From: an uncultured Acidobacteriota bacterium
GTDB lineage: Bacteria > Acidobacteriota > Vicinamibacteria > Fen-336
Reading direction: 5' to 3'
Length of the DNA: 64,000 bases
Assembly: GCA_902826455.1 (NCBI GenBank)
Contig: CADEEV010000021.1
Coordinates: 1-64,000, forward strand
In this document: positions 1-64,000 of the stretch, in pieces
Position numbering within the stretch: the first letter of the stretch is position 1
Layout of the letters: the number at the start of each line of letters is the position of its first letter
Made by a program: the position numbers and the translations under genes
Notes under the pieces: generated by a model
What the model was told of the DNA's origin: nothing
The model's database searches: none
What the model saw: the letters and a program-made list of their open reading frames with translations, nothing else

Positions 1-850
1 GGCCCACGTGGGGACGCAGCGCATGGGGCGCCATCAGGCCCACGAACGGCACCGAGCCCGCGACGGCGGTCGCCGCTCCCGCCACGAGCGACGCGAGGGC
101 GAACAGCACCAGGCGCACGGCATGGACCGGCAGGCCCAGGGACGCCGCCTCCACCTCGCCCAGGGAGAGCACGTCGAGAGGCCGCGCCATGAGGAACAGC
201 AGCACGACGCCCGTGGCGATGAAGGCGCCGCCGAGCTGCAGGTGGCTCCAGCTGCGGCCCTCGAGGCCGCCGGCCAGCCAGAACAGCACCGTCTTCACGC
301 GGAACTCCTCGGTGGCGACGAGCAGGATCGACATGCCCGCGCTCGCCAGGGCCGAGACCGCGAGGCCCGTGAGGATCAGGCCGTGGAGTGCCGGCCGCCC
401 GGCCCCGTGGGACAGCGCGTAGACGAGCAGCACGGACAGCATCGCGCCCACGAAGGCGGCGATGGGCAGGGAGAAGAAGACTTCCGAGGCCCAGCCGAAG
501 TGCACGGCCACGACCGCGCCCAGCCCCGCGCCGGCGGTCACTCCGAGGAGTCCCGCGTCGGCCATGGGGTTGCGGAACACCGACTGCAGGCAGGCGCCCA
601 CGACGGCGAGGCCGCCGCCGACGAGCGCCGCGATCAGCACGCGCGGCAGCCGCACCGACCAGAGGATCGCCTCGCCCGCCGGGCCGAGTGCCGAAGCGCC
701 GAAGTCGGGGAGGCCGAGCGCTCGCGCCACCGAGCCCAGCACGGCGCCGAAGGGCAGCGGCACGCTCCCCACCGCCGTCGCCACCGCGAGCGCCACGGGC
801 AAGGCGAGGCCGAGGCCGACGAACGTGGCTCGCCGCCGCGCGCCGCTCAT
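1..850 (-). CDS. btuC: BtuC/FecCD-family ABC transporter permease (partial, C-terminus beyond window)
   Basis: This is an inner-membrane permease of the FecCD/BtuC family that would move corrinoid (or an iron chelate) from a periplasmic binding protein into the cytoplasm. My translation of the minus strand from the ATG at 848-850 stays open to the window edge, giving about 283 residues of a usual 330. It begins MSGARRRATFVGLGLALP and contains the family signature WSVRLPRVLIAALVGGG followed by GACLQSVFRNPMADAGLLG. The start overlaps the stop of the BtuF-like gene as ATGA, so the two are translationally coupled. The cobalamin riboswitch at the head of the operon argues for corrinoid rather than iron. 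No ATPase (BtuD) is visible; it probably lies beyond position 1. Confidence 0.88.
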   Translation of the reverse strand, partial: MSGARRRATFVGLGLALPVALAVATAVGSVPLPFGAVLGSVARALGLPDFGASALGPAGEAILWSVRLPRVLIAALVGGGLAVVGACLQSVFRNPMADAGLLGVTAGAGLGAVVAVHFGWASEVFFSLPIAAFVGAMLSVLLVYALSHGAGRPALHGLILTGLAVSALASAGMSILLVATEEFRVKTVLFWLAGGLEGRSWSHLQLGGAFIATGVVLLFLMARPLDVLSLGEVEAASLGLPVHAVRLVLFALASLVAGAATAVAGSVPFVGLMAPHALRPHVG

Positions 851-1695
851 CGCGACGTGACGCGATCCGGGTGCAGGCGCTCCGCGAGCCACACGCAGGC
901 GTCGGCCGTGAAGCTGGAGAGCGCGACCATGAGCCTGTTCGGCATGACGACGATGCGGCCCTGGCGCACCGCGTCGAGCTGCGAGAGCAGCGGGTGCTGC
1001 TTCACGGCATCGACCGAGCCCGGGTACCGCGCGACGAGGATCACGTCCGGGTTCGCGACGAAGGCGCGCTCGGCCCCGGGAGGAACGATGCCCACGACGC
1101 CGAGCTCGCGTCCCACGTTCACTCCGCCCGCGCCCTCGATGAGCGCGCCGATCGCCGTGTCGGCGCCCGCGGTCATGCCTCCCGACCAGTACAGCACCCG
1201 TGGCCGCCGCGCACCGGCGATCCGGCGCTGGACGTCCGCGAGCTTGCGGTCGTACTCGAAGGCGAGCGCTTCCGCCGCCTTCTCCTCGCCCACCACGCGG
1301 CCCAGGTCCACGATCGCCTTGCGGATGCCGGCGAGCGTCGAGAGCCCGCTCATGCGGTGGGCCTTCAGGCCCGAGCGCTGCAGCAGCTTCAGGAAGTCGG
1401 CGTCGGTGTACTCCGAGACGATCACGAGGTCGGGAGCGAGAGCGACGAGCTGCTCCATGTCGGCCTTCTGGAAGCGGACGGCCTCTTTCGGGACGCGGCC
1501 GGCCACGTTCGAGGTCTCGAGGTCGTCCGCCCAGCGCGTGACGCCGACGAGCCGGCCGGGCGGCAGGATCAGGGTGAGCACCTCGTCGGCGGAAAGATTG
1601 ATCGACGCGACACGGCGTGGCACCTTCGCGTCCTCGGCCGAAGCGAGGCCCGCCGCGGCCAGGGCGAGCGCGGCGAGGACGAGGCGGCGCTTCAC
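847..1695 (-). CDS. btuF: Periplasmic corrinoid-binding protein (BtuF-like)
   Basis: About 282 residues. An N-terminal signal peptide (VKRRLVLAALALAAAGLASA) precedes a helical-backbone (cluster A, TroA/BtuF-type) binding fold: PRRVASINLSADEVLTLI, then LVALAPDLVIVSEYT and the late motif ANPDVILVARY. It would capture corrinoid in the periplasm and hand it to the BtuC-like permease encoded next. I place the start at the GTG at 1693-1695, which overlaps the upstream TGA as GTGA; a longer reading would run back through the DUF71 gene in another frame. The stop overlaps the permease start as ATGA. Substrate assignment rests on the riboswitch and the BtuB-like receptor rather than on specific binding residues. 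Confidence 0.88.
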   Translation of the reverse strand: MKRRLVLAALALAAAGLASAEDAKVPRRVASINLSADEVLTLILPPGRLVGVTRWADDLETSNVAGRVPKEAVRFQKADMEQLVALAPDLVIVSEYTDADFLKLLQRSGLKAHRMSGLSTLAGIRKAIVDLGRVVGEEKAAEALAFEYDRKLADVQRRIAGARRPRVLYWSGGMTAGADTAIGALIEGAGGVNVGRELGVVGIVPPGAERAFVANPDVILVARYPGSVDAVKQHPLLSQLDAVRQGRIVVMPNRLMVALSSFTADACVWLAERLHPDRVTSR

Positions 1696-2360
1696 GCGGC
1701 GCTCGCGAGAGGCAGGAGGTCCGCGAACACGAAGCCGTCGCGCTCGACGACCGCGCCGGCCGCGATCGCGATCGGCGTGCGGAACATCGGCCCGGCCCAG
1801 GCGAAGCTGTGGAACTCCCCGTTCTCGCCGCACGGGTCGACGTGGGCGGGGAGCTCGGCGAGCAGGCGGCGGTCGAAGGCGCGTCCCGCGAAAGCCGCCG
1901 GCAGCACCCGCGGGTCGACGCACGTGAGACGCGCCTCGAGACCGCTCGCGATCATCTCCTCGGCGAGCGCGCGGGTGGGCCGGCCCCACAGCGGGAAGAG
2001 CGGCCGCAGGCCGGTGCCCGCGAGGCGCTCCTCGCGGTAGCGGCGAATGTCCTCGAGGAAGAGATCGCCGAAGGCCACGGCCTCGACGCCCGCCGCGCGC
2101 GCCGCGGCCATGGCGCCGGCCATGGCCGTCTCGTAGACCTCGTTGGGGCACGGCGACGGGATCGGCACGATCGTCACGGGCAGGCCGGCGGCGTCGGCCT
2201 GCGCCAGGAGCAGCGAGCGCCGCACCGCATGCATCGCGACGCGGTCATGGGTCTCGTTGAGCGTCGTGAGGAGGCCGACGACCTCCACACCCTGCTCACG
2301 CAGGACGTGGAGGCTGTAGGCGCTGTCCTTGCCGCTGCTCCATGCGAGGAGGGTCTTCAC
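1692..2360 (-). CDS. DUF71/Dph6-family ATP pyrophosphatase in a B12 operon
   Basis: A 222-residue PP-loop ATP pyrophosphatase. The adenylating PP-loop WSSGKDSAYSL lies at residues 7-17, and the family motif GENGEFHSF lies near residue 185. Archaeal and eukaryotic members (Dph6) amidate diphthine, a substrate bacteria lack. A bacterial branch has been predicted from genomic context to act in B12 salvage (DUF71/COG2102 comparative genomics). Here it sits between the btuB-like and btuF-like genes with GTGA overlaps on both sides and is under the same cobalamin riboswitch, which supports that prediction. The likely chemistry is ATP-dependent amidation of a corrinoid side chain or precursor, but this is inference. 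The start is GTG at 2358-2360. Confidence 0.88.
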   Translation of the reverse strand: MKTLLAWSSGKDSAYSLHVLREQGVEVVGLLTTLNETHDRVAMHAVRRSLLLAQADAAGLPVTIVPIPSPCPNEVYETAMAGAMAAARAAGVEAVAFGDLFLEDIRRYREERLAGTGLRPLFPLWGRPTRALAEEMIASGLEARLTCVDPRVLPAAFAGRAFDRRLLAELPAHVDPCGENGEFHSFAWAGPMFRTPIAIAAGAVVERDGFVFADLLPLASAA

Positions 2361-4546
2361 TTCCTGCTGCGAAAGCGCACCCCCGCGCGGACGGCGCGGC
2401 CCAGGGCCGGGTAGCCCAGCGCTTCCATGTACTCTTCGTCGAAGAGGTTCTCGCCGAGCACGAACAGCTCGAAGCCCTTGCCGGCGTCGAAGCGCACGCG
2501 GGCGTCGATGCGGGTGTAGCCCTCGTTCTCGGCGAGGCCGATGCCGGAAAAGTCGCTGTCGGCGCGGCGGCCCACGACGAAGAGCGTCGCGCCGCCGCTG
2601 AGGCGCCCGCGCTGCGCGTGGGCGGAGAACGAGGCCTGGTGCTTCGGGCGGCGCAGGAGCGGCTCGCCCGCGGCGTAGACGGGGTCGAAGGCGTTGCCGC
2701 TCTCGACGATCTCGCCGTCGAGATAGGTGTAGGCCGCCGACAGCGCCAGGCCCGGGACCGGTGCGATCTCGAGCGCGCCCTCGACCCCGCGCGCCTTGGT
2801 CTCGCCCAGGTTCACGTACGTGCCCTCGAAAGTGTTGAAGTCGACGGTCTGGTAGGCGATCTGATCGCGGTAGCTGTGGTCGAAGTACGTCGCTTCGACG
2901 CGCACGCGTCCCTCGGCGAGGCGCTGCTCGAGGCCGACGTCGAAGGTCCGGCTGCGCTCGGGCTTCAGGTCGGGATTGCCCTGGGCGAAGAAGGACGTCC
3001 CGTAGGACTGGGAGAAGTCGGGCTCCTTGATGCCCTTGCCGGCGCTGGCGCGCAGCGTCGTGGCGTCGGGACCGCCGTGGAGCGAGACGGCGACGGCCGC
3101 GCGGGGCACGGCCTTCCAGCCGAAGTTGTCGTTGTGCTCGAGACGGCCGCCGAGCGTGACGTGGGCGCGCCCGCCGATCACGAAGCGGTCCTGCAGGAAG
3201 GCGCCGGCGTTCGTGCGCGTCGGCGACAGCAGCGTGTCGGCGCGCGAGCCGACGTCGCCGGTCTCGCGCTCGAGCTCGAGGCCGCCGGTCAGGAGCTGGC
3301 CGCCCGCGAGCTGGGCGTCGGCCTGGTAGCCCGCCGAGAGCCGCGCGACGTTGTTCTGATAGCCGAGGGCGTCGACGAAGTCCGAGCTCGGGAACGCGGC
3401 GGCCTGGCCTTCGAACGTCGGCGTGAAGGAGCCCGAGTCCACCGGGTCCTTGCTGAGTTGATGCGTCTGCGCGTAGCCCGCGCGCAGCTCGTGGGAGACG
3501 GGACCCTGCACGTGGCGCAGCGTGACGCCCGCGACGAGGTCGGAGCGGTCGAACGTGCCCTCGAGGTCGGGCCGGCCGAAGGCGGTCTGCCCCGGGGTGC
3601 CGAGGGTCGAGTCGTAGGCGCGCAGCACGGCGCGCAGGCGCGTGTCGGAGGAGAACTCGACGCCCACGGAGGCGGCGCCGGCCGTCTCCTCGAAGCCGTT
3701 GTTCGCCACGTCGTTGTCGGTGTCGAGACGCACGCCGCCCATGTTCCAGTCGAGGCGGCCGCTGCGGCCCGAGGTGCCGCCCTCGAAGCGCCGCGTATCG
3801 AAGCTGCCGGCCTCGGCGCCCAGGTGGAGGCCCGGCTTCTCGCCGGGCAGCGCGCGCCGCGTCACGAGGTTCACGACGCCCGCGAGGGCGTCGGTGCCGT
3901 AGAGGCTGCTCGCGGCGCCGCGCACCACCTCGACGCGGTCGAGCTCGAAGGCGAGGGCGCTGCCGAGGTCGAAGGCGCCCCCGGGCTCGTTCACCGGCAC
4001 GCCGTCGACGAGGATGCGCGCGAAGCGGCTCTCGCCGCCGCGCACGAAGATCGAGCCCTGGTTGCCCACGGCGCCGGTCCGTGCGCTCGTGATCCCGGGC
4101 AGGCCCTGGACGAGATCCAGGAAGGAGTTCGCCTGGCGCGCGGCGATCGCCTCGCGGTCGAGGACGCTCGTCGCGACGCCGAGCGTCGACGCCGGCGCCT
4201 CGCCGCGGGTGGCCGAGACCAGCACGCGCTCGCGGATCGGGGCGGGGGAGAGCGTGACGTCGGCGGCCGTCTCGCCGTCGGCCACGGTGAACGTCGGCGC
4301 GGGGCTCAGCACGAAGCCCGCGGTCTCGAGGGCGACCTGGTACGAGCCGGCGGCGAGGCCGCTCACGCGGAACCGCCCTTCCGGGCCGGTCACGACTCGG
4401 TGCTCTCCCGACGGGCCCGTGACGACCAGGACGACCTGGGGCAAGGCGATGCCGTCGGCGGTGCGGGCGGCGCCCGCGAGCGAGCCGTCCGCGAACGCGG
4501 ACACGGCGAAGACGAGGGACAAGACGGACACGAAGAGGCGCGACAT
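2357..4546 (-). CDS. btuB: TonB-dependent outer-membrane receptor (BtuB-like, with carboxypeptidase-like N-terminal domain)
   Basis: A 729-residue outer-membrane receptor. A signal peptide (MSRLFVSVLSLVFAVSAFA) leads into a carboxypeptidase-regulatory-like beta domain (residues about 20-90, with the typical GPEGRFRVSGLAAGSYQV). The plug follows, with SIFVRGGESRFARILVDG and RVEVVRGAASSLYGTDALAGVVN, then the barrel ending in a hydrophobic/aromatic strand. I start it at the ATG at 4544-4546, which has a GGGAG ribosome site just upstream; an in-frame ATG ten codons earlier lacks one. It is the first gene after the cobalamin riboswitch, so corrinoid is the expected ligand. The fused N-terminal beta domain is common in Acidobacteriota and Bacteroidota receptors and is absent from E. 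coli BtuB. Confidence 0.9.
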   Translation of the reverse strand: MSRLFVSVLSLVFAVSAFADGSLAGAARTADGIALPQVVLVVTGPSGEHRVVTGPEGRFRVSGLAAGSYQVALETAGFVLSPAPTFTVADGETAADVTLSPAPIRERVLVSATRGEAPASTLGVATSVLDREAIAARQANSFLDLVQGLPGITSARTGAVGNQGSIFVRGGESRFARILVDGVPVNEPGGAFDLGSALAFELDRVEVVRGAASSLYGTDALAGVVNLVTRRALPGEKPGLHLGAEAGSFDTRRFEGGTSGRSGRLDWNMGGVRLDTDNDVANNGFEETAGAASVGVEFSSDTRLRAVLRAYDSTLGTPGQTAFGRPDLEGTFDRSDLVAGVTLRHVQGPVSHELRAGYAQTHQLSKDPVDSGSFTPTFEGQAAAFPSSDFVDALGYQNNVARLSAGYQADAQLAGGQLLTGGLELERETGDVGSRADTLLSPTRTNAGAFLQDRFVIGGRAHVTLGGRLEHNDNFGWKAVPRAAVAVSLHGGPDATTLRASAGKGIKEPDFSQSYGTSFFAQGNPDLKPERSRTFDVGLEQRLAEGRVRVEATYFDHSYRDQIAYQTVDFNTFEGTYVNLGETKARGVEGALEIAPVPGLALSAAYTYLDGEIVESGNAFDPVYAAGEPLLRRPKHQASFSAHAQRGRLSGGATLFVVGRRADSDFSGIGLAENEGYTRIDARVRFDAGKGFELFVLGENLFDEEYMEALGYPALGRAVRAGVRFRSRK

Positions 4547-4588
4547 CGGCGAGTCTCCCTTCAGCGAGGAACTCACGACCGTTTGGAT

Positions 4589-4770
4589 GTCCGGGCAGGT
4601 TTCCTGGCTCCCGGGTCCTCGCCCAGCCTCTCGACCTTCCCCAAGCCCGTGGGCTTGAGTGGCGGCGCTCTACGGCGCCTTGGAGAGGCGGGCTCGCCGG
4701 CTACAGTGGCGCGACCGCGCAGGCTTTCGACCTGCTTCCCTTTTACCCCCGCCTTCGGGGGCACCCGGAC
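4589..4770 (-). promoter_or_regulatory. Cobalamin riboswitch (B12 element)
   Basis: Read on the minus strand, the element starts with a P1 arm GTCCGGG (4770-4764) and ends with the complementary CCCGGAC (4595-4589). Inside are the hallmark GCCACTGTAG segment (around 4705) and the B12 box AGCCAGGAAACCTGCC (4609-4594). This is the canonical adenosylcobalamin aptamer order. It lies 43 nt upstream of the btuB-like start, so B12 would repress expression of the uptake operon. A TAGAAT -10-like hexamer on the minus strand at 4786-4781 could start the transcript; I see no good -35. Confidence 0.93.
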
Positions 4771-4792
4771 TGATGCCGGGATTCTAGCACCG

Positions 4793-4821
4793 CCGACAGC
4801 GGCGCGAGCGGCGGGTAGAAT
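4793..4821 (+). promoter_or_regulatory. Candidate promoter abutting the M14 carboxypeptidase start (leaderless)
   Basis: CCGACA (4793-4798), a 17-nt spacer and TAGAAT (4816-4821) are followed after only five bases by the ATG at 4827. Transcription starting 6-7 nt after the -10 would begin at or next to the start codon. No ribosome site is present between the -10 and the ATG. This supports a leaderless mRNA, but it is a visual motif call. Confidence 0.45.
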
Positions 4822-4826
4822 CCCGC

Positions 4827-7628
4827 ATGCGCTTCAGCTCCGCGTGTCTCGCCGCCGCAGTGGTCCTCTCCGTCCCCGTTTCGGGCCGCGCCCAGGACGT
4901 GCCCGAGCCCGGTACGACCGAGGCCATCAAGGCGGCCACCACCGAGGCCCGCTTCCTCTCGCCGTGGGTCGCGTCCCTGCCCGACTCGCCGACGGTGCCG
5001 TCGCCGTCCGACTTCCTCGGCCGCATCGCGGGAGCGCCGGGCGAGCTCGCGAGCTCCGGCCAGGCCCACGCCTACTTCCGGAAGCTCGCCGAGACCTCGC
5101 CCCGGGCCAAGGTGATCCTGCTGGGGAAGACCGAGCAGGGTCGCGAGATCCTGGCGCTCGCGATCGCGGACGACGAGGGCATCGAGGACTTCGAGCGGCT
5201 GAAGGCGGCCACCGCCGCGCTCGCCGACCCGCGGCGGACGACGCCGGAGCAGGCCGCCGCCCTCGTCCCGCAGTCCCGGCCGTTCTACTACTTCAACGCC
5301 GGCCTGCACGCCGACGAGACGGGCTCGACCGAAGCCACGATGGAGCTCGCGTACCGCCTGCTCGTCTCCGACGACCCGCGCATCCAGCTCATGCGGAAGA
5401 AGCTGGTCGTGTTCGTGAACCCCGTGGGCAACCCCGACGGCCGCGATCGCGTCGTCGAGTGGTTCTACCGGTTCCTGAAGGGCAAGACCGACTACGACAC
5501 GCTGCCGCGCCAGTCGCCGCCGTACTGGTCCGACTACGCGTTCGTCGACATCAACCGCGACGCCCATCAACTCGTCCACGGCGCCGCGCGCGCCGCGGCC
5601 CGCATGATGCTCGAGTACCACCCGACCGTGATCCACGACCTGCACGAGGCGATCGCGCTGCTGCTCACGTGGAACGGCACGGGCCCCTGGAACCCGCACA
5701 TCGACCCGATCACGACGAGCGAGGCCGTGGAGCTCGGCTTCCACGAGGTCCAGGCCCTCACCGCCCTCGGCATGCCGGGGGTCTCGACGTGGAAGTTCGG
5801 CGAGGGCTTCGGGCAGCACTACCTGGACTCGATCGCGAACAACCACAACGCCCTGGGCCGCGGCTACGAGACGTGGGGCAACACCACGGCCGAGACCGTG
5901 CGCCGCGTGCTCGATGCCGGCAGCGTCACGAAAGAGTGGTGGCGTCCACTGCCGCCTCCCCGCGAGTTCTGGTGGAGCGCCCGCGACAACGTGAACTACA
6001 CCGAGACCGCGGCCCTCGCCGCCCTCGACTACACGGCGCTCCACGCGAGCGACCTGCTGATGAACTTCTACCGGAAGGGCTACAACTCCTGGCAGAGCGG
6101 CGTCGCGGGCTCGCCGCGCGGCTTCGTGATCGCGGAGGACCAGGGCGACCGCCTGCGCGTGGCGCAGCTCGTGGGCCGGCTCCAGGCCCAGGGCATCGAG
6201 GTCGGGCGCGCGACGGCCCCGCTGCGGCTCGCGGACGGCGACTTCCCGGCCGGCAGCTACGTCGTGCGCCTCGACCAGCCCTATCGCAACTACGCCGTGG
6301 ATCTCCTGACCCCGCAGGTCTACCCCGTGGAGTCGGGCGTCGAGCCCTACGACGACATCTCGTGGTCGATCCCGGCCCACTATCACCTGGACGTGAAGGC
6401 GGTCCAGGACCCGGCGGTGCAGAACGCGGCGCTCTCGCCGCTGCTCACGGCGACGCCGAAGCCCGCGGGGGCCGTGAGCGGCGCGGGCCCCGTGTTCCTC
6501 CTGCGCGACACCGGCCAGGAAGCGCTGCTCGCCGCGCGCTACCGTCTGGCCGCGTTCAAGCTCGAGATCGCGGAGAAGGCCTTCCGGGTCGGCACCGTGG
6601 ACTACCCCGCGGGCTCGTGGATCCTCGGCGGACAGGGCGGCCTCGCCGACGCCGTGCGGGGCGTCGCCGCGGATCTCGCCCTCGACTTCGCGAGCGTCGC
6701 GTCGGCCCCCGACGTCGCGCGCCACGAGGCGCCGGCGCCGCGCATCGGCCTGTGGGTCCCGTGGGCGGACACGGACTCGATCGGCTGGATCCGCTACTCC
6801 CTGGACCAGCGCAAGGTGCCCTACACGTACGTCCGCGACGAGGACGTCCGCTCGGGAGCCTTCCGTGCGAAGACCGACGTGCTGCTCTACGGCCAGGTGG
6901 ACCTCGAGCTCGCGGAGCAGATCGTGGGCCTGCCGAAGGCCTGGGGTCCCATGCCCTACAAGAAGACCCCGCAGACGCCGAGCCACGGCTTCCCGGCCGA
7001 GACCGACGACATCACGGGCGGCATCGGCTACGCGGGCGTCGCGCAGCTGCAGTCGTTCGTGGAGGACGGCGGGCTCCTCGTCACGCTGGGCAGCGGCAGC
7101 GCCCTGGCGCTGGAAGGCGGTCTCGTGCGCGGCGTCCGCAAGAGCGCCGGCGGCGTGCCGCGCACGACCGACGGCAGCGGCTCCGCCTCGGCGGCCGCTG
7201 CGGCTCTCGCCGCGACGCGCACTCCGGGCGCGCACCTGCGCGTGCGCTTCACGCAGCCCGCGCACCCGCTCGCGTACGGCTACACCCCCGACACCTGGGT
7301 GTTCCGCCAGAACTTCCCGCTCTACGACGCGCCGCTGCGCTCGTTGCGCATGTCGTACTGCACGTCGTGCCTCGACGGACCCGAGGACCGCAGCGGCATC
7401 GTCATGGAGTGGGGCGACGGCGACAAGCCGTTCGTCGTGAGCGGCGGCGCCTGGGGACCGGCCGACCTCGTCGGCCGGCCGGCGATCTTCGACATGCCGG
7501 TGGGGAAGGGGCGCGCGATCTCGTTCAACTTCAACCCGATGCATCGTGACCTGAACCGCGGCGACCAGCGCCTGCTGTGGAACGCGCTGCTCAACTGGAA
7601 GGCGATCCTGGCGCGGAAGCAGTCGTGA
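4827..7628 (+). CDS. Secreted M14-family zinc carboxypeptidase, 933 aa
   Basis: An exported M14 peptidase. A signal peptide (residues 1-22, ending SGRAQ) is followed by the peptidase domain. The zinc-ligand motif HADETGSTE lies at 161-169 (His161, Glu164); VFVNPVGNPDGRDR and DINRDAHQ follow, and HDLHEA at 270-275 supplies candidate third-ligand histidines. The length (933) is far above a bare M14 domain of about 300. The C-terminal third resembles a glutamine-amidotransferase-like beta/alpha domain (GLLVTLGSGSALALEGG). The stop overlaps the GTG start of hemE as GTGA, an odd pairing of a secreted peptidase with a haem enzyme. Peptide specificity cannot be read from sequence. Confidence 0.88.
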   Translation: MRFSSACLAAAVVLSVPVSGRAQDVPEPGTTEAIKAATTEARFLSPWVASLPDSPTVPSPSDFLGRIAGAPGELASSGQAHAYFRKLAETSPRAKVILLGKTEQGREILALAIADDEGIEDFERLKAATAALADPRRTTPEQAAALVPQSRPFYYFNAGLHADETGSTEATMELAYRLLVSDDPRIQLMRKKLVVFVNPVGNPDGRDRVVEWFYRFLKGKTDYDTLPRQSPPYWSDYAFVDINRDAHQLVHGAARAAARMMLEYHPTVIHDLHEAIALLLTWNGTGPWNPHIDPITTSEAVELGFHEVQALTALGMPGVSTWKFGEGFGQHYLDSIANNHNALGRGYETWGNTTAETVRRVLDAGSVTKEWWRPLPPPREFWWSARDNVNYTETAALAALDYTALHASDLLMNFYRKGYNSWQSGVAGSPRGFVIAEDQGDRLRVAQLVGRLQAQGIEVGRATAPLRLADGDFPAGSYVVRLDQPYRNYAVDLLTPQVYPVESGVEPYDDISWSIPAHYHLDVKAVQDPAVQNAALSPLLTATPKPAGAVSGAGPVFLLRDTGQEALLAARYRLAAFKLEIAEKAFRVGTVDYPAGSWILGGQGGLADAVRGVAADLALDFASVASAPDVARHEAPAPRIGLWVPWADTDSIGWIRYSLDQRKVPYTYVRDEDVRSGAFRAKTDVLLYGQVDLELAEQIVGLPKAWGPMPYKKTPQTPSHGFPAETDDITGGIGYAGVAQLQSFVEDGGLLVTLGSGSALALEGGLVRGVRKSAGGVPRTTDGSGSASAAAAALAATRTPGAHLRVRFTQPAHPLAYGYTPDTWVFRQNFPLYDAPLRSLRMSYCTSCLDGPEDRSGIVMEWGDGDKPFVVSGGAWGPADLVGRPAIFDMPVGKGRAISFNFNPMHRDLNRGDQRLLWNALLNWKAILARKQS

Positions 7629-8647
7629 ACGACCGCTTCCTGCGGGCCTGCCGGCGCGAGAGCGTCGACCGGACGCCCGTCTGGTTCATGCGGCAGGCCG
7701 GCCGCTACATGCCCGAGTACCGCGCGCTGCGCGAGAAGCACACGCTGCTCCAGCTCTGCCGCACGCCCGAGCTCGCGGTGGAGGTGACGCTGCAGCCGAT
7801 CCGCGCCCTGGGCGTCGACGCGGCGATCCTGTTCAGCGACCTGTTGCTGCCCCTGGCGCCGATGGGGATTCCCTTCGATTTCGTGGCCGGCGAGGGGCCG
7901 CAGATCGAGACGCCGCTGCGCTCCAAGGCCGACGTCGACGCCTTGCGCCGGTTCGAGCCGCGCCAGGAGCTCGCGACCACCCTCGAGGCGATCCGCCTGC
8001 TGCGCCGCGAGCTGCAGGTCCCCCTCATCGGTTTCGCCGGAGCGCCCTTCACCCTCGCGTCCTACGCGATCGAGGGCGGCCACTCGTCGAACTTCGCGAA
8101 GACGAAGGGCATGATGTACGGCGATCCGGCGACCTGGCATCGCCTCGCCGCGCAGCTCGCCGACACCGTGGGCGAGTACCTGCGGGCGCAGGTCGAGGCC
8201 GGCGCCCAGGCCCTCCAGGTGTTCGACTCGTGGATCGGCGCGCTCGACGAGGCGGACTACCGCGAGTTCGTCTTCCCCCACGTGCGCGCGATCTTCGACG
8301 GCCTCGTGGACCTGGGCGTGCCGCTCATCCACTTCGGCACGGGCACCGGCCACCTGCTCGCCGTGCAGCGCGAGGCCGGCGGGACCGTGATCGGCGTCGA
8401 CTGGCGCACGCCGCTCGACGTGGGCTGGTCGCGCGCGGGCGAGGGCGTCGCCGTGCAGGGCAACCTCGATCCCACGCTGCTGTTCGCGCCCCGGGAGCGC
8501 CTGCTCTCGCGGGTCGACGCGGTGCTCGCGAAGGCGGGCGGGCGCGACGGCCACGTCTTCAACCTCGGCCACGGCATCCTGCCCCACACGCCGGTGGAGA
8601 ACGTGAAGGCCGTCGTCGAGCACGTCCACGCGACGACCGCGCGCTAG
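7625..8647 (+). CDS. hemE: Uroporphyrinogen decarboxylase
   Basis: A cytoplasmic haem-pathway enzyme that decarboxylates uroporphyrinogen III to coproporphyrinogen III. The 340-residue length is normal. The diagnostic substrate-binding motif PVWFMRQAGRYMPEY lies near residues 19-33, GFAGAPFTLASYAIEGG near 138, and HFGTGTGHLL and GVDWRTPL follow. I use the GTG at 7625-7627, which overlaps the peptidase stop; a longer in-frame start would run 16 codons into the upstream gene. Protoporphyrinogen oxidase lies 5.7 kb downstream, so the haem genes are scattered rather than in one operon. Confidence 0.96.
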   Translation: MNDRFLRACRRESVDRTPVWFMRQAGRYMPEYRALREKHTLLQLCRTPELAVEVTLQPIRALGVDAAILFSDLLLPLAPMGIPFDFVAGEGPQIETPLRSKADVDALRRFEPRQELATTLEAIRLLRRELQVPLIGFAGAPFTLASYAIEGGHSSNFAKTKGMMYGDPATWHRLAAQLADTVGEYLRAQVEAGAQALQVFDSWIGALDEADYREFVFPHVRAIFDGLVDLGVPLIHFGTGTGHLLAVQREAGGTVIGVDWRTPLDVGWSRAGEGVAVQGNLDPTLLFAPRERLLSRVDAVLAKAGGRDGHVFNLGHGILPHTPVENVKAVVEHVHATTAR

Positions 8648-9112
8648 CTAGAGCAGGAACTTCGACTTCGGGCCCGCGAACGTGAAGCCTTCCTTCTCGT
8701 AGAAGGCCCGCGTGCGCTTCCAGCGCTCCGATTCGGGGGCCGTGACGTCGACGCGCCGCCAGCCCTTGCTCCAGCCGAGCTCCTTGACGGCGTCGAGCAG
8801 GAGCTTGCCCACGCCGGACGAGCGGTGGCCGGGAACCACGAACATCTCGTTGATGATCCCGTAGCGGCCGTTCGCGTAGAAGGCGAAGGTCTCCGACACC
8901 GTCGCGACGCCGACCGGCGCCCCGTCCGGAGCAAAGGCGAGGAACACGTGGTGGCGGTCGGCTTCCTCGCGCCACACGAACGCGAGCGCCGCCGTGTCCA
9001 GGGTGCCGGCCTCGTCGCCCTCCTCGCCGAGCTCGTAGAGCAGCTGCGCCACGAGCGAGATCACGGTCACGGCGTTGCGGGCGTCGACGGGTACGACGCG
9101 GTACTTGTCCAA
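8648..9112 (-). CDS. GNAT-family N-acetyltransferase
   Basis: A 154-residue GNAT acetyltransferase that would transfer an acetyl group from acetyl-CoA to an unknown acceptor. The acetyl-CoA loop is visible as NEMFVVPGHRSSGVGKLLLDAV (roughly residues 90-110), followed by the C-terminal RAFYEKEGFTFAGPK that closes the fold. The start is TTG at 9110-9112, chosen because GGAGG sits four bases upstream. The stop is directly adjacent to the hemE stop (TAG then CTA), so the genes converge with no spacer. Confidence 0.85.
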   Translation of the reverse strand: MDKYRVVPVDARNAVTVISLVAQLLYELGEEGDEAGTLDTAALAFVWREEADRHHVFLAFAPDGAPVGVATVSETFAFYANGRYGIINEMFVVPGHRSSGVGKLLLDAVKELGWSKGWRRVDVTAPESERWKRTRAFYEKEGFTFAGPKSKFLL

Positions 9113-9127
9113 GGATCCTCCGCGGCC

Positions 9128-9457
9128 TCAGTCGACGATGAAGAGCGAGGCGCCGCCTTCGGTGCGCGAGCGGTGCGCCTCGGCGTCGTTCGCGACGTGG
9201 TAGCTCATGCCGGCCTTCAGGGTGAAGGTGCGGCCGTCCTCGAGCTCCGTCGTGAGCTCGCCCTGGATCACGAACAGCACGTGGCCGCGGCGGCACCAGT
9301 GGTTGGCGCTGTAGCCGGGGCTGTAGTCGACGCGACGCAGGCGCAGCGCGCCGGCTTCGACCGTCCGCCACTGGGCGACGCCCGGGTCGCCCTCGTGCTC
9401 AGTGCGTGGAACCTTGCTCCAGTCGACGGCGGCGAAGGGCAGCGTGCCGAAGTCCAT
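9128..9457 (-). CDS. Small cupin (DHCW-motif cupin fold protein)
   Basis: A 109-residue single-domain cupin. The first cupin motif region reads NHWCRRGHVLFVIQGELTTEL (residues about 67-87), and the second is the KAGMSYHVAND segment near residue 91. The WC within NHWC matches small cupins annotated as DHCW-motif proteins, whose function is unknown. Metal ligands could be the histidines at 68 and 74 and the later His97. It lies upstream of the GNAT gene on the same strand and is 33 nt downstream of the DJ-1-like gene, so the three may be cotranscribed. Confidence 0.8.
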   Translation of the reverse strand: MDFGTLPFAAVDWSKVPRTEHEGDPGVAQWRTVEAGALRLRRVDYSPGYSANHWCRRGHVLFVIQGELTTELEDGRTFTLKAGMSYHVANDAEAHRSRTEGGASLFIVD

Positions 9458-9490
9458 GGCCCTTCAATACCACGGCGGCGGACGCCGTCG

Positions 9491-10192
9491 CTACACGGCC
9501 CAGGCGCGGCTCTCGTACTCCATGTACTCGGCCGTCTGCGTCGCGACCGTGCGGCCGAAGTAGCGGTCCACGACGCGCAGGGCGAGATCGATGCCCGACG
9601 TGAGTCCGCCGGCTGTCGCGAGGTGCTCGCGCTCGACGAAGCGCCGGCCGCGCTCGAGGGGCACGTCCGGGAAGGACTTCGTGAAGTCGTCGAAGAAGTC
9701 GTGGTGGGTCGTCGCCGCGCCGCCGGCGAGCAGGCCGGCCCGGCCCAGCACGAAGGCGCCGACGCAGACGGACATCGTGATGTCGGTCCGGGGCGCCGTC
9801 TTCTTCACCCAGGCCACGAGCGCCTCCGACGCGCGCATGGCCGGGATCACGATGACGTCGGGCTTCGGCGCCGTCTCCAGGGTGTAGTCGGGCGTCACCT
9901 GCATGCCGCCGCCGATGCGCACGGTGTCGGCGCCATCCGCCACCGTGAAGAGCTCGAACGGCATCTCGTCCTCGGGCGAGGTGCCGCGGCCCGGGATGCT
10001 GACGTCGTGGAAGACCTCCCACGGCCCGCAGAAGTCGATCACGGTCGCGTCCTTGGAGATCAGGAAGGCGACCTTGATGCGGCCGTTCGGCTTCGCCTTG
10101 AGGGGGCCGGCGGTGGACGTGGCGGACCACGCGCGCGCAGCGACGACCGCTCCCGCGGCGAGGGACCCTGCGAGGACCTGGCGTCGGTTCAT
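9491..10192 (-). CDS. DJ-1/PfpI (GlxA-type) superfamily protein with Tat-like signal
   Basis: A 233-residue DJ-1/PfpI-superfamily protein resembling the amidotransferase-like half of GlxA regulators, without the AraC DNA-binding half. The likely nucleophile is Cys143 in TMSVCVGAFVLG. The N-terminus MNRRQVLAGSLAAGAV looks like a twin-arginine or Sec signal, so the protein is probably exported. Known members include isonitrile hydratases and glyoxalase-type enzymes, so the reaction cannot be fixed. The stop is 33 nt before the cupin start; the ADOP permease gene ends four bases upstream of the ATG. Confidence 0.82.
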   Translation of the reverse strand: MNRRQVLAGSLAAGAVVAARAWSATSTAGPLKAKPNGRIKVAFLISKDATVIDFCGPWEVFHDVSIPGRGTSPEDEMPFELFTVADGADTVRIGGGMQVTPDYTLETAPKPDVIVIPAMRASEALVAWVKKTAPRTDITMSVCVGAFVLGRAGLLAGGAATTHHDFFDDFTKSFPDVPLERGRRFVEREHLATAGGLTSGIDLALRVVDRYFGRTVATQTAEYMEYESRAWAV

Positions 10193-10196
10193 CGAG

Positions 10197-12848
10197 CTAC
10201 TCCATCCTCAGCGCACGGACCGGCTCGATGGCGACCGCGCGCCGCGCCGGCATCCAGCAGGCCGCGACGGCGACCACGACGAGCACCGCAGCGGAGCCGA
10301 TGAAGCACAGCGGGTCGGTGGGTTCGACGCCGAAGAGCAGGCCCGACACGAGCCGGGAGATCCCCAGGGCGCCGACGACGCCCAGGCCGAGGCCGATCGC
10401 GGCCGAGGTGAGGCCCTCCTTCATGATCATCTCGAGCACGCGCCGCGGGGCGGCGCCCAGGGCGATGCGGATGCCGATCTCCTGGGTGCGCTGGCTGACG
10501 GCGTAGGCCATCAGCCCCGAGAGGCCGGTAGCCGAGATCGCGAGGGCCACGAACGCGAACAGGCTCAGCAGCAGCGTCGTGAGACGCGGCTGGGCGATCG
10601 AGTCCGAGCGGATCTCGGTGAGGCTGCGGGCCGCGCTCACGGCAGTCTGCGGGTCCAGGTTGTGGGCCGCGGCCCGCGCCCCGGCCGAGATCGTCATGGG
10701 ATCCGAGAGCGTCCGGATCATCAGGGTCGCCGTGTACCCCGGGAACTCCGAGAACGGCAGGTAGATCGTGTCGCCGGGCTCACGCTCGAGCCCCGCGTGG
10801 CGCACGTCTCCCACGACGCCCACGATCGTGCGCCAGGTCTGGCCACGGTCGAAGCTGAGGCGCTTGCCGACGGCCTCGCCCTGAAAGCGCTTGCGGGCGA
10901 GGCTGGCGCTCACGATCGCGGCCTTCGTGTCGCTGGCGCGATCGCGCTCCTCGAAGAAGCGTCCCTGGAAGAGCGGCACGCCCAGGGTGTCGAAGTACTC
11001 GGGGCTCACGCCCTGGTACGTGGCTGAGGGCAGCGCTCCTCCGGGCTCGGCGCCCTCGACCTGGAACGTGCCGTCGTTCTGGAAGCTGTTGTTGAGCGGG
11101 AACGTGTAGGCGGTCGCGACGTGGACGACGCCCGGCAGCTCGCGCACCGACCGGAACAGCGACAGGTGGAAGTGCTCGATGCGGTCGAGATCGGCGCGCC
11201 GCTCCGTGTTCGAGTATTTCTCGAAGTTGAGGTCGATCGGCATCGCGACCACGTTCTCGGCCTTGAAGCCGGCGTCGACCCGCTGCAGCTTCGAGAAGCT
11301 GCGCAGCATGAGCGCCGCGCCGATCAGCAGCATGAAGGAGAGGGCGAGCTGCCACACCACGAGGCCGGAGCGCAGCCGGCTCTGGGTCCGGCCGCCCGAC
11401 GAGCGGCCGCTCGACTCGACGAGCACCCGGGCGAGGCGGTCCCACTTGGGCAGTCCGGGCAGCGTGCCGGCCACGAGACCCGTCAGGAGCGAGACGAACA
11501 GCGTGAAGGCGAGCACGGCGCCGTCGATGTGGATCTCGGCCGCTCGCGGCGTGAAGCGCGCGGCGAAAGTCGCGAGCGCGCCGCGGATCGCGACGGCGAA
11601 CAGGAGGCCGAGGGCGCCGCCGGCGAGGGCCAGCAGCGTGCTCTCGGTCGCGAGCTGCCGCACGAGACGCCGGCGGCCGGCCCCGAGCGCCGCCCGCACC
11701 GCGAGCTCCTTGCTGCGACCCGCGAGGCGCGCGAGGGCCAGGTTCGCGACGTTCGCGCAGGCGATCAGCAGCACGAGAGCCACCGTGCCGAGGAGCACGA
11801 GGAACGTGGGCCGGGCGTGGGCCACGAGGTCCTCCTTGAGCGGCGAGAGCACGGTGCGCGGCTCGGTCGAGGGCCCGAAGGAATCGGGGTAGCTGCGGCG
11901 CAGGTTCGCGGCGACGGCGTCGAGGTCGGCCTGGGCCTGCTGCAGGCTGACGCCTTCCTTCACGCGCCCGAAGGACGAGAGCAGGCGCGCCTGGCGGTTC
12001 TCCATGGTCTTGGGGTTCGAGCGGAACGGGCACGCGGAGGCGGGCATGAAGACGTCGTTGTCGTCGGGGTACTCGGGCAGCGGCGGCAGCACCCCCACGA
12101 CGGTGTGGACCTTGTCGTTCATCTCGAAGCGCCGGCCGACGATGCCGGGGTCGGCGCCGGTCTTGTGCCAGTAGTCGTTCGAGAGCACGAGCACGGGCTC
12201 CGCGCCGATCGCGTCCTCTCCGGCCCGGAACGTGCGGCCGAGCAGCGGCTTCACCTGCAGCACGTCGAAGAAGTGCGCCGAGACGACGCCCGTCCTCACG
12301 CGCTGCGGCTCCTCGCCGCCGAACAGCGTGAAGTTCATGGAGTGGTACTCGACGACGCTGTCGAAGCTCTTGGTCTGCTCGCGGTAGTCGGCGATCTCCG
12401 CGACCGAGAAGCCGAGGTCGTTCGAGCCGCTCGTGCGCTCGGGCTGCCGGATCACGACGATCTGGTCGCCGCGCTCGTAGGGCAGCGGCTGCAGCAGCAC
12501 CGCGTTGACGACGCTGAAGACCGCCGTGTTGGCGCCGATGCCCAGGGCGAGCGTGAGCAGCACGGCCGCGGCGTAGCCGCGGTTGCGGTTCAGGTTGCGC
12601 ACGCCGTACTTCAGGTCCTGGCCCAGGGTCTCCAGGGTGCGGACGCCCCACGACTCGCGGCAGTCGTCCTGGGTCGCGTCGATGGGCCCGAACTTGAGGA
12701 GGGCCTGACGCCGCGCCTCGACCGGTGCGAGGCCGCGGCGCAGTCCCTCTTCGGTCTCGAGGGCGATGTGGTGGCGCATCTCCTCGTTCATCTCGCCTTC
12801 GAGGCGGTCACGGTGGAACAGGGCGCGGAGGCTGCGGAGGAAGCTCAT
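10197..12848 (-). CDS. ADOP-family ABC transporter permease (MacB/FtsX type)
   Basis: An 883-residue inner-membrane permease of the acidobacterial duplicated orphan permease (ADOP) class. The first 60 residues carry the class-specific soluble N-terminus (EMRHHIALETEEGLRRGLA). A MacB periplasmic-core domain follows after the first membrane helix (VLLTLALGIGANTAVFSVV). Two FtsX-type membrane modules end in RRVLEMIMKEGLTSAAIGL and a final helix. No cognate ATPase is encoded nearby, as is usual for ADOPs. The upstream PadR gene ends seven bases before this start, so the pair forms one transcription unit. Substrate unknown; efflux or lipoprotein-type mechanotransmission is plausible. Confidence 0.92.
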   Translation of the reverse strand: MSFLRSLRALFHRDRLEGEMNEEMRHHIALETEEGLRRGLAPVEARRQALLKFGPIDATQDDCRESWGVRTLETLGQDLKYGVRNLNRNRGYAAAVLLTLALGIGANTAVFSVVNAVLLQPLPYERGDQIVVIRQPERTSGSNDLGFSVAEIADYREQTKSFDSVVEYHSMNFTLFGGEEPQRVRTGVVSAHFFDVLQVKPLLGRTFRAGEDAIGAEPVLVLSNDYWHKTGADPGIVGRRFEMNDKVHTVVGVLPPLPEYPDDNDVFMPASACPFRSNPKTMENRQARLLSSFGRVKEGVSLQQAQADLDAVAANLRRSYPDSFGPSTEPRTVLSPLKEDLVAHARPTFLVLLGTVALVLLIACANVANLALARLAGRSKELAVRAALGAGRRRLVRQLATESTLLALAGGALGLLFAVAIRGALATFAARFTPRAAEIHIDGAVLAFTLFVSLLTGLVAGTLPGLPKWDRLARVLVESSGRSSGGRTQSRLRSGLVVWQLALSFMLLIGAALMLRSFSKLQRVDAGFKAENVVAMPIDLNFEKYSNTERRADLDRIEHFHLSLFRSVRELPGVVHVATAYTFPLNNSFQNDGTFQVEGAEPGGALPSATYQGVSPEYFDTLGVPLFQGRFFEERDRASDTKAAIVSASLARKRFQGEAVGKRLSFDRGQTWRTIVGVVGDVRHAGLEREPGDTIYLPFSEFPGYTATLMIRTLSDPMTISAGARAAAHNLDPQTAVSAARSLTEIRSDSIAQPRLTTLLLSLFAFVALAISATGLSGLMAYAVSQRTQEIGIRIALGAAPRRVLEMIMKEGLTSAAIGLGLGVVGALGISRLVSGLLFGVEPTDPLCFIGSAAVLVVVAVAACWMPARRAVAIEPVRALRME

Positions 12849-12855
12849 GGGATCC

Positions 12856-13188
12856 TCACGCGTTCTCGAGGACGCGCTGCACGGCGGCCGAGAGCCGCTC
12901 CCAGTTGGCCGTCTCGCGGTCGAGCTGGCTCTGGCCGAGGCGCGTCAGCTTGTAGAACTTGGCGCGGCGGTTGTTCTCGGACGCCGCCCATTCCGAGGCG
13001 ATCCAGCCCTGGCTCTCGAGACGATAGAGCGCGGGGTAGAGCGAGCCCTGGTTCACGCGCAGCACGTCCTTCGAGATCTGCTGGATGCGCTGGGAGATGC
13101 CCCAGCCGTGGCGCTCCTCCGTCGACAGCGTGCGCAGGATCAGCATGTCGAGTGTGCCCTGCAGGAGATCGCTCTTCGTGTCGGCCAT
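12856..13188 (-). CDS. PadR-family transcriptional repressor
   Basis: A 110-residue winged-helix regulator. LLQGTLDMLILRTL and the recognition segment NQGSLYPALYRLESQGWI are classic for PadR. The ATG at 13186-13188 is preceded by AGAGGTG; a longer frame upstream has no support. It is the first gene of the PadR-ADOP pair typical of Acidobacteriota and is expected to repress its own operon. A perfect 9-bp inverted repeat lies in its promoter (see 13205-13241). Confidence 0.93.
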   Translation of the reverse strand: MADTKSDLLQGTLDMLILRTLSTEERHGWGISQRIQQISKDVLRVNQGSLYPALYRLESQGWIASEWAASENNRRAKFYKLTRLGQSQLDRETANWERLSAAVQRVLENA

Positions 13189-13204
13189 GTTCACCTCTAG
13201 ACGT

Positions 13205-13241
13205 TCGACAGGAAGATGCGTCCGCTCCTGTCGATTGTCAA
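13205..13241 (-). promoter_or_regulatory. Promoter and palindromic operator of the padR-ADOP operon
   Basis: On the minus strand, TTGACA (13241-13236), a 17-nt spacer and CATCTT (13218-13213) form a candidate sigma-70 promoter. A perfect inverted repeat TCGACAGGA/TCCTGTCGA (13205-13213 and 13226-13234, 12-nt gap) covers the spacer and -10. A repressor bound there would block polymerase, fitting PadR autoregulation. The arms differ from the textbook PadR ATGT-N8-ACAT pattern. Confidence 0.55.
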
Positions 13242-13312
13242 GGGGAAACCGCGCGCGGGCTGCCGATGTCCAGACGGCTGGATGAAAACGCGTCTGATAG
13301 GCTTGGCGCCTC

Positions 13313-14695
13313 ATGGCCGAAAGCGTCGACGTCGCCGTCATCGGGGGCGGGATCACCGGCCTCGCCGCGGCCCACGCCCTGCGGAAGCGCGGCGTGTCCT
13401 TCGTGCTGCTCGAGGCCGCGCCGCGCTTCGGCGGCGTGATCCGGACCGAGAGCGAGGGCGGCTTCCTCCTCGAGGCCGGGCCCGACGCCCTGCTCGCCCA
13501 GAAGCCCGACGGCGTCGCGCTGTGCCGCGAGCTCGGCCTCGAAAACCGGCTCGTGCCCACGAACCCGGCCGAGCGCCGCGTGTTCGTGCTGCGTCGCGGC
13601 CGGCTCCACCCGCTGCCCGAGGGCATGCTGCTCGCGGTGCCGACGCGCCTCGCGCCGCTCCTGAAGAGCCGGCTCTTCTCCTGGGCCGGCAAGCTGCGCA
13701 TGGGTCTCGATCTCGTGATCCCGGCGCGCCGCGGCGACGCCGACGAGTCGATCGCGAGCTTCCTGAGACGGCGCTTCGGGCAGGAGAGCGTCGATCGCCT
13801 GGGCGAGCCGCTGCTCGCCGGCATCCACGCGGGCGACCCGGAGCATCTCTCGATCCGCGCCACGTTCCCGCGTTTCGTGGAGCTCGAGCGCACTCATGGA
13901 AGCCTGATCCGCGGCCTCCTCGCGACCGCGCCGACGGCCCAGGCGGCGGCCACGCCGTTCCTGTCGCTGCGCGGCGGCATGAACGAGCTCGTCGAGGCCC
14001 TGGTCGGGGCGCTTCCCGCGGCGAGCCTGCGCGCCGGCACGCCCGTGCGCTGGGTCCATCGCAGCGGCACGTCCCTCGCGATCGTCCTCGGCACGGGAGA
14101 GACGCTGCTCGCGCGCGCTCTCGTCCTCGCGACACCGGCGCCGCGCTCGGCGCCCATCCTCGAGCCCCTGGCGCCCGGCCCCGCCGGCTTCCTGGCCGAC
14201 GTCGCCTTCGCTTCCACGGCCACGATCCTCCTGGGCTACCGTCGCGCCGACGTGGCCCACCCGCTGGCGGGCTACGGCTTCGTCGTGCCCCGCGGGGAAG
14301 GACTGCGCACGAGCGCCGTGACCTTCGTCTCGAGCAAGCTCCCCGAGCGCGCCCCCGAGGGGCACGTGCTGTTGCGCGCTTTCGTGGGCGGCGTGCGCGA
14401 CCCGAACGCCCTCAAGCTCACGGACGAGACGCTGGTGGGGGACGTGATCAGCGAGCTCGTCCCGCTCCTCGGCCTCTCGGGGGCGCCGGTCGTGCGGCGC
14501 GTGTTCCGCTGGCCGAGCGCGACCCCGCAGCTCGACGTCGGCCACCTCGAGAAGCTGGCGGCCGTCGAGGCCGAGGTCGCGACGATCCCGGGCCTGTTCC
14601 TGGCGGGAGCCGGGCTGCGGGCGACCGGGATCCCCGACTGCATCGGCGACGGCGCTCGCGCCGGCGAGGCCGCGGCAGCGTTCCTGACGTCCTAG
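13313..14695 (+). CDS. hemY: Oxygen-dependent protoporphyrinogen (or coproporphyrinogen) oxidase
   Basis: A 460-residue FAD enzyme of late haem synthesis. The dinucleotide-binding motif is VIGGGITGLAAAHAL (residues 9-23), followed by RFGGVIRTE. PLLAGIHAGDPEHLS and the C-terminal FLAGAGLRATGIPDCIGDG are typical of HemY/PPO. It oxidises protoporphyrinogen IX, or coproporphyrinogen III in the coproporphyrin-dependent branch; the sequence alone does not separate these. The final TAG interlocks with the stop of the opposing metalloprotease gene on a shared CTAG (14692-14695). It diverges from padR across 124 bp. Confidence 0.92.
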   Translation: MAESVDVAVIGGGITGLAAAHALRKRGVSFVLLEAAPRFGGVIRTESEGGFLLEAGPDALLAQKPDGVALCRELGLENRLVPTNPAERRVFVLRRGRLHPLPEGMLLAVPTRLAPLLKSRLFSWAGKLRMGLDLVIPARRGDADESIASFLRRRFGQESVDRLGEPLLAGIHAGDPEHLSIRATFPRFVELERTHGSLIRGLLATAPTAQAAATPFLSLRGGMNELVEALVGALPAASLRAGTPVRWVHRSGTSLAIVLGTGETLLARALVLATPAPRSAPILEPLAPGPAGFLADVAFASTATILLGYRRADVAHPLAGYGFVVPRGEGLRTSAVTFVSSKLPERAPEGHVLLRAFVGGVRDPNALKLTDETLVGDVISELVPLLGLSGAPVVRRVFRWPSATPQLDVGHLEKLAAVEAEVATIPGLFLAGAGLRATGIPDCIGDGARAGEAAAAFLTS

Positions 14696-17088
14696 CCGAC
14701 CGGCCTTCCGGGCGGCACCGGCGTGGCGGGCTGCCCCTTGCGCGCCTCCGCGTCCTCGAGGAACTCGCGCAGGTCCCGCTCCGCCAGGCGCAGGTGCGCT
14801 TCCGCCTCCGGTGTCGCGCCCTTCTGCAGCTTCAGGCTGTCCCGCAATCGCGTGAGCGTCGCGAAGGTCGCGGCGCGGACTTCGGGCGAGGCGGCAGGCT
14901 GGGCCGCGAGGTTCGTGAGCGCGTCGAGCGTCACGCGCTGGGCGACCCGGCGCAAGGCGGCGAAGCGCGGCGTCGCGTCGGGTGGAGCGCCCCAGGTCGC
15001 CGCCACGAGCTGCCGCTGCAGCGAGGCCAGGGTCAAGGCGCCGGTCCCCGTGGCCAGCGACAGGCGCGCGGCGCGCTGCGGATCGAGCAGCGGAGCCACG
15101 ACGAGCGTCGCCAGGCTGCGGGCCGCCGTGAGGGGGCTGAAGACGGGCCCCGCGTCGGACGGGAAGAGCTCGCGCGTCGCGGCCGTCATGCTCGGCTCGG
15201 CCACCAGGGCGTCGACGATCCGATCCGGGAGGTCGAGGTTCACGGGCGACAAGGCGGTGAGCAGCAGCTCGAGGGCTTCCTTCTGCTTCGCGGCCGGCAC
15301 CGCGGCCCGGGGCACCTGGCCGTCGCCCGCGAGGGCGTTCGTCTGGTAGAAGCCGCCCACGTGCTGTTGCGCCGCCTGGATGCCGAAGCGGTGGTAGAGA
15401 TACGCGAGGCTCAGGCGCTGCTGGAGCTCGTAGAGCGGCGCGCCGGCCTCGAGCTGCCCCGGGCCGAAGCGATCCAGGATCACGCGCCGCACGTCCTGGG
15501 TCGTCCGCAGCCACGCGACGGGATCCGGCCCGAAGTCGTACTCGGCCCAGCGCGGGTCGCTCTCGAGCGGGAAGAGGTTGCCCTGCGCGTAGCCGTCGCG
15601 GACGATCGCGTCGAGCGCCGCGCGGTCCTCGCTCGGCGCATAGCCCCACTGGATCATCAGCCGGTCGTAGGACCCGACGTCCGTGGGATACGCGTCCGAG
15701 AAGTCGAGCTGTCCGTTGTTGAGCCGGATGTTGGCGCCCAGGTAGTCGAGGACCGAGCCCCAGCCGAAGGTGGTGGCCGCGAAGTTGTGATTGAGGCCCA
15801 GGGTGTGGCCGACCTCGTGGGCGGACAGGTAGCGCAGGCGCGCCAGCACGAGGCCCTCCTCGCTGGCGAAGCTGCCGTCCCCGGCGGCCCAGGCCATGTC
15901 GGGGGAATCGCCCGCGGTGCAGGCGCGAGGCGGCGTCGTGTTCTGCCACATCCGCGACGTGGTACGGCGGCGGTGGGAGTCGATGCGCGCCACGCCGTGG
16001 AGGATCTCGCCGGTGCGGGGATCCGTGCGCACCTCGCCGATCGACCAGGCGCGATCGGCCCGATTGACCCACTCGATGCCCGAATAGCGCGCGTCGAGGA
16101 ACGTGGCGCCCTCCGGCAGGTCCTTCACGACGAAGGCGTTCCTGAAGCCCGCCTTCTCGAAGGCGTGGTTCCACCACAGCGCGGCGTCGCGGATCGCGCC
16201 GCGCTCGGGCTCGGGAATGCCGCGGTCCAGGTAGTAGACGAGGGGCTTCACGGGCTCGGACAGGGCCGCGGCCGGATCCTTCTTCTGCAGCCGCCAGCGC
16301 GCGACGAGGTAGCGCTCGATGGGCTCCGTGAACGGCGCCGTGTGGTCGAGGACGCGGCTCGCGATGAAGCCGATGCGGGGGTCGAGGAGGCGCGGCGTGT
16401 AGCCCGGTTCCGGCAGCTTGAGGAAGGTGTGGTGGACGCGCAGGCTGATCGTGCGGCCGTCCGGCGCCACGTTCTGGGCGGCCGCGGCGGGCTTCTCGGT
16501 CGCGAACGTGAGCGTCGTCTCGATCTCGGTGTTGAGCGGGAACGCGCCGCTGCGCTCGAAGGCGAACGCGGAGCGCGCCGGATCCTGGCGATAGTCGCCG
16601 AGCTCTCCCTCCCGGAGCGCCGTCGCGAACTCCGTGTCCCGCAGCAGGAACTCGGTCGCGTCGACCAGGACGCGGGGGCCGTCCTCGGCGACGATCGGCA
16701 GCGACGCCAGCACCGAGGACGGGAAGGACTCGGTCACCACCCGCGTGCGCTCGGCGTCGGCGACGCCGCTGCGGTGGGTGGTCTGGAGCTGCCGCAGCAG
16801 CAGCCGCGGGCCCACGCGCTCGAAGCGCACCAGGCCCAGGTTCCCGAGCTGCCCCCGGTCGAGGGAGGCCTCGAGCACGCCCGCCCCGCCCGCGAGGCCG
16901 GCGCCGTAGAGGAACTCGTCGCCCGGCCGCGCCACGTCCAGGAGCAGCACGCCCTTCGCCGCATCCCAGTAGTAGGGAAGAAAGCCGTCGTGGCGCTCGA
17001 GGCCGGCGCTGCGGGCGGCGATCGTCTCGGCCTGCGCGGTAGAGGGGAGGAGGGCGGCGGCGAGGACCACGGCGGAGAAGAGGCGCAT
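14692..17088 (-). CDS. Secreted zinc-dependent metalloprotease (DUF4953/DUF5117 type)
   Basis: A 798-residue exported metalloprotease. The signal peptide MRLFSAVVLAAALLPSTAQA is followed by DUF5117-like beta domains, including the family marker GFLPYYWD near residue 37. The metzincin-type zinc site HEVGHTLGLNHNF starts at His424. GYAPSEDRAALDAI and a long helical C-terminus follow. I start it at the ATG at 17086-17088; in-frame codons upstream run into the thioredoxin-like gene. Homologues are large secreted or periplasmic enzymes of unknown substrate, common in Acidobacteriota and Bacteroidota. The stop interlocks with hemY's. Confidence 0.9.
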   Translation of the reverse strand: MRLFSAVVLAAALLPSTAQAETIAARSAGLERHDGFLPYYWDAAKGVLLLDVARPGDEFLYGAGLAGGAGVLEASLDRGQLGNLGLVRFERVGPRLLLRQLQTTHRSGVADAERTRVVTESFPSSVLASLPIVAEDGPRVLVDATEFLLRDTEFATALREGELGDYRQDPARSAFAFERSGAFPLNTEIETTLTFATEKPAAAAQNVAPDGRTISLRVHHTFLKLPEPGYTPRLLDPRIGFIASRVLDHTAPFTEPIERYLVARWRLQKKDPAAALSEPVKPLVYYLDRGIPEPERGAIRDAALWWNHAFEKAGFRNAFVVKDLPEGATFLDARYSGIEWVNRADRAWSIGEVRTDPRTGEILHGVARIDSHRRRTTSRMWQNTTPPRACTAGDSPDMAWAAGDGSFASEEGLVLARLRYLSAHEVGHTLGLNHNFAATTFGWGSVLDYLGANIRLNNGQLDFSDAYPTDVGSYDRLMIQWGYAPSEDRAALDAIVRDGYAQGNLFPLESDPRWAEYDFGPDPVAWLRTTQDVRRVILDRFGPGQLEAGAPLYELQQRLSLAYLYHRFGIQAAQQHVGGFYQTNALAGDGQVPRAAVPAAKQKEALELLLTALSPVNLDLPDRIVDALVAEPSMTAATRELFPSDAGPVFSPLTAARSLATLVVAPLLDPQRAARLSLATGTGALTLASLQRQLVAATWGAPPDATPRFAALRRVAQRVTLDALTNLAAQPAASPEVRAATFATLTRLRDSLKLQKGATPEAEAHLRLAERDLREFLEDAEARKGQPATPVPPGRPVG

Positions 17089-17117
17089 GGCCCCCACTCT
17101 AAGGCAAGAGCTCCCGC

Positions 17118-17657
17118 CTAGGAGCAGCCCGGCTTCTCGGCCAGCAGCATCTCCAGCTTCGACTCCACCTCGTCGCCGCTGAACTGCGCCTCGCGGACCT
17201 CGCCGACGTGCTTCGCGCGCAGGCGGCCGCAGCGGTCGACGAGGTACGTCGTGGGCCACGCGTAGGCGTCCAGGGCGTCCCAGTAGGCCGACTCGTTGTC
17301 CATGAGCTGGGGCCAGCGGATGTCGTGCTTCTTGAGCTCCGCCAGGAACGACTCGCGCTTCCTCTCGAAGCCGAACTCCGGCGTGTGCACGCCGAGCACC
17401 ACGACGCCGCGGTCCTTGTAGCGCGCGTGGATCGACTTCACCCAGGGGATGGTGTTGACGCAGTTCACGCAGCCGAACGCCCACAGGTCCACGACCACGA
17501 CCTTGCCCGCGAGACCCTTCCAGCTCTGGGGCCCACCCACCCAGGCCTTCGCGTCCGCCGGCAGCGGCGGCATCGCCGGGCCCACGGGCAGCGTCCGTTC
17601 CTGGGCGAAGGCCGCGGGACCGGCCGCGAGAAGCAGGAGGACGAGCAGGGCTCTCAT
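17118..17657 (-). CDS. Exported thioredoxin-like protein (CVNC active site)
   Basis: A 179-residue periplasmic thioredoxin-fold protein. A signal peptide (MRALLVLLLLAAGPAAFA) precedes a TlpA/redoxin-like domain. The redox motif is WAFGCVNCVNTIPWV, with Cys-Val-Asn-Cys in place of the usual CxPC; this resembles the thioredoxin domain of DipZ-type proteins. The cis-proline loop is visible as YAWPTTYLVD. It probably reduces disulphides or peroxides in the envelope. It lies 29 nt upstream of the metalloprotease on the same strand and could assist folding of such secreted enzymes, which is inference. Confidence 0.85.
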   Translation of the reverse strand: MRALLVLLLLAAGPAAFAQERTLPVGPAMPPLPADAKAWVGGPQSWKGLAGKVVVVDLWAFGCVNCVNTIPWVKSIHARYKDRGVVVLGVHTPEFGFERKRESFLAELKKHDIRWPQLMDNESAYWDALDAYAWPTTYLVDRCGRLRAKHVGEVREAQFSGDEVESKLEMLLAEKPGCS

Positions 17658-17677
17658 CCCTTCACTCTACCCTCACG

Positions 17678-19357
17678 TCAGTAGCCGGCGGCGGCCGCGT
17701 CGGGAAAGCGCGCGTCGGCGGCGCCGGCCAGGAAGCCGTCCGGGTCGACCCGGATCGCCTGGCAGCGGCTCGGGTACGGCCACCCGATCGTGACCGTGTG
17801 GCCCTTCGCGCGCAGCAGCGCGAGCGTGTCCGCCGACAGGCCGTTCGTCTCCACGAGGATCTCGTCGGGGAGCCACTGGTGATGGACGCGCGGGGCCTCG
17901 ACCGCCGCGCGCACGTTCATCCCGAAGTCCACGACGTTCAGCAGCACCTGGAGCACGGTGTTGATGATGCGCCGCCCCCCGGCCGCGCCCAGGGTCATGA
18001 AGAGCTTCCCGTCCTTCACGACGATCGCCGGCGTCATGCTCGAGGTCATGCGCTTGCCGGGCGCCGCCAGGTTCGCGGGCGTGCCCACGAGGCCGGTGGC
18101 GTCGGTGAGGCCCGGGCCCGCGTTGAAGTCGCCCATCTCGTTGTTGAGCAGGAAGCCGGCGCCGGGCACGAGGTACTTCGAGCCGTAGTCGTCCTCGAGG
18201 GTGTAGGTGAGCGCGACCGCGTTGCGCTCCTCGTCCACGACGCTCACGTGGGTCGTGTCGTTGCTCTCGGTCGGCCACTCGAAGCGATCGGGGGCCGACG
18301 TCGAGGCGTGGTCGGGGCGGATGCTGCGGCGCAGGCCCGCCGCGTACTCCTTCGACACGAGCCGCTCGACGGGGATGCCGGCGTTGAAGTCGGGATCGCC
18401 CACGTAGCGGGCGCGATCGGCGTAGGCCCGGCGCATGGCCTCGGCCACGAGGTGCAGCGTCGCGGCCGAGCCGAAGCCGCTCGCCGCCAGGTCGTCCTTC
18501 TCCAGGATGTTCAGCATCTCGAGGAGGGCGATGCCGCCCGAGCTGGGCGGCGGCATGCTGAGGATCTCGTAGCCGCGGTAGCTGCCGCGGACAGGAACGC
18601 GCGCCTTCGGCGCGTAGGCCTTGAGATCGGCCTCGGTGACGAGGCCGTGACGCGCCTTCATCTCGGCGACGATGAGCCGCGCGGTCTCGCCCTCGTAGAA
18701 GCCGGCTGGACCGTCGGCGGCGATGCGCTCCAGGGTGCGCGCGAGATCAGGCTGCTTCAGGACGTCGCCCGCGGCGTACGGCGTGCCGGCCTTCGTGAAC
18801 TGGGCGACGGTCGCCTCCGAGCGGCCGAAGTCCGCCCGCACGCCGGCCAGGTTGCGGGCGAGCCAGTCGGAAACGACGAAGCCGTCGCGCGCGAGGGCGA
18901 TGGCCGGCGCCAGGAGCTTCGGCCATGGCAGGCGGCCGTGCTCGCGCCACGCCCTGTGCAGGCCGGCCACCGTGCCCGGCACGCCCACCGAGAGGGCGCT
19001 CTCGTGGTGGCGGTCGGAGTCGTAGCGCCCGTCCACGAGGAACATCGTGGCCGTGGCCGCCGCCGGCGCCTGTTCGCGGAAGTCGTAGGCCACGCTCTCG
19101 CCCGAGGCGCCGCGGAACAGCAGGAAGCCGCCGCCGCCGATGTTGCCGGCGTTCGGATGCACCACCGCGAGGGCGAACGCCGTCGCGACGGCGGCATCCA
19201 CGGCGTTGCCGCCGTCGCGCAGGACCCGGGCGCCCACGGCCGACCCCAGGGCGTCGGCCGTCGCGACCATGCCGTGGCGATGGCGCACGGGCTCGCCGGT
19301 GGTCTGGAGCGGCGGAGAGGCGAGGGCGAAGGAGAGTAGGACGAGCGCTGCGTGCAT
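17678..19357 (-). CDS. ggt: Gamma-glutamyltransferase
   Basis: A 559-residue periplasmic Ntn-hydrolase that hydrolyses or transfers gamma-glutamyl groups from glutathione and related peptides. The signal peptide is MHAALVLLSFALASPP. GNAVDAAVATAFALAVVHP lies near residue 50, and the autoprocessing site NDTTHVSVVD gives Thr368 as the new N-terminal nucleophile of the small subunit. SMPPPSSGGIALLEML precedes it, and the late GAAGGRRIINTVLQV completes the active site. The thioredoxin-like gene follows 20 nt downstream on the same strand. Confidence 0.95.
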   Translation of the reverse strand: MHAALVLLSFALASPPLQTTGEPVRHRHGMVATADALGSAVGARVLRDGGNAVDAAVATAFALAVVHPNAGNIGGGGFLLFRGASGESVAYDFREQAPAAATATMFLVDGRYDSDRHHESALSVGVPGTVAGLHRAWREHGRLPWPKLLAPAIALARDGFVVSDWLARNLAGVRADFGRSEATVAQFTKAGTPYAAGDVLKQPDLARTLERIAADGPAGFYEGETARLIVAEMKARHGLVTEADLKAYAPKARVPVRGSYRGYEILSMPPPSSGGIALLEMLNILEKDDLAASGFGSAATLHLVAEAMRRAYADRARYVGDPDFNAGIPVERLVSKEYAAGLRRSIRPDHASTSAPDRFEWPTESNDTTHVSVVDEERNAVALTYTLEDDYGSKYLVPGAGFLLNNEMGDFNAGPGLTDATGLVGTPANLAAPGKRMTSSMTPAIVVKDGKLFMTLGAAGGRRIINTVLQVLLNVVDFGMNVRAAVEAPRVHHQWLPDEILVETNGLSADTLALLRAKGHTVTIGWPYPSRCQAIRVDPDGFLAGAADARFPDAAAAGY

Positions 19358-19418
19358 CGGGCCTCCGGAGGCGGAAGGCTAGCATGCTAGGCTTCGCTCC
19401 TTCGTCACGGAGGTGCCC

Positions 19419-20792
19419 GTGCTGGTTTCCGCCCTGCTCCTGGCCGCCGCGCTCGACACGCCCCGCACGCTGCGCGTCGACTACTTCCACACCGGCTCGT
19501 CGGCGGAGGAGCGCTTCAGCCTCGACGCTCTCGTGCTCGAGGGGCCCTGGCCCGGTCCGCCCGACAAGCGTCTCGACACCACGAACTTCGGCAAGTACCT
19601 CTTCGAGGTCGCGGACGCGAAGAGCGGGACGCTGCTCTACTCGCGCGGCTTCGCGAGCGTCTTCGGGGAATGGGAGACGACCCCGGAGGCGAACGTGAGG
19701 GCCCGGACCTTCCACGAGTCCCTGCGCTTTCCGGAGCCCGCGGGCCCGGTGGAGATCCGGCTCAAGAAGCGCGGAGCGCGCAACGAGTTCCGCGAGATCT
19801 GGACGACGCTCGTGGATCCCCAGGCGCCCGACGTCGACCGGACGGGGCCCTCCAGGGCGGCGAAGGCGTGGTCCGTGTTCCACAGCGGGCCGAGCGCCGA
19901 CAAGGTCGACCTGCTGCTCATGGGCGACGGCTACACGGCGGCCGAGATGGACAAGTGGCACGCCGACGCGAAGCGGCTGACCGAGATTCTGTTCGCGGCC
20001 TCGCCCTTCAAGGAGCGCCGGAGCGACTTCAACGTCTGGGCTCTCGACACGCCTTCGGAGGAGAGCGGCGTCGCGCGGCCCTCCGACGGCGTCTACCGCC
20101 GCTCCGCCCTGGGCGCCGCGTACGACGCGTTCGGCTCGGAGCGCTACGTCCTCGCCCTCGACAACAAGCGTCTGCGCGAGGCCGCGGCGGCCGTGCCGTA
20201 CGAGTTCATCGAGATCGTCGTGAACGACCGGAAATACGGCGGCGGCGGGATCCACAACCTGTACGCCACGGTCTCGGCGGACAACGCGTTCACGCCTTAC
20301 GTCTTCGTCCACGAGTTCGGCCACCACTTCGCCGGTCTCGCCGACGAGTACTACACCTCGGCGAACGCGTACGAGGCGGCCCAGGACCGGCCGGAGCCCT
20401 GGGAGGCGAACGCCACCGCCGATCCCCAGGCCGCGAAGTGGCGCGACCTCGTGGCTCCCGGGACGGCGCTGCCGACCGTCTGGCCCAAGGCCGAGTTCGA
20501 GGCCCTCGAGCACGACATCCAGGCCCGACGCCGGAAGATCCGGGCCGACAAGCGGCCCGAGGCCGAGATGGAGGCGCTGTTCAAGGAGGAGCTCGGCAAG
20601 ACCACCGCGCTGCTCAACAACGGGCCCCACGCGGACAAGGTCGGCGCCTTCGAGGGCTGCATGTACGAAGCGAAGGGCTACTACCGGCCCCGGGCCGACT
20701 GCATCATGTTCACCCGCGACGAGGTGGGTTTCTGCCCCGTCTGCCGCCGCGCCATCGAGCGGGTGATCGGGCTCTACGCGAAGACGCCCTGA
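19419..20792 (+). CDS. Secreted M64-family (IgA peptidase-like) metallopeptidase
   Basis: About 457 residues. A short signal peptide (VLVSALLLAAALDTP) precedes an N-terminal beta domain and the M64 peptidase domain. The zinc site HEFGHHFAGLADEYYT begins at His298; VDLLLMGDGYTAAEMDKWH and GGGGIHNLYATVSADN are further M64 marks. I prefer the GTG at 19419 because GGAGG (19409-19413) lies five bases upstream; an in-frame GTG at 19413 overlaps that site. Despite the family name (after Clostridium ramosum IgA protease), environmental homologues have unknown substrates. Confidence 0.88.
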   Translation: MLVSALLLAAALDTPRTLRVDYFHTGSSAEERFSLDALVLEGPWPGPPDKRLDTTNFGKYLFEVADAKSGTLLYSRGFASVFGEWETTPEANVRARTFHESLRFPEPAGPVEIRLKKRGARNEFREIWTTLVDPQAPDVDRTGPSRAAKAWSVFHSGPSADKVDLLLMGDGYTAAEMDKWHADAKRLTEILFAASPFKERRSDFNVWALDTPSEESGVARPSDGVYRRSALGAAYDAFGSERYVLALDNKRLREAAAAVPYEFIEIVVNDRKYGGGGIHNLYATVSADNAFTPYVFVHEFGHHFAGLADEYYTSANAYEAAQDRPEPWEANATADPQAAKWRDLVAPGTALPTVWPKAEFEALEHDIQARRRKIRADKRPEAEMEALFKEELGKTTALLNNGPHADKVGAFEGCMYEAKGYYRPRADCIMFTRDEVGFCPVCRRAIERVIGLYAKTP

Positions 20793-20828
20793 ACCTGAGG
20801 GCCCGTACCCTCGTCATATACTGTCCGG

Positions 20829-21527
20829 GTGACGAAAGCGGTCCTCAAGAAGCAGGCGGGGCGGGTCTGGAACGAGTGGGTGCGCCCGCTCCTGGTCCTG
20901 ATCCTCGTCCTCGGCTCGCTGCGCTCCGCCGTGGCCGACTGGAACGACGTCCCGAGCCGGTCCATGGAGCCGACGATCCTGCCGGGCGACCGTATTTTCG
21001 TGAACAAGCTGGCCTACGACCTCAAGATTCCCTTCAGCACCGTGCGCCTGATGCACTGGGGCGACCCCCAGCGCGGCGACATCGTGGTGTTGTGGTCGCC
21101 CTACGACGGCAAGCGCCTGGTGAAGCGGGTGGTGGCGATCCCGGGCGACCTGATCGAGGCCAAGGGCCACCGCCTGACGCTGAACGGGAAGCCGGCCCAG
21201 TACGCCCCCTTCACCGACGAGGCCCGCAACTCGGCCGACCTGTCCGGCGTCGAGGCCACCGTCATGGCCATCGAGACGGTCGACGGCCGCAGCCACGCCG
21301 TCATGGCCGACTCGTTCCAGGGCCTCGGGGCCTCCTTCGCCCCCGTCACGGTCCCGGCCGGCAAGTACTTCCTGATGGGCGACCACCGGGACGACAGCTT
21401 CGACTCCCGTTTCTGGGGCTTCGCCGACCGGACGCAGATCGTCGGCAAGGCCTCGGCCGTGGCCCTTTCCTTCGATTTCGGGGCCTGGCGGCCCCGCTGG
21501 AAGCGCTTCTTTTCGCCGCTTTCCTGA
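20829..21527 (+). CDS. lepB: Type I signal peptidase (first copy)
   Basis: A 232-residue inner-membrane serine peptidase that removes Sec signal peptides. One membrane helix at residues about 20-37 is followed by the catalytic Ser45 in PSRSMEPTILPGD and the general base Lys100 in VKRVVAIPGD; MGDHRDDSFDSRFWG is box E. The start is GTG at 20829. TATACT (20817-20822) lies only six bases before it with no Shine-Dalgarno, so the transcript may be leaderless. A second, more divergent copy lies at 36925-37647. Confidence 0.93.
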   Translation: MTKAVLKKQAGRVWNEWVRPLLVLILVLGSLRSAVADWNDVPSRSMEPTILPGDRIFVNKLAYDLKIPFSTVRLMHWGDPQRGDIVVLWSPYDGKRLVKRVVAIPGDLIEAKGHRLTLNGKPAQYAPFTDEARNSADLSGVEATVMAIETVDGRSHAVMADSFQGLGASFAPVTVPAGKYFLMGDHRDDSFDSRFWGFADRTQIVGKASAVALSFDFGAWRPRWKRFFSPLS

Positions 21528-21600
21528 ACGTTTGGCCTCGTGGTAGGCTCCTCGGATCTGTTAGCGCCTGCCCTCCCAGGTGCCCGCAGTCGGGGGATCC

Positions 21601-22512
21601 GTGCTCGACAACGCGTTACCGACTTCGTTCGCCGAGTTGTCTCGAATCGGCAGCGAGTCGCGACTGGACCAGGGGGCCTACCTCTGGCGCGAGGGCGATC
21701 CGGGCGACCACGTCGTGCTGCTCCTCGAAGGCTTTCTCGAGGTCACCCACAACACCCCTGAAGGACAGACCGTCGTCCTGCGGACCCAGGAGACGGGCGC
21801 GATCGTCGGCGAGATCGCGGCCCTCGACGGGCGCCCGCGCTCGGCCACCGTGCGGGCCAGCACGCCGTGCCGGATCGTGCGCATTCCCGCCCCGGCCTTC
21901 CGCGAGGTGCTGCACCGCCGCGCCGACATCCTCGAGGATCTCTACTGGATGCAGGTCGAGCGCGTCCGCAGCCTGACGCGCCAGGTCACCCAGACCCACG
22001 ACCGCGCCATCACCGACCCGCTCACCCATCTCTACAACTACGGGTTCTTCCGCGAGCGTCTCGGCCTCGAGCTGGAGCGCGCGCGCAAGACGGGCGACAA
22101 TCTGGCGCTGATCATGTTCGACATCGATCACTTCAAGCACTTCAACGACGTCCACGGCCACCAGGACGGCAACACCGTGCTGTGCACGGTCGCCGACATC
22201 CTGCGCACGTCGGGGCGGCGCGGCGACATCGTGGCGCGCTACGGCGGCGAGGAGTTCGTGGTGCTGCTCTACGGCGCCACCCGCGACGAGGCCGCGCGCT
22301 TCGCCGACTCGGCCCGCGTCTCGATCGCGTCGCACCCCTTCGCCGGCGGCGAGACCCAGCCCATGGGGCGCGTGACGGTGTCGGGCGGCGTCGCGGCCTT
22401 TCCCTCCGACGCCTCCGGAGACGAGGCTCTCATCAAGGCCGCCGACGCGCGCCTCTACCGCGCGAAGGAGCTCGGGCGCGACCGCATCGTGTCCGTGACC
22501 GTGAACAACTGA
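21601..22512 (+). CDS. Diguanylate cyclase with cyclic-nucleotide-binding domain
   Basis: About 303 residues. A CAP-ED cyclic-nucleotide-binding domain (residues about 8-120, with GDPGDHVVLLLEGFLEV and GAIVGEIAALDGRPRSATVRA) is fused to a GGDEF domain with an intact GGEEF signature. An RxxD inhibitory site (RRGD) lies five residues before it, so the enzyme should make c-di-GMP with product feedback. There is no membrane segment. I choose the GTG at 21601, with GGGGGA just upstream, over an in-frame GTG at 21580 that lacks a ribosome site. The stop overlaps the next gene by one base (TGATG). The PilZ-like protein at 36191 is a possible receptor for the product. Confidence 0.88.
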   Translation: MLDNALPTSFAELSRIGSESRLDQGAYLWREGDPGDHVVLLLEGFLEVTHNTPEGQTVVLRTQETGAIVGEIAALDGRPRSATVRASTPCRIVRIPAPAFREVLHRRADILEDLYWMQVERVRSLTRQVTQTHDRAITDPLTHLYNYGFFRERLGLELERARKTGDNLALIMFDIDHFKHFNDVHGHQDGNTVLCTVADILRTSGRRGDIVARYGGEEFVVLLYGATRDEAARFADSARVSIASHPFAGGETQPMGRVTVSGGVAAFPSDASGDEALIKAADARLYRAKELGRDRIVSVTVNN

Positions 22513-23177
22513 TGCGGCTCGCGGGCGCGCTCCTCCTCGCCCTCGCCGTGAGCGTCACGGCCCGGGCCGAGACGGCCCCCTTCCTGACCCTGGACGCCGC
22601 CCTCGCTCCCGCGCCCGGCTTCGTGCCCGAGGCCGCGCCGCGTCGGCTCGTGATCCTCGACGACGGCATCGTCTACGTCGGCGGCTCGCGCCACGTGGCC
22701 ACCGGCCGGCTCGAGAAGAGCGAGCTGAAGGCGATCGAGAAGCGCCTCGAGAAGATCCGCAAGCAGGGCGGCGCCTCGGGCGCCGTGACGTTCGGCGACG
22801 GGAGCGCGCGCTATCACCTCGTCGTCGCCAAGGGCCCGGGCCTCGACGTCACCACGAGCGGCGATCCCGAGGCGGCGCCGTTCAACCTGAGGCTGCTGGC
22901 CGCCCTCGTCGCCGACCTCGCGGCCTTCGGACATCCCTCGCTGCACCCTTATGCGCCGGCGTTCTACGCCGTGAAGGCGAGCGAGGGCACGCTGGCCGGC
23001 GGCTGCCGGTTCTGGAGCCTGCCGGTCTCCCTGGAGCAGAGTCTCGCGTCGCCCCAGCCGCTCTCGGGCGAGGCGGCCTCCGACTGGCCGACGGGCGCCG
23101 TCGCGTCGTCGGTCTGCATGAACGACAAGACCTACGTCGTGACGCTGCGGCCGCTCCTGCCCGGCGAACGCCCGTAG
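22512..23177 (+). CDS. Secreted hypothetical protein
   Basis: 221 residues with a clear signal peptide (MRLAGALLLALAVSVTARAE). The mature part holds a basic helix (KAIEKRLEKIRKQGG), a DVTTSGDPEAAPFN stretch and two cysteines far apart (GGCRFWSL and SSVCMNDKT) that could form a disulphide. I do not recognise the family. It begins on the last base of the diguanylate cyclase stop codon (TGATG), so the two are translationally coupled, which links it loosely to c-di-GMP signalling. The rho promoter follows directly. Confidence 0.7.
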   Translation: MRLAGALLLALAVSVTARAETAPFLTLDAALAPAPGFVPEAAPRRLVILDDGIVYVGGSRHVATGRLEKSELKAIEKRLEKIRKQGGASGAVTFGDGSARYHLVVAKGPGLDVTTSGDPEAAPFNLRLLAALVADLAAFGHPSLHPYAPAFYAVKASEGTLAGGCRFWSLPVSLEQSLASPQPLSGEAASDWPTGAVASSVCMNDKTYVVTLRPLLPGERP

Positions 23178-23187
23178 TATTTCGGCC

Positions 23188-23218
23188 TTGACCTGCAAAA
23201 CTGGACCCGTGCTATAGT
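23188..23218 (+). promoter_or_regulatory. Candidate promoter of rho
   Basis: TTGACC (23188-23193) and TATAGT (23213-23218) are separated by 19 nt; reading the -10 two bases earlier gives the usual 17-nt spacing but a poorer hexamer. It lies just after the preceding stop codon and before the GGAGG that serves the short leader ORF ahead of rho. Confidence 0.55.
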
Positions 23219-23236
23219 CGCGACTGGAGGACGACG

Positions 23237-23269
23237 ATGACCGTTTCGCGGTGGGCGAGCCGCCCATGA
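23237..23269 (+). CDS. Putative 10-codon leader peptide upstream of rho
   Basis: ATG at 23237 is preceded by a strong GGAGG (23226-23230, six-base gap) and encodes MTVSRWASRP before TGA at 23267-23269. That TGA overlaps an in-frame rho ATG at 23266 as ATGA, the coupling geometry used by many genes here. The rho ATG has no good ribosome site of its own, so rho translation may depend on this short frame. Enterobacterial rho also has a leader region tied to autoregulation; homology to it is not claimed. Confidence 0.4.
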   Translation: MTVSRWASRP

Positions 23270-24540
23270 GGCATGGCTCGCGGCACTCGCGGCGCCATCG
23301 CAACCCCCACAGGCAAGACCGGCCCAACGGACCCCAACAGCCGAACCAGGGGCCGCGAGGACCGAGGGATCCCAGACAAGCCCCCATCCCGACGACGGGT
23401 CCGACCTCGGATGCTTCCGGAGTCGCCGAGTTGGCCGAAGGGCAGGGCGGGTTCCTGAGGCAGGTCGCCCAGAACTACCTACCGCACCGCGACGACGTTC
23501 TCATTCCGGCGTCGATTGCCCGCGATTTCGGGCTGCGAGACGGTGTGGAGGTTCAGGGCATTGCTCGTGACGGTGGTGGCGGGCGTCGCACACTCGTAGA
23601 AGTCCAGAAAGTCATGGGCCTCACTCCGGACGAGGCGCGTGCCCTTCCGCACTTCCAGGACCTCGTGTCCATCAACCCGAACGAGGCCTTCCGTCTGGCG
23701 CCGCCGGACCAGCCGGCCGAGACGAGCCTGCGCGTGATCGACCTGATCGCGCCGATCGGCCGCGGCCAGCGCGGCCTCATCGTCTCCCCGCCCAAGGCGG
23801 GCAAGACGACGCTGCTCGAGCACCTGGGCCGCGCCATCTCCACCCACCACCCCGAGACCCACCTCATCCTCCTGCTCATCGACGAGCGGCCGGAGGAGGT
23901 GACGCACTTCCGGCGCGCCGTGCAGGCCGAGGTGCTCGCGTCGTCGTCGGACTCGGCTGCCGACGCCCACATCCGTCTCGCCCGCCTCGCCATGGAGCGC
24001 TCGAAGCGCCTCGTGGAGTCCGGGCGCCACGTGGTGATCCTGCTCGACTCCCTCACGCGTCTCGGCCGCGCCTCGAACCGCGAGATGGGGCCCGGCGGCC
24101 GCACCATGTCGGGCGGCGTCGACAACCGCGCGCTGCTCTTCCCGCGTCAGTTCTTCGGCGCGGCCCGCAACTGCGAGGGCAGCGGCAGCCTGACGATCCT
24201 GGCCACGGCCCTGATCGACACCGGCAGCCGCATGGACGAGGTGATCTTCCAGGAGTTCAAGGGCACCGGGAACATGGAGCTCATCCTCGACCGTTCGATC
24301 GCGGATCGCCGTGTCTTCCCGGCCGTGGACGTGCTGAAGTCCGGCACGCGCCGCGAAGAGCTGCTGTGCTCGCCCGAGGAGCTCTCGAAGCGGCACCTGC
24401 TGCGGCGCGCCCTGGCCGATCTCTCCACGGTCGAGGCCGCGCAGTTCCTGATCGACAAGATCAACAAGACCCCGTCGAACGCCGCGTTCCTGGGAGCCCT
24501 CGTGGCGCCCTCGGCGGCGGCGGCCCGCCGCTTCCGCTAG
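23266..24540 (+). CDS. rho: Transcription termination factor Rho
   Basis: A hexameric RNA helicase of about 424 residues that ends transcription. After a basic, polar, low-complexity N-terminus (residues 1-60, rich in Arg, Pro, Gln, Asn, His) comes the RNA-binding cold-shock-like domain (PHRDDVLIPASIARDFGLRDG). The ATPase core has the Walker A SPPKAGKTTLLEH, then VILLDSLTRLGRASN and GGVDNRALLFPRQFFGAARN. The usual helical Rho_N domain is not evident. The start could be the GTG at 23251 or this ATG; I prefer the ATG because of the ATGA coupling to the leader. The TAG interlocks with the opposing gene's stop (24537-24540). Confidence 0.95.
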   Translation: MRHGSRHSRRHRNPHRQDRPNGPQQPNQGPRGPRDPRQAPIPTTGPTSDASGVAELAEGQGGFLRQVAQNYLPHRDDVLIPASIARDFGLRDGVEVQGIARDGGGGRRTLVEVQKVMGLTPDEARALPHFQDLVSINPNEAFRLAPPDQPAETSLRVIDLIAPIGRGQRGLIVSPPKAGKTTLLEHLGRAISTHHPETHLILLLIDERPEEVTHFRRAVQAEVLASSSDSAADAHIRLARLAMERSKRLVESGRHVVILLDSLTRLGRASNREMGPGGRTMSGGVDNRALLFPRQFFGAARNCEGSGSLTILATALIDTGSRMDEVIFQEFKGTGNMELILDRSIADRRVFPAVDVLKSGTRREELLCSPEELSKRHLLRRALADLSTVEAAQFLIDKINKTPSNAAFLGALVAPSAAAARRFR

Positions 24541-26027
24541 GGCGCCGGCCGGATCTCGGCGGCCAGGATGTAGCCGTCCGCGCGCGGCCGCCAGCTGTAG
24601 CCCTTGCGCACGCCGTACACGTCCTCGTCGAAGTAGAGCGGCACGATCGGCAGCTGCTGCATCGCCGCCGCCATGATCTGCATGAGGGCGGCCACGCGCA
24701 GCTCGGGCTGGTCGGACTCCATGCTCGTCTGGAGCGCCCGCGCGAAGGGCGCGGCCGCCGCTCCCGGAGCCGTGGCCCCGAACAGCGACCCGTCGGTCGC
24801 GTGCATGGCGGCGCTCAGCATGTCGCTCGCGTCGCCGGTCTCGCAGCCGAAGCGGTTCAGGCTGAAGCTCGCCGCCGCGCCGCTCGCCAGGAAGTCGGCC
24901 TCGCCCTGGCTCACGACCTCGACGCGGATGCCCAGGGGCGCCAGCATGCGCGCCACCGGCTCGCCGGCGCTGCCGGCGGTGCGCCGGGCGTTGAGCTTGA
25001 CGGCGAAGCCGCCGGCCAGGCCCGCCTCGCGCAGCAACGCCCGGGCCTTCTCCACGTCGGGCCGCAGCGGCGGCAGGTCCGGATCGAACCCGAACACGGT
25101 CGGCGGCACGAGCTGGTACGCAGGGACGCCGGGCTCCACGAGCTGAGCCGCGAGCTGGACGCGGTCGATCGCGAGAGACACGGCGCGCCGCACCCGCGGG
25201 TCGCGGAAGGGCCCGTCGCCGCCGAGGTCGAAGCCGAGGAACTTCAGGAACATGCCCGTGCGGCGCACGACCTCGATCGACGCGTCGCTCGCGAGACGCG
25301 CCGCCACGGCCTGCGACCCGAGCATGCCGATCTGGTCCTGGCCGCCGCGCAGCGCGCTCTCGGTGGCTTCGGGGCTCCGGCCGAGGCGCACGACGACGTT
25401 CTCGATCGCCGGCCGCGCGCCCCAGTACCCGTCGAAGCGCGTCATGGCGACGGACTGGCCGCGCTCCCACGAGAGGAACCGGTACGGGCCCGTGCCCACG
25501 GGTTGCGCGGGGTTCGCACGGCCCTGGGGAAGGATCGCGACCAGCGACAGGCGGTTGAGCAGGATCGGCTGGGGCCGTGACGTGCGCAGCTCGACCCGCA
25601 GCGGCGCGAGGGCGCGCACGCTCTCGATGCCCTGGACGTTGATGGCGAGCTGGAGCGTCGGGTCCTGGCGCAGCCGCTCGAACGTGGCGACCACGTCGTC
25701 GGCGCTGAAGGCCCGGCCGTCGTGGAACGTGACGCCAGGGCGCAGCTCGAAGATCCAGGTCAGCGGCGTGGGGCTGAACCAGCGCAAGGCCAGTGCCGGC
25801 TGCAGCTTGAGGTCGGCGTCGCGGCTCACGAGGGGCTCGTAGAAGTTGGCGCCGATCGCCACCTGGGCCTGCAGGTCGCGCACGTGGGGATCGAGGGAGT
25901 CGATCTCGTAGGGAGTCGAGATCCCGAGGGGCGGAGCGCCGGCTTTCCGCGGGCCGCAGCCCGTCGCCGCGAGCAGTGTCCCCAGGGCGACCGCGAGCGG
26001 CGTGAAGCGTCCGTCGAGGCTCAGCAT
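24537..26027 (-). CDS. Peptide/nickel-type ABC substrate-binding lipoprotein (SBP family 5)
   Basis: A 496-residue solute-binding protein of the oligopeptide/dipeptide family. The N-terminus carries a lipobox (LLAATGC, Cys near residue 24), so it should be lipid-anchored. Family marks include EIDSLDPHV, FELRPGVTFHDGRAFSADDVVATFERL and PVGTGPYRFLSWERGQSV. No cognate permease or ATPase is adjacent; it stands alone between rho and an esterase. Given the secreted peptidases in this window, peptide uptake is a reasonable guess for the substrate. The stop interlocks with that of rho on a shared CTAG. Confidence 0.9.
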   Translation of the reverse strand: MLSLDGRFTPLAVALGTLLAATGCGPRKAGAPPLGISTPYEIDSLDPHVRDLQAQVAIGANFYEPLVSRDADLKLQPALALRWFSPTPLTWIFELRPGVTFHDGRAFSADDVVATFERLRQDPTLQLAINVQGIESVRALAPLRVELRTSRPQPILLNRLSLVAILPQGRANPAQPVGTGPYRFLSWERGQSVAMTRFDGYWGARPAIENVVVRLGRSPEATESALRGGQDQIGMLGSQAVAARLASDASIEVVRRTGMFLKFLGFDLGGDGPFRDPRVRRAVSLAIDRVQLAAQLVEPGVPAYQLVPPTVFGFDPDLPPLRPDVEKARALLREAGLAGGFAVKLNARRTAGSAGEPVARMLAPLGIRVEVVSQGEADFLASGAAASFSLNRFGCETGDASDMLSAAMHATDGSLFGATAPGAAAAPFARALQTSMESDQPELRVAALMQIMAAAMQQLPIVPLYFDEDVYGVRKGYSWRPRADGYILAAEIRPAP

Positions 26028-26104
26028 GCGAAGGTCCGGGAATCGTGGGAGTCTATCGCAAGGGCGCGCGGATCGCTTAGAATCCCATCCCCTCGGAGGC
26101 GTCC

Positions 26105-26836
26105 ATGAACCACGAATATCACCGCTGGTACTCTCCTCGCCTGGGCCGCGACATGGGCCTCCACCTGTACGGTCACTACGGTGCGCCGATCCTGGTGTTC
26201 CCCACGAGCGGCGGCGACGAGAACGAATACGCCGGCCAGGGCATGATCGCGGCGCTCGCCCATCACATCGACGCCGGGCGCGTGAAGTTCTTCTGCGTGA
26301 ACTCGATGAACAACGAGAGCTGGTACGACAAGCAGGCCCACCCGCGCCACCGCAGCTACGTCCAGGCCATGTACGACGCGTACATCGCCTTCGAGGTGGC
26401 CCCGTTCATCCGCCACCAGTGCCGGAGCGCCGACATCGGCATCACCACGAGCGGCGCGTCCTTCGGCGGCTATCACGCGGCGAACACGCTGTTCAAGCAC
26501 CCCGAGACGTTCAAGCGCTGCCTGGCGCTCTCCGGGGTCTACGACATCCGCCGCTTCATGGACGGCGACTACGACGACAACTTCTACTTCAACAATCCCG
26601 TCGACTACGTGGCGAACCTGCCCGACGGATACCAGCTCGACCGGCTGCGCGGCTGCGACATCCGCCTCGCGACGGGCACGGGCCCCTACGAGGACTCGGG
26701 CCCGACCTACCAGTTCTCCGACGTCCTCGCGCGCCGTGGCATCCACCACACCGTGGACAACTGGGGGCCCGACGGCGGCCACGACTGGCCGTACTGGAAG
26801 AGGCAGATGAACGAGTACGTCGCGCGGCTCTACTAG
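26105..26836 (+). CDS. Putative esterase (alpha/beta hydrolase)
   Basis: A 243-residue cytoplasmic alpha/beta hydrolase of the putative-esterase (esterase D-like) group. The nucleophile elbow is TSGASFGGYHAAN (Ser119) and the late histidine is His226 in GGHDWPYWK. There is no signal peptide. GGAGG lies eight bases before the ATG. A TAGAAT -10-like hexamer about 25 nt upstream could drive it, although I see no matching -35. Substrate unknown. Confidence 0.82.
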   Translation: MNHEYHRWYSPRLGRDMGLHLYGHYGAPILVFPTSGGDENEYAGQGMIAALAHHIDAGRVKFFCVNSMNNESWYDKQAHPRHRSYVQAMYDAYIAFEVAPFIRHQCRSADIGITTSGASFGGYHAANTLFKHPETFKRCLALSGVYDIRRFMDGDYDDNFYFNNPVDYVANLPDGYQLDRLRGCDIRLATGTGPYEDSGPTYQFSDVLARRGIHHTVDNWGPDGGHDWPYWKRQMNEYVARLY

Positions 26837-26838
26837 CC

Positions 26839-26920
26839 GCCTGGAACTCCGCGAGGGGCGGGATCGTACAGACCCCTGAACCCCGAAGAACCCGGTGAAG
26901 TAGAATCGCCCGTTCCAGGC
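26839..26920. repeat. Perfect 9-bp inverted repeat bracketing the exporter promoter region
   Basis: GCCTGGAAC (26839-26847) and its exact complement GTTCCAGGC (26912-26920) flank 64 bases that include a TAGAAT hexamer (26901-26906). The region lies between the esterase stop and the exporter operon. It could be a long stem or a split operator; chance cannot be excluded. Confidence 0.4.
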
Positions 26921-26944
26921 CGAAACGGGAGGGCCCGAAAAGCC

Positions 26945-28153
26945 GTGTCCGAGCTGAAGAACGACCTGAGTTCGCTGAAGATCGATCGCGACCGGCCCGC
27001 CGCGAGCCCCTGGCGCTGGCCGCTGCTGCTGCTCGTGCCGGCGATCCTGGTGATCGGCGGCCTCTACGGGCTGCGGGTCCGCCAGGCCCTCGCGTCCCCC
27101 GAGGTCGAGACCGTGCGCGTCACGGTGTCGTCGAACGCGAGCGATGCGCCGGCCGGCACCCCGATGCTCTCGGCGTCGGGCTACCTCGTGGCCCGGCGCA
27201 AGGCGGTCGTCTCCGCCAAGATCCAGGGGCGCCTCGCGATCCTGAAGGTCGAGGAGGGCAGCCGGGTCCGCGAGGGCGACGTGATCGCGCGCCTCGAGGA
27301 CGCCGACTACCTGGCCTCGGTCGAGCGCGCGAAGGCCGAGGTGCAGCGCGCCGAGGCCGACCTCGCGGAGACGCAGCGCCAGCTGCGCCTGGCCGACCGC
27401 CTGAACGCCGAGAAGGTGCTCGCCGACGACCAGAAGGACGCGGCCAGCAGCCGCGTGCGGGTCGCCGACGCGGCCCTCGCCCAGTCCCGCGCCAACCTCG
27501 GCTTCGTCGAGGCGCAGCTCCAGAACACGGTGATCCGCGCGCCGTTCACCGGCGTCGTGGTGAAGAAGATGGCGGAGGTGGGGGAGAGCGTCGCGCCGAT
27601 CCCGCCGGGCGTGAACATCTCGACCGCGTCGGGCGCGATCGTGGCCCTCGCGGACCTCGACACCCTCGAGGTCGAGGCGGACATCGCCGAGTCCAACGTC
27701 GCGAAGCTCTCGGACGCCCAGCCCGCCGAGGTCGCCGCCGAGGCTTTCCCCGACCGACGCTACAAGGCGGTGCTGCGCCAGGTGATCCCCACCGCCGACC
27801 GCACGAAGGCCACGGTGCAGGTGAAGGTCACGATCCTCGACAAGGACAAGGACCTGAAGCCGGAGATGAGCGCACGCCTCACGTTCCTCGAGAAGCAGCA
27901 GCCGAAGACCGCGACCAGCGCGCCGGCCGCGCCGACCGTGAGCGTGTCGAAGGACGCGATCGCGACGCGCGACGGGCAGCCCAGCGTCTTCGAGGTGCTC
28001 GAGGGCGGCAAGGTCCGGCAGCGCGCCGTGACGATCAGCAGCGAGCGCGACGGGCAGGTGGTGGTGAAGCAGGGCCTGGCGGGTGGCGAGATCCTCGTGA
28101 AGAGCCCGCCGGCCGGTTTGAAGGACGGCGACGCCGTCCGCTTGAAGGGGTAG
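26945..28153 (+). CDS. Periplasmic adaptor subunit of a MacAB-like exporter (HlyD/RND adaptor)
   Basis: A 402-residue membrane-fusion protein. One membrane anchor ([19 protein letters not shown], about residues 22-40) is followed by the lipoyl half-motif ([21 protein letters not shown]), an alpha-helical hairpin (residues about 120-190), the second lipoyl half ([21 protein letters not shown]), a beta-barrel and a membrane-proximal domain. It would bridge the inner-membrane permeases encoded next to an outer-membrane channel not found here. The start is GTG at 26945. It is the first gene of a four-gene operon and is five bases ahead of the ATPase gene. Confidence 0.92.
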
Positions 28154-28158
28154 AGCCC

Positions 28159-28830
28159 ATGTCGATGGTCGACGTGCAGGCCGTGCGCAAGGTGTACCGG
28201 CGCGACGCGCAGGAGATCACGGTCCTCGACGGGATCGACCTGCAGGTGCCGGAAGGCGAGTTCGTCGCGCTCATGGGCCCGTCGGGCTCGGGCAAGACCA
28301 CGCTGCTCAACCTCATCGCCGGGATCGACCGGCCCTCGTCGGGCAAGGTGATCGTGGCCGGCACCGACGTGGCCCAGCTCTCGGAGAGCGCCCTCGCGGT
28401 CTGGCGCAGCCGGAACGTCGGCTTCATCTTCCAGTTCTACAACCTGATCCCGGTGCTCTCGGCCACGGAGAACGTCGAGCTGCCGCTGCTGCTCACGAGC
28501 CTCGGCAAGGCCGAGCGGCGCGAGCGGGCCCTGACCGCGCTCAAGGTCGTCGGCCTCGCGGACCGCGCCGGGCACTACCCGCGGCAGCTCTCGGGCGGTC
28601 AGGAGCAGCGCGTCGCGATCGCCCGGGCGATCGTGGCCGACCCCAAGGTGCTCGTGGCCGACGAGCCCACGGGAGACCTCGACTCGAAGAGCGCCGAGGA
28701 GATCCTGGCGCTCCTCGAGACCTTGAACCGCGAGTTCAAGAAGACGATCGTGATGGTGACCCACGACCCGCGCGCGGCCGAACGGGCCCACACGCAGAAG
28801 CACCTCGAGAAGGGTGTCCTGAAGGCGTAG
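28159..28830 (+). CDS. ABC transporter ATP-binding protein (MacB/LolD type)
   Basis: A 223-residue ATPase with all hallmarks: Walker [13 protein letters not shown] (residues about 39-50), Q-loop [14 protein letters not shown], signature [15 protein letters not shown], Walker [13 protein letters not shown] and H-loop MVTHDPR. In most LolD/MacB ATPases the signature reads LSGGQQQR. It would power the two FtsX-type permeases encoded immediately downstream. It lies between the adaptor and permease genes with spacings of 5 and 12 bases. Confidence 0.94.
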
Positions 28831-28842
28831 GACGGAGGGGCC

Positions 28843-30066
28843 ATGAAGTTCCTGCCTTTCGTACTGAAGCACCTGAAGCGCAACTGGGTCCGCACCACCA
28901 GCACGGTGGTGGCCATGGCCGTGTGCATCTTCCTGTTCTGCACGCTGCAGACGGTCCTGCGGGAGATCAACGCCCAGCTCGAGAGCGCCAACGCGGCGCG
29001 CCTCGTCACGCGCCACGCGGTGAGCCTGGTCTTCAGCCTGCCGCTCTCCTACGGCGCCCGCATCCAGGCGGTGCCCGGCGTCAAGAGCGTCGCGAACACC
29101 ACCTGGTTCGGCGGCTCGCTGCCGGCGAAGAAGGAAGGCAAGGCGGAGGGCGACGCGAGCACCACGGACTGGAGCAGCTTCTTCCCGAACATGGCCGTGG
29201 ACGCGGAGCCCTACTTCGCGATGTACCCGGAGTTCCAGATGCCGCCCGAGCAGTACCGCGACTTCCTGGGCGACCTGCAGGGCGCCGCGATCGGCAAGAA
29301 GCTCGCCGACAAGTTCGGCTGGAAGGTCGGGGACCGCTTCTTCCTCGAGAGCTTCATCCCGCCCTACCGCAAGTCGACGGGGCCCTTCGAGTTCGTGGTG
29401 CGCGCGATCTTCGACACGGACACGGGGAAGTACCCCGGCACCGACACGAACATCATGTTCTTCCACTTCCGCTACCTCTACGAGTCCACGGGCCGGCGCC
29501 TGAACGCGGGCACCTACACGGTCGCGATCGACGACCCGAACAAGGCGGGCTCCATCAGCAAGGCGATCGACGGGCTCTTCGAGAACAGCGACGCCCAGAC
29601 CCACAGCGAGACCGAGCAGGCGTTCCGGGCCGGCTTCATCGCCATGGCCGGGAACCTGGCGCTGCTGCTCAACAGCATCGGCCTCGCGGTCAGCTTCACG
29701 ATCCTCCTCGTCACCGCCAACACCATGAGCATGGCGGTGCGCGAGCGGCGCACCGAGATCGCGGTCCTCAAGACCCTGGGCTTCCCGAGCGCCCTCGTGA
29801 TGGGCTTGATCCTGGCCGAGGCCCTGCTGCTCGGCTTCCTCGGCGGAGGCGTCGGCGTGTTCGGCAGCCAGGCGCTGATGTGGGTGATCATGCACTCGCC
29901 GGCCAAGGACATGCTGGCGGGCGTCGGCCTCTCGACCCTCGCGATCAAGCCGGCGGTGGGCCTGCTGGGCATGGGCGTCGCCCTCGTCCTCGGGTTCGCC
30001 GCGGGCTTCGTGCCGGCCCTGAACGCCTACCGCTCGAAGATCACCGACATGCTGAGGACCGTCTAG
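28843..30066 (+). CDS. FtsX-family ABC permease, first of two
   Basis: A 407-residue permease. A first membrane helix (residues about 20-40, TSTVVAMAVCIFLFC) is followed by a periplasmic MacB-type domain of about 230 residues. Three C-terminal helices carry the FtsX module; the ALLLNSIGLAVSFTILLVTANTMSMAVRERRTEIAVLKTLG segment, given here only as its type, spans the conserved coupling helix. It differs enough from the next gene to suggest a heterodimeric transporter. GGAGG lies just upstream of the ATG. Confidence 0.9.
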   Translation: MKFLPFVLKHLKRNWVRTTSTVVAMAVCIFLFCTLQTVLREINAQLESANAARLVTRHAVSLVFSLPLSYGARIQAVPGVKSVANTTWFGGSLPAKKEGKAEGDASTTDWSSFFPNMAVDAEPYFAMYPEFQMPPEQYRDFLGDLQGAAIGKKLADKFGWKVGDRFFLESFIPPYRKSTGPFEFVVRAIFDTDTGKYPGTDTNIMFFHFRYLYESTGRRLNAGTYTVAIDDPNKAGSISKAIDGLFENSDAQTHSETEQAFRAGFIAMAGNLALLLNSIGLAVSFTILLVTANTMSMAVRERRTEIAVLKTLGFPSALVMGLILAEALLLGFLGGGVGVFGSQALMWVIMHSPAKDMLAGVGLSTLAIKPAVGLLGMGVALVLGFAAGFVPALNAYRSKITDMLRTV

Positions 30067-30068
30067 CC

Positions 30069-31238
30069 ATGGCCCTTCCGATCTCGTACAACGTGCGGAA
30101 CGTCCGGGTGCGCTGGCAGGTGACGCTGCTGTCCATCGTCGGCATCGCCCTCGTCGTGACGGTGTTCACCGTGCTGATGTCGATGTCCGAGGGCTTCGCC
30201 CTGGCGCTGCGCGCCACGGGCCGCACCGACAACGCGATCATCATCCAGCCCGGCTCGGCCTCGGAGCTCACGTCGGGCGTGAGCCTGGAGGACGGCAACC
30301 AGATCGTGGTCGACTCCCGCGTGGCCCGCGGCAGCGACGGCCAGCCCCTGGCGTCGTGGGAGTGGGTGATCGTGATCAGCCTCCCAAAGAAGACCGACGG
30401 CCAGCCCACGAACGTGAGCCTGCGCGCCGTGCAGCCGAAGACCTTCGACGTGCGCGGCGGCATCAAGATCGTCGAGGGCCGGCGTTTCACCCAGGGCCTC
30501 GACGAGGTGATCGTCGGCAAGAAGCTGATCGACCGCATCCAGGGGCTGCGCCTGGGCGGCAACGTGAAGTACCAGCGCAAGGAGTTCAAGATCGTCGGCA
30601 TCTTCGAGTCCCAGGGCGGCGCCTTCGAGAGCGAGATCTGGGGCGACCGCGACACCTTCGCGGCGATCTTCCAGCGCGGCGGCGGCGCCTCGGCCGTCGT
30701 GGTGCGCATGAAGGACGCGGCCGACATCCCGGCCCTCGACCGCTGGATCAAGTCGAACCCGCAGATGAAGCTGCAGGCCGTGGAGGAGCGCAAGTACTAC
30801 GCCGACCAGGCCGGGCCCCTCGCCTCGATCCTCCAGACGCTCGCCACCGGCGTCGCCTTCGTCATGGGCATCGGCGCGGTCTTCGGCGCGATGAACACGA
30901 TGTACGCGGTGGTGGCGGCCCGCACCCGCGAGATCGGCACGCTGCGCGCCCTCGGCTTCGGCCGCCGCGCGATCCTCACGTCCTTCGTGCTGGAGTCGGT
31001 GTTCCTCGCGGCCATCGGCGGCGCCATCGGCTGCCTGCTCGCCTTCCCGATGAACGGCTTCTCGACGGGCACCGGCCAGACCCAGAGCTTCAGCGAGATC
31101 GCCTTCGCGTTCGCGATCACGCCGCGCATCGTGGGCTGGGGCATGACCTTCGCGATCCTGATGGGCCTCATCGGCGGCCTGCTGCCCGCCGTGCGCGCGG
31201 CGCGCCTGCCGATCACGCGCGCCCTGCGCGAGGCCTAG
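30069..31238 (+). CDS. FtsX-family ABC permease, second of two
   Basis: A 389-residue permease with the same layout as its neighbour: one N-terminal helix (LLSIVGIALVVTVFTVLMSM), a MacB periplasmic core, and three C-terminal helices with the coupling motif VVAARTREIGTLRALGFGRR. The ATG follows the preceding stop by two bases. The adaptor, ATPase and two permeases make a complete MacAB-like system apart from an outer-membrane channel. Cargo unknown. The final TAG interlocks with the stop of the opposing esterase (31235-31238). Confidence 0.92.
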   Translation: MALPISYNVRNVRVRWQVTLLSIVGIALVVTVFTVLMSMSEGFALALRATGRTDNAIIIQPGSASELTSGVSLEDGNQIVVDSRVARGSDGQPLASWEWVIVISLPKKTDGQPTNVSLRAVQPKTFDVRGGIKIVEGRRFTQGLDEVIVGKKLIDRIQGLRLGGNVKYQRKEFKIVGIFESQGGAFESEIWGDRDTFAAIFQRGGGASAVVVRMKDAADIPALDRWIKSNPQMKLQAVEERKYYADQAGPLASILQTLATGVAFVMGIGAVFGAMNTMYAVVAARTREIGTLRALGFGRRAILTSFVLESVFLAAIGGAIGCLLAFPMNGFSTGTGQTQSFSEIAFAFAITPRIVGWGMTFAILMGLIGGLLPAVRAARLPITRALREA

Positions 31239-32089
31239 CGGGTCTTCGGCGCCAGGGTCGTCCCGAGGAAGCGCAGGCTCTTCTCGAGCATCGTCAGCAC
31301 GTACTCGTAGCCGTGGTCGCCGGGTCCGAGCTCGAACTCGTGGCGCACGCCGCGGGCCTCGAGGCGCTTGTGCAGGTCCGCGTTGCCCAGGAACAGCCCG
31401 AAGCGGTCCTGGGCGCCGCAGTCGAAGCGCAACGCGGGCAGGCTCGCGGCGCTCGCCTTCGCCTGGAGCGCGAGCGGATCGTTCGCCGCCCAGAGCGCCG
31501 GGTCGATGGGATTGCCGAACACCGCGTTGAAGGCGTTCATCTGGTAGTTGCCCGCGCCGCCCTCGCGCGTCGGGATCGCTTCCAGCACCATCGCGCTGTG
31601 GGTCGCGACGGCCGCATAGACCTCGGGGTGCGTGAAGGCGATGCGCAACGCGGCGTACCCGCCCATGGAAACGCCCCACAGGCCGCGGCCCGCGCGCCCC
31701 GGGACCACCCGGTAGTTGGCCTCGATCCACGCCGGTGCGTCCTTCGTGACGAGGTCCTCGTAACGGCCGCCGGCCGCGTTCACGTAGAAGCTGTTCCCGC
31801 CGTCGACCGCCACCACGATGAACTCCGGCACGCGACCCGACCTCCACAGCTCGTCGATCGCGGCCGAGAGCCCGCGGCGCTCGAGGAACCCCGGGCCCTC
31901 GAAGAGGCCATGGAGCGCCACCACGACCGGATAGCGGCGGTCGGGGGACGACGCGTACGACGGCGGCAGCTGCACGGCCACGTTCGCGTCGCGGCCGAGG
32001 CTGGCCGAGCGGAACGTGGTCATCTGCACGGTGGCGGAGGCGGGCAGCGCGGACACGAGCGCCGCCACGGCGAGAGCGAGTGTTCTCAA
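31235..32089 (-). CDS. Secreted esterase (alpha/beta hydrolase, esterase D/FrmB-like)
   Basis: A 284-residue exported esterase. A signal peptide (MRTLALAVAALVSALPASA) precedes RYPVVVALHGLFEGPGFLE. The nucleophile elbow is LWGVSMGGYAALR (Ser141), and the late histidine lies in PGDHGYEY. The family includes S-formylglutathione hydrolases, feruloyl esterases and antigen-85-like acyltransferases, so the substrate is open. The start is TTG at 32087-32089, overlapping the stop of the uracil-DNA glycosylase gene as TTGA. This is an odd coupling of a DNA-repair enzyme with a secreted hydrolase. Confidence 0.85.
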   Translation of the reverse strand: MRTLALAVAALVSALPASATVQMTTFRSASLGRDANVAVQLPPSYASSPDRRYPVVVALHGLFEGPGFLERRGLSAAIDELWRSGRVPEFIVVAVDGGNSFYVNAAGGRYEDLVTKDAPAWIEANYRVVPGRAGRGLWGVSMGGYAALRIAFTHPEVYAAVATHSAMVLEAIPTREGGAGNYQMNAFNAVFGNPIDPALWAANDPLALQAKASAASLPALRFDCGAQDRFGLFLGNADLHKRLEARGVRHEFELGPGDHGYEYVLTMLEKSLRFLGTTLAPKTR

Positions 32090-32814
32090 GGCTTCTTCGA
32101 TCCTTTCGGCCCCCCGGCCCGGTCGAGATGGCGCCGCACGCTCGCGAGCACGGCGTCGAACTTCGCCGGCGTGAGCTTGCCGGTGAAGGTGTTCTGCTGG
32201 GAGACATGGTAGCTCGCGAACAGCCGAAGGCCATCGCCGAGGTCGTGCTCGACGCCGTGGCCGAAGGCGTAGCCCTGGCGGCGGGGGAGCCGCCCCGTCG
32301 CCTTGAGCGTCGCCAGGAAGCCGTCCTGGGCGATCTTGCCGAGGGCCAGCACGGCCCGCACCTTCGTGAGCAGCGCGAGCTCCCGCAGCAGGTACTCGCG
32401 GCAGTTGTCGATCTCGGCCGGCGTCGGCTTGTTCGCGGGCGGCGCGCAGCGCGCCATGGGTGCGATGTACGCGTCGCTCAGCCGCAGCCCGTCGTCACGG
32501 GACACGGACGTCGGCTGGCTCGCGAACCCGGTCCGGTGCAGCGCCGCGAACAGGAAGTCGCCCGAGCGATCGCCCGTGAAGACGCGGCCCGTGCGGTTCC
32601 CACCGTGGGCCGCCGGAGCGAGCCCGACGATCAGGAGCCGCGCCTTCGGATCGCCGAAGCCGGGCACGGGCTTGCCCCAGTACACCTCGTCGCGGAAGCG
32701 CTTGACGCGCACGACCGCGACCTCGCGGCACCAGCGGATGAGGCGCGGGCAGCGCTCGCACCCGATGACGTCCCGCGCGACGCGCGGAAGAGAGTCGGCG
32801 GTCGCGCTCGTCAA
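32086..32814 (-). CDS. Uracil-DNA glycosylase, family 5 (UdgB-type)
   Basis: A repair glycosylase of about 242 residues that removes uracil and some other deaminated bases. An iron-sulfur cysteine pair (CERCPRL) lies near residue 19. GLAPAAHGGNRTGRVFTGD is the family-5 motif 1, lacking the usual catalytic polar residue of other families. HVSQQNTFTGKLT is the late motif, with further cysteines at ARCAPP and DNCRE. The TTG at 32812-32814 puts a normal 18 residues before the first cysteine. A longer frame to 32895 would overlap the small gene upstream and adds non-conserved sequence. Neither start has a good ribosome site. Confidence 0.87.
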   Translation of the reverse strand: MTSATADSLPRVARDVIGCERCPRLIRWCREVAVVRVKRFRDEVYWGKPVPGFGDPKARLLIVGLAPAAHGGNRTGRVFTGDRSGDFLFAALHRTGFASQPTSVSRDDGLRLSDAYIAPMARCAPPANKPTPAEIDNCREYLLRELALLTKVRAVLALGKIAQDGFLATLKATGRLPRRQGYAFGHGVEHDLGDGLRLFASYHVSQQNTFTGKLTPAKFDAVLASVRRHLDRAGGPKGSKKP

Positions 32815-32845
32815 GAGGCTGCGCGTCGCACGGCCCTGTCGGCCA

Positions 32846-33115
32846 TCAGCGGGCGCGTGAAGCGGCGTGTTCGAAGCTGACCAGCCGACGGACAAGGGCG
32901 TTGTATCGAGAGTGGGCCGCGTTTCCCTCGGTCTGCGCCAGAGCCTCGTAGAGCCGGTTTTCGGGGTCGTCGAACGACCATGGGATGTCGAAGCCTAACT
33001 CGCGCAGGCGCGGAGCGCCGATCGAAACCAGCAAGGCCGCCACCGTGTCGAGTCGGGACGCTAGGTCTGCTATGCCCTGCTCAACGACTTCGACACCCGG
33101 AAGGTCGGCGCGCAC
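32846..33115 (-). CDS. Small hypothetical protein, 89 aa
   Basis: An 89-residue predicted soluble protein I do not recognise. It is mostly helical, with PWSFDDPENRLYEAL in the middle and a basic C-terminus. The start is GTG at 33113-33115. TATACT on the minus strand (33127-33122) lies six bases before it with no ribosome site, a geometry seen at two other genes here. Codons such as ATA and CTA make its GC content lower than its neighbours, so it may be a recent arrival. It lies 31 bases upstream of the chosen glycosylase start. Confidence 0.55.
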   Translation of the reverse strand: MRADLPGVEVVEQGIADLASRLDTVAALLVSIGAPRLRELGFDIPWSFDDPENRLYEALAQTEGNAAHSRYNALVRRLVSFEHAASRAR

Positions 33116-33178
33116 GGCTTCAGTATAGATCCCGCGCTAGCACCGGCGTCGTCAGGACGACCGGGTAGGGGGAGCAGC

Positions 33179-33451
33179 GTGGAGATGCATCCCTGTTCGG
33201 TGTGCGGCGTCGTCTTCCAGTCGGCCAAGCCGGCCTTGTGGTCGCAGCTCCTGAACATCCGCCGCCAGATCGAGGACTTGACCGACGACTCGTGCCCGTC
33301 GTGTGGCACTCGACAGGTGATCGTCGAAAGGCGTTTCGTGTTCGGGCTACTAAAACCCGCCGATTTTCGCGTCGCCCTGCTGGCCTTCGCAGGTCTCTTG
33401 GCCGTCGCTGCCCTGATCTTCGCGGTCCTGGCGATCAGGAATCCAGCTTGA
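33179..33451 (+). CDS. Small zinc-ribbon membrane protein, 90 aa
   Basis: A 90-residue protein with two CxxC pairs (HPCSVCGV near residue 5 and DSCPSCGTRQ near residue 38) that should bind one zinc ion. One C-terminal membrane helix (ALLAFAGLLAVAALIFAVLAI) follows. The start is GTG at 33179 after GGGGGAG; an ATG two codons later is also possible. I do not recognise the family; similar architectures are membrane-tethered zinc ribbons of unknown role. It diverges from the 89-residue gene across 63 bases. Confidence 0.6.
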   Translation: MEMHPCSVCGVVFQSAKPALWSQLLNIRRQIEDLTDDSCPSCGTRQVIVERRFVFGLLKPADFRVALLAFAGLLAVAALIFAVLAIRNPA

Positions 33452-33458
33452 GCGTCGC

Positions 33459-33983
33459 CTAGTCTTTCACCCGCGTGTCGGTCGCGATCCAGTTCACCTC
33501 CCACGTCGCGCCGGCGTCTTCGGAGAACGCCTGCTCGAAGCGGATCTGGTCGGGCGACAGCGGCGTGATCACGAAGCGCACGAGGATGGCGCGCGGCCCC
33601 AGCGTGTCCTGGTTGAAGAAGACGCCGCGGCCGTCCTGGAACGCGCCGATCGTGGGCGGGCTGAGCGTGCCGCCCCGGCTGTTGGAGAAGTTCAGGCTCC
33701 ACTGCTGCGAGTCCGGGTTGTAGAGACGGAGGCTGAGGCCCTCGATGTAGCCGGCCGGGCCGTCGACCTCGAGCTCCACCAGGTTGGCGCGGCCGTCCCA
33801 GACCTTGCGCACGACGGACGTGCCCTCGTACTCCAGCCAGGTGTTGGAGCCGCTCAGCGGTTTCTGCAGGCGACGGAGTTGCGTCTTCCACGTGCCGACG
33901 TGGGAGTCGAAGTCGTGCTGTCCGTCGCGGGCGGCGGCGGGCACGAGCGCGAGGAGCAGGCCGAGCAGGAGTGATGAGGTCAT
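33459..33983 (-). CDS. Secreted DUF1579-like protein
   Basis: A 174-residue exported protein. After the signal peptide (MTSSLLLGLLLALVPAAA) come HDFDSHVGTWKTQLRRL and WLEYEGTSVVRKVWDGRANLVEL, then YNPDSQQWSLNFSNS and late RFEQAFSEDAGATWEVNWI. This lipocalin-like beta pattern matches DUF1579-type proteins, which have no fixed function. It diverges from the HxlR regulator across only 22 bases, so the regulator probably controls it. Confidence 0.75.
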   Translation of the reverse strand: MTSSLLLGLLLALVPAAARDGQHDFDSHVGTWKTQLRRLQKPLSGSNTWLEYEGTSVVRKVWDGRANLVELEVDGPAGYIEGLSLRLYNPDSQQWSLNFSNSRGGTLSPPTIGAFQDGRGVFFNQDTLGPRAILVRFVITPLSPDQIRFEQAFSEDAGATWEVNWIATDTRVKD

Positions 33984-33984
33984 G

Positions 33985-34002
33985 CGCTTAAACTAGCAAG
34001 CG
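33985..34002. promoter_or_regulatory. Short palindrome in the 22-bp divergent gap
   Basis: CGCTT (33985-33989) and AAGCG (33998-34002) form an inverted repeat that fills most of the 22-bp gap between the secreted DUF1579-like gene and the HxlR gene. It may be the HxlR operator, which would have to act on promoters partly inside the coding regions. The arms are short, so support is weak. Confidence 0.3.
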
Positions 34003-34005
34003 GTC

Positions 34006-34383
34006 ATGTCCGTCCACAAGAACGCACCTCGAGGTGCGTATCGGCGTCCGGCACGCCGGAACGCCATCAGCGACTGCCCGCTGACCGCGGCCTTCGCGGC
34101 CGTGGGCGGGAAGTGGAAGCTGGTGATCCTCTACTGGCTGGCCGAGGGCGATCTGCACTTCGCCGGCCTGCGCCAGCGCCTCGCTCCCATCTCGCACAAG
34201 GTGCTGACGGAGCAGCTGCGTGAGCTGGAGGCCGACGAGATCGTGGACCGCGTGCCCACGGGCAAGGCGCCAGCGCCCGTGATGTACCGGCTCACCGCCT
34301 ACGGCCGCACGCTTGTGCCGCTCGTGGAGAGCGTGCGGGCCTGGGGCCGCGGCCACATCGAGCGGATGGTTTCCTCCACGTGA
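34006..34383 (+). CDS. HxlR-family transcriptional regulator
   Basis: A 125-residue winged-helix regulator. DCPLTAAFAAVGGKWKLVILYWLAEG (residues about 23-48) is the HxlR entry motif with its conserved cysteine (Cys24), often a redox or electrophile sensor. FAGLRQRLAPISHKVLTEQLRELE is the recognition helix region. It diverges from the secreted DUF1579-like gene and overlaps the following gene as GTGA. Confidence 0.92.
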   Translation: MSVHKNAPRGAYRRPARRNAISDCPLTAAFAAVGGKWKLVILYWLAEGDLHFAGLRQRLAPISHKVLTEQLRELEADEIVDRVPTGKAPAPVMYRLTAYGRTLVPLVESVRAWGRGHIERMVSST

Positions 34384-34847
34384 TCACCCGCGCGCTGCTC
34401 ACCGTGGCTCTTGTCGTAGGCGTTGCCGAGCGGGCATATCCAGATTCGGCGGCCGCCATGCAGGAACTGCAGGTCGGTAGCGTCGGCTCGTTCAGGCGCG
34501 TCTTTGAGGTGCTGGAGCGGGCCTCTGGAGACGACCTACTCGTTCTGGACGGCTCTTGCGGAGCCTCAGCCGACCCAGTCGTCGTCATGCTCTGGCGGAA
34601 TCCAGTGAACAGATCCGAGTACACCATCCACTACGTGCAAGAGCAGCGTAGTGAGGCGCCACCGTCAAGGACCGTGACGACCGACCGAAAGCACTTGCTC
34701 GCCTTCCTTGGCGAACTGCCTGGTTGCCACGACTTCACGTTGATCTTCGAGGGAGTCAGCGTACTCGTCCAGAACGATGCAAAGGGTCGGATCCGCGCGG
34801 TCTCAAAGAGGCCTCATTCGTCCTCTCGATTCGTCCCGACGCCATAG
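34380..34847 (+). CDS. Secreted hypothetical protein coupled to HxlR
   Basis: 155 residues with a probable signal peptide (MITRALLTVALVVGVAERAYP). The mature part shows two cysteines (DGSCGASAD and LPGCHDFTL) and a SVLVQNDAKGRIRAV strand. I do not recognise it. The GTG start overlaps the HxlR stop as GTGA. Its base composition is visibly less GC-rich than its neighbours, so it may be horizontally acquired together with the small genes at 32846-33451. Confidence 0.55.
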   Translation: MITRALLTVALVVGVAERAYPDSAAAMQELQVGSVGSFRRVFEVLERASGDDLLVLDGSCGASADPVVVMLWRNPVNRSEYTIHYVQEQRSEAPPSRTVTTDRKHLLAFLGELPGCHDFTLIFEGVSVLVQNDAKGRIRAVSKRPHSSSRFVPTP

Positions 34848-35008
34848 GGCACCGTTGACCTTCTCCGTGCCAAGGCGATCGATCGGCCTCGTTGAGGAGA
34901 CCACGGCGCGCATGTCCTGACGAGTACCGACCGACCGGCCAGTCGTTCGGCCTTGTTTACCTTCTCAACAGCCCGGCAGTACGATGGGTCCGCCTTCTTG
35001 AGGAGAAC
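34848..35008. other. Intergenic region before the acyl-CoA dehydrogenase
   Basis: 161 bases with no convincing coding frame. I see a GAGGAGA ribosome site (34999-35005) for the next gene but no clear promoter hexamer pair and no terminator hairpin with a T run. Confidence 0.5.
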
Positions 35009-36184
35009 ATGCCAGAGACCTTGACCACTCATCGCAGCCTGCCTCTCACCGACCTCTCCGAAGACGAGATGATGTTCCGCGACCAGGTCCGGCAGTTCGC
35101 CGAGGAGCGCGTGAAGCCGCTGGTCCACAAGATGGACCAGGAGTCTCAGATCCCGCGCTCGCTGATCGACGAGTGCTTCGCCCTCGGCATCATGGGCGTC
35201 GAGATCCCCGAGAAGTACCAGGGCTCCGGGGCCACGTTCTTCATGTCGGCGCTCGTCGTCGAGCAGCTCGCGCGCATCGACGCGTCGGTGGCCGTGCTCG
35301 TGGACGTGCAGAACACCCTCGTCAACAACGCGATCCTGCGCTGGGGCAACGAGGACCTGAAGGCGCGCTACTTCCCGAAGCTCGCCACGAAGTGGGTGGG
35401 AGCCTATGCGTTGTCCGAGGCGGGCTCGGGCTCCGACGCCTTCGCCCTCGCGTGCCGGGCCGAGGACAAGGGCGATCACTGGAACCTCACGGGCCGGAAG
35501 CTGTGGATCACCAACGCGGCCGAGGCCGAGCTCTACATCGTGCTCGCCACCGTGGACCCGGCGAAGGGCTACAAGGGGATCACGGCCTTCATGGTCGAGC
35601 GCACGTTCCCCGGCTTCAGCGTCGGCAAGAAGGAGGACAAGCTCGGCATCCGGGCGAGCTCGACCTGCGAGCTGATCCTCGAGAACTGTCGGGTGCCCAA
35701 GAACAACGTCCTCGGCGAGATCGGCAAGGGCTACAAGATCGCGATCGAGACGCTCAACGAGGGCCGCATCGGCATCGGCGCGCAGATGGTGGGCGTCGCT
35801 CAAGGCGCCTACGAGCTCGCCGTCGGCTATTCGCAGGAGCGCCAGCAGTTCGGCAAGCACATCTCCGAGTTCCAGGCCGTGCAGTTCCAGCTCGCCGAGA
35901 TGGCGCTGCAGATCGAGGCCTCGCGCCTGCTGACCTACAACGCCGCGCGGCTGCGCGACACGGGCGCGCCCTTCATCAAGGAAGCGGCCATGGCCAAGCT
36001 CATGGCCTCGCGCACCGCGGAACTCGTGGCCTCGAAGGCGATCGAGGTCTACGGCGGCTACGGCTTCACACGCGAGTATCCCGTCGAGAAGTACTTCCGC
36101 GACCAGAAGGTCGGGCAGATCTACGAGGGCACGAGCAACATGCAGCTGCTCGTGATCGCCAAGCAGATCCTGGGGAAGATGTAG
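35009..36184 (+). CDS. Acyl-CoA dehydrogenase (short/branched-chain type)
   Basis: A 391-residue FAD enzyme that makes the alpha-beta double bond in acyl-CoA. YALSEAGSGSDAFAL binds flavin, LWITNAAEAELYIV follows, and the catalytic base is Glu373 in IYEGTSNMQLLVIAKQIL. The match pattern favours short or branched-chain substrates. I use the ATG at 35009 with GAGGAGA directly upstream, rather than a start 39 codons earlier in non-conserved sequence. It stands apart from other fatty-acid genes in this window; the PilZ-like gene follows six bases later. Confidence 0.95.
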   Translation: MPETLTTHRSLPLTDLSEDEMMFRDQVRQFAEERVKPLVHKMDQESQIPRSLIDECFALGIMGVEIPEKYQGSGATFFMSALVVEQLARIDASVAVLVDVQNTLVNNAILRWGNEDLKARYFPKLATKWVGAYALSEAGSGSDAFALACRAEDKGDHWNLTGRKLWITNAAEAELYIVLATVDPAKGYKGITAFMVERTFPGFSVGKKEDKLGIRASSTCELILENCRVPKNNVLGEIGKGYKIAIETLNEGRIGIGAQMVGVAQGAYELAVGYSQERQQFGKHISEFQAVQFQLAEMALQIEASRLLTYNAARLRDTGAPFIKEAAMAKLMASRTAELVASKAIEVYGGYGFTREYPVEKYFRDQKVGQIYEGTSNMQLLVIAKQILGKM

Positions 36185-36190
36185 CCGGCC

Positions 36191-36523
36191 ATGGACCAGC
36201 CGGACTCACGGCGCCGCAGCGAGCGCGTGGTCTCGCGGATCCCGATCCGGGTCGAGAGCGGGGACGGCGCGAGGAGCGAGGGCCAGACGGCCGTGGTCAA
36301 CGGCAACGGCGCGCTGATCCTCTGCGGCCTCGAGGTCGCCGACGGCGACACCGTGACCCTCACGAACCTGCAGAGCGACGACAGCGCCCCGTGCCGCGTG
36401 GTCTGGGCGGGCGGACGCGACGCCGCGAGCGGCCTCCAGAAGTACGGCCTCGAGCTGCTCGAGAGCCGCCCCGGCTTCTGGGGCTTCGAGATCCCCGAGA
36501 GCGGAGCGGCCCCGGCTCAGTAG
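36191..36523 (+). CDS. PilZ-like protein
   Basis: A 110-residue protein with the RRRSERVVSRIPIRVE start typical of PilZ domains, whose RxxxR motif binds c-di-GMP. The second motif (D/NxSxxG) is replaced by NGNGALI, so binding may be weakened. KYGLELLE near the end fits the last PilZ strand. It would sense c-di-GMP such as that made by the cyclase at 21601, if it still binds. The stop overlaps the opposing DUF4845-like gene by seven bases. Confidence 0.72.
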   Translation: MDQPDSRRRSERVVSRIPIRVESGDGARSEGQTAVVNGNGALILCGLEVADGDTVTLTNLQSDDSAPCRVVWAGGRDAASGLQKYGLELLESRPGFWGFEIPESGAAPAQ

Positions 36524-36909
36524 ATGAGCGGCTGGTCGGCGTTCAGCGAGAAGTGGAACGTGTGGCTGACGCCCGGCAGCACCTTCTCGGAGCGCTCGTA
36601 CTCGCACACGATCCTGCGGCTCGTCTCGAGGGTCGTCACCTTGAAGCAGGTGCGCTCGATGTACGGGTCGAGGTCGTTCTCGCGGACCTCCTTCATGATC
36701 AGGTCCACGATCATCTCGTCCTTCACGGTGCCGCGCGGGCTACGGCAGATCTGGTTCAGCTTGTCCGCGAGGTTGTAGTTCGCCACGTAGATCGGCGCCA
36801 CGTTCCAGCACGCGTAGAGCAGCAGCGCGAAGACTCCGAGCCAGAGGAACCCCTGGATTCCGCCCTCGCCCGCTTCGCCGCGGTTCGTTCTCACCCCTGT
36901 GTGGTCCAT
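36517..36909 (-). CDS. DUF4845-like membrane protein beside lepB
   Basis: 130 residues: a short cytoplasmic N-terminus, one membrane helix (GFLWLGVFALLLYACWNVAPIY, about residues 20-41), and an extracytoplasmic domain with two cysteines (LNQICRSPRG and IERTCFKV). Small proteins of this layout (DUF4845) often neighbour lepB in other bacteria. It is 15 bases downstream of lepB on the same strand, so lepA, lepB and this gene look like one operon. Function unknown. Confidence 0.68.
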   Translation of the reverse strand: MDHTGVRTNRGEAGEGGIQGFLWLGVFALLLYACWNVAPIYVANYNLADKLNQICRSPRGTVKDEMIVDLIMKEVRENDLDPYIERTCFKVTTLETSRRIVCEYERSEKVLPGVSHTFHFSLNADQPLIY

Positions 36910-36924
36910 CGTCGCGACCCTCCG

Positions 36925-37647
36925 TTAGCGGATCAAATGAAAAAAGCGGTTCCAGCGCGTCTTGCCGAAGGACGCCAGGGTGTCCCGGGTCCACTCGACG
37001 ATGCCCGTGCGATGGTACTCCTCCCGGGACGCCTCGTACGACCAGTAGACCAGGAGCGCCCGGCCCTTGACCTGGTCCCGCGGCAGGAAGCCCCAGTAGC
37101 GGCTGTCCTTGCTGTTGTCCCGGTTGTCGCCCAGGACGAACAGCTGGTCGTCCGGCACGACACGGGGCCCGTAGCCCTCCCGGTGCTCGCCGAGGCCGTA
37201 CTCGGGATCGTCCGGGCGCAGGCCCTGGTCGAGGAAGTGGACGTAGCGGCTCTCGTCGAGGGGCTTGCCGTCGACCAGCACGGTCTTGTCCTGGATCTCG
37301 ACCGTCTCGCCGGGCAGGGCGATCACCCGCTTGATGAAGTCGCGGGTGGGGTCCTCGGGATACTTGAACACCACCACGTCTCCCCGCGCGATCTCGCGCC
37401 GGGGGATCACGAGGTTCTCGAGGAAGCCGAGGGACGGGGCGTAGGCGAGCTTGTTGACCAGCAGGTGGTCGCCGATCAGCAGGTTCGTCTCCATGGAGCC
37501 CGTCGGGATCTTGAACGCCTGCACCGCGAAGGTGCGGATGAACAGGGCCAGGATGATCGCGACCACCACGGACTCGAGGTACTCCCGGGCCAGCGACTTG
37601 CGGGCGATCGGCGCCTCCAGCTCGGGGTCCGCGGTCATGGCGGCCAT
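36925..37647 (-). CDS. lepB: Type I signal peptidase (second copy, lepA-linked)
   Basis: A 240-residue signal peptidase. One helix (residues about 26-42, VVVAIILALFIRTF) precedes the catalytic Ser51 in IPTGSMETNLLIGD and Lys106 in FIKRVIALPGE. GDNRDNSKDSRYWGFLP is box E. It follows lepA by one base, the classical lepA-lepB arrangement, so this is probably the housekeeping copy. The in-frame ATG three codons later is an alternative start. It shares little outside the catalytic boxes with the copy at 20829. Confidence 0.95.
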   Translation of the reverse strand: MAAMTADPELEAPIARKSLAREYLESVVVAIILALFIRTFAVQAFKIPTGSMETNLLIGDHLLVNKLAYAPSLGFLENLVIPRREIARGDVVVFKYPEDPTRDFIKRVIALPGETVEIQDKTVLVDGKPLDESRYVHFLDQGLRPDDPEYGLGEHREGYGPRVVPDDQLFVLGDNRDNSKDSRYWGFLPRDQVKGRALLVYWSYEASREEYHRTGIVEWTRDTLASFGKTRWNRFFHLIR

Positions 37648-37648
37648 T

Positions 37649-39442
37649 CTACTCGTCGACCCGGAGCACGGCGAGGAAGGCCTCCTGGGGGATGTCGACG
37701 GAGCCGACCCGCTTCATCCGCTTCTTGCCCTCCTTCTGCTTCTCGAGGAGCTTGCGCTTGCGGCTGATGTCGCCGCCGTAGCACTTGGCGATGACGTTCT
37801 TGCGCAGCGGCTTCACGGTCTCCCGGGCGATCACGCGCGAGCCGATCGCGGCCTGGATCGCCACCTCGAACATCTGGCGCGGGATCAGCTCCCGCATCTT
37901 CTCGACCAGGGTCTTGCCCCGGGCGTAGGCCGAGTCGCGGTGGCAGATCATCGAGAGCGCGTCGACGGGGTCGCCGTTCACCAGCACGTCGAGCTTCACG
38001 AGGGGCGACGTCCAGTGGCCGCTGAACTGGTAGTCGAGGGAGGCGTAGCCTTTGGAGGCCGACTTCAGGCGGTCGTAGAAGTCGAGCAGGATCTCGTTGA
38101 GCGGCAGCTCGTACGTGATCATCACGCGCGTCGGGGTGATGTAGTCGAGGCCCTTCTGGACCCCGCGCTTGTCCTGGCACAGCTTCAGGATCGGCCCGAC
38201 GAACTCGTCGCCGGTCAGGATCACGGCGGTGATGATCGGCTCCTCGATCGACTCGATCGAGCCCGGGTCGGGAAGGCGGGCGGGGGAGTCGATCTCGAGC
38301 AGCTCGCCGTTCGTCTTGTGGATCCGGTAGCGCACCGAGGGCGCCGTCACCAGCAGCTCGAGGCTGAACTCGCGCTCCAGGCGCTCCTGGACGATCTCCA
38401 TGTGGAGCAGCCCCAGGAAGCCGCAGCGGAACCCGAAGCCCAGGGCCGTCGAGGTCTCGGGCTCGTAGAAGAAGGAGGCGTCGTTGAGCCGCAGCTTCTC
38501 GAGGGCGTCGCGCAGCTCCGCGTACATGTCGGCGTCCACGGGGTAGAGCCCCGCGAACACCATGGGCTTGATCTCCTTGAAGCCCGGCAGCGGCTCGGCC
38601 GCCGGCTTGCGGTCGTCGGTCAGGGTGTCGCCGATGGCCACGTCCGAGACCTTCTTGATGCCGGCCACCACGAAGCCGACCTCGCCGGCGTTCAGGGCCT
38701 CGACGGGCAGGGGCTTGGGCGTGAAGACGCCGACGTTCTCGACGAGGTAGCTCCCGCCCGAGGCCATGAGCCGGACCTTCATGCCGGGCTTCAGCTCGCC
38801 GTCCACGACGTGGACCAGGATCACGACGCCCCGGTACTGGTCGAACCACGAGTCGAAGACGAGGCCGCGCAGGGTCGCGTCGGGATCGCCCTGGGGCGCC
38901 GGCAGGCGCTGGACGATCGCCTCCAGGATCTCGTCGATGCCGATGCCCTGCTTGGCCGAGGCCGGGATCGCGTTCGAGGCGTCGATGCCGATCACCTGCT
39001 CGATCTGCTCCTTGGCCTTCTCGGGCTCGGCGCTCGGCAGGTCGATCTTGTTGAGCACCGGGATGATCTCGAGGCCCGAGTCGACGGCGAGGTGGGCGTT
39101 CGCGAGGGTCTGGGCCTCGACGCCCTGGCTCGCGTCCACCACGAGCAGGGCGCCCTGGCAGGCGGCGAGCGAGCGCGAGACCTCGTAGGCGAAGTCCACG
39201 TGGCCGGGCGTGTCGATCAGGTTGAGGACGTAGTCCTGGCCGTCCTTCGCCTTGTACTCGAGGCGCACCGAGTGCTGCTTGATCGTGATGCCGCGCTCGC
39301 GCTCGAGGTCCATCGAGTCGAGGAACTGCTCGCTCATCTCGCGCTTGCTGAGGGCCCCGGTCCGCTCCATCAGGCGGTCGGAGAGCGTCGTCTTGCCGTG
39401 GTCGATGTGGGCGATGATCGAGAAGTTACGGATGTTCTTCAT
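37649..39442 (-). CDS. lepA: Elongation factor 4 (LepA)
   Basis: A 597-residue ribosomal back-translocase GTPase. The G1 motif is [14 protein letters not shown] at the N-terminus, G3 is [11 protein letters not shown] and G4 is NKIDLP. The LepA-specific C-terminal domain ends near [26 protein letters not shown] use the ATG at 39440-39442, since the 39 upstream codons have no similarity. A TAGAAT -10-like hexamer on the minus strand (39462-39457) lies about 15 bases upstream. It diverges from the large histidine kinase across 110 bases. Confidence 0.97.
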
Positions 39443-39468
39443 GCCGGAAACCGCTGATTCTATCCCGA

Positions 39469-39498
39469 TTGACGCGGCCGGTGGGCTCTTGGGATACT
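39469..39498 (+). promoter_or_regulatory. Candidate promoter of the large histidine kinase gene
   Basis: TTGACG (39469-39474), an 18-nt spacer and GATACT (39493-39498) lie about 55 bases before the kinase GTG. The -10 matches four of six consensus bases. Confidence 0.4.
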
Positions 39499-39552
39499 GC
39501 CCGCCATCTCGCGAGCCGTTGGCTTTCGTAGGTAGGATCGGGGTCCGCACAC

Positions 39553-42500
39553 GTGGCATCTCGAGAACGGTCGCTGCCGGCGCCGGTGGAAGCGAGGCTC
39601 GGCCTCGCCTTCGACCCCGGGGATCTCGCGGCGCTGACGCTCGTCCTGGCCGGCCTCGCCTATCTGCCCTGGGAAGTCTTCTCGGTTCACGACGCCGGCC
39701 ACGGGGCCCTGTGCCAGCTCGCGTTCCTGCCGGTGGGGGCGCTCGCCGCGTGGCTGATCCTCAGGGCAGCCGGGAGCCCCGGGATCGACGCGGGAAGCGC
39801 CCGGGCGCTGCGGCGGGTCGGCTACGGCTACGTCGCGTACGCGCTGGCCGAGGCTCTCTGGTACGCCCGGGACGCCTGGCGGCCCGCGGGCTCCGATCTC
39901 CTCCCGAACCTGGTCTACGCCGCCTACTACGCCTGCCTCTTCTGGGGCATCCTCTCGTTCCCCCGCAGCGCCGAGCGCCGGCCCGGCGGACGGCTCTTCT
40001 GGCTGGACGCGGCGGCGATCCTGGTGGGCGGCGGCATGGCCGTCTGGCACGCCGCGCTCGCGCGGGGCAGCGAGGCGCTAGCCGGGGACACGCGAGGCGC
40101 GGCGCTGTACTCGGCCTTCGCGATCGGGGACTTGCTGCTGGTGGCCGCCTTCGCCCTCGTCGTGCTCCGCCGCCAGGCCGGCGAGACGCGGCCGGCGCTC
40201 CTGGTGCTGGCCTTCGGCATGCTGCTGAGCGTCCTCAGCGACGCCCTGTACGTCGTGGCCTACCACGCGGACTACGCCCAGATGGAGAGCACCCCCGACT
40301 CGCTGGCCATGCTGTCCTGGGTGTTCGCCGGCCTCGGCGGCTATCTCTACCGCCGCCTGGCGAGCGCGCCCGCCAGGCGCCCGGGCGTCGCGGAGATCGG
40401 CCTGGGCGTCGCGCCGCTGGGGGCGATCGCGCTCGGCTACGGTCTGCTCCTGCTGAGCAACCTCCAGGGCACCACGAGCGTCGGCCTGGTGCTCGGGGCG
40501 ACGCTCCTGACCGGCATCGTGCTGGCCCGGCAGGTGCTCGTGGGACGCGAGACGGCCTCCTTGCTCGACGAGCAGATTCAGCTCTCGCAGAGGTCGCGCT
40601 TCGAGGCCCTGGTCGAGTCGAGCGCCGACGTGACCGTGCTCTTCGCCGCCGACGCCCGCTTCCGCTACGCGAGCGGCTCGATCACCCGGGTGCTGGGCCA
40701 CGCGCCCGGCGACGTCGTGGACCACAGCGTCTTCGACTTCATCCACCCGGAGGAGCAGCAGGAGTGCCGCCGCGTCTTCGCCTACTGTCTCGCGAATCCC
40801 GGCGTCCCGTGCCACGCGGAGTTCCGCTTCCGTCACGCGGACGGCGAGTGGCGCTGGATCGAGGGCGACGGCATGAGCCGCATCGGCGATCCCGAGGTGG
40901 ACGCCGTCGTGGCGAGCTTCCGCGACGTCACCGTGAGGCGCTCCCAGGAGGAAGGGCTGAGGACGACCGAGCGCGAGCTCCGGGCCCAGAAGGAGTTCCT
41001 CGCGAACCTGCTCGCGGTGGCGCGCGCCACCGCCGAGCAGCCGAACCTCGAGACCACCCTCAAGAACACCCTGGAGGTGATGGTCCGCCTCACCGGCGCG
41101 AGCGGCGGGTCGCTCTTCCTCGTCGAGGAGTCGGGCCAGATCAAGAGCAGCGTCCACGCCGACGACAAGGGCACGGTCGTGCACCAGTGGTGCGAGGCGG
41201 ACAGCGTGATGCGCGGGGGGCTCGCGGGCTGGGTGGCGCGCCATCGCGAGGCCGTGATCGTGGCCGACGTGAGGCGCGACGAGCGCTGGCTCGACATCGG
41301 CGGCGAGTCGATCGGCTCGGCGCTGTGCGTGCCGGTGCAGAGCGCCGACGTGCTGGTCGGGCTGCTCACCCTCGTCCACGGCCGGGCGGCCTACTTCGAG
41401 CCCCAGCACCTGGCCCTCGCCCGGGCGGCGGGCGACCAGATCGCGCTGGCCCTGCGCAACGCCCAGGTCTTCGACGCCCTGGGGGCCATGGCGCGGCGCC
41501 TGCGGCTGCTGAACGACATCGTCCACGACGCGGGCCTGCGCCTCGACCCGGACGCGCTCCTGCGCTCGGCCGTGGACGCGATCGCGCGCCGGACGCGCTG
41601 GCGCAACGTCGTGCTCTCGGTGCCCGACGAGGAGCGGCGCTTCTGGCGGATCCGGGCCTCGGCGGAGGACATGGCGCGGGTGGGCAGCCAGCGCGTCGAC
41701 GAAGGCGTCGCCGGCCGCGCCTTCGTCGAGGGCCGCACCCAGCTCGTGCCCGACGTGCGCCAGGACCCGGACTACATCGCGGGCTCGCCCCTCGTGAAGA
41801 GCGAGCTGTGCGTGCCCCTGAAGCGCGGCGAACGGGTGCTGGGCGTCCTGAACCTCGAGAGCGACCGGGTCGCGGCCTTCGGCGAGGAAGACGTGCGGCT
41901 CGCCGAGGCCCTCGCCGAGACCCTGGCGCTCTCCCTCGACGACGCGCGCCTCTATCGCAACCTGGCCGAGCAGTCCGAGCGCCTCGACGCCGTGATCCGG
42001 TCGAGCCGCGACGGCATCCTGCTGGCCTCCGCCCAGGGCCGCGTGCTCGTCATGAACGACCCGGCGGCGCGCTTCTTCGGCCTCACCGGCGCCGCCTCGC
42101 GCTGGCTCGACCGGCCCCTGGCCGAGCTGGCGAGCAGCCTTCCCCAGGCGATCCTGCTCGCGATCCGCGGCGGCGAGGACCGCTCCGGGGAGATCGAGCT
42201 TCCGCCCCGCGTCCTCGAGTGGCGCGTGACGCCCGTCTCGGCCGGGGTGTCGGAAGGGCGGCTGCTCGTCGTGCGCGACGTGACCGAGGCGCGCCGCCTC
42301 GAGGGCATGCGCGACGAGCTCACCGACACCCTGGTCCACGACCTGCGCAGCCCGCTCAACTCCATCACCGGCTTCCTGCAGACCCTCGAGGACGTCGCGC
42401 TGCCCCAGACCCAGTCGGAGCTCCTCGCGATCGCCGGCCGGGCGACCCACCGCCTGCTGTCCCTCGTCAACACGATCCTCGACGTGAGCCGCCTCGAGAA

Positions 42501-42972
42501 GGGCGCGATGCCCGTCGACCGCCGCGACATCGACGTGGCCCACGTCGTCACGTCGGTGCTCGAGATGCAGCTGCCCGTGGCGCGCCTGCGCGGCGTGCGC
42601 CTCGCGAGCGTCTGGGACGAGCCGCTCGCCGCGTGGAGCGCCGACCCGGAGCTCGTGAGCCGCATCCTCGAGAACCTGGTCTCGAACGCCCTGCGCCACA
42701 CCCCGCGCGGCAGCGAGGTGAAGGTCAGCGTGTTCCTCGACGAGGCCCCGGCCGCCCTGCGCATCGCCGTGAGCGACGCCGGCCCGGGCATCCCCGAGGC
42801 CGATCAGACCCGCGTCTTCGAGAAGTTCGTGACGGGGGGCCGCGGCTCGCGCAACTCGGGCCTGGGCCTCGCCTTCTGCAAGCTCGCGGTCGAGGCCCAC
42901 GGCGGCCGCATCTGGATCGAGCGGCCGGCGGAGGGCGGCGCCGCCTTCGTCTTCACGCTCCCGGCCGGCTAG
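39553..42972 (+). CDS. Membrane-bound histidine kinase with PAS, two GAF and a second PAS domain
   Basis: 1139 residues. About ten predicted membrane helices (residues 25-335) form an integral membrane sensor. Then come PAS (about 350-475, [18 protein letters not shown]), GAF1 (about 498-641), GAF2 (about 664-800), a second PAS-like domain (about 811-915), HisKA with phospho-acceptor His929 in [15 protein letters not shown], and HATPase (about 1026-1136) with N box [12 protein letters not shown] and G boxes DAGPGIPE and [10 protein letters not shown]. There is no receiver domain and no adjacent response regulator gene, so it is an orphan. The GTG start lacks a strong ribosome site. Its TAG interlocks with the stop of the opposing gene (42969-42972). 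Confidence 0.92.
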
Positions 42973-43442
42973 TCGCGCTCCCGGGCCGCGACGATCCAGT
43001 CGACGCGGGGCCGTCCGAAGAACAGGCCGCGGCCCTGCTCGTCGACGCGCCACGCCGGCTTCAGGCGCAAGAGCCGGTCGGCGAGGGGCGTGAACACCGG
43101 CTCGACCGCGCTGCGGGCGGCCTCGGCATCGGGGCAGGCGAGGACGAGCGCCACCCGGTCGTTGAGGAACGCCAGCAGGAAGTCGTCCTCGGCCCAGCTC
43201 TCGAAGACGTCGTCCGAGGGGCCGTCGCCCGCCAGGCTCCCCGGGATCTCGAAGATGGCCCGAAGGCGCGGCTCGAGGAACGTGCGCACCGTCCAGCCCG
43301 CGGGCTCCTCGGTGGCGTCGGAGCTCTGGAAGTGGATGCTCGCGCGATCGGCGATGCAGGCGTAGCGGCCGTCGCCCGCTTCGCGCAGGGCCGTGAGCAG
43401 GCCGCTCACGTCCTCCGCGAGTCGCGATTCCGACTCGAACAC
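42969..43442 (-). CDS. Hypothetical protein downstream of ROK kinase
   Basis: 157 residues, soluble, no signal peptide. I do not recognise the family. FLLAFLNDRVALVLACPD and FTPLADRLLRLKPAWRVDEQGRG are alpha/beta stretches, and RYACIADRASIHFQS could be a Roadblock-like or GAF-like strand set. The start is GTG at 43440-43442, five bases after the ROK stop, so the two are cotranscribed. The stop interlocks with that of the histidine kinase on a shared CTAG. Confidence 0.65.
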   Translation of the reverse strand: MFESESRLAEDVSGLLTALREAGDGRYACIADRASIHFQSSDATEEPAGWTVRTFLEPRLRAIFEIPGSLAGDGPSDDVFESWAEDDFLLAFLNDRVALVLACPDAEAARSAVEPVFTPLADRLLRLKPAWRVDEQGRGLFFGRPRVDWIVAARERD

Positions 43443-43447
43443 GCGCG

Positions 43448-44389
43448 CTACCGGCTGAGGCCGATGATCGCGACGCGCGCGGCGCCGACGACGCCGGCGT
43501 CGCCCGACAGCTCCGCCAGCTTGAAGGCCGAGTCCGCGTAGACCTGGGCGAACGTGCGCTTGCGCACGGCCTCGGCGATCCGCAGCAGCAGGAACTCGCC
43601 GGCCGCGGCGACGCCGCCGCCCAGCACCACGCGGTCGAGGTTGAGCAGGTTGAGGGCGGCGCCGATGCCGACGCCGAGGGCGTCGGCCGACTCGTCCACG
43701 ATCTCGAGGGCGACCGCGTCGCCGGCCTGGGCCGCCGCCACGATCGTCTTCGGCTCGAGCTCCTGGCCGCGCAGCGACGACTCGCGCGTCTCGAGGGCCG
43801 CCTGGGTCCTGCGGATCCAGCCCGGGATGCCCGCGATCGTCTCGACGCAGCCGCGCGAGCCGCAGCCGCACGCGAGACCCTTCGGGTCCACCTGGATGTG
43901 GCCGATCTCGCCCGCGTAGCCGCTCGTGCCCGACCAGATGTGACCGTCGAGGATGATCCCGGCGCCGATCCCGGTGCCGAGGGAGACGAAGATCTGGCGG
44001 CCCGAGCCGCGGCCCGCGCCGAGCCAGGCCTCGGCCAGGGCGGCCGCGTTCGCGTCGTTGTCGGCGAAGATCGGCATGCCCACGCGCTTGCTGAAGTCGT
44101 CGCCCAGGGCGTAGCCGTTGAGAGCCGGCACGTTGGGCGCCACGAACACGCGGGCGCTCTGCTGCTCGACGATGCCCGGGATGCCGACGCCCACGGCGCG
44201 CGCCCCCGAGGGCCCCGCGAGGGTGCGCACTGCGCGCTCGAGCTGCGCCAGGAGCGCCTCGAGGCTGTCCTTCTCGACCTTCTCGTGGAGCCGGCCCTCG
44301 ACCTTCCCGGAGGGGTTGACGATCGCCCCCTTGAGGAAGCTGCCGCCGATGTCGAGTCCGACGAATCGCAACGTGCTTGGGGCGCCCAT
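43448..44389 (-). CDS. ROK-family sugar kinase (glucokinase-like)
   Basis: A 313-residue ROK kinase. The phosphate-binding motif is FVGLDIGGSFLKGAIV, VSLGTGIGAGIILDG follows, and the zinc motif CGCGSRGCVETIAG lies near residue 175; EIGHIQVDPKG precedes it with the usual substrate Glu and His. There is no helix-turn-helix, so it is an enzyme rather than a repressor. Glucose is the likeliest substrate, with other hexoses or N-acetylsugars possible. It diverges from the M13 peptidase gene. Confidence 0.92.
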   Translation of the reverse strand: MGAPSTLRFVGLDIGGSFLKGAIVNPSGKVEGRLHEKVEKDSLEALLAQLERAVRTLAGPSGARAVGVGIPGIVEQQSARVFVAPNVPALNGYALGDDFSKRVGMPIFADNDANAAALAEAWLGAGRGSGRQIFVSLGTGIGAGIILDGHIWSGTSGYAGEIGHIQVDPKGLACGCGSRGCVETIAGIPGWIRRTQAALETRESSLRGQELEPKTIVAAAQAGDAVALEIVDESADALGVGIGAALNLLNLDRVVLGGGVAAAGEFLLLRIAEAVRKRTFAQVYADSAFKLAELSGDAGVVGAARVAIIGLSR

Positions 44390-44456
44390 GGCCGTGGATG
44401 TTGCCGTCAGCGCTCGTGGGAGTCAACGCGGGCGCCCTGTCCAGCACCGTGAATTT

Positions 44457-44485
44457 TTGACGCGTTCGCGCCGCTGCGGTATGAC
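44457..44485 (+). promoter_or_regulatory. Promoter of the M13 peptidase gene
   Basis: TTGACG (44457-44462), a 17-nt spacer and TATGAC (44480-44485) form a sigma-70-like promoter 29 bases before the ATG. AGGAGG (44502-44507) supplies the ribosome site. Confidence 0.6.
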
Positions 44486-44514
44486 ACTGCCCACAAAGCA
44501 CAGGAGGCATCTGC

Positions 44515-46536
44515 ATGCGGCTCGTCGCGGCGTCCTTGTTCCTCGCCGGCTCCACCCTCGCGGTCGCTCAGGGTTCGCCCCACAAGGGCATCGAGCCGGG
44601 AGACATCAAGAAGAGCGTCGCGCCCTGCGACGATTTCTTCGAGTACGCGAACGGCGCGTGGCGCGAGGCCAACCCGATGCCGCCCTCGATGGTGCGCTGG
44701 AGCCGGCGCTGGGCCGCGGGCGAGACCACCAAGGAGCAGCTCAAGGGCATCCTCGAGGAGATCTCCGCGAAGCCGGGCTGGCCCGCCGGCAGCGTCGAGC
44801 AGCTGATCGGCGACGACTACGCCGCGTGCATGGACGAGAAGAGCGTCGACGCCCGGGGCGCCGCGCCCGTGAAGCCCTGGCTCGCCGAGATCGACGCGAT
44901 CGCCGACGCCGCCGCCCTCCAGCGCATGATCGGCCGCTTCCACGCGGTCTCGATCCTGGTGCCGTTCGCCCTCGTCTCCGCCTCGGACAACCACGAGCCC
45001 ACGCGCGTCATCGCCGACATCCAGGCCTCGGGGCTCGGTCTTCCCGACCGCGACTACTACCTGAAGCCCGAGCCGCGCTTCGCCGAGGCCCGCGAGAAAT
45101 ACAGGGCCCACGTCGCGAACGTGTTCGGGCTCGCGGGCGTCTCCGCCGCCGAGGCGAAGGCCGCCGCCGACACCGTCTTCACCCTCGAGAAGGCCCTGGC
45201 CGAGGCGTCCCTCGACAACGTCAGCCTCCGCGACCCCCAGGCGATCGACCACAAGACCACGTTCGCGGCGCTGCAGAAGCTCACGCCGCGTTTCGACTGG
45301 GGCGTCTACCTCGACGCCGCGAAGCTGCCGCGCGTCGACGTGAACGTCCAGGAGCCGAAGTTCCTCGAAGCCGTCGACCGCGAGCTCGGGGCGACGCCGC
45401 TCCCGGCCTGGAAGACCTACCTCAAGTGGCACCTGCTGCGCGTCGCGTCGCCGTCGCTCTCGACGCCCTTCGTGACCGAGGCCTTCGAGTTCAACAACCG
45501 CTACCTCGCGGGCGCCAAGGAGATGAAGCCGCGCTGGAAGCGCTGCGTCGAGTCCACGGACCAGCTCCTGGGCGAGGCCCTGGGCCGCAAGTACACGGAG
45601 AAGTACTTCCCGCCCGCGGCGAAGGCGCGCATGCAGGAGCTCGTGAAGAACCTGCTGCTCGCCATGGGCGACACGATCCGGGGCCTCGACTGGATGGAGC
45701 CCGCCACCAAGACGAAGGCCCTCGAGAAGCTCGCGACCTTCAACCCGAAGGTCGGCTACCCGGACAAGTGGACGGACTACAGCAGCATCAAGATCCGTCG
45801 CGACGCGCGCTGGGAGAACGTCGTGGGCGGCCGCGAGTTCTCGGTGCGCGACGATCGCGCCCAGATCGGCAAGCCTGTCGATCGCGGGCGCTGGGGCATG
45901 ACGCCGCCGACCTCGAACGCCTACTACAACCCGCTGCTGAACGAGATCGTGTTCCCGGCCGGGATCCTGCAGCCGCCGGCGTTCAGCATGGACGTGGTGG
46001 ACGCCGTGAACTACGGCGCGATCGGCGTCGTGATCGGCCACGAGATCAGCCACGGCTTCGACGACCAGGGCGCCCAGTACGACGCCCAGGGCCGGCTCCA
46101 GAACTGGTGGACCCCGGCGGACCTCGAGAAGTTCCAGGCGAAGGGCCAGTGCGTCGCCGACCAGTTCGACGGCTACTTCATCGAGCCGGGCGTCCACCAC
46201 AACGGCAGGCTCGTGCTCGGCGAGAGCATCGGGGACCAGGCGGGGGCCAAGATCGCCCTCCTCGCCTACAAGAAGTCCTTCGAGGGCAAGACGCCGCCGC
46301 CGACCCTCGACGGCTTCACCCCCGAGCAGCAGTTCTTCATCGCCTGGGGCCAGTTCCGCGGCGACGCGATCCGGCTCGAGACCCAGCGGCTCATGGTCCA
46401 GTCGGACCCGCACCCCACCGGCAAGTACCGCGTGATCGGCAGCGTATCCAACATGCCGGAGTTCCAGCGGGCCTTCTCGTGCCCGGCGGATGCGGCCATG
46501 GTGCGGCCGAAAGCCACGCGCTGCGAGGTCTGGTGA
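44515..46536 (+). CDS. Secreted M13-family metallopeptidase (neprilysin/PepO-like)
   Basis: 673 residues with a signal peptide (MRLVAASLFLAGSTLAVAQ). The zinc site is GHEISHGFDDQGAQYD with His509 and Glu510, and the third ligand lies in LGESIGDQAG; NAYYNPLLNEIVFPAGIL is the family's substrate-binding strand. The C-terminal VRPKATRCEVW is the conserved M13 end. PCDDFFEYANGAWRE opens the mature domain. It would degrade medium-length peptides outside the cytoplasm. A strong AGGAGG and its own promoter precede it. Confidence 0.96.
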   Translation: MRLVAASLFLAGSTLAVAQGSPHKGIEPGDIKKSVAPCDDFFEYANGAWREANPMPPSMVRWSRRWAAGETTKEQLKGILEEISAKPGWPAGSVEQLIGDDYAACMDEKSVDARGAAPVKPWLAEIDAIADAAALQRMIGRFHAVSILVPFALVSASDNHEPTRVIADIQASGLGLPDRDYYLKPEPRFAEAREKYRAHVANVFGLAGVSAAEAKAAADTVFTLEKALAEASLDNVSLRDPQAIDHKTTFAALQKLTPRFDWGVYLDAAKLPRVDVNVQEPKFLEAVDRELGATPLPAWKTYLKWHLLRVASPSLSTPFVTEAFEFNNRYLAGAKEMKPRWKRCVESTDQLLGEALGRKYTEKYFPPAAKARMQELVKNLLLAMGDTIRGLDWMEPATKTKALEKLATFNPKVGYPDKWTDYSSIKIRRDARWENVVGGREFSVRDDRAQIGKPVDRGRWGMTPPTSNAYYNPLLNEIVFPAGILQPPAFSMDVVDAVNYGAIGVVIGHEISHGFDDQGAQYDAQGRLQNWWTPADLEKFQAKGQCVADQFDGYFIEPGVHHNGRLVLGESIGDQAGAKIALLAYKKSFEGKTPPPTLDGFTPEQQFFIAWGQFRGDAIRLETQRLMVQSDPHPTGKYRVIGSVSNMPEFQRAFSCPADAAMVRPKATRCEVW

Positions 46537-46548
46537 GCCCCGAAGCGG

Positions 46549-46579
46549 TTGAAAGGCGAGGGTTTCGGTGGTAGAAACC
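46549..46579 (+). promoter_or_regulatory. Promoter of the chemosensory operon with overlapping palindrome
   Basis: TTGAAA (46549-46554), a 17-nt spacer and TAGAAA (46572-46577) fit a sigma-70 promoter. A 6-bp inverted repeat GGTTTC/GAAACC (46561-46566 and 46574-46579, seven-base loop) covers the spacer end and the -10, where a repressor could bind. It is the only clear promoter I see before the che genes. Confidence 0.55.
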
Positions 46580-46632
46580 ATAGCCGACCGGCTCCCGAAG
46601 ACGTAAGACCTGCCGCCGGAGGAGAGGAAGAG

Positions 46633-47007
46633 ATGCTCAGGAAGATCCTCGCGGTCGACGACTCCGCGCTGATCCACCAGATGTACAAGCTCTTCCTGTC
46701 GCGCTACAAGAACTGCAAGCTGATCAGCGCGATGAACGGGCTCGAGGCCCTCGACAAGCTGGCCCAGGAGGAGGGCATCGACCTGATCCTCCTCGACATC
46801 AACATGCCGGTGATGAACGGCCTCGAGTTCCTGCAGCGCGTCCAGAAAGAGCCGGCCTACCAGGCGATCCCGGTCATCATCATCTCGACCGAAGGCAAGG
46901 AAGAAGACACGATCCGCGGCCTCAAGATGGGAGCCAAGGGTTACGTGAAGAAGCCGTTCCAAGCCTCGGAACTCCACGGCCTGATCGAGAAGATCACCGC
47001 GGCCTAG
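46633..47007 (+). CDS. cheY: CheY-like single-domain response regulator
   Basis: 124 residues, a bare receiver domain. Acidic residues Asp9-Asp10, phospho-acceptor Asp55 in LILLDINMPVMNG, Ser/Thr in IIISTEG and Lys in YVKKPFQ are all present. It should be phosphorylated by the CheA encoded next. Lacking an output domain, it acts by protein binding, either on a motor or pilus switch or as a phosphate sink. I use the ATG at 46633 after GGAGAGGAAGAG rather than an ATG 28 codons earlier. Confidence 0.93.
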   Translation: MLRKILAVDDSALIHQMYKLFLSRYKNCKLISAMNGLEALDKLAQEEGIDLILLDINMPVMNGLEFLQRVQKEPAYQAIPVIIISTEGKEEDTIRGLKMGAKGYVKKPFQASELHGLIEKITAA

Positions 47008-47055
47008 CGATGCGGCAGCCTCCCGCGCCCATCGCGCCCCCCGGGGTGGCCTGAC

Positions 47056-48807
47056 GTGTCGGATTTCCAGGTCTCCCAGGAGCTCGTCACCATCTACCTC
47101 GAGGACGCCCGCGCGCACCTCGAGGCCCTCGACCACTGCCTGCTCGCCCTCGAGCGCGACGGCGTCGAGGGCTCGGTGATCTCGGCGGTGCTCGGTCCGC
47201 TGCACACCCTGAAGGGCAACAGCGGGATGATGGGCTTCAGCGGCATCAAGGAGTACGTGCACCGCCTCGAGGACGTCTTCGCCCAGATCGTCGACGGCGG
47301 GATCGTCCTGGAGCGTCCCGTGTTCGACCGGCTGTTCGCGGGCGCCAGCGCCATGCGCGAGGCCGTCGAGCTCGCCTGCCGCGAGCAGCGCGAGGTGAAG
47401 AACCTCGCGGCCGAGAAGAAGGATCTCGAGGCGCTGCTCGCGGGCAGCGAGGGACCCCGGCCGGGAGGAGGCTCCGCTCCTTCCGGCGCAGCCTCCGGCG
47501 CGGCGCCGGGCGGCGGCGGGGGAGCCCTCGAGGGCGGCGGCTCGTCGGGCAAGGGCCCGGCCGCCCGTGCCGAGTACGTGGCCCCGCGCTCGTCCACCGT
47601 GCGCGTCGACTTCGCCCAGCTCGACCACCTGCTGAACCTCGTCGGCGAGCTGATCATCTACCGCACCAAGCTCGACCAGGTCGGCCGCCGCGTGGCCGAG
47701 CAGGCGGGGGGCCGCGGCGCGGGCCAGGACCTCCTCGACGCCGTCAACCACCTGGCCGGCGTCTCCGCCGAGCTCCAGGAGACGGTGATGGACATCCGCA
47801 TGCTGCCCATCCGCCACGTCTTCGAGCGCTTCCCGCGCATGGTCCGCGACCTCGCCCGCAGCCAGGGCAAGGACATCGAGCTGATCCTCGAGGGCGACGG
47901 CACGCGCGTCGACAAGGCGATCATCGACGAGATTGGCGAGCCCCTCGTGCACCTGATCCGCAACAGCGTCGACCACGGCATCGAGGACCCGCGCAGCCGC
48001 GTCGCCCGGGGCAAGACGCCGACCGGCACGATCCTGCTGTCCGCGTCCCAGGAATCGAACCACGTCGTGATCACGATCATGGACGACGGCGCCGGCATCG
48101 ACGCCGCCACCGTGCGGCGCAAGGCCGTGGAGCGCGGGCTGCTCAAGGGCGACGAGACCCTGACCGACCGCGAGGCGGTCCAGCTGATCTTCTCCCAGGG
48201 CTTCTCGACCCGCGACGAGATCAGCGAGGTCTCGGGACGCGGCGTCGGCCTCGACGTCGTGATCAAGTCGATCGACCGGCTGTCGGGCCTGATCGAGGTC
48301 GAGACGGTGCCGGGCGTCGGCACGAAGTTCATCATCCAGCTCCCGCTCACCCTCGCGATCATCTCGGCGCTCATGGTCGACGTGCAGGGCCGCACCTACG
48401 CCCTGCCGCTCTCGTCGGTCGTCGAGAGCCTCAAGTTCCATCCCTCCGAGGTCCACCGCATCAACGGCCGCGACACGCTGCGGCTGCGCGACCGGATCAT
48501 CCCGCTGGTGCGACTCTCGACCCTGTTCGGCTTCAAGGGCTTCGAGGGCGGCCGCTACGCGGTGATCCTGGGCCGCGGCGACAAGCGCGTGGGCCTCGTG
48601 GTCGACAAGCTCTACGGCCAGCAGGAGATCGTGATCAAGGCCCTCGATCCCGCCGTGTCGGGCGGCGCCGTGCCCGTGGCCGGCGCCACGATCATGGGCG
48701 ACGGCCGCGTCGTGCTGATCCTCGACGTCGCGCACCTCTTCGAAGGCAAGCGCCAGGCCCTCCTGCACGGGCGCGGGGACCCGGGCCTCGCGCTGCCGGG
48801 AGCCTGA
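47056..48807 (+). CDS. cheA: Chemotaxis histidine kinase CheA lacking a P2 domain
   Basis: 583 residues. P1/Hpt (1-115) carries the phospho-acceptor His50 in [14 protein letters not shown] linker rich in Gly, Ser, Pro and Ala (about 133-175) takes the place of a P2 CheY-docking domain. P3 dimerisation follows ([20 protein letters not shown]), then P4 kinase ([32 protein letters not shown]) and P5 CheW-like domain to the end. The GTG start at 47056 sits 48 bases after cheY. CheW follows after five bases. Confidence 0.96.
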
Positions 48808-48812
48808 CGGCC

Positions 48813-49583
48813 ATGGCGAAGCCTGGAGACGGACGGAAGAAGGGGACCCGCAAGGCCGAGACGCCGCCCGCGGAATCGGGCTGGACCACGCGCAACGAGC
48901 CGATCGTGTTCGACGACCACTCGGGCCGCATCTCGTTGCCCTCCTCGGGCCTCGCGTCGGACATCCTCGCCCGGGCCGACGCCGCCCTCGTCGAGTCGGG
49001 GTCCCCCTCGGCGCTCGTCACGCCCGAGGCGGAGGAGATCGCCGTCTCCGAAGGGTCGGCCTCGCGCGTCCACAACATCTCGTTCTTCTCGGCACCCGCC
49101 CGGGAGGAGAAGAAGGTCGCCGAGGCCACCGAGCACCTCGTCACGTTCTTCCTCTCGGACGAGGAGTACGCGATCGACGTGCGGCTGGTCCAGGAGATCA
49201 TCCGGGTCACCGAGATCACCCAGGTGCCGCGCGCCCCGGAGTTCATCAAGGGCGTCATCAACCTGCGCGGCCGCATCATCCCGGTCATCGACCTCAAGCG
49301 GAAGCTCGGCCTGGGCGAGGTGGAGCTCGCCAAGCAGACGCGCGTCGTGGTTGTGCGCCTGCGCGACCGCCTGATCGGCCTGCTGGTGGACGGCGCGTCC
49401 CAGGTCCTGAAGGTTCCCCTGTCGACGATCGAGCCCGCCCCCGAAGAGGTGGTGGAGATCGACGCGAACTACATCCGCGGCGTCGCGAAGATGGCCGAGC
49501 GGCTGATCATCCTGGTGGACCTGCCGAAGGTCCTCGGGGCCGAGTTGCGCGAGGCGCAGGCGCTTTCCGCAGGCTCGAGCTAG
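48813..49583 (+). CDS. cheW: CheW adaptor with a long N-terminal extension
   Basis: 256 residues. The CheW domain occupies about 108-250 ([46 protein letters not shown]). About 105 residues precede it: a basic start ([12 protein letters not shown]) and an acidic, probably disordered stretch with a short [10 protein letters not shown] segment. CheW couples the MCP to CheA; the extension might bind another cluster component such as the HEAT-repeat protein, which is inference. The binding-protein gene follows after a short gap. Confidence 0.93.
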
Positions 49584-49601
49584 GCAATGAGGAGTCCTGT
49601 C

Positions 49602-50510
49602 ATGAGATATCTCCGGTTGGGGACGCTGTGCGCGGCGGTGCTCGTCGCGGGCGCCGCGTCGGCCGCCGACGTCGCCGTGCTGAAGAGCGCCGACAGCCCG
49701 GCCTGGCGTCCGACCCTCGACGCCCTGCGCCGCTCGGCATCCGGCCACAACGTGACGGAGTTCGACCTCAGGGGCGACCGCGCCGAGGCCGACCGGGTCG
49801 TGGCGAGCCTCAAGGGCAAGCCCGGGATCCTCGTGGCCCTGGGGCCGATCGCGGCCCAGGCCGCCCGCGAGGGTGCCCCCGATTCGCCCCTCGTGTTCTG
49901 CATGGTGCAGGACCCGGCGCGCCTCAACCTGGTGGGCGTGCCGAACGTGACGGGCGTCGCCTACGCGATCCCGATCAAGAACCAGCTTGCGGCGTTCCGT
50001 CTCGTGAACCCGCGCGGGGTCAAGATCGGCGTCGTCTACAACGACGGCAACGTGGGCCGGCTGGTGGACGACGCCCAGAAGGCCGCGGCCATCGTGCGCC
50101 TCAACCTGGTCGCCCGTCCGGTCGCCTCCGAGAAGGAAGTGCCCGAGGCGCTGCGCTCGCTGCTCAAGGGCGACGGGGCCGTCGACGCCTTGTGGATCCC
50201 GCCGGATCCGGTGCTGCTCGGCGACGAGTCGCGCCGCTACGTCCTCGCCGAGACGCTGAAGGCCGGCAAGCCCGTCTACAGCTTCTCCTCGACCCTCGTG
50301 GGCGAGGGCGCCCTCGTCTCGAACGGCCCCGACCTCGGCTCGATCGGGGACCAGGCGGCCGACCTCGTGAACCGCATCGCCGCCGGCGAGCGCGGCAAGA
50401 TCGAGATGCTGGTGCCGCGCGCCGAGCTCGTGGTCAACAAGAAGATCGCCGACAAGCTGAAGATCGAGATTCCGGCCGACGCCCTGCGCGCCGCCAACAA
50501 GGTTTTCTGA
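49602..50510 (+). CDS. Periplasmic binding protein of the TrpX/ABC_sub_bind type, coupled to an MCP
   Basis: About 302 residues. A signal peptide ([21 protein letters not shown]) precedes a two-lobed type I binding fold: [56 protein letters not shown] and [17 protein letters not shown]. It matches the PF04392 (TrpX-like) group, some of which bind aromatic amino acids. I use the ATG at 49602, with AGGAG six bases upstream; an ATG five codons earlier lacks a site. There is no ABC permease or ATPase in the cluster. Its stop overlaps the MCP start by one base (TGATG), so it is probably the MCP's ligand-binding partner. Confidence 0.85.
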
Positions 50511-52819
50511 TGCTGAACCCGAAGAAGACGCGCGTCCGGTCCATCCGCACCCGCCTCGTGCTCCTGGTGACGGCGATCGCCGTGCTGGTGGGCGGCGTCT
50601 CGACGTTCTACGACGTCGTGTCGAGCGAGAAGGTGTTCCGCGAGCAGCTCAGCAAGCGCGGCCGCTACATCGCCGCGAACCTCGCCTACAACAGCAAGTA
50701 CGGCGTCCTGACCGAGGACAAGCCGCTGCTCGCCCAGCTCCTCGACGGCGCCATGTCGTCGGTGGCCGGCCAGGACACGGACGTCGTGGGCGCCATGATC
50801 CGCGACGCGAAGGGCGCGGTGCTCGCCCAGAAGGGCGCGGGCGTCAAGGACCTTCCGGCGGCTCCCGCCACGGCCATCGAGGAGATCGAGGCCGCGAGCG
50901 ACAAGGGCGACGCCGTGATCCTGTTCCGCGCTCCCGTCATGACCACCGGCTCCTCGGGAGGCGGCGCCATGGCCGCGGAGCTCGGTCTCGCGGCGCCGGC
51001 GGCCGCCACGGACGAGGAGCAGAAGGGCGGCGTCGAGATCGTCTTCAGCAAGGCGTTCATGCTGGCCCAGCAGCGCCGGCTCTTCTACACGACGCTGCTC
51101 GTCGGCTCGGTGCTGATCGCCCTCGGCGCCTACGTCGGCTGGTTCCTGATCGGGCGCTGGTTCCGTCCCGTGCAGCTCATGGTGGACGTGGCCTCGGCCG
51201 TCGCCAAGGGCGACCTCACCGAGAGCCTCGAGATCCAGTCCCAGGACGAGATGGGGACGCTGGCCGCGAGCCTCAACGAGATGGTCGAGAACCTGCGCGG
51301 CGTCGTCGACAACATCCAGGAGGCGTCCGTGCAGGTCGCCTCCTCGGCCGGCCAGATCTCCGCCAACGCGAAGCTCATCACGCAAGGCGCCCAGAGCCAG
51401 GCCCAGGCCGCGGAAGAGACCTCGACCTCGATGGAGGAGATGGCGGCCTCGATCCAGACCGTGGCCGGCAACGCCCAGAGCCTCGCCCAGTACGTGGACG
51501 AGACCTCGTCGTCGATCAACGAGATGGGCGCCTCGATCGAGGAGGTCGCGAAGTCCTCCGGCACCCTGGCCGCCACCGTGGCCGAGGCGTCGGCCACGAT
51601 CGAGCAGATGACCGTCTCGACCGACCAGTCGGCGAAGAACCTCGAGACGCTCGCCGAGACCGTCGCCGAGACTTCCGTGACGATCGAGGAGATGACGTCG
51701 TCGATCGAGGCCGTGGCGCGCAACGCCGAGGTGCTCAACACCGCGGCGTCCCGGGCGAGCCAGACGGTCTCCGAGATGGCCGGGGCCGTGACCGACGTCG
51801 CGAAGATCGCCGAGGAGGCCGACCGCATCTCCCAGAAGGCCAGCGAGGACGCCCGCACCGGCGACGTGGCCGTGACCACGACGATCCAGGGCATGAAGAC
51901 GATCTCCGACACCATGGAGAACACCGCCCGCGTCATCACCAGCCTGGGCAAGCGCTCCCAGGAGATCGGCAAGATCCTCGAGGTGATCGAGGAGATCGCG
52001 GACCAGACGAACCTGCTCGCCTTGAACGCCGCGATCGAGGCCGCCCGGGCCGGCGAGGCGGGCCGCGGCTTCGCGGTCGTCGCCGACGAGGTGCGCAAGC
52101 TCGCCGAGCGCTCGGTCGACGCGACCAAGGAGATCGGCGAGGTCATCCGCCAGGTGCAGCAGGAGACGACCGACGCCGTCGACACGGCCAAGGCCGGCGC
52201 CGCCGAGACGAAGGAGGGCATCACCCTCGCGGATCAGGCGGGGCTGGCGCTGCGCCGCATCATCGAGTCGGTCGGCCGGTCGAGCCAGCTCATGGCCGAG
52301 ATCGCCTCGTCCACGGCGCGCCAGTCGAAGGCCTCGTCGGACGTGCTCAAGACCGTGGCCGACATGAACTCGTCCACCGAGCAGGTGACGACCGCCGTGC
52401 GCGAGCAGGCGGCGGGCTCCAAGCAGATCCGCGGCGCCATGGAGCACATCAACAAGATCATGGCGCAGGTCGCGTACTCGACGAAGGAGCAGGCGGCCGG
52501 CGGCCGCCAGGTGCGCCTCGCCGTCGAGAACATGAACAAGATCGCGTCCCAGGTCGGCATCGCGACCAAGGACCAGGCCGACGGCAGCCGCCAGATCATC
52601 CGCGGCGTCGAGAACATGAACCGCATGACGCAGCAGGTCTCGTACGCGACCGCGGAGCAGAAGCGCGGCGGCGAGCTGGTCGTGAAGGCCATGGAGAACA
52701 TCTCGGAGATCGCCCGCGACAACCTGTCGACCGTCGAGGAGATGTCCAAGGCGACCACGAACCTCGCGACGCAGGCCGAGAACCTGGCCAAGCTGATCGC
52801 CGTCTTCCGCTCGAAGTAG
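50510..52819 (+). CDS. Methyl-accepting chemotaxis protein with an extended, 28-residue-repeat signalling hairpin
   Basis: 769 residues. TM1 (about 16-38), a periplasmic region of about 150 residues, TM2 (about 190-212), HAMP (about 215-262) and then a cytoplasmic hairpin of about 500 residues. The conserved tip [21 protein letters not shown] lies near residue 500, followed by [18 protein letters not shown]. The arms are about 235-250 residues each, longer than most MCP classes. Five tandem 28-residue repeats occupy residues 302-441, and five or six occupy about 588-755. There is no C-terminal CheR/CheB tether pentapeptide; the protein ends LIAVFRSK. It starts on the last base of the binding protein's stop codon. 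Confidence 0.95.
51413..51832 (+). repeat. Five tandem 28-residue coding repeats, MCP descending arm
   Basis: Residues 302-441 split into five exact 28-residue units (four heptads each). Unit starts read [40 protein letters not shown] and [10 protein letters not shown], each with a hydrophobic-core pattern and, in most, Glu/Thr/Ser resembling methylation sites. The periodicity is clear in protein; the DNA has diverged, pointing to old duplications kept in register. Confidence 0.85.
52355..52774 (+). repeat. Five tandem 28-residue coding repeats, MCP ascending arm
   Basis: Residues 616-755 split into five 28-residue units beginning [40 protein letters not shown] and [10 protein letters not shown], with EQAAGSKQI-type second halves in the first four. 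A sixth, weaker unit precedes them (588-615). They lie at about the same distance from the hairpin tip as the N-arm repeats, so the two arms appear lengthened together. Confidence 0.85.
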
Positions 52820-52825
52820 GCGGCC

Positions 52826-55186
52826 GTGGACCTGGCCGCAGCGCTCGAGACGCTCCGTTCCGGCGAAGAGTCGCTGCGGCGCGAGACGGTCGACCGCCTG
52901 GGCCGCTCGCGCCTGCCCGAGGCGATCCCGGCGCTGCTCACGGCCGTGGGCGACGAGAGCTGGCCGGTGCGCCAGGCCGCCGCCGAGCACCTGTCGGTCT
53001 TCGAGCCGGGCGCGCTGTTGCCCGCCCTCGAGAGCGCGCTGCGCAACGACGCCGACGCCGGGCTGCGCAACGCCGCCATGGAGATCTACGTGAAGATGGG
53101 CGGCTCGGCCGTGTCGCCGCTCCTCGACCTCCTGAAGGACCGCGACGAGGAGGTCCGCAACTTCGCGGCCGTGATGCTCGGCACCCTCCACGACGGCCGC
53201 GCCGTCGAGCTCCTGATCGCGGCGCTGCGCGACCCGGACATCAACGTGCGTCACGCCGCCGCCGCGAGCCTGGGGCAGATCGGCTCGCCCGACGCCGTGC
53301 CGCCGCTGATCGAGGCGCTGCGCACCGAGCCGTGGCTCCAGTACCCCGCGATCGGCGCGCTGGGCGAGATCGGGGATCCGCGCGCCACCGAGGCGCTGCT
53401 CCCGCTCTTGGGCGACGAGCTCCTGCAGGGGCCGGTGCTCGAGGCCCTCGGCCGCGTGGCCGGCCGCGAGGCGCTGCCGAGCCTGGTCCCGCACCTCTAC
53501 GCGTCCGACCCCGCGCTGCGCAACCTCGCGATCCAGGCCGTGGTGGCGATCGAGCAGCGCGCCACCGAGGGCGGCGAGAGCCTCGACCCCGAGGTGCAGG
53601 CGGCGCTGCGCCAGGGCGACCTCGTCGAGCACCTGCTCGCGACGCTCCTCGACGACGACCCGCAGAACCGGCGCACGGCGGTGATCACCCTCGGCTGGCT
53701 CAAGGAGCCGCGAGCGGAGCCCACGCTGATCGGCCTGCTCGGCGAGGCGGGCCTGCAGGAATACGTGACCCACGCCCTCGTCTCGATCGGCTGCCGCGAC
53801 CGGGCGGCCTACGCGGCCGGGCTGGCCCACGCCGACGACGCGATCCGCCAGGGCGCCCTGCGCTGCCTCGCGTGGATCGCGCCCCCGGGCGCCACCGAGC
53901 TCGTGGCGCCGCTCATCCACGATCCCTCGCCCGAGGTCCGGGCCGAGGCCGTGCAGGCGATCGGCCGGCTCGGCCACGAGGACGCGCCGATGCTGCTCTT
54001 CGAGCTGCTCGGGGACGAGAACGAGATGATCCAGGAGAGCGCCATGGACGCGCTCGCCCGCATGAACCCCGAGCGCGTGGTGCCGCTCCTGCTCCAGGCC
54101 CTGCACTCGACCGACGTCCAGGTGCGGATCCGCGCGGCCGAGACGCTCGGCCTGCTGCGGCAGTCCGACACGGCGCCCGCGCTCATCGCCCTGTCGCGCG
54201 ATCCGCGCGAGCACGTGCGGCGCGCGGCCCTGAAGGCGCTCGGCGAGATCGAGGCGCCGGGCGTGCCGGACCTGCTGCGGGCCGCGCTCCTCGACGAGTC
54301 GAGCCTGGTGAAGCAGCAGGCGGTGCTGTCGCTCGGCAAGCGCCAGGACCTGGAGACCGCCGACGACCTCGTCCCGCTCCTCGACGACCCCGACCCGAAG
54401 ATGCGCTTCGTGACGATCCGCGCCCTGGGGCAGATCCGCAGCCCCGAAGCGGTGCCGAAGCTGCTGCCGTTCCTGTCCGACGCCCGCAAGGAGCTGCGCT
54501 TCGCGGCGGTCGAGGCCCTGGGCTCGATCCGCGCCATGGCCGCGGTGCGGCCGCTGCTCGGCGTGCTCGGCGACGCCGACCGCAACCTGCGGCGGGCCGC
54601 GGCCGAGAGCCTGGGCTCGATCGGCGATCCCCAGGCGGTGCCGTCGCTGATCCTCACCCTGGAGGACGCCCACTGGAGCGTGCGCTGCGTCGCGGCCTCG
54701 GCCCTGGGCCGGCTCCACAGCGCCAAGGCCACGTCCGCCCTCGTCGCGCGCCTCGACGACGAGGACCAGACCGTGCGGCGCGCCGCCGTGCTGGCCCTGG
54801 GCGAAGGCGGCGACGCGCGCGGGGCCGTGCGCCTCATCCAGGCGCTCTCGGACCCCGCGCTGCAGTCGACGGCCCTCGAGGCGCTGCGGCGTCTCGGTCC
54901 GCCCGCGCTGCCCGAGATCGAGCGCAGCTTCCCTCCCGCGAGCCCCGAGGTGCGGCGGCTGCTCGTCGACCTCGTCGGGCGCATGGAGGAGCGCCGCGCG
55001 ACGCGCCTGCTGCTCGCGGCCCTCGCCGACTTCAACGCCGAGGTGCGCGCCGAGGCGGCGCTCGCCCTGGGCGACGGCGGCGACCTGGAGGCGCTGCGGC
55101 CGCTCCAGGGCCTCAAGTCCTCCGACCCGTCGCCCGAGGTGCGTCAGGCCGCGGCGCAGGCGCTGCGCAAGCTGCAACCGCGGTAG
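52826..55186 (+). CDS. HEAT-repeat (PBS lyase-like) protein in the che operon
   Basis: 786 residues of nearly continuous HEAT repeats of about 31 residues, some 24-25 in number, for example SWPVRQAAAEHLSVF, INVRHAAAASLGQIGS and QTVRRAAVLALGEGGD. There is no signal peptide or enzyme motif. The fold is an alpha solenoid suited to protein scaffolding. HEAT-repeat proteins have been reported in some myxobacterial chemosensory clusters. Its position between the MCP and cheR suggests a role in assembling or regulating the array. The start is GTG at 52826; the TAG is four bases before the cheR start. Confidence 0.92.
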   Translation: MDLAAALETLRSGEESLRRETVDRLGRSRLPEAIPALLTAVGDESWPVRQAAAEHLSVFEPGALLPALESALRNDADAGLRNAAMEIYVKMGGSAVSPLLDLLKDRDEEVRNFAAVMLGTLHDGRAVELLIAALRDPDINVRHAAAASLGQIGSPDAVPPLIEALRTEPWLQYPAIGALGEIGDPRATEALLPLLGDELLQGPVLEALGRVAGREALPSLVPHLYASDPALRNLAIQAVVAIEQRATEGGESLDPEVQAALRQGDLVEHLLATLLDDDPQNRRTAVITLGWLKEPRAEPTLIGLLGEAGLQEYVTHALVSIGCRDRAAYAAGLAHADDAIRQGALRCLAWIAPPGATELVAPLIHDPSPEVRAEAVQAIGRLGHEDAPMLLFELLGDENEMIQESAMDALARMNPERVVPLLLQALHSTDVQVRIRAAETLGLLRQSDTAPALIALSRDPREHVRRAALKALGEIEAPGVPDLLRAALLDESSLVKQQAVLSLGKRQDLETADDLVPLLDDPDPKMRFVTIRALGQIRSPEAVPKLLPFLSDARKELRFAAVEALGSIRAMAAVRPLLGVLGDADRNLRRAAAESLGSIGDPQAVPSLILTLEDAHWSVRCVAASALGRLHSAKATSALVARLDDEDQTVRRAAVLALGEGGDARGAVRLIQALSDPALQSTALEALRRLGPPALPEIERSFPPASPEVRRLLVDLVGRMEERRATRLLLAALADFNAEVRAEAALALGDGGDLEALRPLQGLKSSDPSPEVRQAAAQALRKLQPR

Positions 55187-55190
55187 CCGC

Positions 55191-56060
55191 TTGTTCCATC
55201 CCTCAGACCACGACGCCGAGCTCTCCGAGGAGGAGTTCCGCCTGCTGCGGGACTTCATCCACGAGAAGTTCGGGCTGTACTTCGACGACGGCCAGCGCGG
55301 CACCTTGCGCGCGCGTCTCACCGCGCGCCTCTCGGCCCTCGACCTCATGTCCTTCGAGGACTACTACCACTACCTGCGCTTCGGGCCGCAGCGCACCGAG
55401 GAGCTCTCGCGCATGGCGAGCCACCTCACGAACAACGAGACCTACTTCTTCCGCGAGCAGCCCCAGCTCCAGGTCTTCTCCGAGCACGTGCTGCGCGGCA
55501 TCAAGGAGAAGAAGGCGCGGGGCTCGGACCGCGTCCTGCGCCTGCTCTCGGCCGGCTGCTCCACGGGCGAGGAGGTCCACACCCTGGCCATGCTGGTCTA
55601 CGACAGCGGCCAGTTCTTCTGGAACTGGGACGTCGAGATCGTCGGCGTCGACGTGGACGAGGCCGCCCTGGAGAAGGCGCGCAAAGGGGTCTACTATCAC
55701 AACTCCTTCCGAGGCCTGTCCCCGGCGCTCAAGGAGCGCCACTTCGCCCGCGAGGGGAACGGCGAGAAGGTCAAGGACGCCCTGCGCCGCATGATCCGCT
55801 TCCGGACCGGCAACCTGCTCGAGGCGTCGACCTACGAGGGCCTCGGCGCCTTCGACGCGATCCTGTGCCGCAACGTGCTCATCTACTTCTCCGACGTGAT
55901 GATCCGGCGCGTGGTGGAGCACTTCCACCGGGCCCTGGTGCCCGGGGGCTTCCTGCTCCTCGGCCACGCCGAGTCCCTCTCGCGGATCACCGACGCGTTC
56001 ACGCCGATCCGTTTCCCGGGCGCGATGATCTACCAGAAGCCCGAGCGGGAGGGCGCATGA
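55191..56060 (+). CDS. cheR: Chemoreceptor methyltransferase CheR
   Basis: A 289-residue SAM-dependent methyltransferase that methylates MCP glutamates. The N-terminal helical domain has EEFRLLRDFIHEKFGLYF, then TNNETYFFREQPQL, SAM-binding LSAGCSTGEEVHTLAML, and DAILCRNVLIYFSD with PGGFLLLGHAESL. TTG at 55191 is the likely start; no better one is in frame nearby. The stop overlaps cheB as ATGA. The substrate is presumably the long MCP encoded upstream, which has no tether pentapeptide. Confidence 0.94.
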   Translation: MFHPSDHDAELSEEEFRLLRDFIHEKFGLYFDDGQRGTLRARLTARLSALDLMSFEDYYHYLRFGPQRTEELSRMASHLTNNETYFFREQPQLQVFSEHVLRGIKEKKARGSDRVLRLLSAGCSTGEEVHTLAMLVYDSGQFFWNWDVEIVGVDVDEAALEKARKGVYYHNSFRGLSPALKERHFAREGNGEKVKDALRRMIRFRTGNLLEASTYEGLGAFDAILCRNVLIYFSDVMIRRVVEHFHRALVPGGFLLLGHAESLSRITDAFTPIRFPGAMIYQKPEREGA

Positions 56061-57103
56061 AGCGGCGCAAGCCCGTGCGCGTGCTCGTGGTCGACGACTC
56101 GGCCTTCGTGCGCCAGGCCCTGACCCGCATGCTCGGCGGCAACACCGAGATCGAGGTCGCGGGCCTCGCCGTGGATGGCCGCGACGCGTGCGAGAAGGTG
56201 CGCGCCCTCAAGCCGGACGTCGTGACGATGGACATCCAGATGCCGCGCATGGACGGGCTCCAGGCTCTCGAGGAGATCATGGCGGAGACGCCGGTCCCGG
56301 TGCTGCTGCTGTCCTCGCAGACCAAGGACGGCGGCGAGGTGACGCTGCGCGGCCTGGAGCTGGGCGCCCTCGACTTCGTGGACAAGTCCCGGGTGCAGGG
56401 CAACATGAACCTGCTCAACCTGGCCGAGGAGCTGCGCGAGAAGATCCTCGCGATCTCCCGCGTCCACGTGACGCGGCGGCCGCGCCCGGCCCCGCCGGTC
56501 GTGACCGGCCCGGCCCTCGTGCTGGGCCGCCAGCCGCGCGCCGAGGTGATCGTGATCGCGACCTCGACCGGGGGCCCGCCCGCCCTGCAGGCCCTGGTGC
56601 CGCGCCTGCCCAAGGACCTGGCCTCGGCCGTGATCATCATCCAGCACATGCCGGTGGGCTTCACCCGCTCGCTCGCCGAGCGCCTCGACGCTCGCAGCGT
56701 GCTGCGCGTCCGCGAGGCGGAGGAAGACGACCTCGTGGAGCCCGGCCAGGTGCTCGTGGCCCCGGCCGGCGTCCACATGCGCGTGAGGCGGCGCCTGCAC
56801 GGCGTCCGCGTGACGCTGGACGAGGAGCCCCGCAGCGCGCTGCACCGGCCCTCGGCCGACGTCCTGATGGCCTCGATCGCGAAGACCTACGGCCACCGGG
56901 TCCTGGGCGTCGTGCTGACGGGCATGGGCTCGGACGGCGTCGAGGGCCTGCGGGCGATCCGGGCCGCGGGCGGCAAGACCCTCGCCGAGAGCGAGGAGAC
57001 CTGCATCATCTACGGGATGCCGAAGGCGGCCGTGGAGGCCGGCGTGATCGAGCGCTCGGTGCCGCTGTGGGCCATGGCCGAGGCGATTCTTGCCGGAGTG
57101 TAG
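56057..57103 (+). CDS. cheB: Chemoreceptor methylesterase CheB
   Basis: 348 residues. The receiver domain has phospho-acceptor Asp59 in VVTMDIQMPRMDG. The linker FVDKSRVQGNMNLLN is followed by the esterase domain with the catalytic Ser in IATSTGGPPALQAL, His in IIIQHMPVGFTRSLA and Asp in LTGMGSDGVEGLRAI. It demethylates or deamidates MCP residues and is activated by CheA. It overlaps cheR as ATGA. Confidence 0.95.
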   Translation: MKRRKPVRVLVVDDSAFVRQALTRMLGGNTEIEVAGLAVDGRDACEKVRALKPDVVTMDIQMPRMDGLQALEEIMAETPVPVLLLSSQTKDGGEVTLRGLELGALDFVDKSRVQGNMNLLNLAEELREKILAISRVHVTRRPRPAPPVVTGPALVLGRQPRAEVIVIATSTGGPPALQALVPRLPKDLASAVIIIQHMPVGFTRSLAERLDARSVLRVREAEEDDLVEPGQVLVAPAGVHMRVRRRLHGVRVTLDEEPRSALHRPSADVLMASIAKTYGHRVLGVVLTGMGSDGVEGLRAIRAAGGKTLAESEETCIIYGMPKAAVEAGVIERSVPLWAMAEAILAGV

Positions 57104-57127
57104 AATGACCCCAGCGAGGATGCGCCT

Positions 57128-58915
57128 TTGAGTCTCACGGGAAACCTGGAGGATCTGCCGCTCCTCGACATCCTCCAGATCGTTTCCTTCAGCAAGAAGA
57201 CCGGCTTCCTCACCATCCAGGCAAGCGAAGGCGCCGCTGCGATCGTGTTCCGCGAGGGCCTCGTCGTCTCGTCCTTCACCTGGGAGAGCCTGCCCGTCGA
57301 TCCGCGCGCGGCGACCTTGCCCCCGGAGCGCCGCGCCGCCCTCATCAAGCAGCGCATCGCGATGGCCCTCGAGCGCCTGATCCGGCTGCGCGAGGGCGAG
57401 TTCAACTTCAGCCTCACCGACGAGGCGCCCCGCACGATCGGCGACCGCGACATCTCCCTCGAGGTGCTGGTCCAGGGCATCAATCCCCAGGAGATGCTCC
57501 TCGACCTCGCCCGCGGCCTCGACGAGGACCGGCGCGACTCGTCGGCCGCGCTCGAGGCGTCCTTCGCCGCGCCTCCGGAGGAGGCCTTCGTCGAGGAGCC
57601 GGCCGCGCCGGAGATCCCGGACGAGATCGTGGGGGAGCCGGAAGACGAGCCCGTCGACGACGTCGTGGCGTCCTTCGTCCAGCAGGCGGCGAACGAGCGC
57701 GCGAGCGCGCCCACCGGCGGCGAGCCGTCCGTGACCCTCGCCTTCGCCCCGCTGCGCCGCGAGCCGCCGCCCGAGGTCGAGCCGGCGCGGCTGCCCGAGC
57801 CCGAGCCGGAACCGCCGCCTCCCACCGAGCCGGTGCGCGCCGCGGAGCCCGAGCTGCCGCCGGGGACGCCCGCGCCGCCGCCGCGCACGATCCTGCTCGT
57901 GGACGACGAGGACGACGTCCGCGGCATCATCGCGGGCCTGTTCAGCATGGTCGGCTACGACGTCGTGGAGGCCGAGGACCCCGATGCCGCCATGCGCGAG
58001 GCGGGGAAGCTGGGCAAGGCCGGCACGCCGTTCCTGCTCCTCACCGACGTGGGCATGCCGGCTTCCGGCGGAACGTCGTTCCAGGGCGGCTTCGAGGTCG
58101 TGAAGCGGCTCTGGAAGATGAACCTGCGGCCGCCGGTCCTGATGATGACCGAGAGCCTGTCGCCGGCGCTGCAGGCCCGCGCGCGGCAGATGGGCGTCTC
58201 GAACTTCGTCTTCAAGCCGGGCCTCTCGAAGCTCGACCGCAAGCAGTTCGAGGCCGACCTGCGCGCCTTCGCGACGCGCCTGGTGCAGGACGTGCTGCCG
58301 ACCATGGGCCGGCGCGGCGAGGCCCCGAAGCGCGCGAAGGCCCCGCGCGGCATCGACCAGCCCGCGCGCCCGGCGCTGCCGGCGCCCTCGGCCGAGGACC
58401 TCTCGCGCGAGTTCACGCTGCTCCAGGAGCGCCTCGCCGAGCTGCGGCGCCAGGGCGACCCGACCCAGATCTCGCTGATGGTGATGCGCGTGGCCCGGGA
58501 GTTCTTCGAGCGCGGCGTGCTGCTGCTCGCGAAGAACGAGGAGCTGCGCGGTCTCGGCGGCTTCGGCCTCGCCCCCAAGGAACAGAAGATCGGGCTTCTG
58601 ATCCGCGACGTCACGATCCCGCTGAAGGAGCCGTCGGTGTTCCGTGAGGTGGTCGACGGCCAGCAGACCTTCGTCGGCGAGCTGCCCGAGAGCAAGTGGA
58701 CGCGGGCGCTGCTCGGCAAGATCGGCAAGTTCAAGTCGAACACGGTCGTGCTCGTGCCGCTGCTCACGAACCGCGAGACGATCGCGCTCCTCTACGGCGA
58801 CAACCCCGAGAGCGGGCGCGTCCCCGGCCGCCTCGAGATGCTGGAGCTGTTCATCAACCAGGCCGGCATCGCCCTCGAGAACGCCTTCCTGCAAAGGAAG
58901 CTGAAAGCCGTCTAG
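57128..58915 (+). CDS. DUF4388 (PATAN)-REC-GAF signalling protein
   Basis: 595 residues in three parts. An N-terminal DUF4388/PATAN domain (1-140, SLTGNLEDLPLLDILQIVSFSKKTGFL) is followed by an acidic, Pro-rich linker (about 150-250). Then comes a receiver domain (about 255-385, ILLVDDEDDVRGI, phospho-acceptor Asp in LLTDVGMP). A C-terminal GAF-like domain (about 420-590, VVLVPLLTNRETIALLYGDNPESG) ends it. PATAN domains in cyanobacterial PatA-type regulators control phototaxis. It would be a second CheA output with possible ligand input at GAF. The start is TTG at 57128 after GAGGA; TAGAAT overlaps the cheB stop (57101-57106). Confidence 0.88.
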   Translation: MSLTGNLEDLPLLDILQIVSFSKKTGFLTIQASEGAAAIVFREGLVVSSFTWESLPVDPRAATLPPERRAALIKQRIAMALERLIRLREGEFNFSLTDEAPRTIGDRDISLEVLVQGINPQEMLLDLARGLDEDRRDSSAALEASFAAPPEEAFVEEPAAPEIPDEIVGEPEDEPVDDVVASFVQQAANERASAPTGGEPSVTLAFAPLRREPPPEVEPARLPEPEPEPPPPTEPVRAAEPELPPGTPAPPPRTILLVDDEDDVRGIIAGLFSMVGYDVVEAEDPDAAMREAGKLGKAGTPFLLLTDVGMPASGGTSFQGGFEVVKRLWKMNLRPPVLMMTESLSPALQARARQMGVSNFVFKPGLSKLDRKQFEADLRAFATRLVQDVLPTMGRRGEAPKRAKAPRGIDQPARPALPAPSAEDLSREFTLLQERLAELRRQGDPTQISLMVMRVAREFFERGVLLLAKNEELRGLGGFGLAPKEQKIGLLIRDVTIPLKEPSVFREVVDGQQTFVGELPESKWTRALLGKIGKFKSNTVVLVPLLTNRETIALLYGDNPESGRVPGRLEMLELFINQAGIALENAFLQRKLKAV

Positions 58916-58991
58916 GCGTCTTCCTCCCGCCCAACCGTCGTCACAGGCGCGCCACGCGAATCGTCGAAAACGACCGCCGGTCACGTTTCTA

Positions 58992-59020
58992 TTGACAGTG
59001 GATTCTTGCTAGGCATAAAG
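58992..59020 (+). promoter_or_regulatory. Promoter of the large repeat-protein gene
   Basis: A perfect TTGACA (58992-58997), 17-nt spacer, then ATAAAG (59015-59020; TAAAGT one base later is also possible). It lies about 80 bases before the ATG at 59101, leaving a 5' leader in which I see no known riboswitch. The 58916-59100 gap otherwise holds nothing recognisable. Confidence 0.6.
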
Positions 59021-59100
59021 TCGCGTCCGTTCTTTACAGAAGTCGTACGGCCGACAGTCGACTCGCGCCACTGGTTCGACTACCGCACCTGGAGGAGCAA

Positions 59101-62100
59101 ATGGTCACAAGGATCGGCCGGCTTCGAGCGGCTCTCGGCGGGTTCGTTCTTCTCGTCGCATGTCTGGCGGGGAACGGTGGGTCGCTGCCAGGCGCTCAAG
59201 CCGCCGACACGCCGCCGGCGATCCTCGTCGTCGCGGACGCCCGACGCCCGACGCCCGCCGAAACCGCCTTCCAGCAACGCCTTCAAGCCCTGAAATACTC
59301 GGTCGCGCTCCGCGATCGCGGACTCCTCGACGATGCCGAGGCGAGAGACGCCTCACTGGTCGTCATCGCACCCGACGCCGACCCCATCGCGGGAAGCGTA
59401 GCGGAGCTGGCGACCGCACCGGTGCCGGTCCTCGTCTTGAACGATTCCGCCATGGAAGGGATGGGCCTCGCTCGCCAGGGCGACACCGGTCTCGTGAGCC
59501 GGCAGCGTGACATGGTGATCACGAACGCGCTGCACCCCCTGGCCGCAGGCATGTTCGGGCGCATCCCTCTCGGAACGTCCGCACAGGACGTCAGGCTGGT
59601 GCGAGCCCGCACGACCGGCCGGAACATCCTCGCGGCCAGCGAGGACGCGACGCAGTCGTTCGCAATGGCGTTCGAGAGGGGTCAAGCCACGGGCGCGGGC
59701 CCGGCGCCGGCTCGACGCGTGGGCCTGGCGATGCCGACCGCCTTCATCGGCGGCGACTCGAAGGAGGCCCGTGATCTCTTCGCGGCTGCCGTCTACTGGG
59801 TGACCGAGCGCAATGCACCGCCCTGGGTCTTTCCCGGGCGCAAGGCTCACGGCGATGTCGGCGAGTGGGTGCTTCTCGACGGCCGCGTCAGCGACGACGG
59901 CATCCCGGGCAACAAGCCCGTGCTGTCGACGTGGACGAAGGACTCCGGTCCGGGGCTGATGCAGCTGGACGACGGTTCCGCCACGTCCACTCACGCGCGT
60001 TTCTCCAAGGCGGGCGTCTATGCGGTTCGCTTGACCGCGACGGACGGTGAAGAGACGAGTTCCTCGGTCACGACCGTGACCATCGGCGAGGCGGCCGGCG
60101 ATCCTGCGCCCTTCGTGAAGCCCATCGGCACGCCCGGTCGTGGAGCGCCGAGCGGACCTGCGACTCAGCTCGCATCGGGCACCATTCTCTTCGTCGTGGG
60201 GAACACCACGCTGAGCCCGGAAGACACGGGCGTCCGGAACCGGCTCGTGGCTCTCGGGTACACGGTCACCGTCGTCCAGGGCGTTTCGGCGACGAACCCC
60301 GCCGCGTCCACGGCTACCGGTAAGAAGGCGGTCATCGTCTCCGCGAGCTCACCCAACTCGATCGACCAGTTCTTCTCGAGCGCCGTGCCCGTCATGGTCA
60401 TGACCGAGGGGCTCTGCGACAACTATCAGATCTGCGACTTCGCCAATCGCGGCACCGAGACCAACGCCCAGGTCAAGATCGTCAGCCCCACGGACTTCCT
60501 GGCTGGCGGTCTCGAGGACACGATCCAGGTCAGCAACGTCGCCGGCGGCGTGGCTGGAGGTGGTGTCACTGCTGCGGCCCGCAAGATCGCCACCTGGCCC
60601 AGCGACACGACCAAGGCCTCCGTCGCCGCGTACGAGTCCGGGGCCCTGATGTTCAACAGCACGGTCGCTCCGGCCAAGCGGGCCTTGTACGGACTGCACC
60701 CTCTCCTGATTGCCAACGCCAACGATTGGGGCGCGGTGCTCTTCGACCAGATGGCTCTCTGGCTCGGCAATCAGAACGTCGCGCCCGTGGCGAAGGCTGG
60801 CGCGGACTTCTCGGCCTTGTACCCGGGCGCGACGGTACAGGGGCAGATCCTCGACGACGGGAAGCCGAACCCTCCCGCTCAGATCACGGCGACCTGGGAC
60901 TTCTGGAGCAGCAACGGCGCGGCCGGCACCGCGATCATCGCGAATCCCACCTGCACGGGCACCGTCGCTGTTCAGCCGACGTGCCTCACCACCACCGTCA
61001 CCTTCACCAGCGACGGCCTCTTCACCCTTCGCTTGAGCGCCAGTGACGGCGAGTACACGCGCTACGACTACGTCGACATCAACGTCGTGCTGAGCAACAG
61101 CGCCCCTGTCGTCAATGCTGGCAGCGACCGGGTGGTCGTCTACCCGCCGGGAACGCTGCCGGTTACGGCCATTGCCACGGATGACGGGATTCCCAACCCG
61201 ACGCTCACCTATTCGTGGACGAAGGTGTCCGGCCCAGCTGGGACCGTCACGTTCTCGCCGAGCAACGCCTTGACCACCAACATCACCCTGCCTGCGGCCG
61301 GGACCTACGTCCTTCGTCTGTCGGCATCGGATGGCGCCCTGACCGGCTATGACGACCTCGTCGTCACCGCCGGGGGCAGCGCGTTGCTGGTCGTCAACGC
61401 AGCAGTATCGATGACCCAGGAGGATCTGGCTGCCAAGAGCCTGATCGAAGGCATCGGCTTGTCGGTGGCCTTGATCTCGTCCCAGGGCGCGGCAATCACC
61501 CCGGCCAGTGCACTGGCGGCAGCGACGGGTCGCAAGTTCGTGCTGATCGCACAGTCGGTGAACAACGCCGATCTGACGACGCAGTTCAAGACCGTCCCCG
61601 TTCCGGTCATCTGTCATACCAACGGCTACCAGGACGACATGGGAATGGCGACGACTGCAAACCGCGGCGCTACGGCAGTCGTCGCGGAAGAGGTCATGGT
61701 TCCGAGCGCTCCTCCCCACATCCTCTCCGCCGGGCTGACGGGAACTCTTCCTTCGGAATTCACAGCCACCGGAGGCTCATGGACCATTCCAGCGGCCACG
61801 GCCATCAAGGTCGCGACCGAGCCCGGGCAGCCCACGCATGCGACTTGGTTCGCCTACGAGAAGAACGTAGTGATGGCGGGGTTCACGTCGCCCGAGCGGC
61901 GCATGGGCATCAACATGAACTGGCTCGACTACACGCCGGCAGGGAAGGCACTGCTGCAGGCTTTCATGCGCTGGGCCGGACGCATCAATCAGGCGCCACT
62001 CGTGGATGCGGGGCCGTCGGTCACGACGACGGCGACCACCGTCGCGCTGGACGGTACGGTGGGTGACGACGCGCTCGTGCTGGCGGTGCCGACGACGGCC

Positions 62101-64000
62101 TGGTCCCTGGTTTCGCCGCTGGGTGGAAGCGTGACCTTTGGGAATGCTGCGCTCATCGACACCACCGCGACCGTTCCGGGGCCTGGCACCTACGTCTTTC
62201 GGCTTCAGGCCAACGACGGCGAGCTCGTCTCCTCGGACACCGTGACGGTGACCGTCAAGCCCACGCCAGCTCCCGTGAACCAGGCCCCGATCGCGACCGC
62301 TGGCCCCGACCGGACGGTGAAGATGCCGGGCGGCACGTCCTTGCATGCGAGCTACTCCGACGACGGCCTGCCGACTCCCCCGACGCTGACACCGACCTGG
62401 ACGAAGCTGAGCGGGCCGGGCACAGTGACCTTCACTCCCGCTTCCGGCATCGGGCAGGATGTCGGCGCCACCTTCTCTGCCGCAGGCATCTACACGATCA
62501 AGGTGGCGGTGAGCGACGGGCTGCTCGTCGGCACGGACGATGTCCGGGTCATGGTGGAGGCCACGAAACAGGCGCTGCTCGTGACGAACCTGGCGGCGTT
62601 GAACGCCGCGGAGCTGGCGACCAAGGCCCGGCTCGAGGGCCTTGGCTTCACGGTGACGACGAAGACCTCCTCCGCTGTCGTCTCGGGTGACGCCAACGGC
62701 AAGGCGGTCGTGGTCGTCCTGAGCTCCTCGAGCTCCGGCGTCGTGGGCACGAAGTTCCTCAACACGGCCACGCCCGTGGTGTTGGCCGAACAGGAACTCT
62801 TCGACGACATGAAGTTGACGGGAACCGTGAGCGGCACGGACTTCGGCGTCATCCATCTCCAGACCCAGGTGCGGATTCTTCTTCCGTCGCACGCCCTCGC
62901 GGCCGGCCTCATCGGTCCGGTGACCGTCTACTCGTCCGCGTCCGACGTTGGTTTCGGCATTCCGAGCGCCGACGCCGCTGTGGTCGCCTCCGTGGTCACC
63001 GATGCCACTCGGCCGGCCGTCTTCGGCTACGCACGAGGGCAGACGATGGGGCAGAGCTTCGTCGCCCCCGGACGGCGCGTCGGCACCTTCGTTCGACCCG
63101 ATCAGCTTGTCGGCGACGGGTGGAAACTGTTCGACGCGGCGATCGCCTGGGCGACGCTTCCCGAGGTGCCCGCCTTGTTCGTCGTCGGCACCTCACCGCC
63201 GGCTGCGGGCAGCGCGGACGACAAGATCCTCCAGCGACTCCGCACCATGGGGGTCAACGCGACGACGAAGGCCGCGAATGCCTCTCTCGTGACCGCGGAT
63301 GCCGTCGGCAAGGCCCTGGTGGTGATCTCGTCCACGGTCAACGACGCCCAGGTCACGAACAAGTTCCGTGACTCGACCGTTCCCGTCGTGGTGGTCGAGC
63401 CGAACGTCCTCGACGACATGAAGATGACGGGCACCGTGTCGGGGACCGACTTCGGGACGAAGACCGGGCAGAACTCGATCGCGGTCGTAGACGCCACGCA
63501 CCCGCTGGCGGCCGGGCTGAGCGGCACCAGGGTCGTCGATGCCACGAACCAGACGTTCACGTGGGGTCTTCCCAGCGCGAACGCCGCGCGCGTCGCGACG
63601 TTGCCCGGAGAGTCCGCCAAGTGGGGAATCTTCGGCTACGAGATCGGCACGAGCATGGTCGGTCTCAACGCCCCGGACCGCCGCGTCGGACTCTTCCTGG
63701 GAGACTCGGCCGTCACGCAGTTCCTTCCCGACGGCTGGACCCTGTTCGAGGCCGCGATCCGGTGGGCCGGCGGCAGCGACGCCGACAACGACGGTCTCGA
63801 CATCTTCACCGAGTACCAGGTCGGAACCGACCCGCGCGACTCCGATTCCAACGACAACGGCATCCCGGACGGGCAGGAGAAGAGTTCCGGATTGAACCCG
63901 GCAACCACCGATTCGGACGGCGACGGTCTCACGAATGCGCAAGAGCTCCAGAAGGGCACGGACCCGTTCCGAGCGGATACGGACGGCGACGGAGTGGGCG
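59101..64000 (+). CDS. Very large secreted multidomain protein: five unnamed alpha/beta domains, PKD-like domains, TSP3 repeats (partial)
   Basis: My translation from the ATG at 59101 (GGAGGA just upstream) is open for 1633 codons to the window end, so the C-terminus is missing. The N-terminus has a signal with lipobox LLVAC and, later, an AQA cleavage option. Order by position: alpha/beta domain A1 (59221-59810), PKD-like (59857-60090), A2 (60178-60770), two PKD-like (60771-61377), A3 (61378-61992), two PKD-like (61993-62568), A4 (62569-63159), A5 (63160-63774), then Ca-type repeats (from 63775). The A domains end in a recurring RRVG...GW.LF.AAI.WA pattern, and A4-A5 share DDMK.TGTVSGTDFG. 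They recall ThuA/glutamine-amidotransferase-like folds but show no catalytic Cys. Function unknown. Confidence 0.85.
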   Translation, partial: MVTRIGRLRAALGGFVLLVACLAGNGGSLPGAQAADTPPAILVVADARRPTPAETAFQQRLQALKYSVALRDRGLLDDAEARDASLVVIAPDADPIAGSVAELATAPVPVLVLNDSAMEGMGLARQGDTGLVSRQRDMVITNALHPLAAGMFGRIPLGTSAQDVRLVRARTTGRNILAASEDATQSFAMAFERGQATGAGPAPARRVGLAMPTAFIGGDSKEARDLFAAAVYWVTERNAPPWVFPGRKAHGDVGEWVLLDGRVSDDGIPGNKPVLSTWTKDSGPGLMQLDDGSATSTHARFSKAGVYAVRLTATDGEETSSSVTTVTIGEAAGDPAPFVKPIGTPGRGAPSGPATQLASGTILFVVGNTTLSPEDTGVRNRLVALGYTVTVVQGVSATNPAASTATGKKAVIVSASSPNSIDQFFSSAVPVMVMTEGLCDNYQICDFANRGTETNAQVKIVSPTDFLAGGLEDTIQVSNVAGGVAGGGVTAAARKIATWPSDTTKASVAAYESGALMFNSTVAPAKRALYGLHPLLIANANDWGAVLFDQMALWLGNQNVAPVAKAGADFSALYPGATVQGQILDDGKPNPPAQITATWDFWSSNGAAGTAIIANPTCTGTVAVQPTCLTTTVTFTSDGLFTLRLSASDGEYTRYDYVDINVVLSNSAPVVNAGSDRVVVYPPGTLPVTAIATDDGIPNPTLTYSWTKVSGPAGTVTFSPSNALTTNITLPAAGTYVLRLSASDGALTGYDDLVVTAGGSALLVVNAAVSMTQEDLAAKSLIEGIGLSVALISSQGAAITPASALAAATGRKFVLIAQSVNNADLTTQFKTVPVPVICHTNGYQDDMGMATTANRGATAVVAEEVMVPSAPPHILSAGLTGTLPSEFTATGGSWTIPAATAIKVATEPGQPTHATWFAYEKNVVMAGFTSPERRMGINMNWLDYTPAGKALLQAFMRWAGRINQAPLVDAGPSVTTTATTVALDGTVGDDALVLAVPTTAWSLVSPLGGSVTFGNAALIDTTATVPGPGTYVFRLQANDGELVSSDTVTVTVKPTPAPVNQAPIATAGPDRTVKMPGGTSLHASYSDDGLPTPPTLTPTWTKLSGPGTVTFTPASGIGQDVGATFSAAGIYTIKVAVSDGLLVGTDDVRVMVEATKQALLVTNLAALNAAELATKARLEGLGFTVTTKTSSAVVSGDANGKAVVVVLSSSSSGVVGTKFLNTATPVVLAEQELFDDMKLTGTVSGTDFGVIHLQTQVRILLPSHALAAGLIGPVTVYSSASDVGFGIPSADAAVVASVVTDATRPAVFGYARGQTMGQSFVAPGRRVGTFVRPDQLVGDGWKLFDAAIAWATLPEVPALFVVGTSPPAAGSADDKILQRLRTMGVNATTKAANASLVTADAVGKALVVISSTVNDAQVTNKFRDSTVPVVVVEPNVLDDMKMTGTVSGTDFGTKTGQNSIAVVDATHPLAAGLSGTRVVDATNQTFTWGLPSANAARVATLPGESAKWGIFGYEIGTSMVGLNAPDRRVGLFLGDSAVTQFLPDGWTLFEAAIRWAGGSDADNDGLDIFTEYQVGTDPRDSDSNDNGIPDGQEKSSGLNPATTDSDGDGLTNAQELQKGTDPFRADTDGDGVG
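63775..64000 (+). repeat. Thrombospondin type-3-like calcium repeats (cut by window end)
   Basis: Within the large gene, DADNDGLDIFTEYQVGTDP, DSNDNGIPDGQE, DSDGDGLTNAQELQKGTDP and DTDGDGVG are acidic DxDxDG loops that bind calcium and usually form a rod or spacer near the C-terminus of secreted bacterial proteins. The tail may carry an export or sorting domain beyond the window. Confidence 0.85.

Follow-up and report, generated by a model that had tools for sequence, protein, structure and literature searches.

The cobalamin uptake operon

The window, which is the whole stretch of 64,000 nucleotides that was analysed (G000:C21:1-64000), starts at base 1 of its contig and carries a B12-uptake operon on the minus strand at this contig end. 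Beginning at the upstream end, the following features were identified:

4577..4783, minus strand, cobalamin (B12) riboswitch aptamer (RF00174, 85.2 bits, E 1.4e-19, model positions 1-189 of 189)
2357..4576, minus strand, BtuB-like TonB-dependent receptor (PF00593 158.5 bits, PF07715 80.7 bits, PF13620 36.5 bits)
1692..2360, minus strand, DUF71-B12 enzyme of 222 amino acids (PF01902 101.3 bits, cut-off 23.2)
847..1695, minus strand, BtuF-like periplasmic binding protein (PF01497 94.8 bits)
2..850, minus strand, BtuC-like FecCD permease, truncated at the contig end (PF01032 217.2 bits; longer frame 2-892)

The aptamer (4783-4577) covers the whole RF00174 model and exceeds its gathering score of 31.5 bits. 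The receptor gene and the DUF71 gene share a 4-base stop/start overlap (GTGA, 2360-2357), as do the DUF71 gene and the btuF-like gene (GTGA, 1695-1692). This confirms the preliminary description of this DNA, which had placed a DUF71 gene overlapping both neighbours by four bases in an operon behind a complete B12 aptamer, and which had the coordinates right. A further overlap of that kind (ATGA, 850-847), absent from that description, connects the btuF-like and btuC-like genes, so that all three gene junctions of the operon are 4-base overlaps. As the window begins at contig base 1, btuC is incomplete and no btuD is in view; anything past btuC is outside the sequence.

The names BtuB and BtuC are given by similarity only, as both proteins score under the NCBI equivalog cut-offs. 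For the receptor the model TIGR01779 (TonB-B12) yields 224.8 bits, below the cut-off of 599.7. The receptor has a CarboxypepD_reg domain at its N-terminus, and its true start is, in our reading, likely an ATG near 4546.

Family assignment and separation from Dph6

By its fold class the DUF71 enzyme is a PP-loop (N-type) ATP pyrophosphatase (PF01902). Residues 177-184 form the signature CGENGEFH (within DPCGENGEFH), which is of the ENGEF/YH type that replaces the EGGE-x-E of Dph6 and is the signature given for DUF71-B12 by de Crecy-Lagard et al. 2012 (PMC3541065). A Pfam profile search of the protein gave no match to the CbiZ family (PF01955). Its best NCBIfam match is Dph6, the diphthine-ammonia ligase, though with 73.2 bits against the model TIGR03679 it stays under the equivalog cut-off of 197.3. 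To our knowledge, bacteria have no diphthamide substrate.

The structure of the enzyme was predicted with a pLDDT of 96.5. The nearest solved folds are those of the archaeal Dph6 proteins PH1257 and PF0828 with Z scores of 23-26, followed by the next match at 12.4; the sequence identity to these two structures (2d13 and 3rk1, respectively) is 22-24%. Weaker matches include LarE with a Z score of about 9 and other PP-loop enzymes with about 9-12. No corrinoid enzyme is among the matches listed, an absence that counts as no evidence.

For a comparison of single residues 114 EFH rows, seven EYH rows and six archaeal Dph6 rows were aligned. The ATP-loop residues Ser8, Gly10, Lys11 and Asp12 are common to all three groups. 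In contrast, Asp99, Asp175, Cys177 and His184 are fixed in 114/114 EFH rows, while the Dph6 rows have other residues at these positions. Where Dph6 has its presumed catalytic Glu, each of the 114 EFH rows has His, and Cys takes the place of a neighbouring Ala. Cys177 is found in 114/114 EFH and 7/7 EYH rows and is Ala in 6/6 archaeal Dph6 rows. Some of the EFH rows were collected via a pattern that includes Cys177, but in the sets found by the Pfam model the residue is likewise present, in 28/28 full-length class genes (with five shorter fragments left unscored) and in 21/21 Pseudomonadota genes.

The tree comprises 134 rows and was built by a quick method, which gave a long-branch warning; rows below 180 aa and near-duplicates were excluded. 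It contains four of the six archaeal Dph6 rows, all six of which were used for the residue comparison. The EFH clade of 121 rows has an SH-aLRT value of 99, and the four archaeal Dph6 proteins stand apart on a branch with a support of 100 and a length of 4.8. The row nearest to the protein from the window is a same-family gene from an operon of the same kind (78% identity). Six of six Thermoplasmata genomes carry both a Dph6-type and an EFH-type copy. A Dph6 function had already been called unlikely in the preliminary description, and the low score, the presence of CGENGEFH and not EGGE-x-E, and the placement within the EFH clade without any clustering with Dph6 agree with it. Judged by its sequence, the DUF71 enzyme is not Dph6.

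Genomic context of the DUF71 genes

Of 60 relatives from the same class, 34 contain PF01902. The surroundings were read in 31 of these 34 genomes (G017 and G023 were not included and the gene of G036 was not recovered). In 26 of the 31 genomes a BtuB-, BtuF- or BtuC-like gene lies no more than 3.5 kb from the DUF71 gene and on its strand, and 16 of the 18 btu-linked class loci searched contain a cobalamin aptamer, which argues against a chance arrangement. Apparent DUF71 fusions with frames of 500-1070 aa (G006, G009, G011, G013) were rejected, because they look like read-through of a neighbour in another frame, as judged by eye from the letter make-up.

A scan of one genome per species was evaluated for the best 80 loci. 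These contain 82 DUF71 genes, of which 67 are solitary, 14 btu-linked and one is located at a contig edge. None of the ten solitary-type loci searched has an aptamer, and no B12 gene was found among the few neighbours scanned with Pfam, which are unrelated. In the Pseudomonadota sample 20 of 279 genomes are DUF71-positive, and 13 of the 21 DUF71 genes stand alone; BtuB directly precedes DUF71 in 7/20 of the positive genomes, all seven with an aptamer. Btu linkage was also seen in the marine gammaproteobacteria L068, L076 and L087 and in the planctomycete L042, and in L060 and L073 a GEFH-type and a GEYH-type copy occur together in one btu operon.

A B12 operon can thus not be deduced from the DUF71-B12 signature alone, which the count of 75/102 genes beside B12-transporter genes in PMC3541065 (2012) did not show. 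The preliminary description was correct in stating that a B12-salvage role of a DUF71 subgroup had been predicted from context (PMC3541065). It overrated the locus as strong extra evidence, since alone it adds little to the 75/102 genes already placed beside B12-transporter genes in 2012. The B12 link of the subgroup is already known, and the gene in the window is a new member.

Other genes were found at the same kind of site. The class genomes G049 and G059, which are devoid of DUF71, have cbiZ and cbiB adjoining btu genes, and in the relative G005 cobU and cobS lie with btu genes while its DUF71 gene is located elsewhere. It thus seems that DUF71, cbiZ/cbiB and cobU/cobS are alternative additions to a single uptake system, of which DUF71 is suggested to be the one for cells that take up finished cobamide only.

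B12 genes in the genome and its class

The genome to which the window belongs (G000) is 100% complete with 0.97% contamination. Profile searches gave no match to CbiB, CbiZ, CobS or CobU in it; the same searches were positive in 8, 5, 10 and 6 of 14 control genomes, respectively. It encodes a PduO-type adenosyltransferase, MetH (2044.6 bits) and a methylmalonyl-CoA mutase N-domain (784.1 bits). The absence of a Pfam match leaves room for an unrelated enzyme that performs the same step.

Two replacement roles of DUF71 were considered and rejected for G000. As a substitute for the adenosyltransferase it would be superfluous in this genome, which carries the PduO-type enzyme; one genus group (g12) comprises seven class genomes with DUF71 and no PduO match. 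As a substitute for CbiB, which joins aminopropanol to cobyric acid, it would not suffice, as CobU and CobS are missing too.

For the class, 50 genomes were compared, 31 with and 19 without DUF71; ten of the 60 relatives, all below 89% completeness, were left out. CbiB was detected in 1/31 DUF71-positive versus 2/19 negative genomes, CbiZ in 0/31 versus 2/19, CobU in 3/31 versus 0/19 and CobS in 4/31 versus 1/19, where one CobS hit in each group is a fragment. All four proteins are missing in 27 of the 31 positive genomes. Among 30 further DUF71-positive genomes, which represent 30 of the 80 loci, were picked for diversity and have no completeness given, 18 are without all four at E<=0.001, and CbiZ is found in none (0/30). 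B12-binding domains are present in 80/80 genomes and offer no contrast.

CbiB, CobS and CbiZ in Pseudomonadota

Hits to CbiB were divided into strong ones (E<1e-60, a cut set after viewing the two-peaked list) and divergent CbiB-like ones (about 1e-18 to 1e-40); hits weaker than about 1e-12, which occur in ten genomes (three DUF71-positive), were assigned to neither group. Kinship was ignored in all p values. Strong CbiB occurs in 4/20 DUF71-positive versus 155/259 negative genomes (p=0.0007), whereas divergent CbiB-like proteins are enriched in the positives (8/20 versus 16/259, p=6e-5). A broad anticorrelation of DUF71 and CbiB was therefore rejected, as with both classes together (12/20 versus 171/259) none is left. 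What carries the argument is thus the set of genomes that gave no hit.

CobS was found in 10/20 positive and 170/259 negative genomes (p=0.22; four weak hits in G126, G189, G215 and G251 omitted). The mutual exclusion of CbiZ and DUF71 is not significant in this phylum (0/20 versus 11/259, p=1). Genomes with CbiZ mostly have strong CbiB as well, namely 2/2 in the class and 10/11 in Pseudomonadota. The seven Pseudomonadota with an adjacent BtuB all encode CobS and a CbiB-like protein (five divergent, two strong), and remodelling is therefore possible in these BtuB-linked genomes.

Proposed function

When cobamide is scarce the riboswitch would permit expression of the tightly coupled operon, whose predicted products are the receptor in the outer membrane, the DUF71 enzyme, the periplasmic binding protein and the permease of the inner membrane. 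Apparently the organism can neither make nor restore the nucleotide loop and would import complete cobamides, which would be adenosylated by the PduO-type enzyme and then serve MetH and methylmalonyl-CoA mutase. For the DUF71 enzyme a cytoplasmic location is assumed, where it would act on the intact corrinoid just taken in. A carboxylate would be activated with ATP (adenylation with PPi release) and then attacked by ammonia, by which hydrolysed side chains of a scavenged cobamide would become amides again.

Most likely, as we infer for substrate and reaction alike, the enzyme acts on a complete imported cobamide, since a CbiZ-like reaction would be a dead end without CbiB, CobU and CobS. Cobyric acid derivatives, which the preliminary description had suggested as substrate, are unlikely for the same genome, as it is without these three proteins to finish the product; a better candidate would be a complete cobamide that bears a carboxylate on one of its side chains. 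That description had also proposed ATP-dependent amidation of an imported corrinoid. The tie to B12 uptake holds, and amidation is kept as a possibility that the co-occurrence data do not establish; these data suggest that a CbiZ-like role does not apply in this lineage and are compatible with amidation.

ATP-dependent re-amidation of a damaged cobamide side chain is our leading, albeit tentative, reading with an inferred role in repair, because the fold activates carboxylates with ATP and B12 with hydrolysed side chains is a known form without activity. The deamidation of B12 side chains is described as a degradation route that leads to inactive products (PMC9822362), and the enzyme retains the fold and the ATP loop of Dph6, itself an ammonia ligase. 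However, the presumed catalytic Glu of Dph6 is lost and Ala exchanged for Cys, and the chemistry may have changed with it. The function may also be wider than B12 uptake, since most relatives outside the class are solitary and 0/10 of such loci searched have an aptamer. That deamidated cobamides are a natural nutrient is an assumption of the re-amidation reading. Rather doubtful is the extended proposal that DUF71-B12 proteins are in general corrinoid repair ligases using ATP and ammonia, kept by cobamide auxotrophs without the means to restore the cofactor, and that in the two-copy operons of L060 and L073 the GEFH and the GEYH copy each serve a different side chain.

It is unlikely, but conceivable, that the invariant Cys takes part in a different ATP-dependent modification of the intact corrinoid, for example by a thioester step or a LarE-like sulphur transfer onto the activated carboxylate. 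The distribution of Cys177 over the EFH and EYH rows and the Pfam-found sets, with Ala in archaeal Dph6, as well as the presence of LarE among the weaker fold matches would fit such a chemistry. Many PP-loop enzymes reach the Z score of LarE, though, the equivalence of the Cys to that of LarE is putative, and we know of no thio-corrinoid.

A low probability is likewise assigned to a general small-molecule ligase that is not specific for B12, with the operon linkage as a local arrangement. The tree mixes solitary with btu-linked genes, with 12 changes counted for EFH-btu, and the solitary loci have unrelated neighbours where scanned and no aptamer. On the other hand, linkage and riboswitch recur in distant lineages, i.e. 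in the class and in 7/20 DUF71-positive Pseudomonadota, and linkage is also seen in L068, L076, L087, L042 and the data of 2012.

The product of CbiZ, cobyric acid, gets back to a cobamide only via CbiB, CobU and CobS, a pathway outlined in PMC3541065. According to the proposal of 2012 DUF71 would replace CbiZ and cleave the amide to the aminopropanol of pseudo-B12-type cobamides, which provides cobyric acid for remodelling. CbiZ is absent from all DUF71-positive genomes tested (0/31, 0/30 and 0/20), G049 and G059 have cbiZ and cbiB instead of DUF71 next to their btu genes, and the invariant Cys and His of the signature would suit a hydrolase. Nevertheless we consider this replacement quite improbable. 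In G000, and likewise in 27/31 class genomes, cobyric acid would lead nowhere, and with CbiB, CobU and CobS absent a DUF71 enzyme acting like CbiZ would break the vitamin down; the exclusion in Pseudomonadota is not significant, and a hydrolase needs no conserved ATP loop. Finally, a true Dph6, to which the top NCBIfam and fold matches point, has a negligible probability in view of the score of 73.2 against 197.3 bits, the lost signature, the tree and the paired copies of the Thermoplasmata.

The lineage offers a clean test bed, as no nucleotide-loop genes were found and remodelling from cobyric acid or cobinamide can be disregarded. If side-chain repair proves true, it would add a new step to the use of the environmental pool by B12 auxotrophs.

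Comparison with known systems

The likeness to Dph6 (PF0828, PH1257) consists of the fold and the ATP-binding loop; in contrast, Dph6 has EGGE-x-E in place of CGENGEFH and Ala where the DUF71 enzyme has Asp99. LarE and other PP-loop sulphur or amide enzymes share the N-type ATP pyrophosphatase fold (Z about 9-12) but are distant and use other substrates. The cobamide amidohydrolase CbiZ resembles the DUF71 enzyme in adjoining btu genes, and no genome of the sampled sets has both CbiZ and DUF71-B12. It belongs to an unrelated family (PF01955), and CbiZ genomes have CbiB, whereas G000 does not. CbiR is treated in PMC7733943.

The closest known system is the DUF71-B12 subgroup itself (PMC3541065; e.g. 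PF0295), which shares PF01902, the ENGEF/YH motif, btu neighbours and a genome without CbiZ. The authors considered a CbiZ-like amidohydrolase or another pseudo-B12 route (PMC3541065), the function was listed as unknown in 2016 (PMC5041015), and among open-licence PMC papers no experiment on any member was found. The main text of PMC3541065 does not name the riboswitch, BtuB or the invariant Cys. While the subgroup was tied in 2012 to genomes with CbiB as a correlate (PMC3541065), G000 and most of its class are without CbiB, CobU and CobS. The new contribution of this locus therefore concerns the mechanism: the partner genes needed by the idea of 2012 are absent from the genome, which suggests the intact imported vitamin as the target of the enzyme.

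DUF71 copies of two types

Two loci each carry a pair of DUF71 genes within one btu gene cluster:

L060, 4501-5154 and 8001-8666: DUF71 gene pair
L073, 4503-5156 and 8004-8681: DUF71 gene pair

The two copies of each pair differ in type, the GEYH copy following btuB and the GEFH copy lying toward the cluster end. Identity to the window protein is 36-37% for the GEYH copies versus 63-64% for the GEFH copies. Such a pairing suggests one substrate and two related reactions.

Dph6-type and EFH-type genes occur together in six Thermoplasmata genomes (loci L213-L217 and L219; L043, L081, L085, L092, L094 and L098), where the EFH-type genes are solitary.

Neighbouring cobamide genes

In genus group g12 of the class (L101-L105) the DUF71 gene is followed by a BtuF-like gene, and a search of these genomes limited to the PduO type of adenosyltransferase gave no match. 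Two DUF71-negative class members have cbiB and cbiZ in or adjoining the btu cluster:

L209, 5941-8060: cbiB and cbiZ
L210, 5884-8006: cbiB and cbiZ

In an Aeromonas genome (G061), which was searched for CobS and CobU without a match, a CbiB-like gene reaches 103 bits with NF006476, under the model cut-off of 322:

L203, 5097-6843: divergent CbiB-like gene beside a BtuF-like gene

Divergent CbiB-like genes of this kind are enriched in DUF71-positive Pseudomonadota.

Carboxypeptidase-like and hemE genes

Window, 4827-7628 (+): M14 zinc carboxypeptidase-like protein, 933 aa, divergent from the riboswitch operon
Window, 7577-8647 (+): hemE (URO-D), about 3 kb past the riboswitch
L065 (Chromobacterium), 6816-7880: hemE (URO-D), directly adjoining a solitary DUF71 gene

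The proximity of hemE to DUF71 in both the window and Chromobacterium is possibly due to chance.

Follow-up and report, generated by a model that had tools for sequence, protein, structure and literature searches.

MiST3 sorts methyl-accepting chemotaxis proteins (MCPs) into twelve length classes under the Alexander and Zhulin scheme, the longest of which is 64H (PMC6943060). A few rare receptors with more than 32 paired heptads have been mentioned, without description (PMC6628036). The order of the che7 genes of Myxococcus xanthus is available from their locus tags, and the receptor they encode, Mcp7, is 821 aa long, has no transmembrane segments and is filed as 40H (PMC3945109). The HEAT protein Cpc7 interacts with CheY7 (PMC11514114).

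Here, we examined an MCP gene and the chemosensory cluster that surrounds it (Table 1) in a 64,000 bp stretch of DNA (contig CADEEV010000021.1, positions 1 to 64,000; here called the window) from an uncultured soil Acidobacterium. The best explanation, to which we assign a probability of about 0.7, is a transmembrane chemoreceptor with an antiparallel hairpin of 72 heptads and a repeat-grown rod, serving as the sole receptor of a non-flagellar system of Che7-like type. It is a known kind of receptor, ordinary apart from the rod, and what is new is that the rod is extra-long and built of repeats. MCP length classes are set apart by insertions that match between the two arms, but as a rule the module that was inserted is hidden. 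In this receptor, four units can still be seen in each arm, which makes the growth rule testable.

Table 1. Features of the chemosensory cluster and of the MCP hairpin in the window
Feature	Position (bp)	Strand	Basis or remarks
CheY-like single-domain response regulator	46549..47007	+	Pfam PF00072
CheA, the sole one found in the genome	47056..48807	+	Profile match
CheW	48813..49583	+	Pfam PF01584
ABC_sub_bind substrate-binding protein, directly upstream of the MCP	49587..50510	+	Pfam PF04392
MCP	50510..52819	+	769 aa; two TM segments; weak sCache_4-like periplasmic domain; HAMP; 72-heptad hairpin
HAMP domain, residues 212-263	51143..51298	+	Pfam PF00672, E 4e-14
N-arm array, four strong units (302-329, 330-357, 358-385, 386-413)	51413..51748	+	Unit identities
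Weak fifth N-arm unit, residues 414-441	51749..51832	+	21-29% identity to other N units
Conserved hairpin tip region, residues 498-535, tip G515/E516	52001..52114	+	Alignment to Tsr E391
Weak unit-like segment preceding the C-arm array, residues 588-615	52271..52354	+	11-25% identity to strong C units
C-arm array, four strong units (616-643, 644-671, 672-699, 700-727)	52355..52690	+	Mirrors the N-arm array
Membrane-proximal C-arm end, residues 728-755	52691..52774	+	Poor repeat unit, 7-18% identity
HEAT-repeat protein, probable equivalent of Myxococcus Cpc7	52826..55186	+	HEAT match
CheR methyltransferase	55191..56060	+	Pfam PF01739
CheB methylesterase with receiver domain	56060..57103	+	PF01339, PF00072; ORF listed from 55865

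The receptor gene and its cluster

The gene call in an earlier, sequence-only reading of this DNA was right in its coordinates and frame. The MCPsignal match (Pfam PF00015; residues 440-621) scores 185.9 bits, well over the cut-off of 34.6, and the conserved tip aligns with that of Escherichia coli Tsr, window E516 falling on Tsr E391. Co-encoded CheA and CheW likewise mark the protein as an MCP. Almost every column of the tip region is invariant in orthologs. The named relatives of the family are metagenome-assembled genomes of Acidobacteria/Vicinamibacteria. Two members of the family (L016 and L017) have lost the periplasmic domain and kept both 72H arms at unaltered length.

The cluster runs in the order CheY, CheA, CheW, ABC_sub_bind, MCP, HEAT, CheR, CheB. 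This order is kept in the 72H family loci as far as the contigs extend, except that ABC_sub_bind, found directly upstream of the MCP in 6/8 family loci examined, is absent from the other two. The ABC_sub_bind protein is possibly a ligand-presenting partner of the MCP. At locus L146, an ABC_sub_bind gene whose product is 31% identical to that in the window adjoins a 64H receptor. The cluster order minus ABC_sub_bind is also found in three loci with ~96H receptors; L018, L019 and L050 encode soluble receptors with ~48 heptads per arm in Che7-like clusters that include a HEAT gene. When two HEAT queries were used in tblastn searches, by which a divergent HEAT protein could be missed, no HEAT match was returned in the 64H or shorter-class loci examined. 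Given this outcome of the two-query search in the 64H loci, we rejected the HEAT protein as a general partner of long rods. The next gene upstream of the cluster encodes an M13 peptidase (44515-46536) and ends 12 bases before CheY. No plasmid relatives were found at E 1e-30.

The source genome carries one MCP and one CheA, FliM and flagellin were not found in it, and six PilT-family ATPases are over the cut-off. Together, these findings argue that the output of the system is not flagellar, and by analogy it may be exerted through pili or another function.

Length of the hairpin

Length was measured from the HAMP DE(I/M/V/L)G motif to the tip. This distance is 270 residues in 12/12 measured members of the family, which corresponds to 72H by arithmetic on the calibration provided by E. 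coli Tsr (36H, 144 residues). The arms of the window MCP are 252 and 253 residues long, or 36 paired heptads. Other Acidobacteriota receptors gave distances of 158 (40H), 200 (52H) and 242 (64H), each removed from the Tsr value by a whole number of heptads. As the pattern-based HAMP finder left many receptors without a match or with false matches close to the tip, at distances of 32 and 71, the comparison used solely HAMP-to-tip distances in the correct heptad phase. With 36 pairs (270 residues, against 242 in 64H), the window MCP falls outside any class of 64H or shorter (≤32 paired heptads), and on this sequence-based measure its 72 heptads exceed the longest catalogued class. The sequence-only reading had put the arms at ~235-250 residues and near or beyond the longest class; they are slightly longer than that and lie beyond it (36 versus 32 pairs), not merely near it. 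By this measure of length, the hairpin is not the ordinary short one that it had named among the outcomes that would count against it.

Where a genome has a single MCP, there are no other receptors to whose length it must conform, and the length of this hairpin might therefore be a product of neutral drift. However, the length is fixed across the whole family, being identical in all 12 members measured, though several of those genomes do carry other MCPs. Drift in a single-receptor genome is weakened by this constancy and we consider it highly improbable.

Matched arrays of 28-residue units

The strong units align without gaps, with pairwise identities of 36-50% in the N arm (302-413) and 39-46% in the C arm (616-727), where each contains an EQ/DQ..G motif. 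As nucleotides, the strong units are 54-71% identical, and the C-arm repeats are visible in the DNA too (TRF 52424-52651). Against a null in which residues were shuffled only within their own heptad position, identity at lag 28 was 0.34 versus 0.15 in the N arm (264-470; z=7.65) and 0.25 versus 0.13 in the C arm (561-769; z=5.3), and identity at lags of 7, 14, 21 and 35 in the arms of the window MCP was not raised above the same heptad-preserving null. The BLOSUM scores of the arrays were reached by 0/2000 shuffles in either arm. The arrays contain no internal indel among nine aligned homologs, and the hydrophobic phase is constant through both.

The repeats had been described as exact, with five units in the N arm and five or six in the C arm. 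The period is indeed exact; the sequence is not. Four units per arm are strong, and the outer segments (414-441, 588-615 and 728-755) fail on identity (7-29%), so counts of five or six were rejected. The strong arrays lie ~102-214 (N) and ~100-212 (C) residues from tip E516, and these mirror positions place them opposite each other, provided that the hairpin is regular. Mirroring had been proposed from a tip at ~513 and arrays at 72-211 and 75-242 residues; with the tip at G515/E516 the mirror is closer than was claimed. Opposed arrays of equal period are thus supported by the lag-28 signal and by the mirror distances. In an AlphaFold2 model built from nine sequences (pLDDT 63, pTM 0.38), the arms are predicted to be almost wholly helical with one break in each, at 365-370 and 660-664. 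The breaks are ~148 and ~147 residues from the tip, again mirror positions, and would fit a paired hairpin, though with a pLDDT of 63 the register is weakly supported.

Proposed growth of the rod

When the 72H arm profiles were compared with the arms of 40H, 58H, 64H and ~96H receptors, the ~85 residues nearest the tip aligned at offset 0. Beyond that point, the best offsets were mostly multiples of 28 on both arms, and those against the shorter classes were mainly -28, -56, -84 and -112. In the comparison with 64H, the outermost C-arm windows aligned at -28, which is one unit. The 40H, 64H, 72H and ~96H receptors of this one phylum are approximately whole multiples of 28 residues apart per arm. 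As the outer regions re-align mostly at 28-residue offsets on both arms, rods seem to grow by paired four-heptad steps, and the earlier proposal that four heptads are the step for paired insertion is supported. Both arms of the window MCP would have taken up complete four-heptad units in the stretch that separates the tip-side core from the membrane-proximal end, such that the core layers remain matched.

Myosin rods have a 28-residue repeat. The period seen here could instead be a four-heptad superperiod under selection, maintained as a pattern of charged and small residues, in a rod that was lengthened by other steps. Many 64H receptors, and the ~96H ones, also show a 28-residue period that is weaker and at times confined to a single arm, and the identity between units is modest, both of which are in keeping with a superperiod. 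Against it, most of the offsets at which the outer parts of the shorter classes fit the 72H profile are multiples of 28, in the N and the C arm alike. The strong units are also similar as nucleotides, though protein identity and high GC account for much of this. We consider a superperiod without stepwise growth rather unlikely and favour growth by paired units. The units themselves probably originated by duplication, though a selected superperiod could yield the same similarity. Recent duplication was rejected, as the similarity between units is moderate and common to the whole family.

Methylation and adaptation

The first N-arm unit matches methylation helix 1 of Tsr without gaps (E303 with E304, E310 with Q311), and by inspection residues 728-755 are the counterpart of methylation helix 2, with E744 at the place of E493. 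Glu or Gln at the methylation heptad position recurs in every strong N-arm unit. Residues 303, 310, 331, 338, 345, 359, 366 and 373 are Glu or Gln in 12/12 orthologs and residues 387 and 394 in 9-10/12, all of them sharing the heptad position of Tsr E304/Q311. It had been suggested that the N-arm units resemble methylation sites. They do resemble methylation helix 1 in heptad position, but the strict motif for methylation has a single match in each hairpin arm (309-310 and 632-633). Orthologs interchange Glu and Gln at 310, 338, 345, 366 and 394, that is in 5/12 columns versus 0/14 at the heptad position next to it (p=0.012), in a test that was post hoc and covered the N arm only; with both arms pooled, the interchange was not significant (p=0.24). 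As the strict motif occurs once per arm and the two-arm test gave p=0.24, we put forward a multiplied adaptation capacity as a possibility. The same Glu/Gln-rich heptad position is found in 64H and 96H receptors, and it may therefore be structural.

The units may represent an extended methylation or flexible-bundle segment, and their additional Glu/Gln positions may supply more methylation sites. Compatible with the best explanation, each unit could be a working adaptation module, with CheR and CheB modifying several Glu/Gln residues along the rod. The conservation of these residues, their interchange at five N-arm columns and the presence of cheR and cheB in the cluster speak for such modules, but the post hoc nature of the N-arm test, the pooled result, the single strict match per arm and the perhaps structural role of the position in other classes all weigh against them, and we regard them as doubtful. 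We are a little more sceptical still of a broader version, in which the methylation segment is present as one functional copy per unit pair, forming stacked adaptation layers, and length classes arise by paired gain of 28-residue modules.

Proposed signal path

In the mechanism we propose, the rod would carry the HAMP signal ~38 nm to CheA/CheW, and CheA would then phosphorylate CheY. In 40H arrays the membrane and the baseplate are 24-25 nm apart (PMC7184735), and a further 16 paired heptads of ~1.05 nm each would bring this to ~41 nm for the window MCP. A conserved Gly is present in each strong C-arm unit (636, 664/665, 692 and 720/721), and these residues may create extra hinges, in the sense of PMC6628036. 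By analogy with CheY7 and Cpc7 in Myxococcus, CheY probably acts via the HEAT-repeat protein, which would thus carry the output, and the downstream target is possibly type IV pili. The protein offers a natural case in which to study the distance that a conformational signal can cover in a four-helix bundle, and the question of whether a receptor can acquire more adaptation sites.

Comparison with known receptors and systems

From HAMP onward, residues 196-338 of the window MCP match Tsr 195-339 ungapped, after which the window MCP has an excess of ~126 residues (18 heptads) before the tip. HAMP and methylation helix 1 therefore align gap-free with Tsr (36H), as does the tip, but Tsr is 18 heptads shorter per arm, has another periplasmic domain and belongs to a flagellar system.

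Receptors of the 64H class, which are common in Acidobacteriota, share with the window MCP a hairpin of unbroken heptads and a repeated outer region, but are 28 residues (four heptads) shorter per arm. Their tip reads LNAAIIAAQAGE, whereas that of the window MCP has a different 12-letter sequence, and no HEAT neighbour was found in the 64H loci that were searched. A 64H-type tip is also found in a 1185 aa ORF (L096), whose C-terminal extension is an SBP_bac_5 substrate-binding domain (E 1.6e-75), and the C-terminus of a receptor is an unusual place for a binding protein. Similar long ORFs, with a 64H-type tip and a C-terminal extension of several hundred residues, were seen in L111, L110, L090, L103, L076 and others.

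The ~96H soluble receptors of Acidobacteriota (L018/L134, L019/L135 and L050/L136) resemble the window MCP in their 28-residue period on both arms and in a gene order that includes HEAT. Unlike it, they have no HAMP that could be found, and at ~340 residues from tip to end they are some three units per arm longer.

The M. xanthus Che7 system (CheY7, CheA7, CheW7, Mcp7, Cpc7, CheR7 and CheB7) has the gene order of the window cluster, in which CheY, CheA, CheW, MCP, HEAT, CheR and CheB follow one another in the Che7-like arrangement; we take the Cpc7 gene to lie between mcp7 and cheR7. The window cluster thus appears to resemble Che7 in its gene order and in having a HEAT protein. The receptors themselves differ, as Mcp7 is listed without transmembrane segments, whereas the receptor in the window is transmembrane and 72H.
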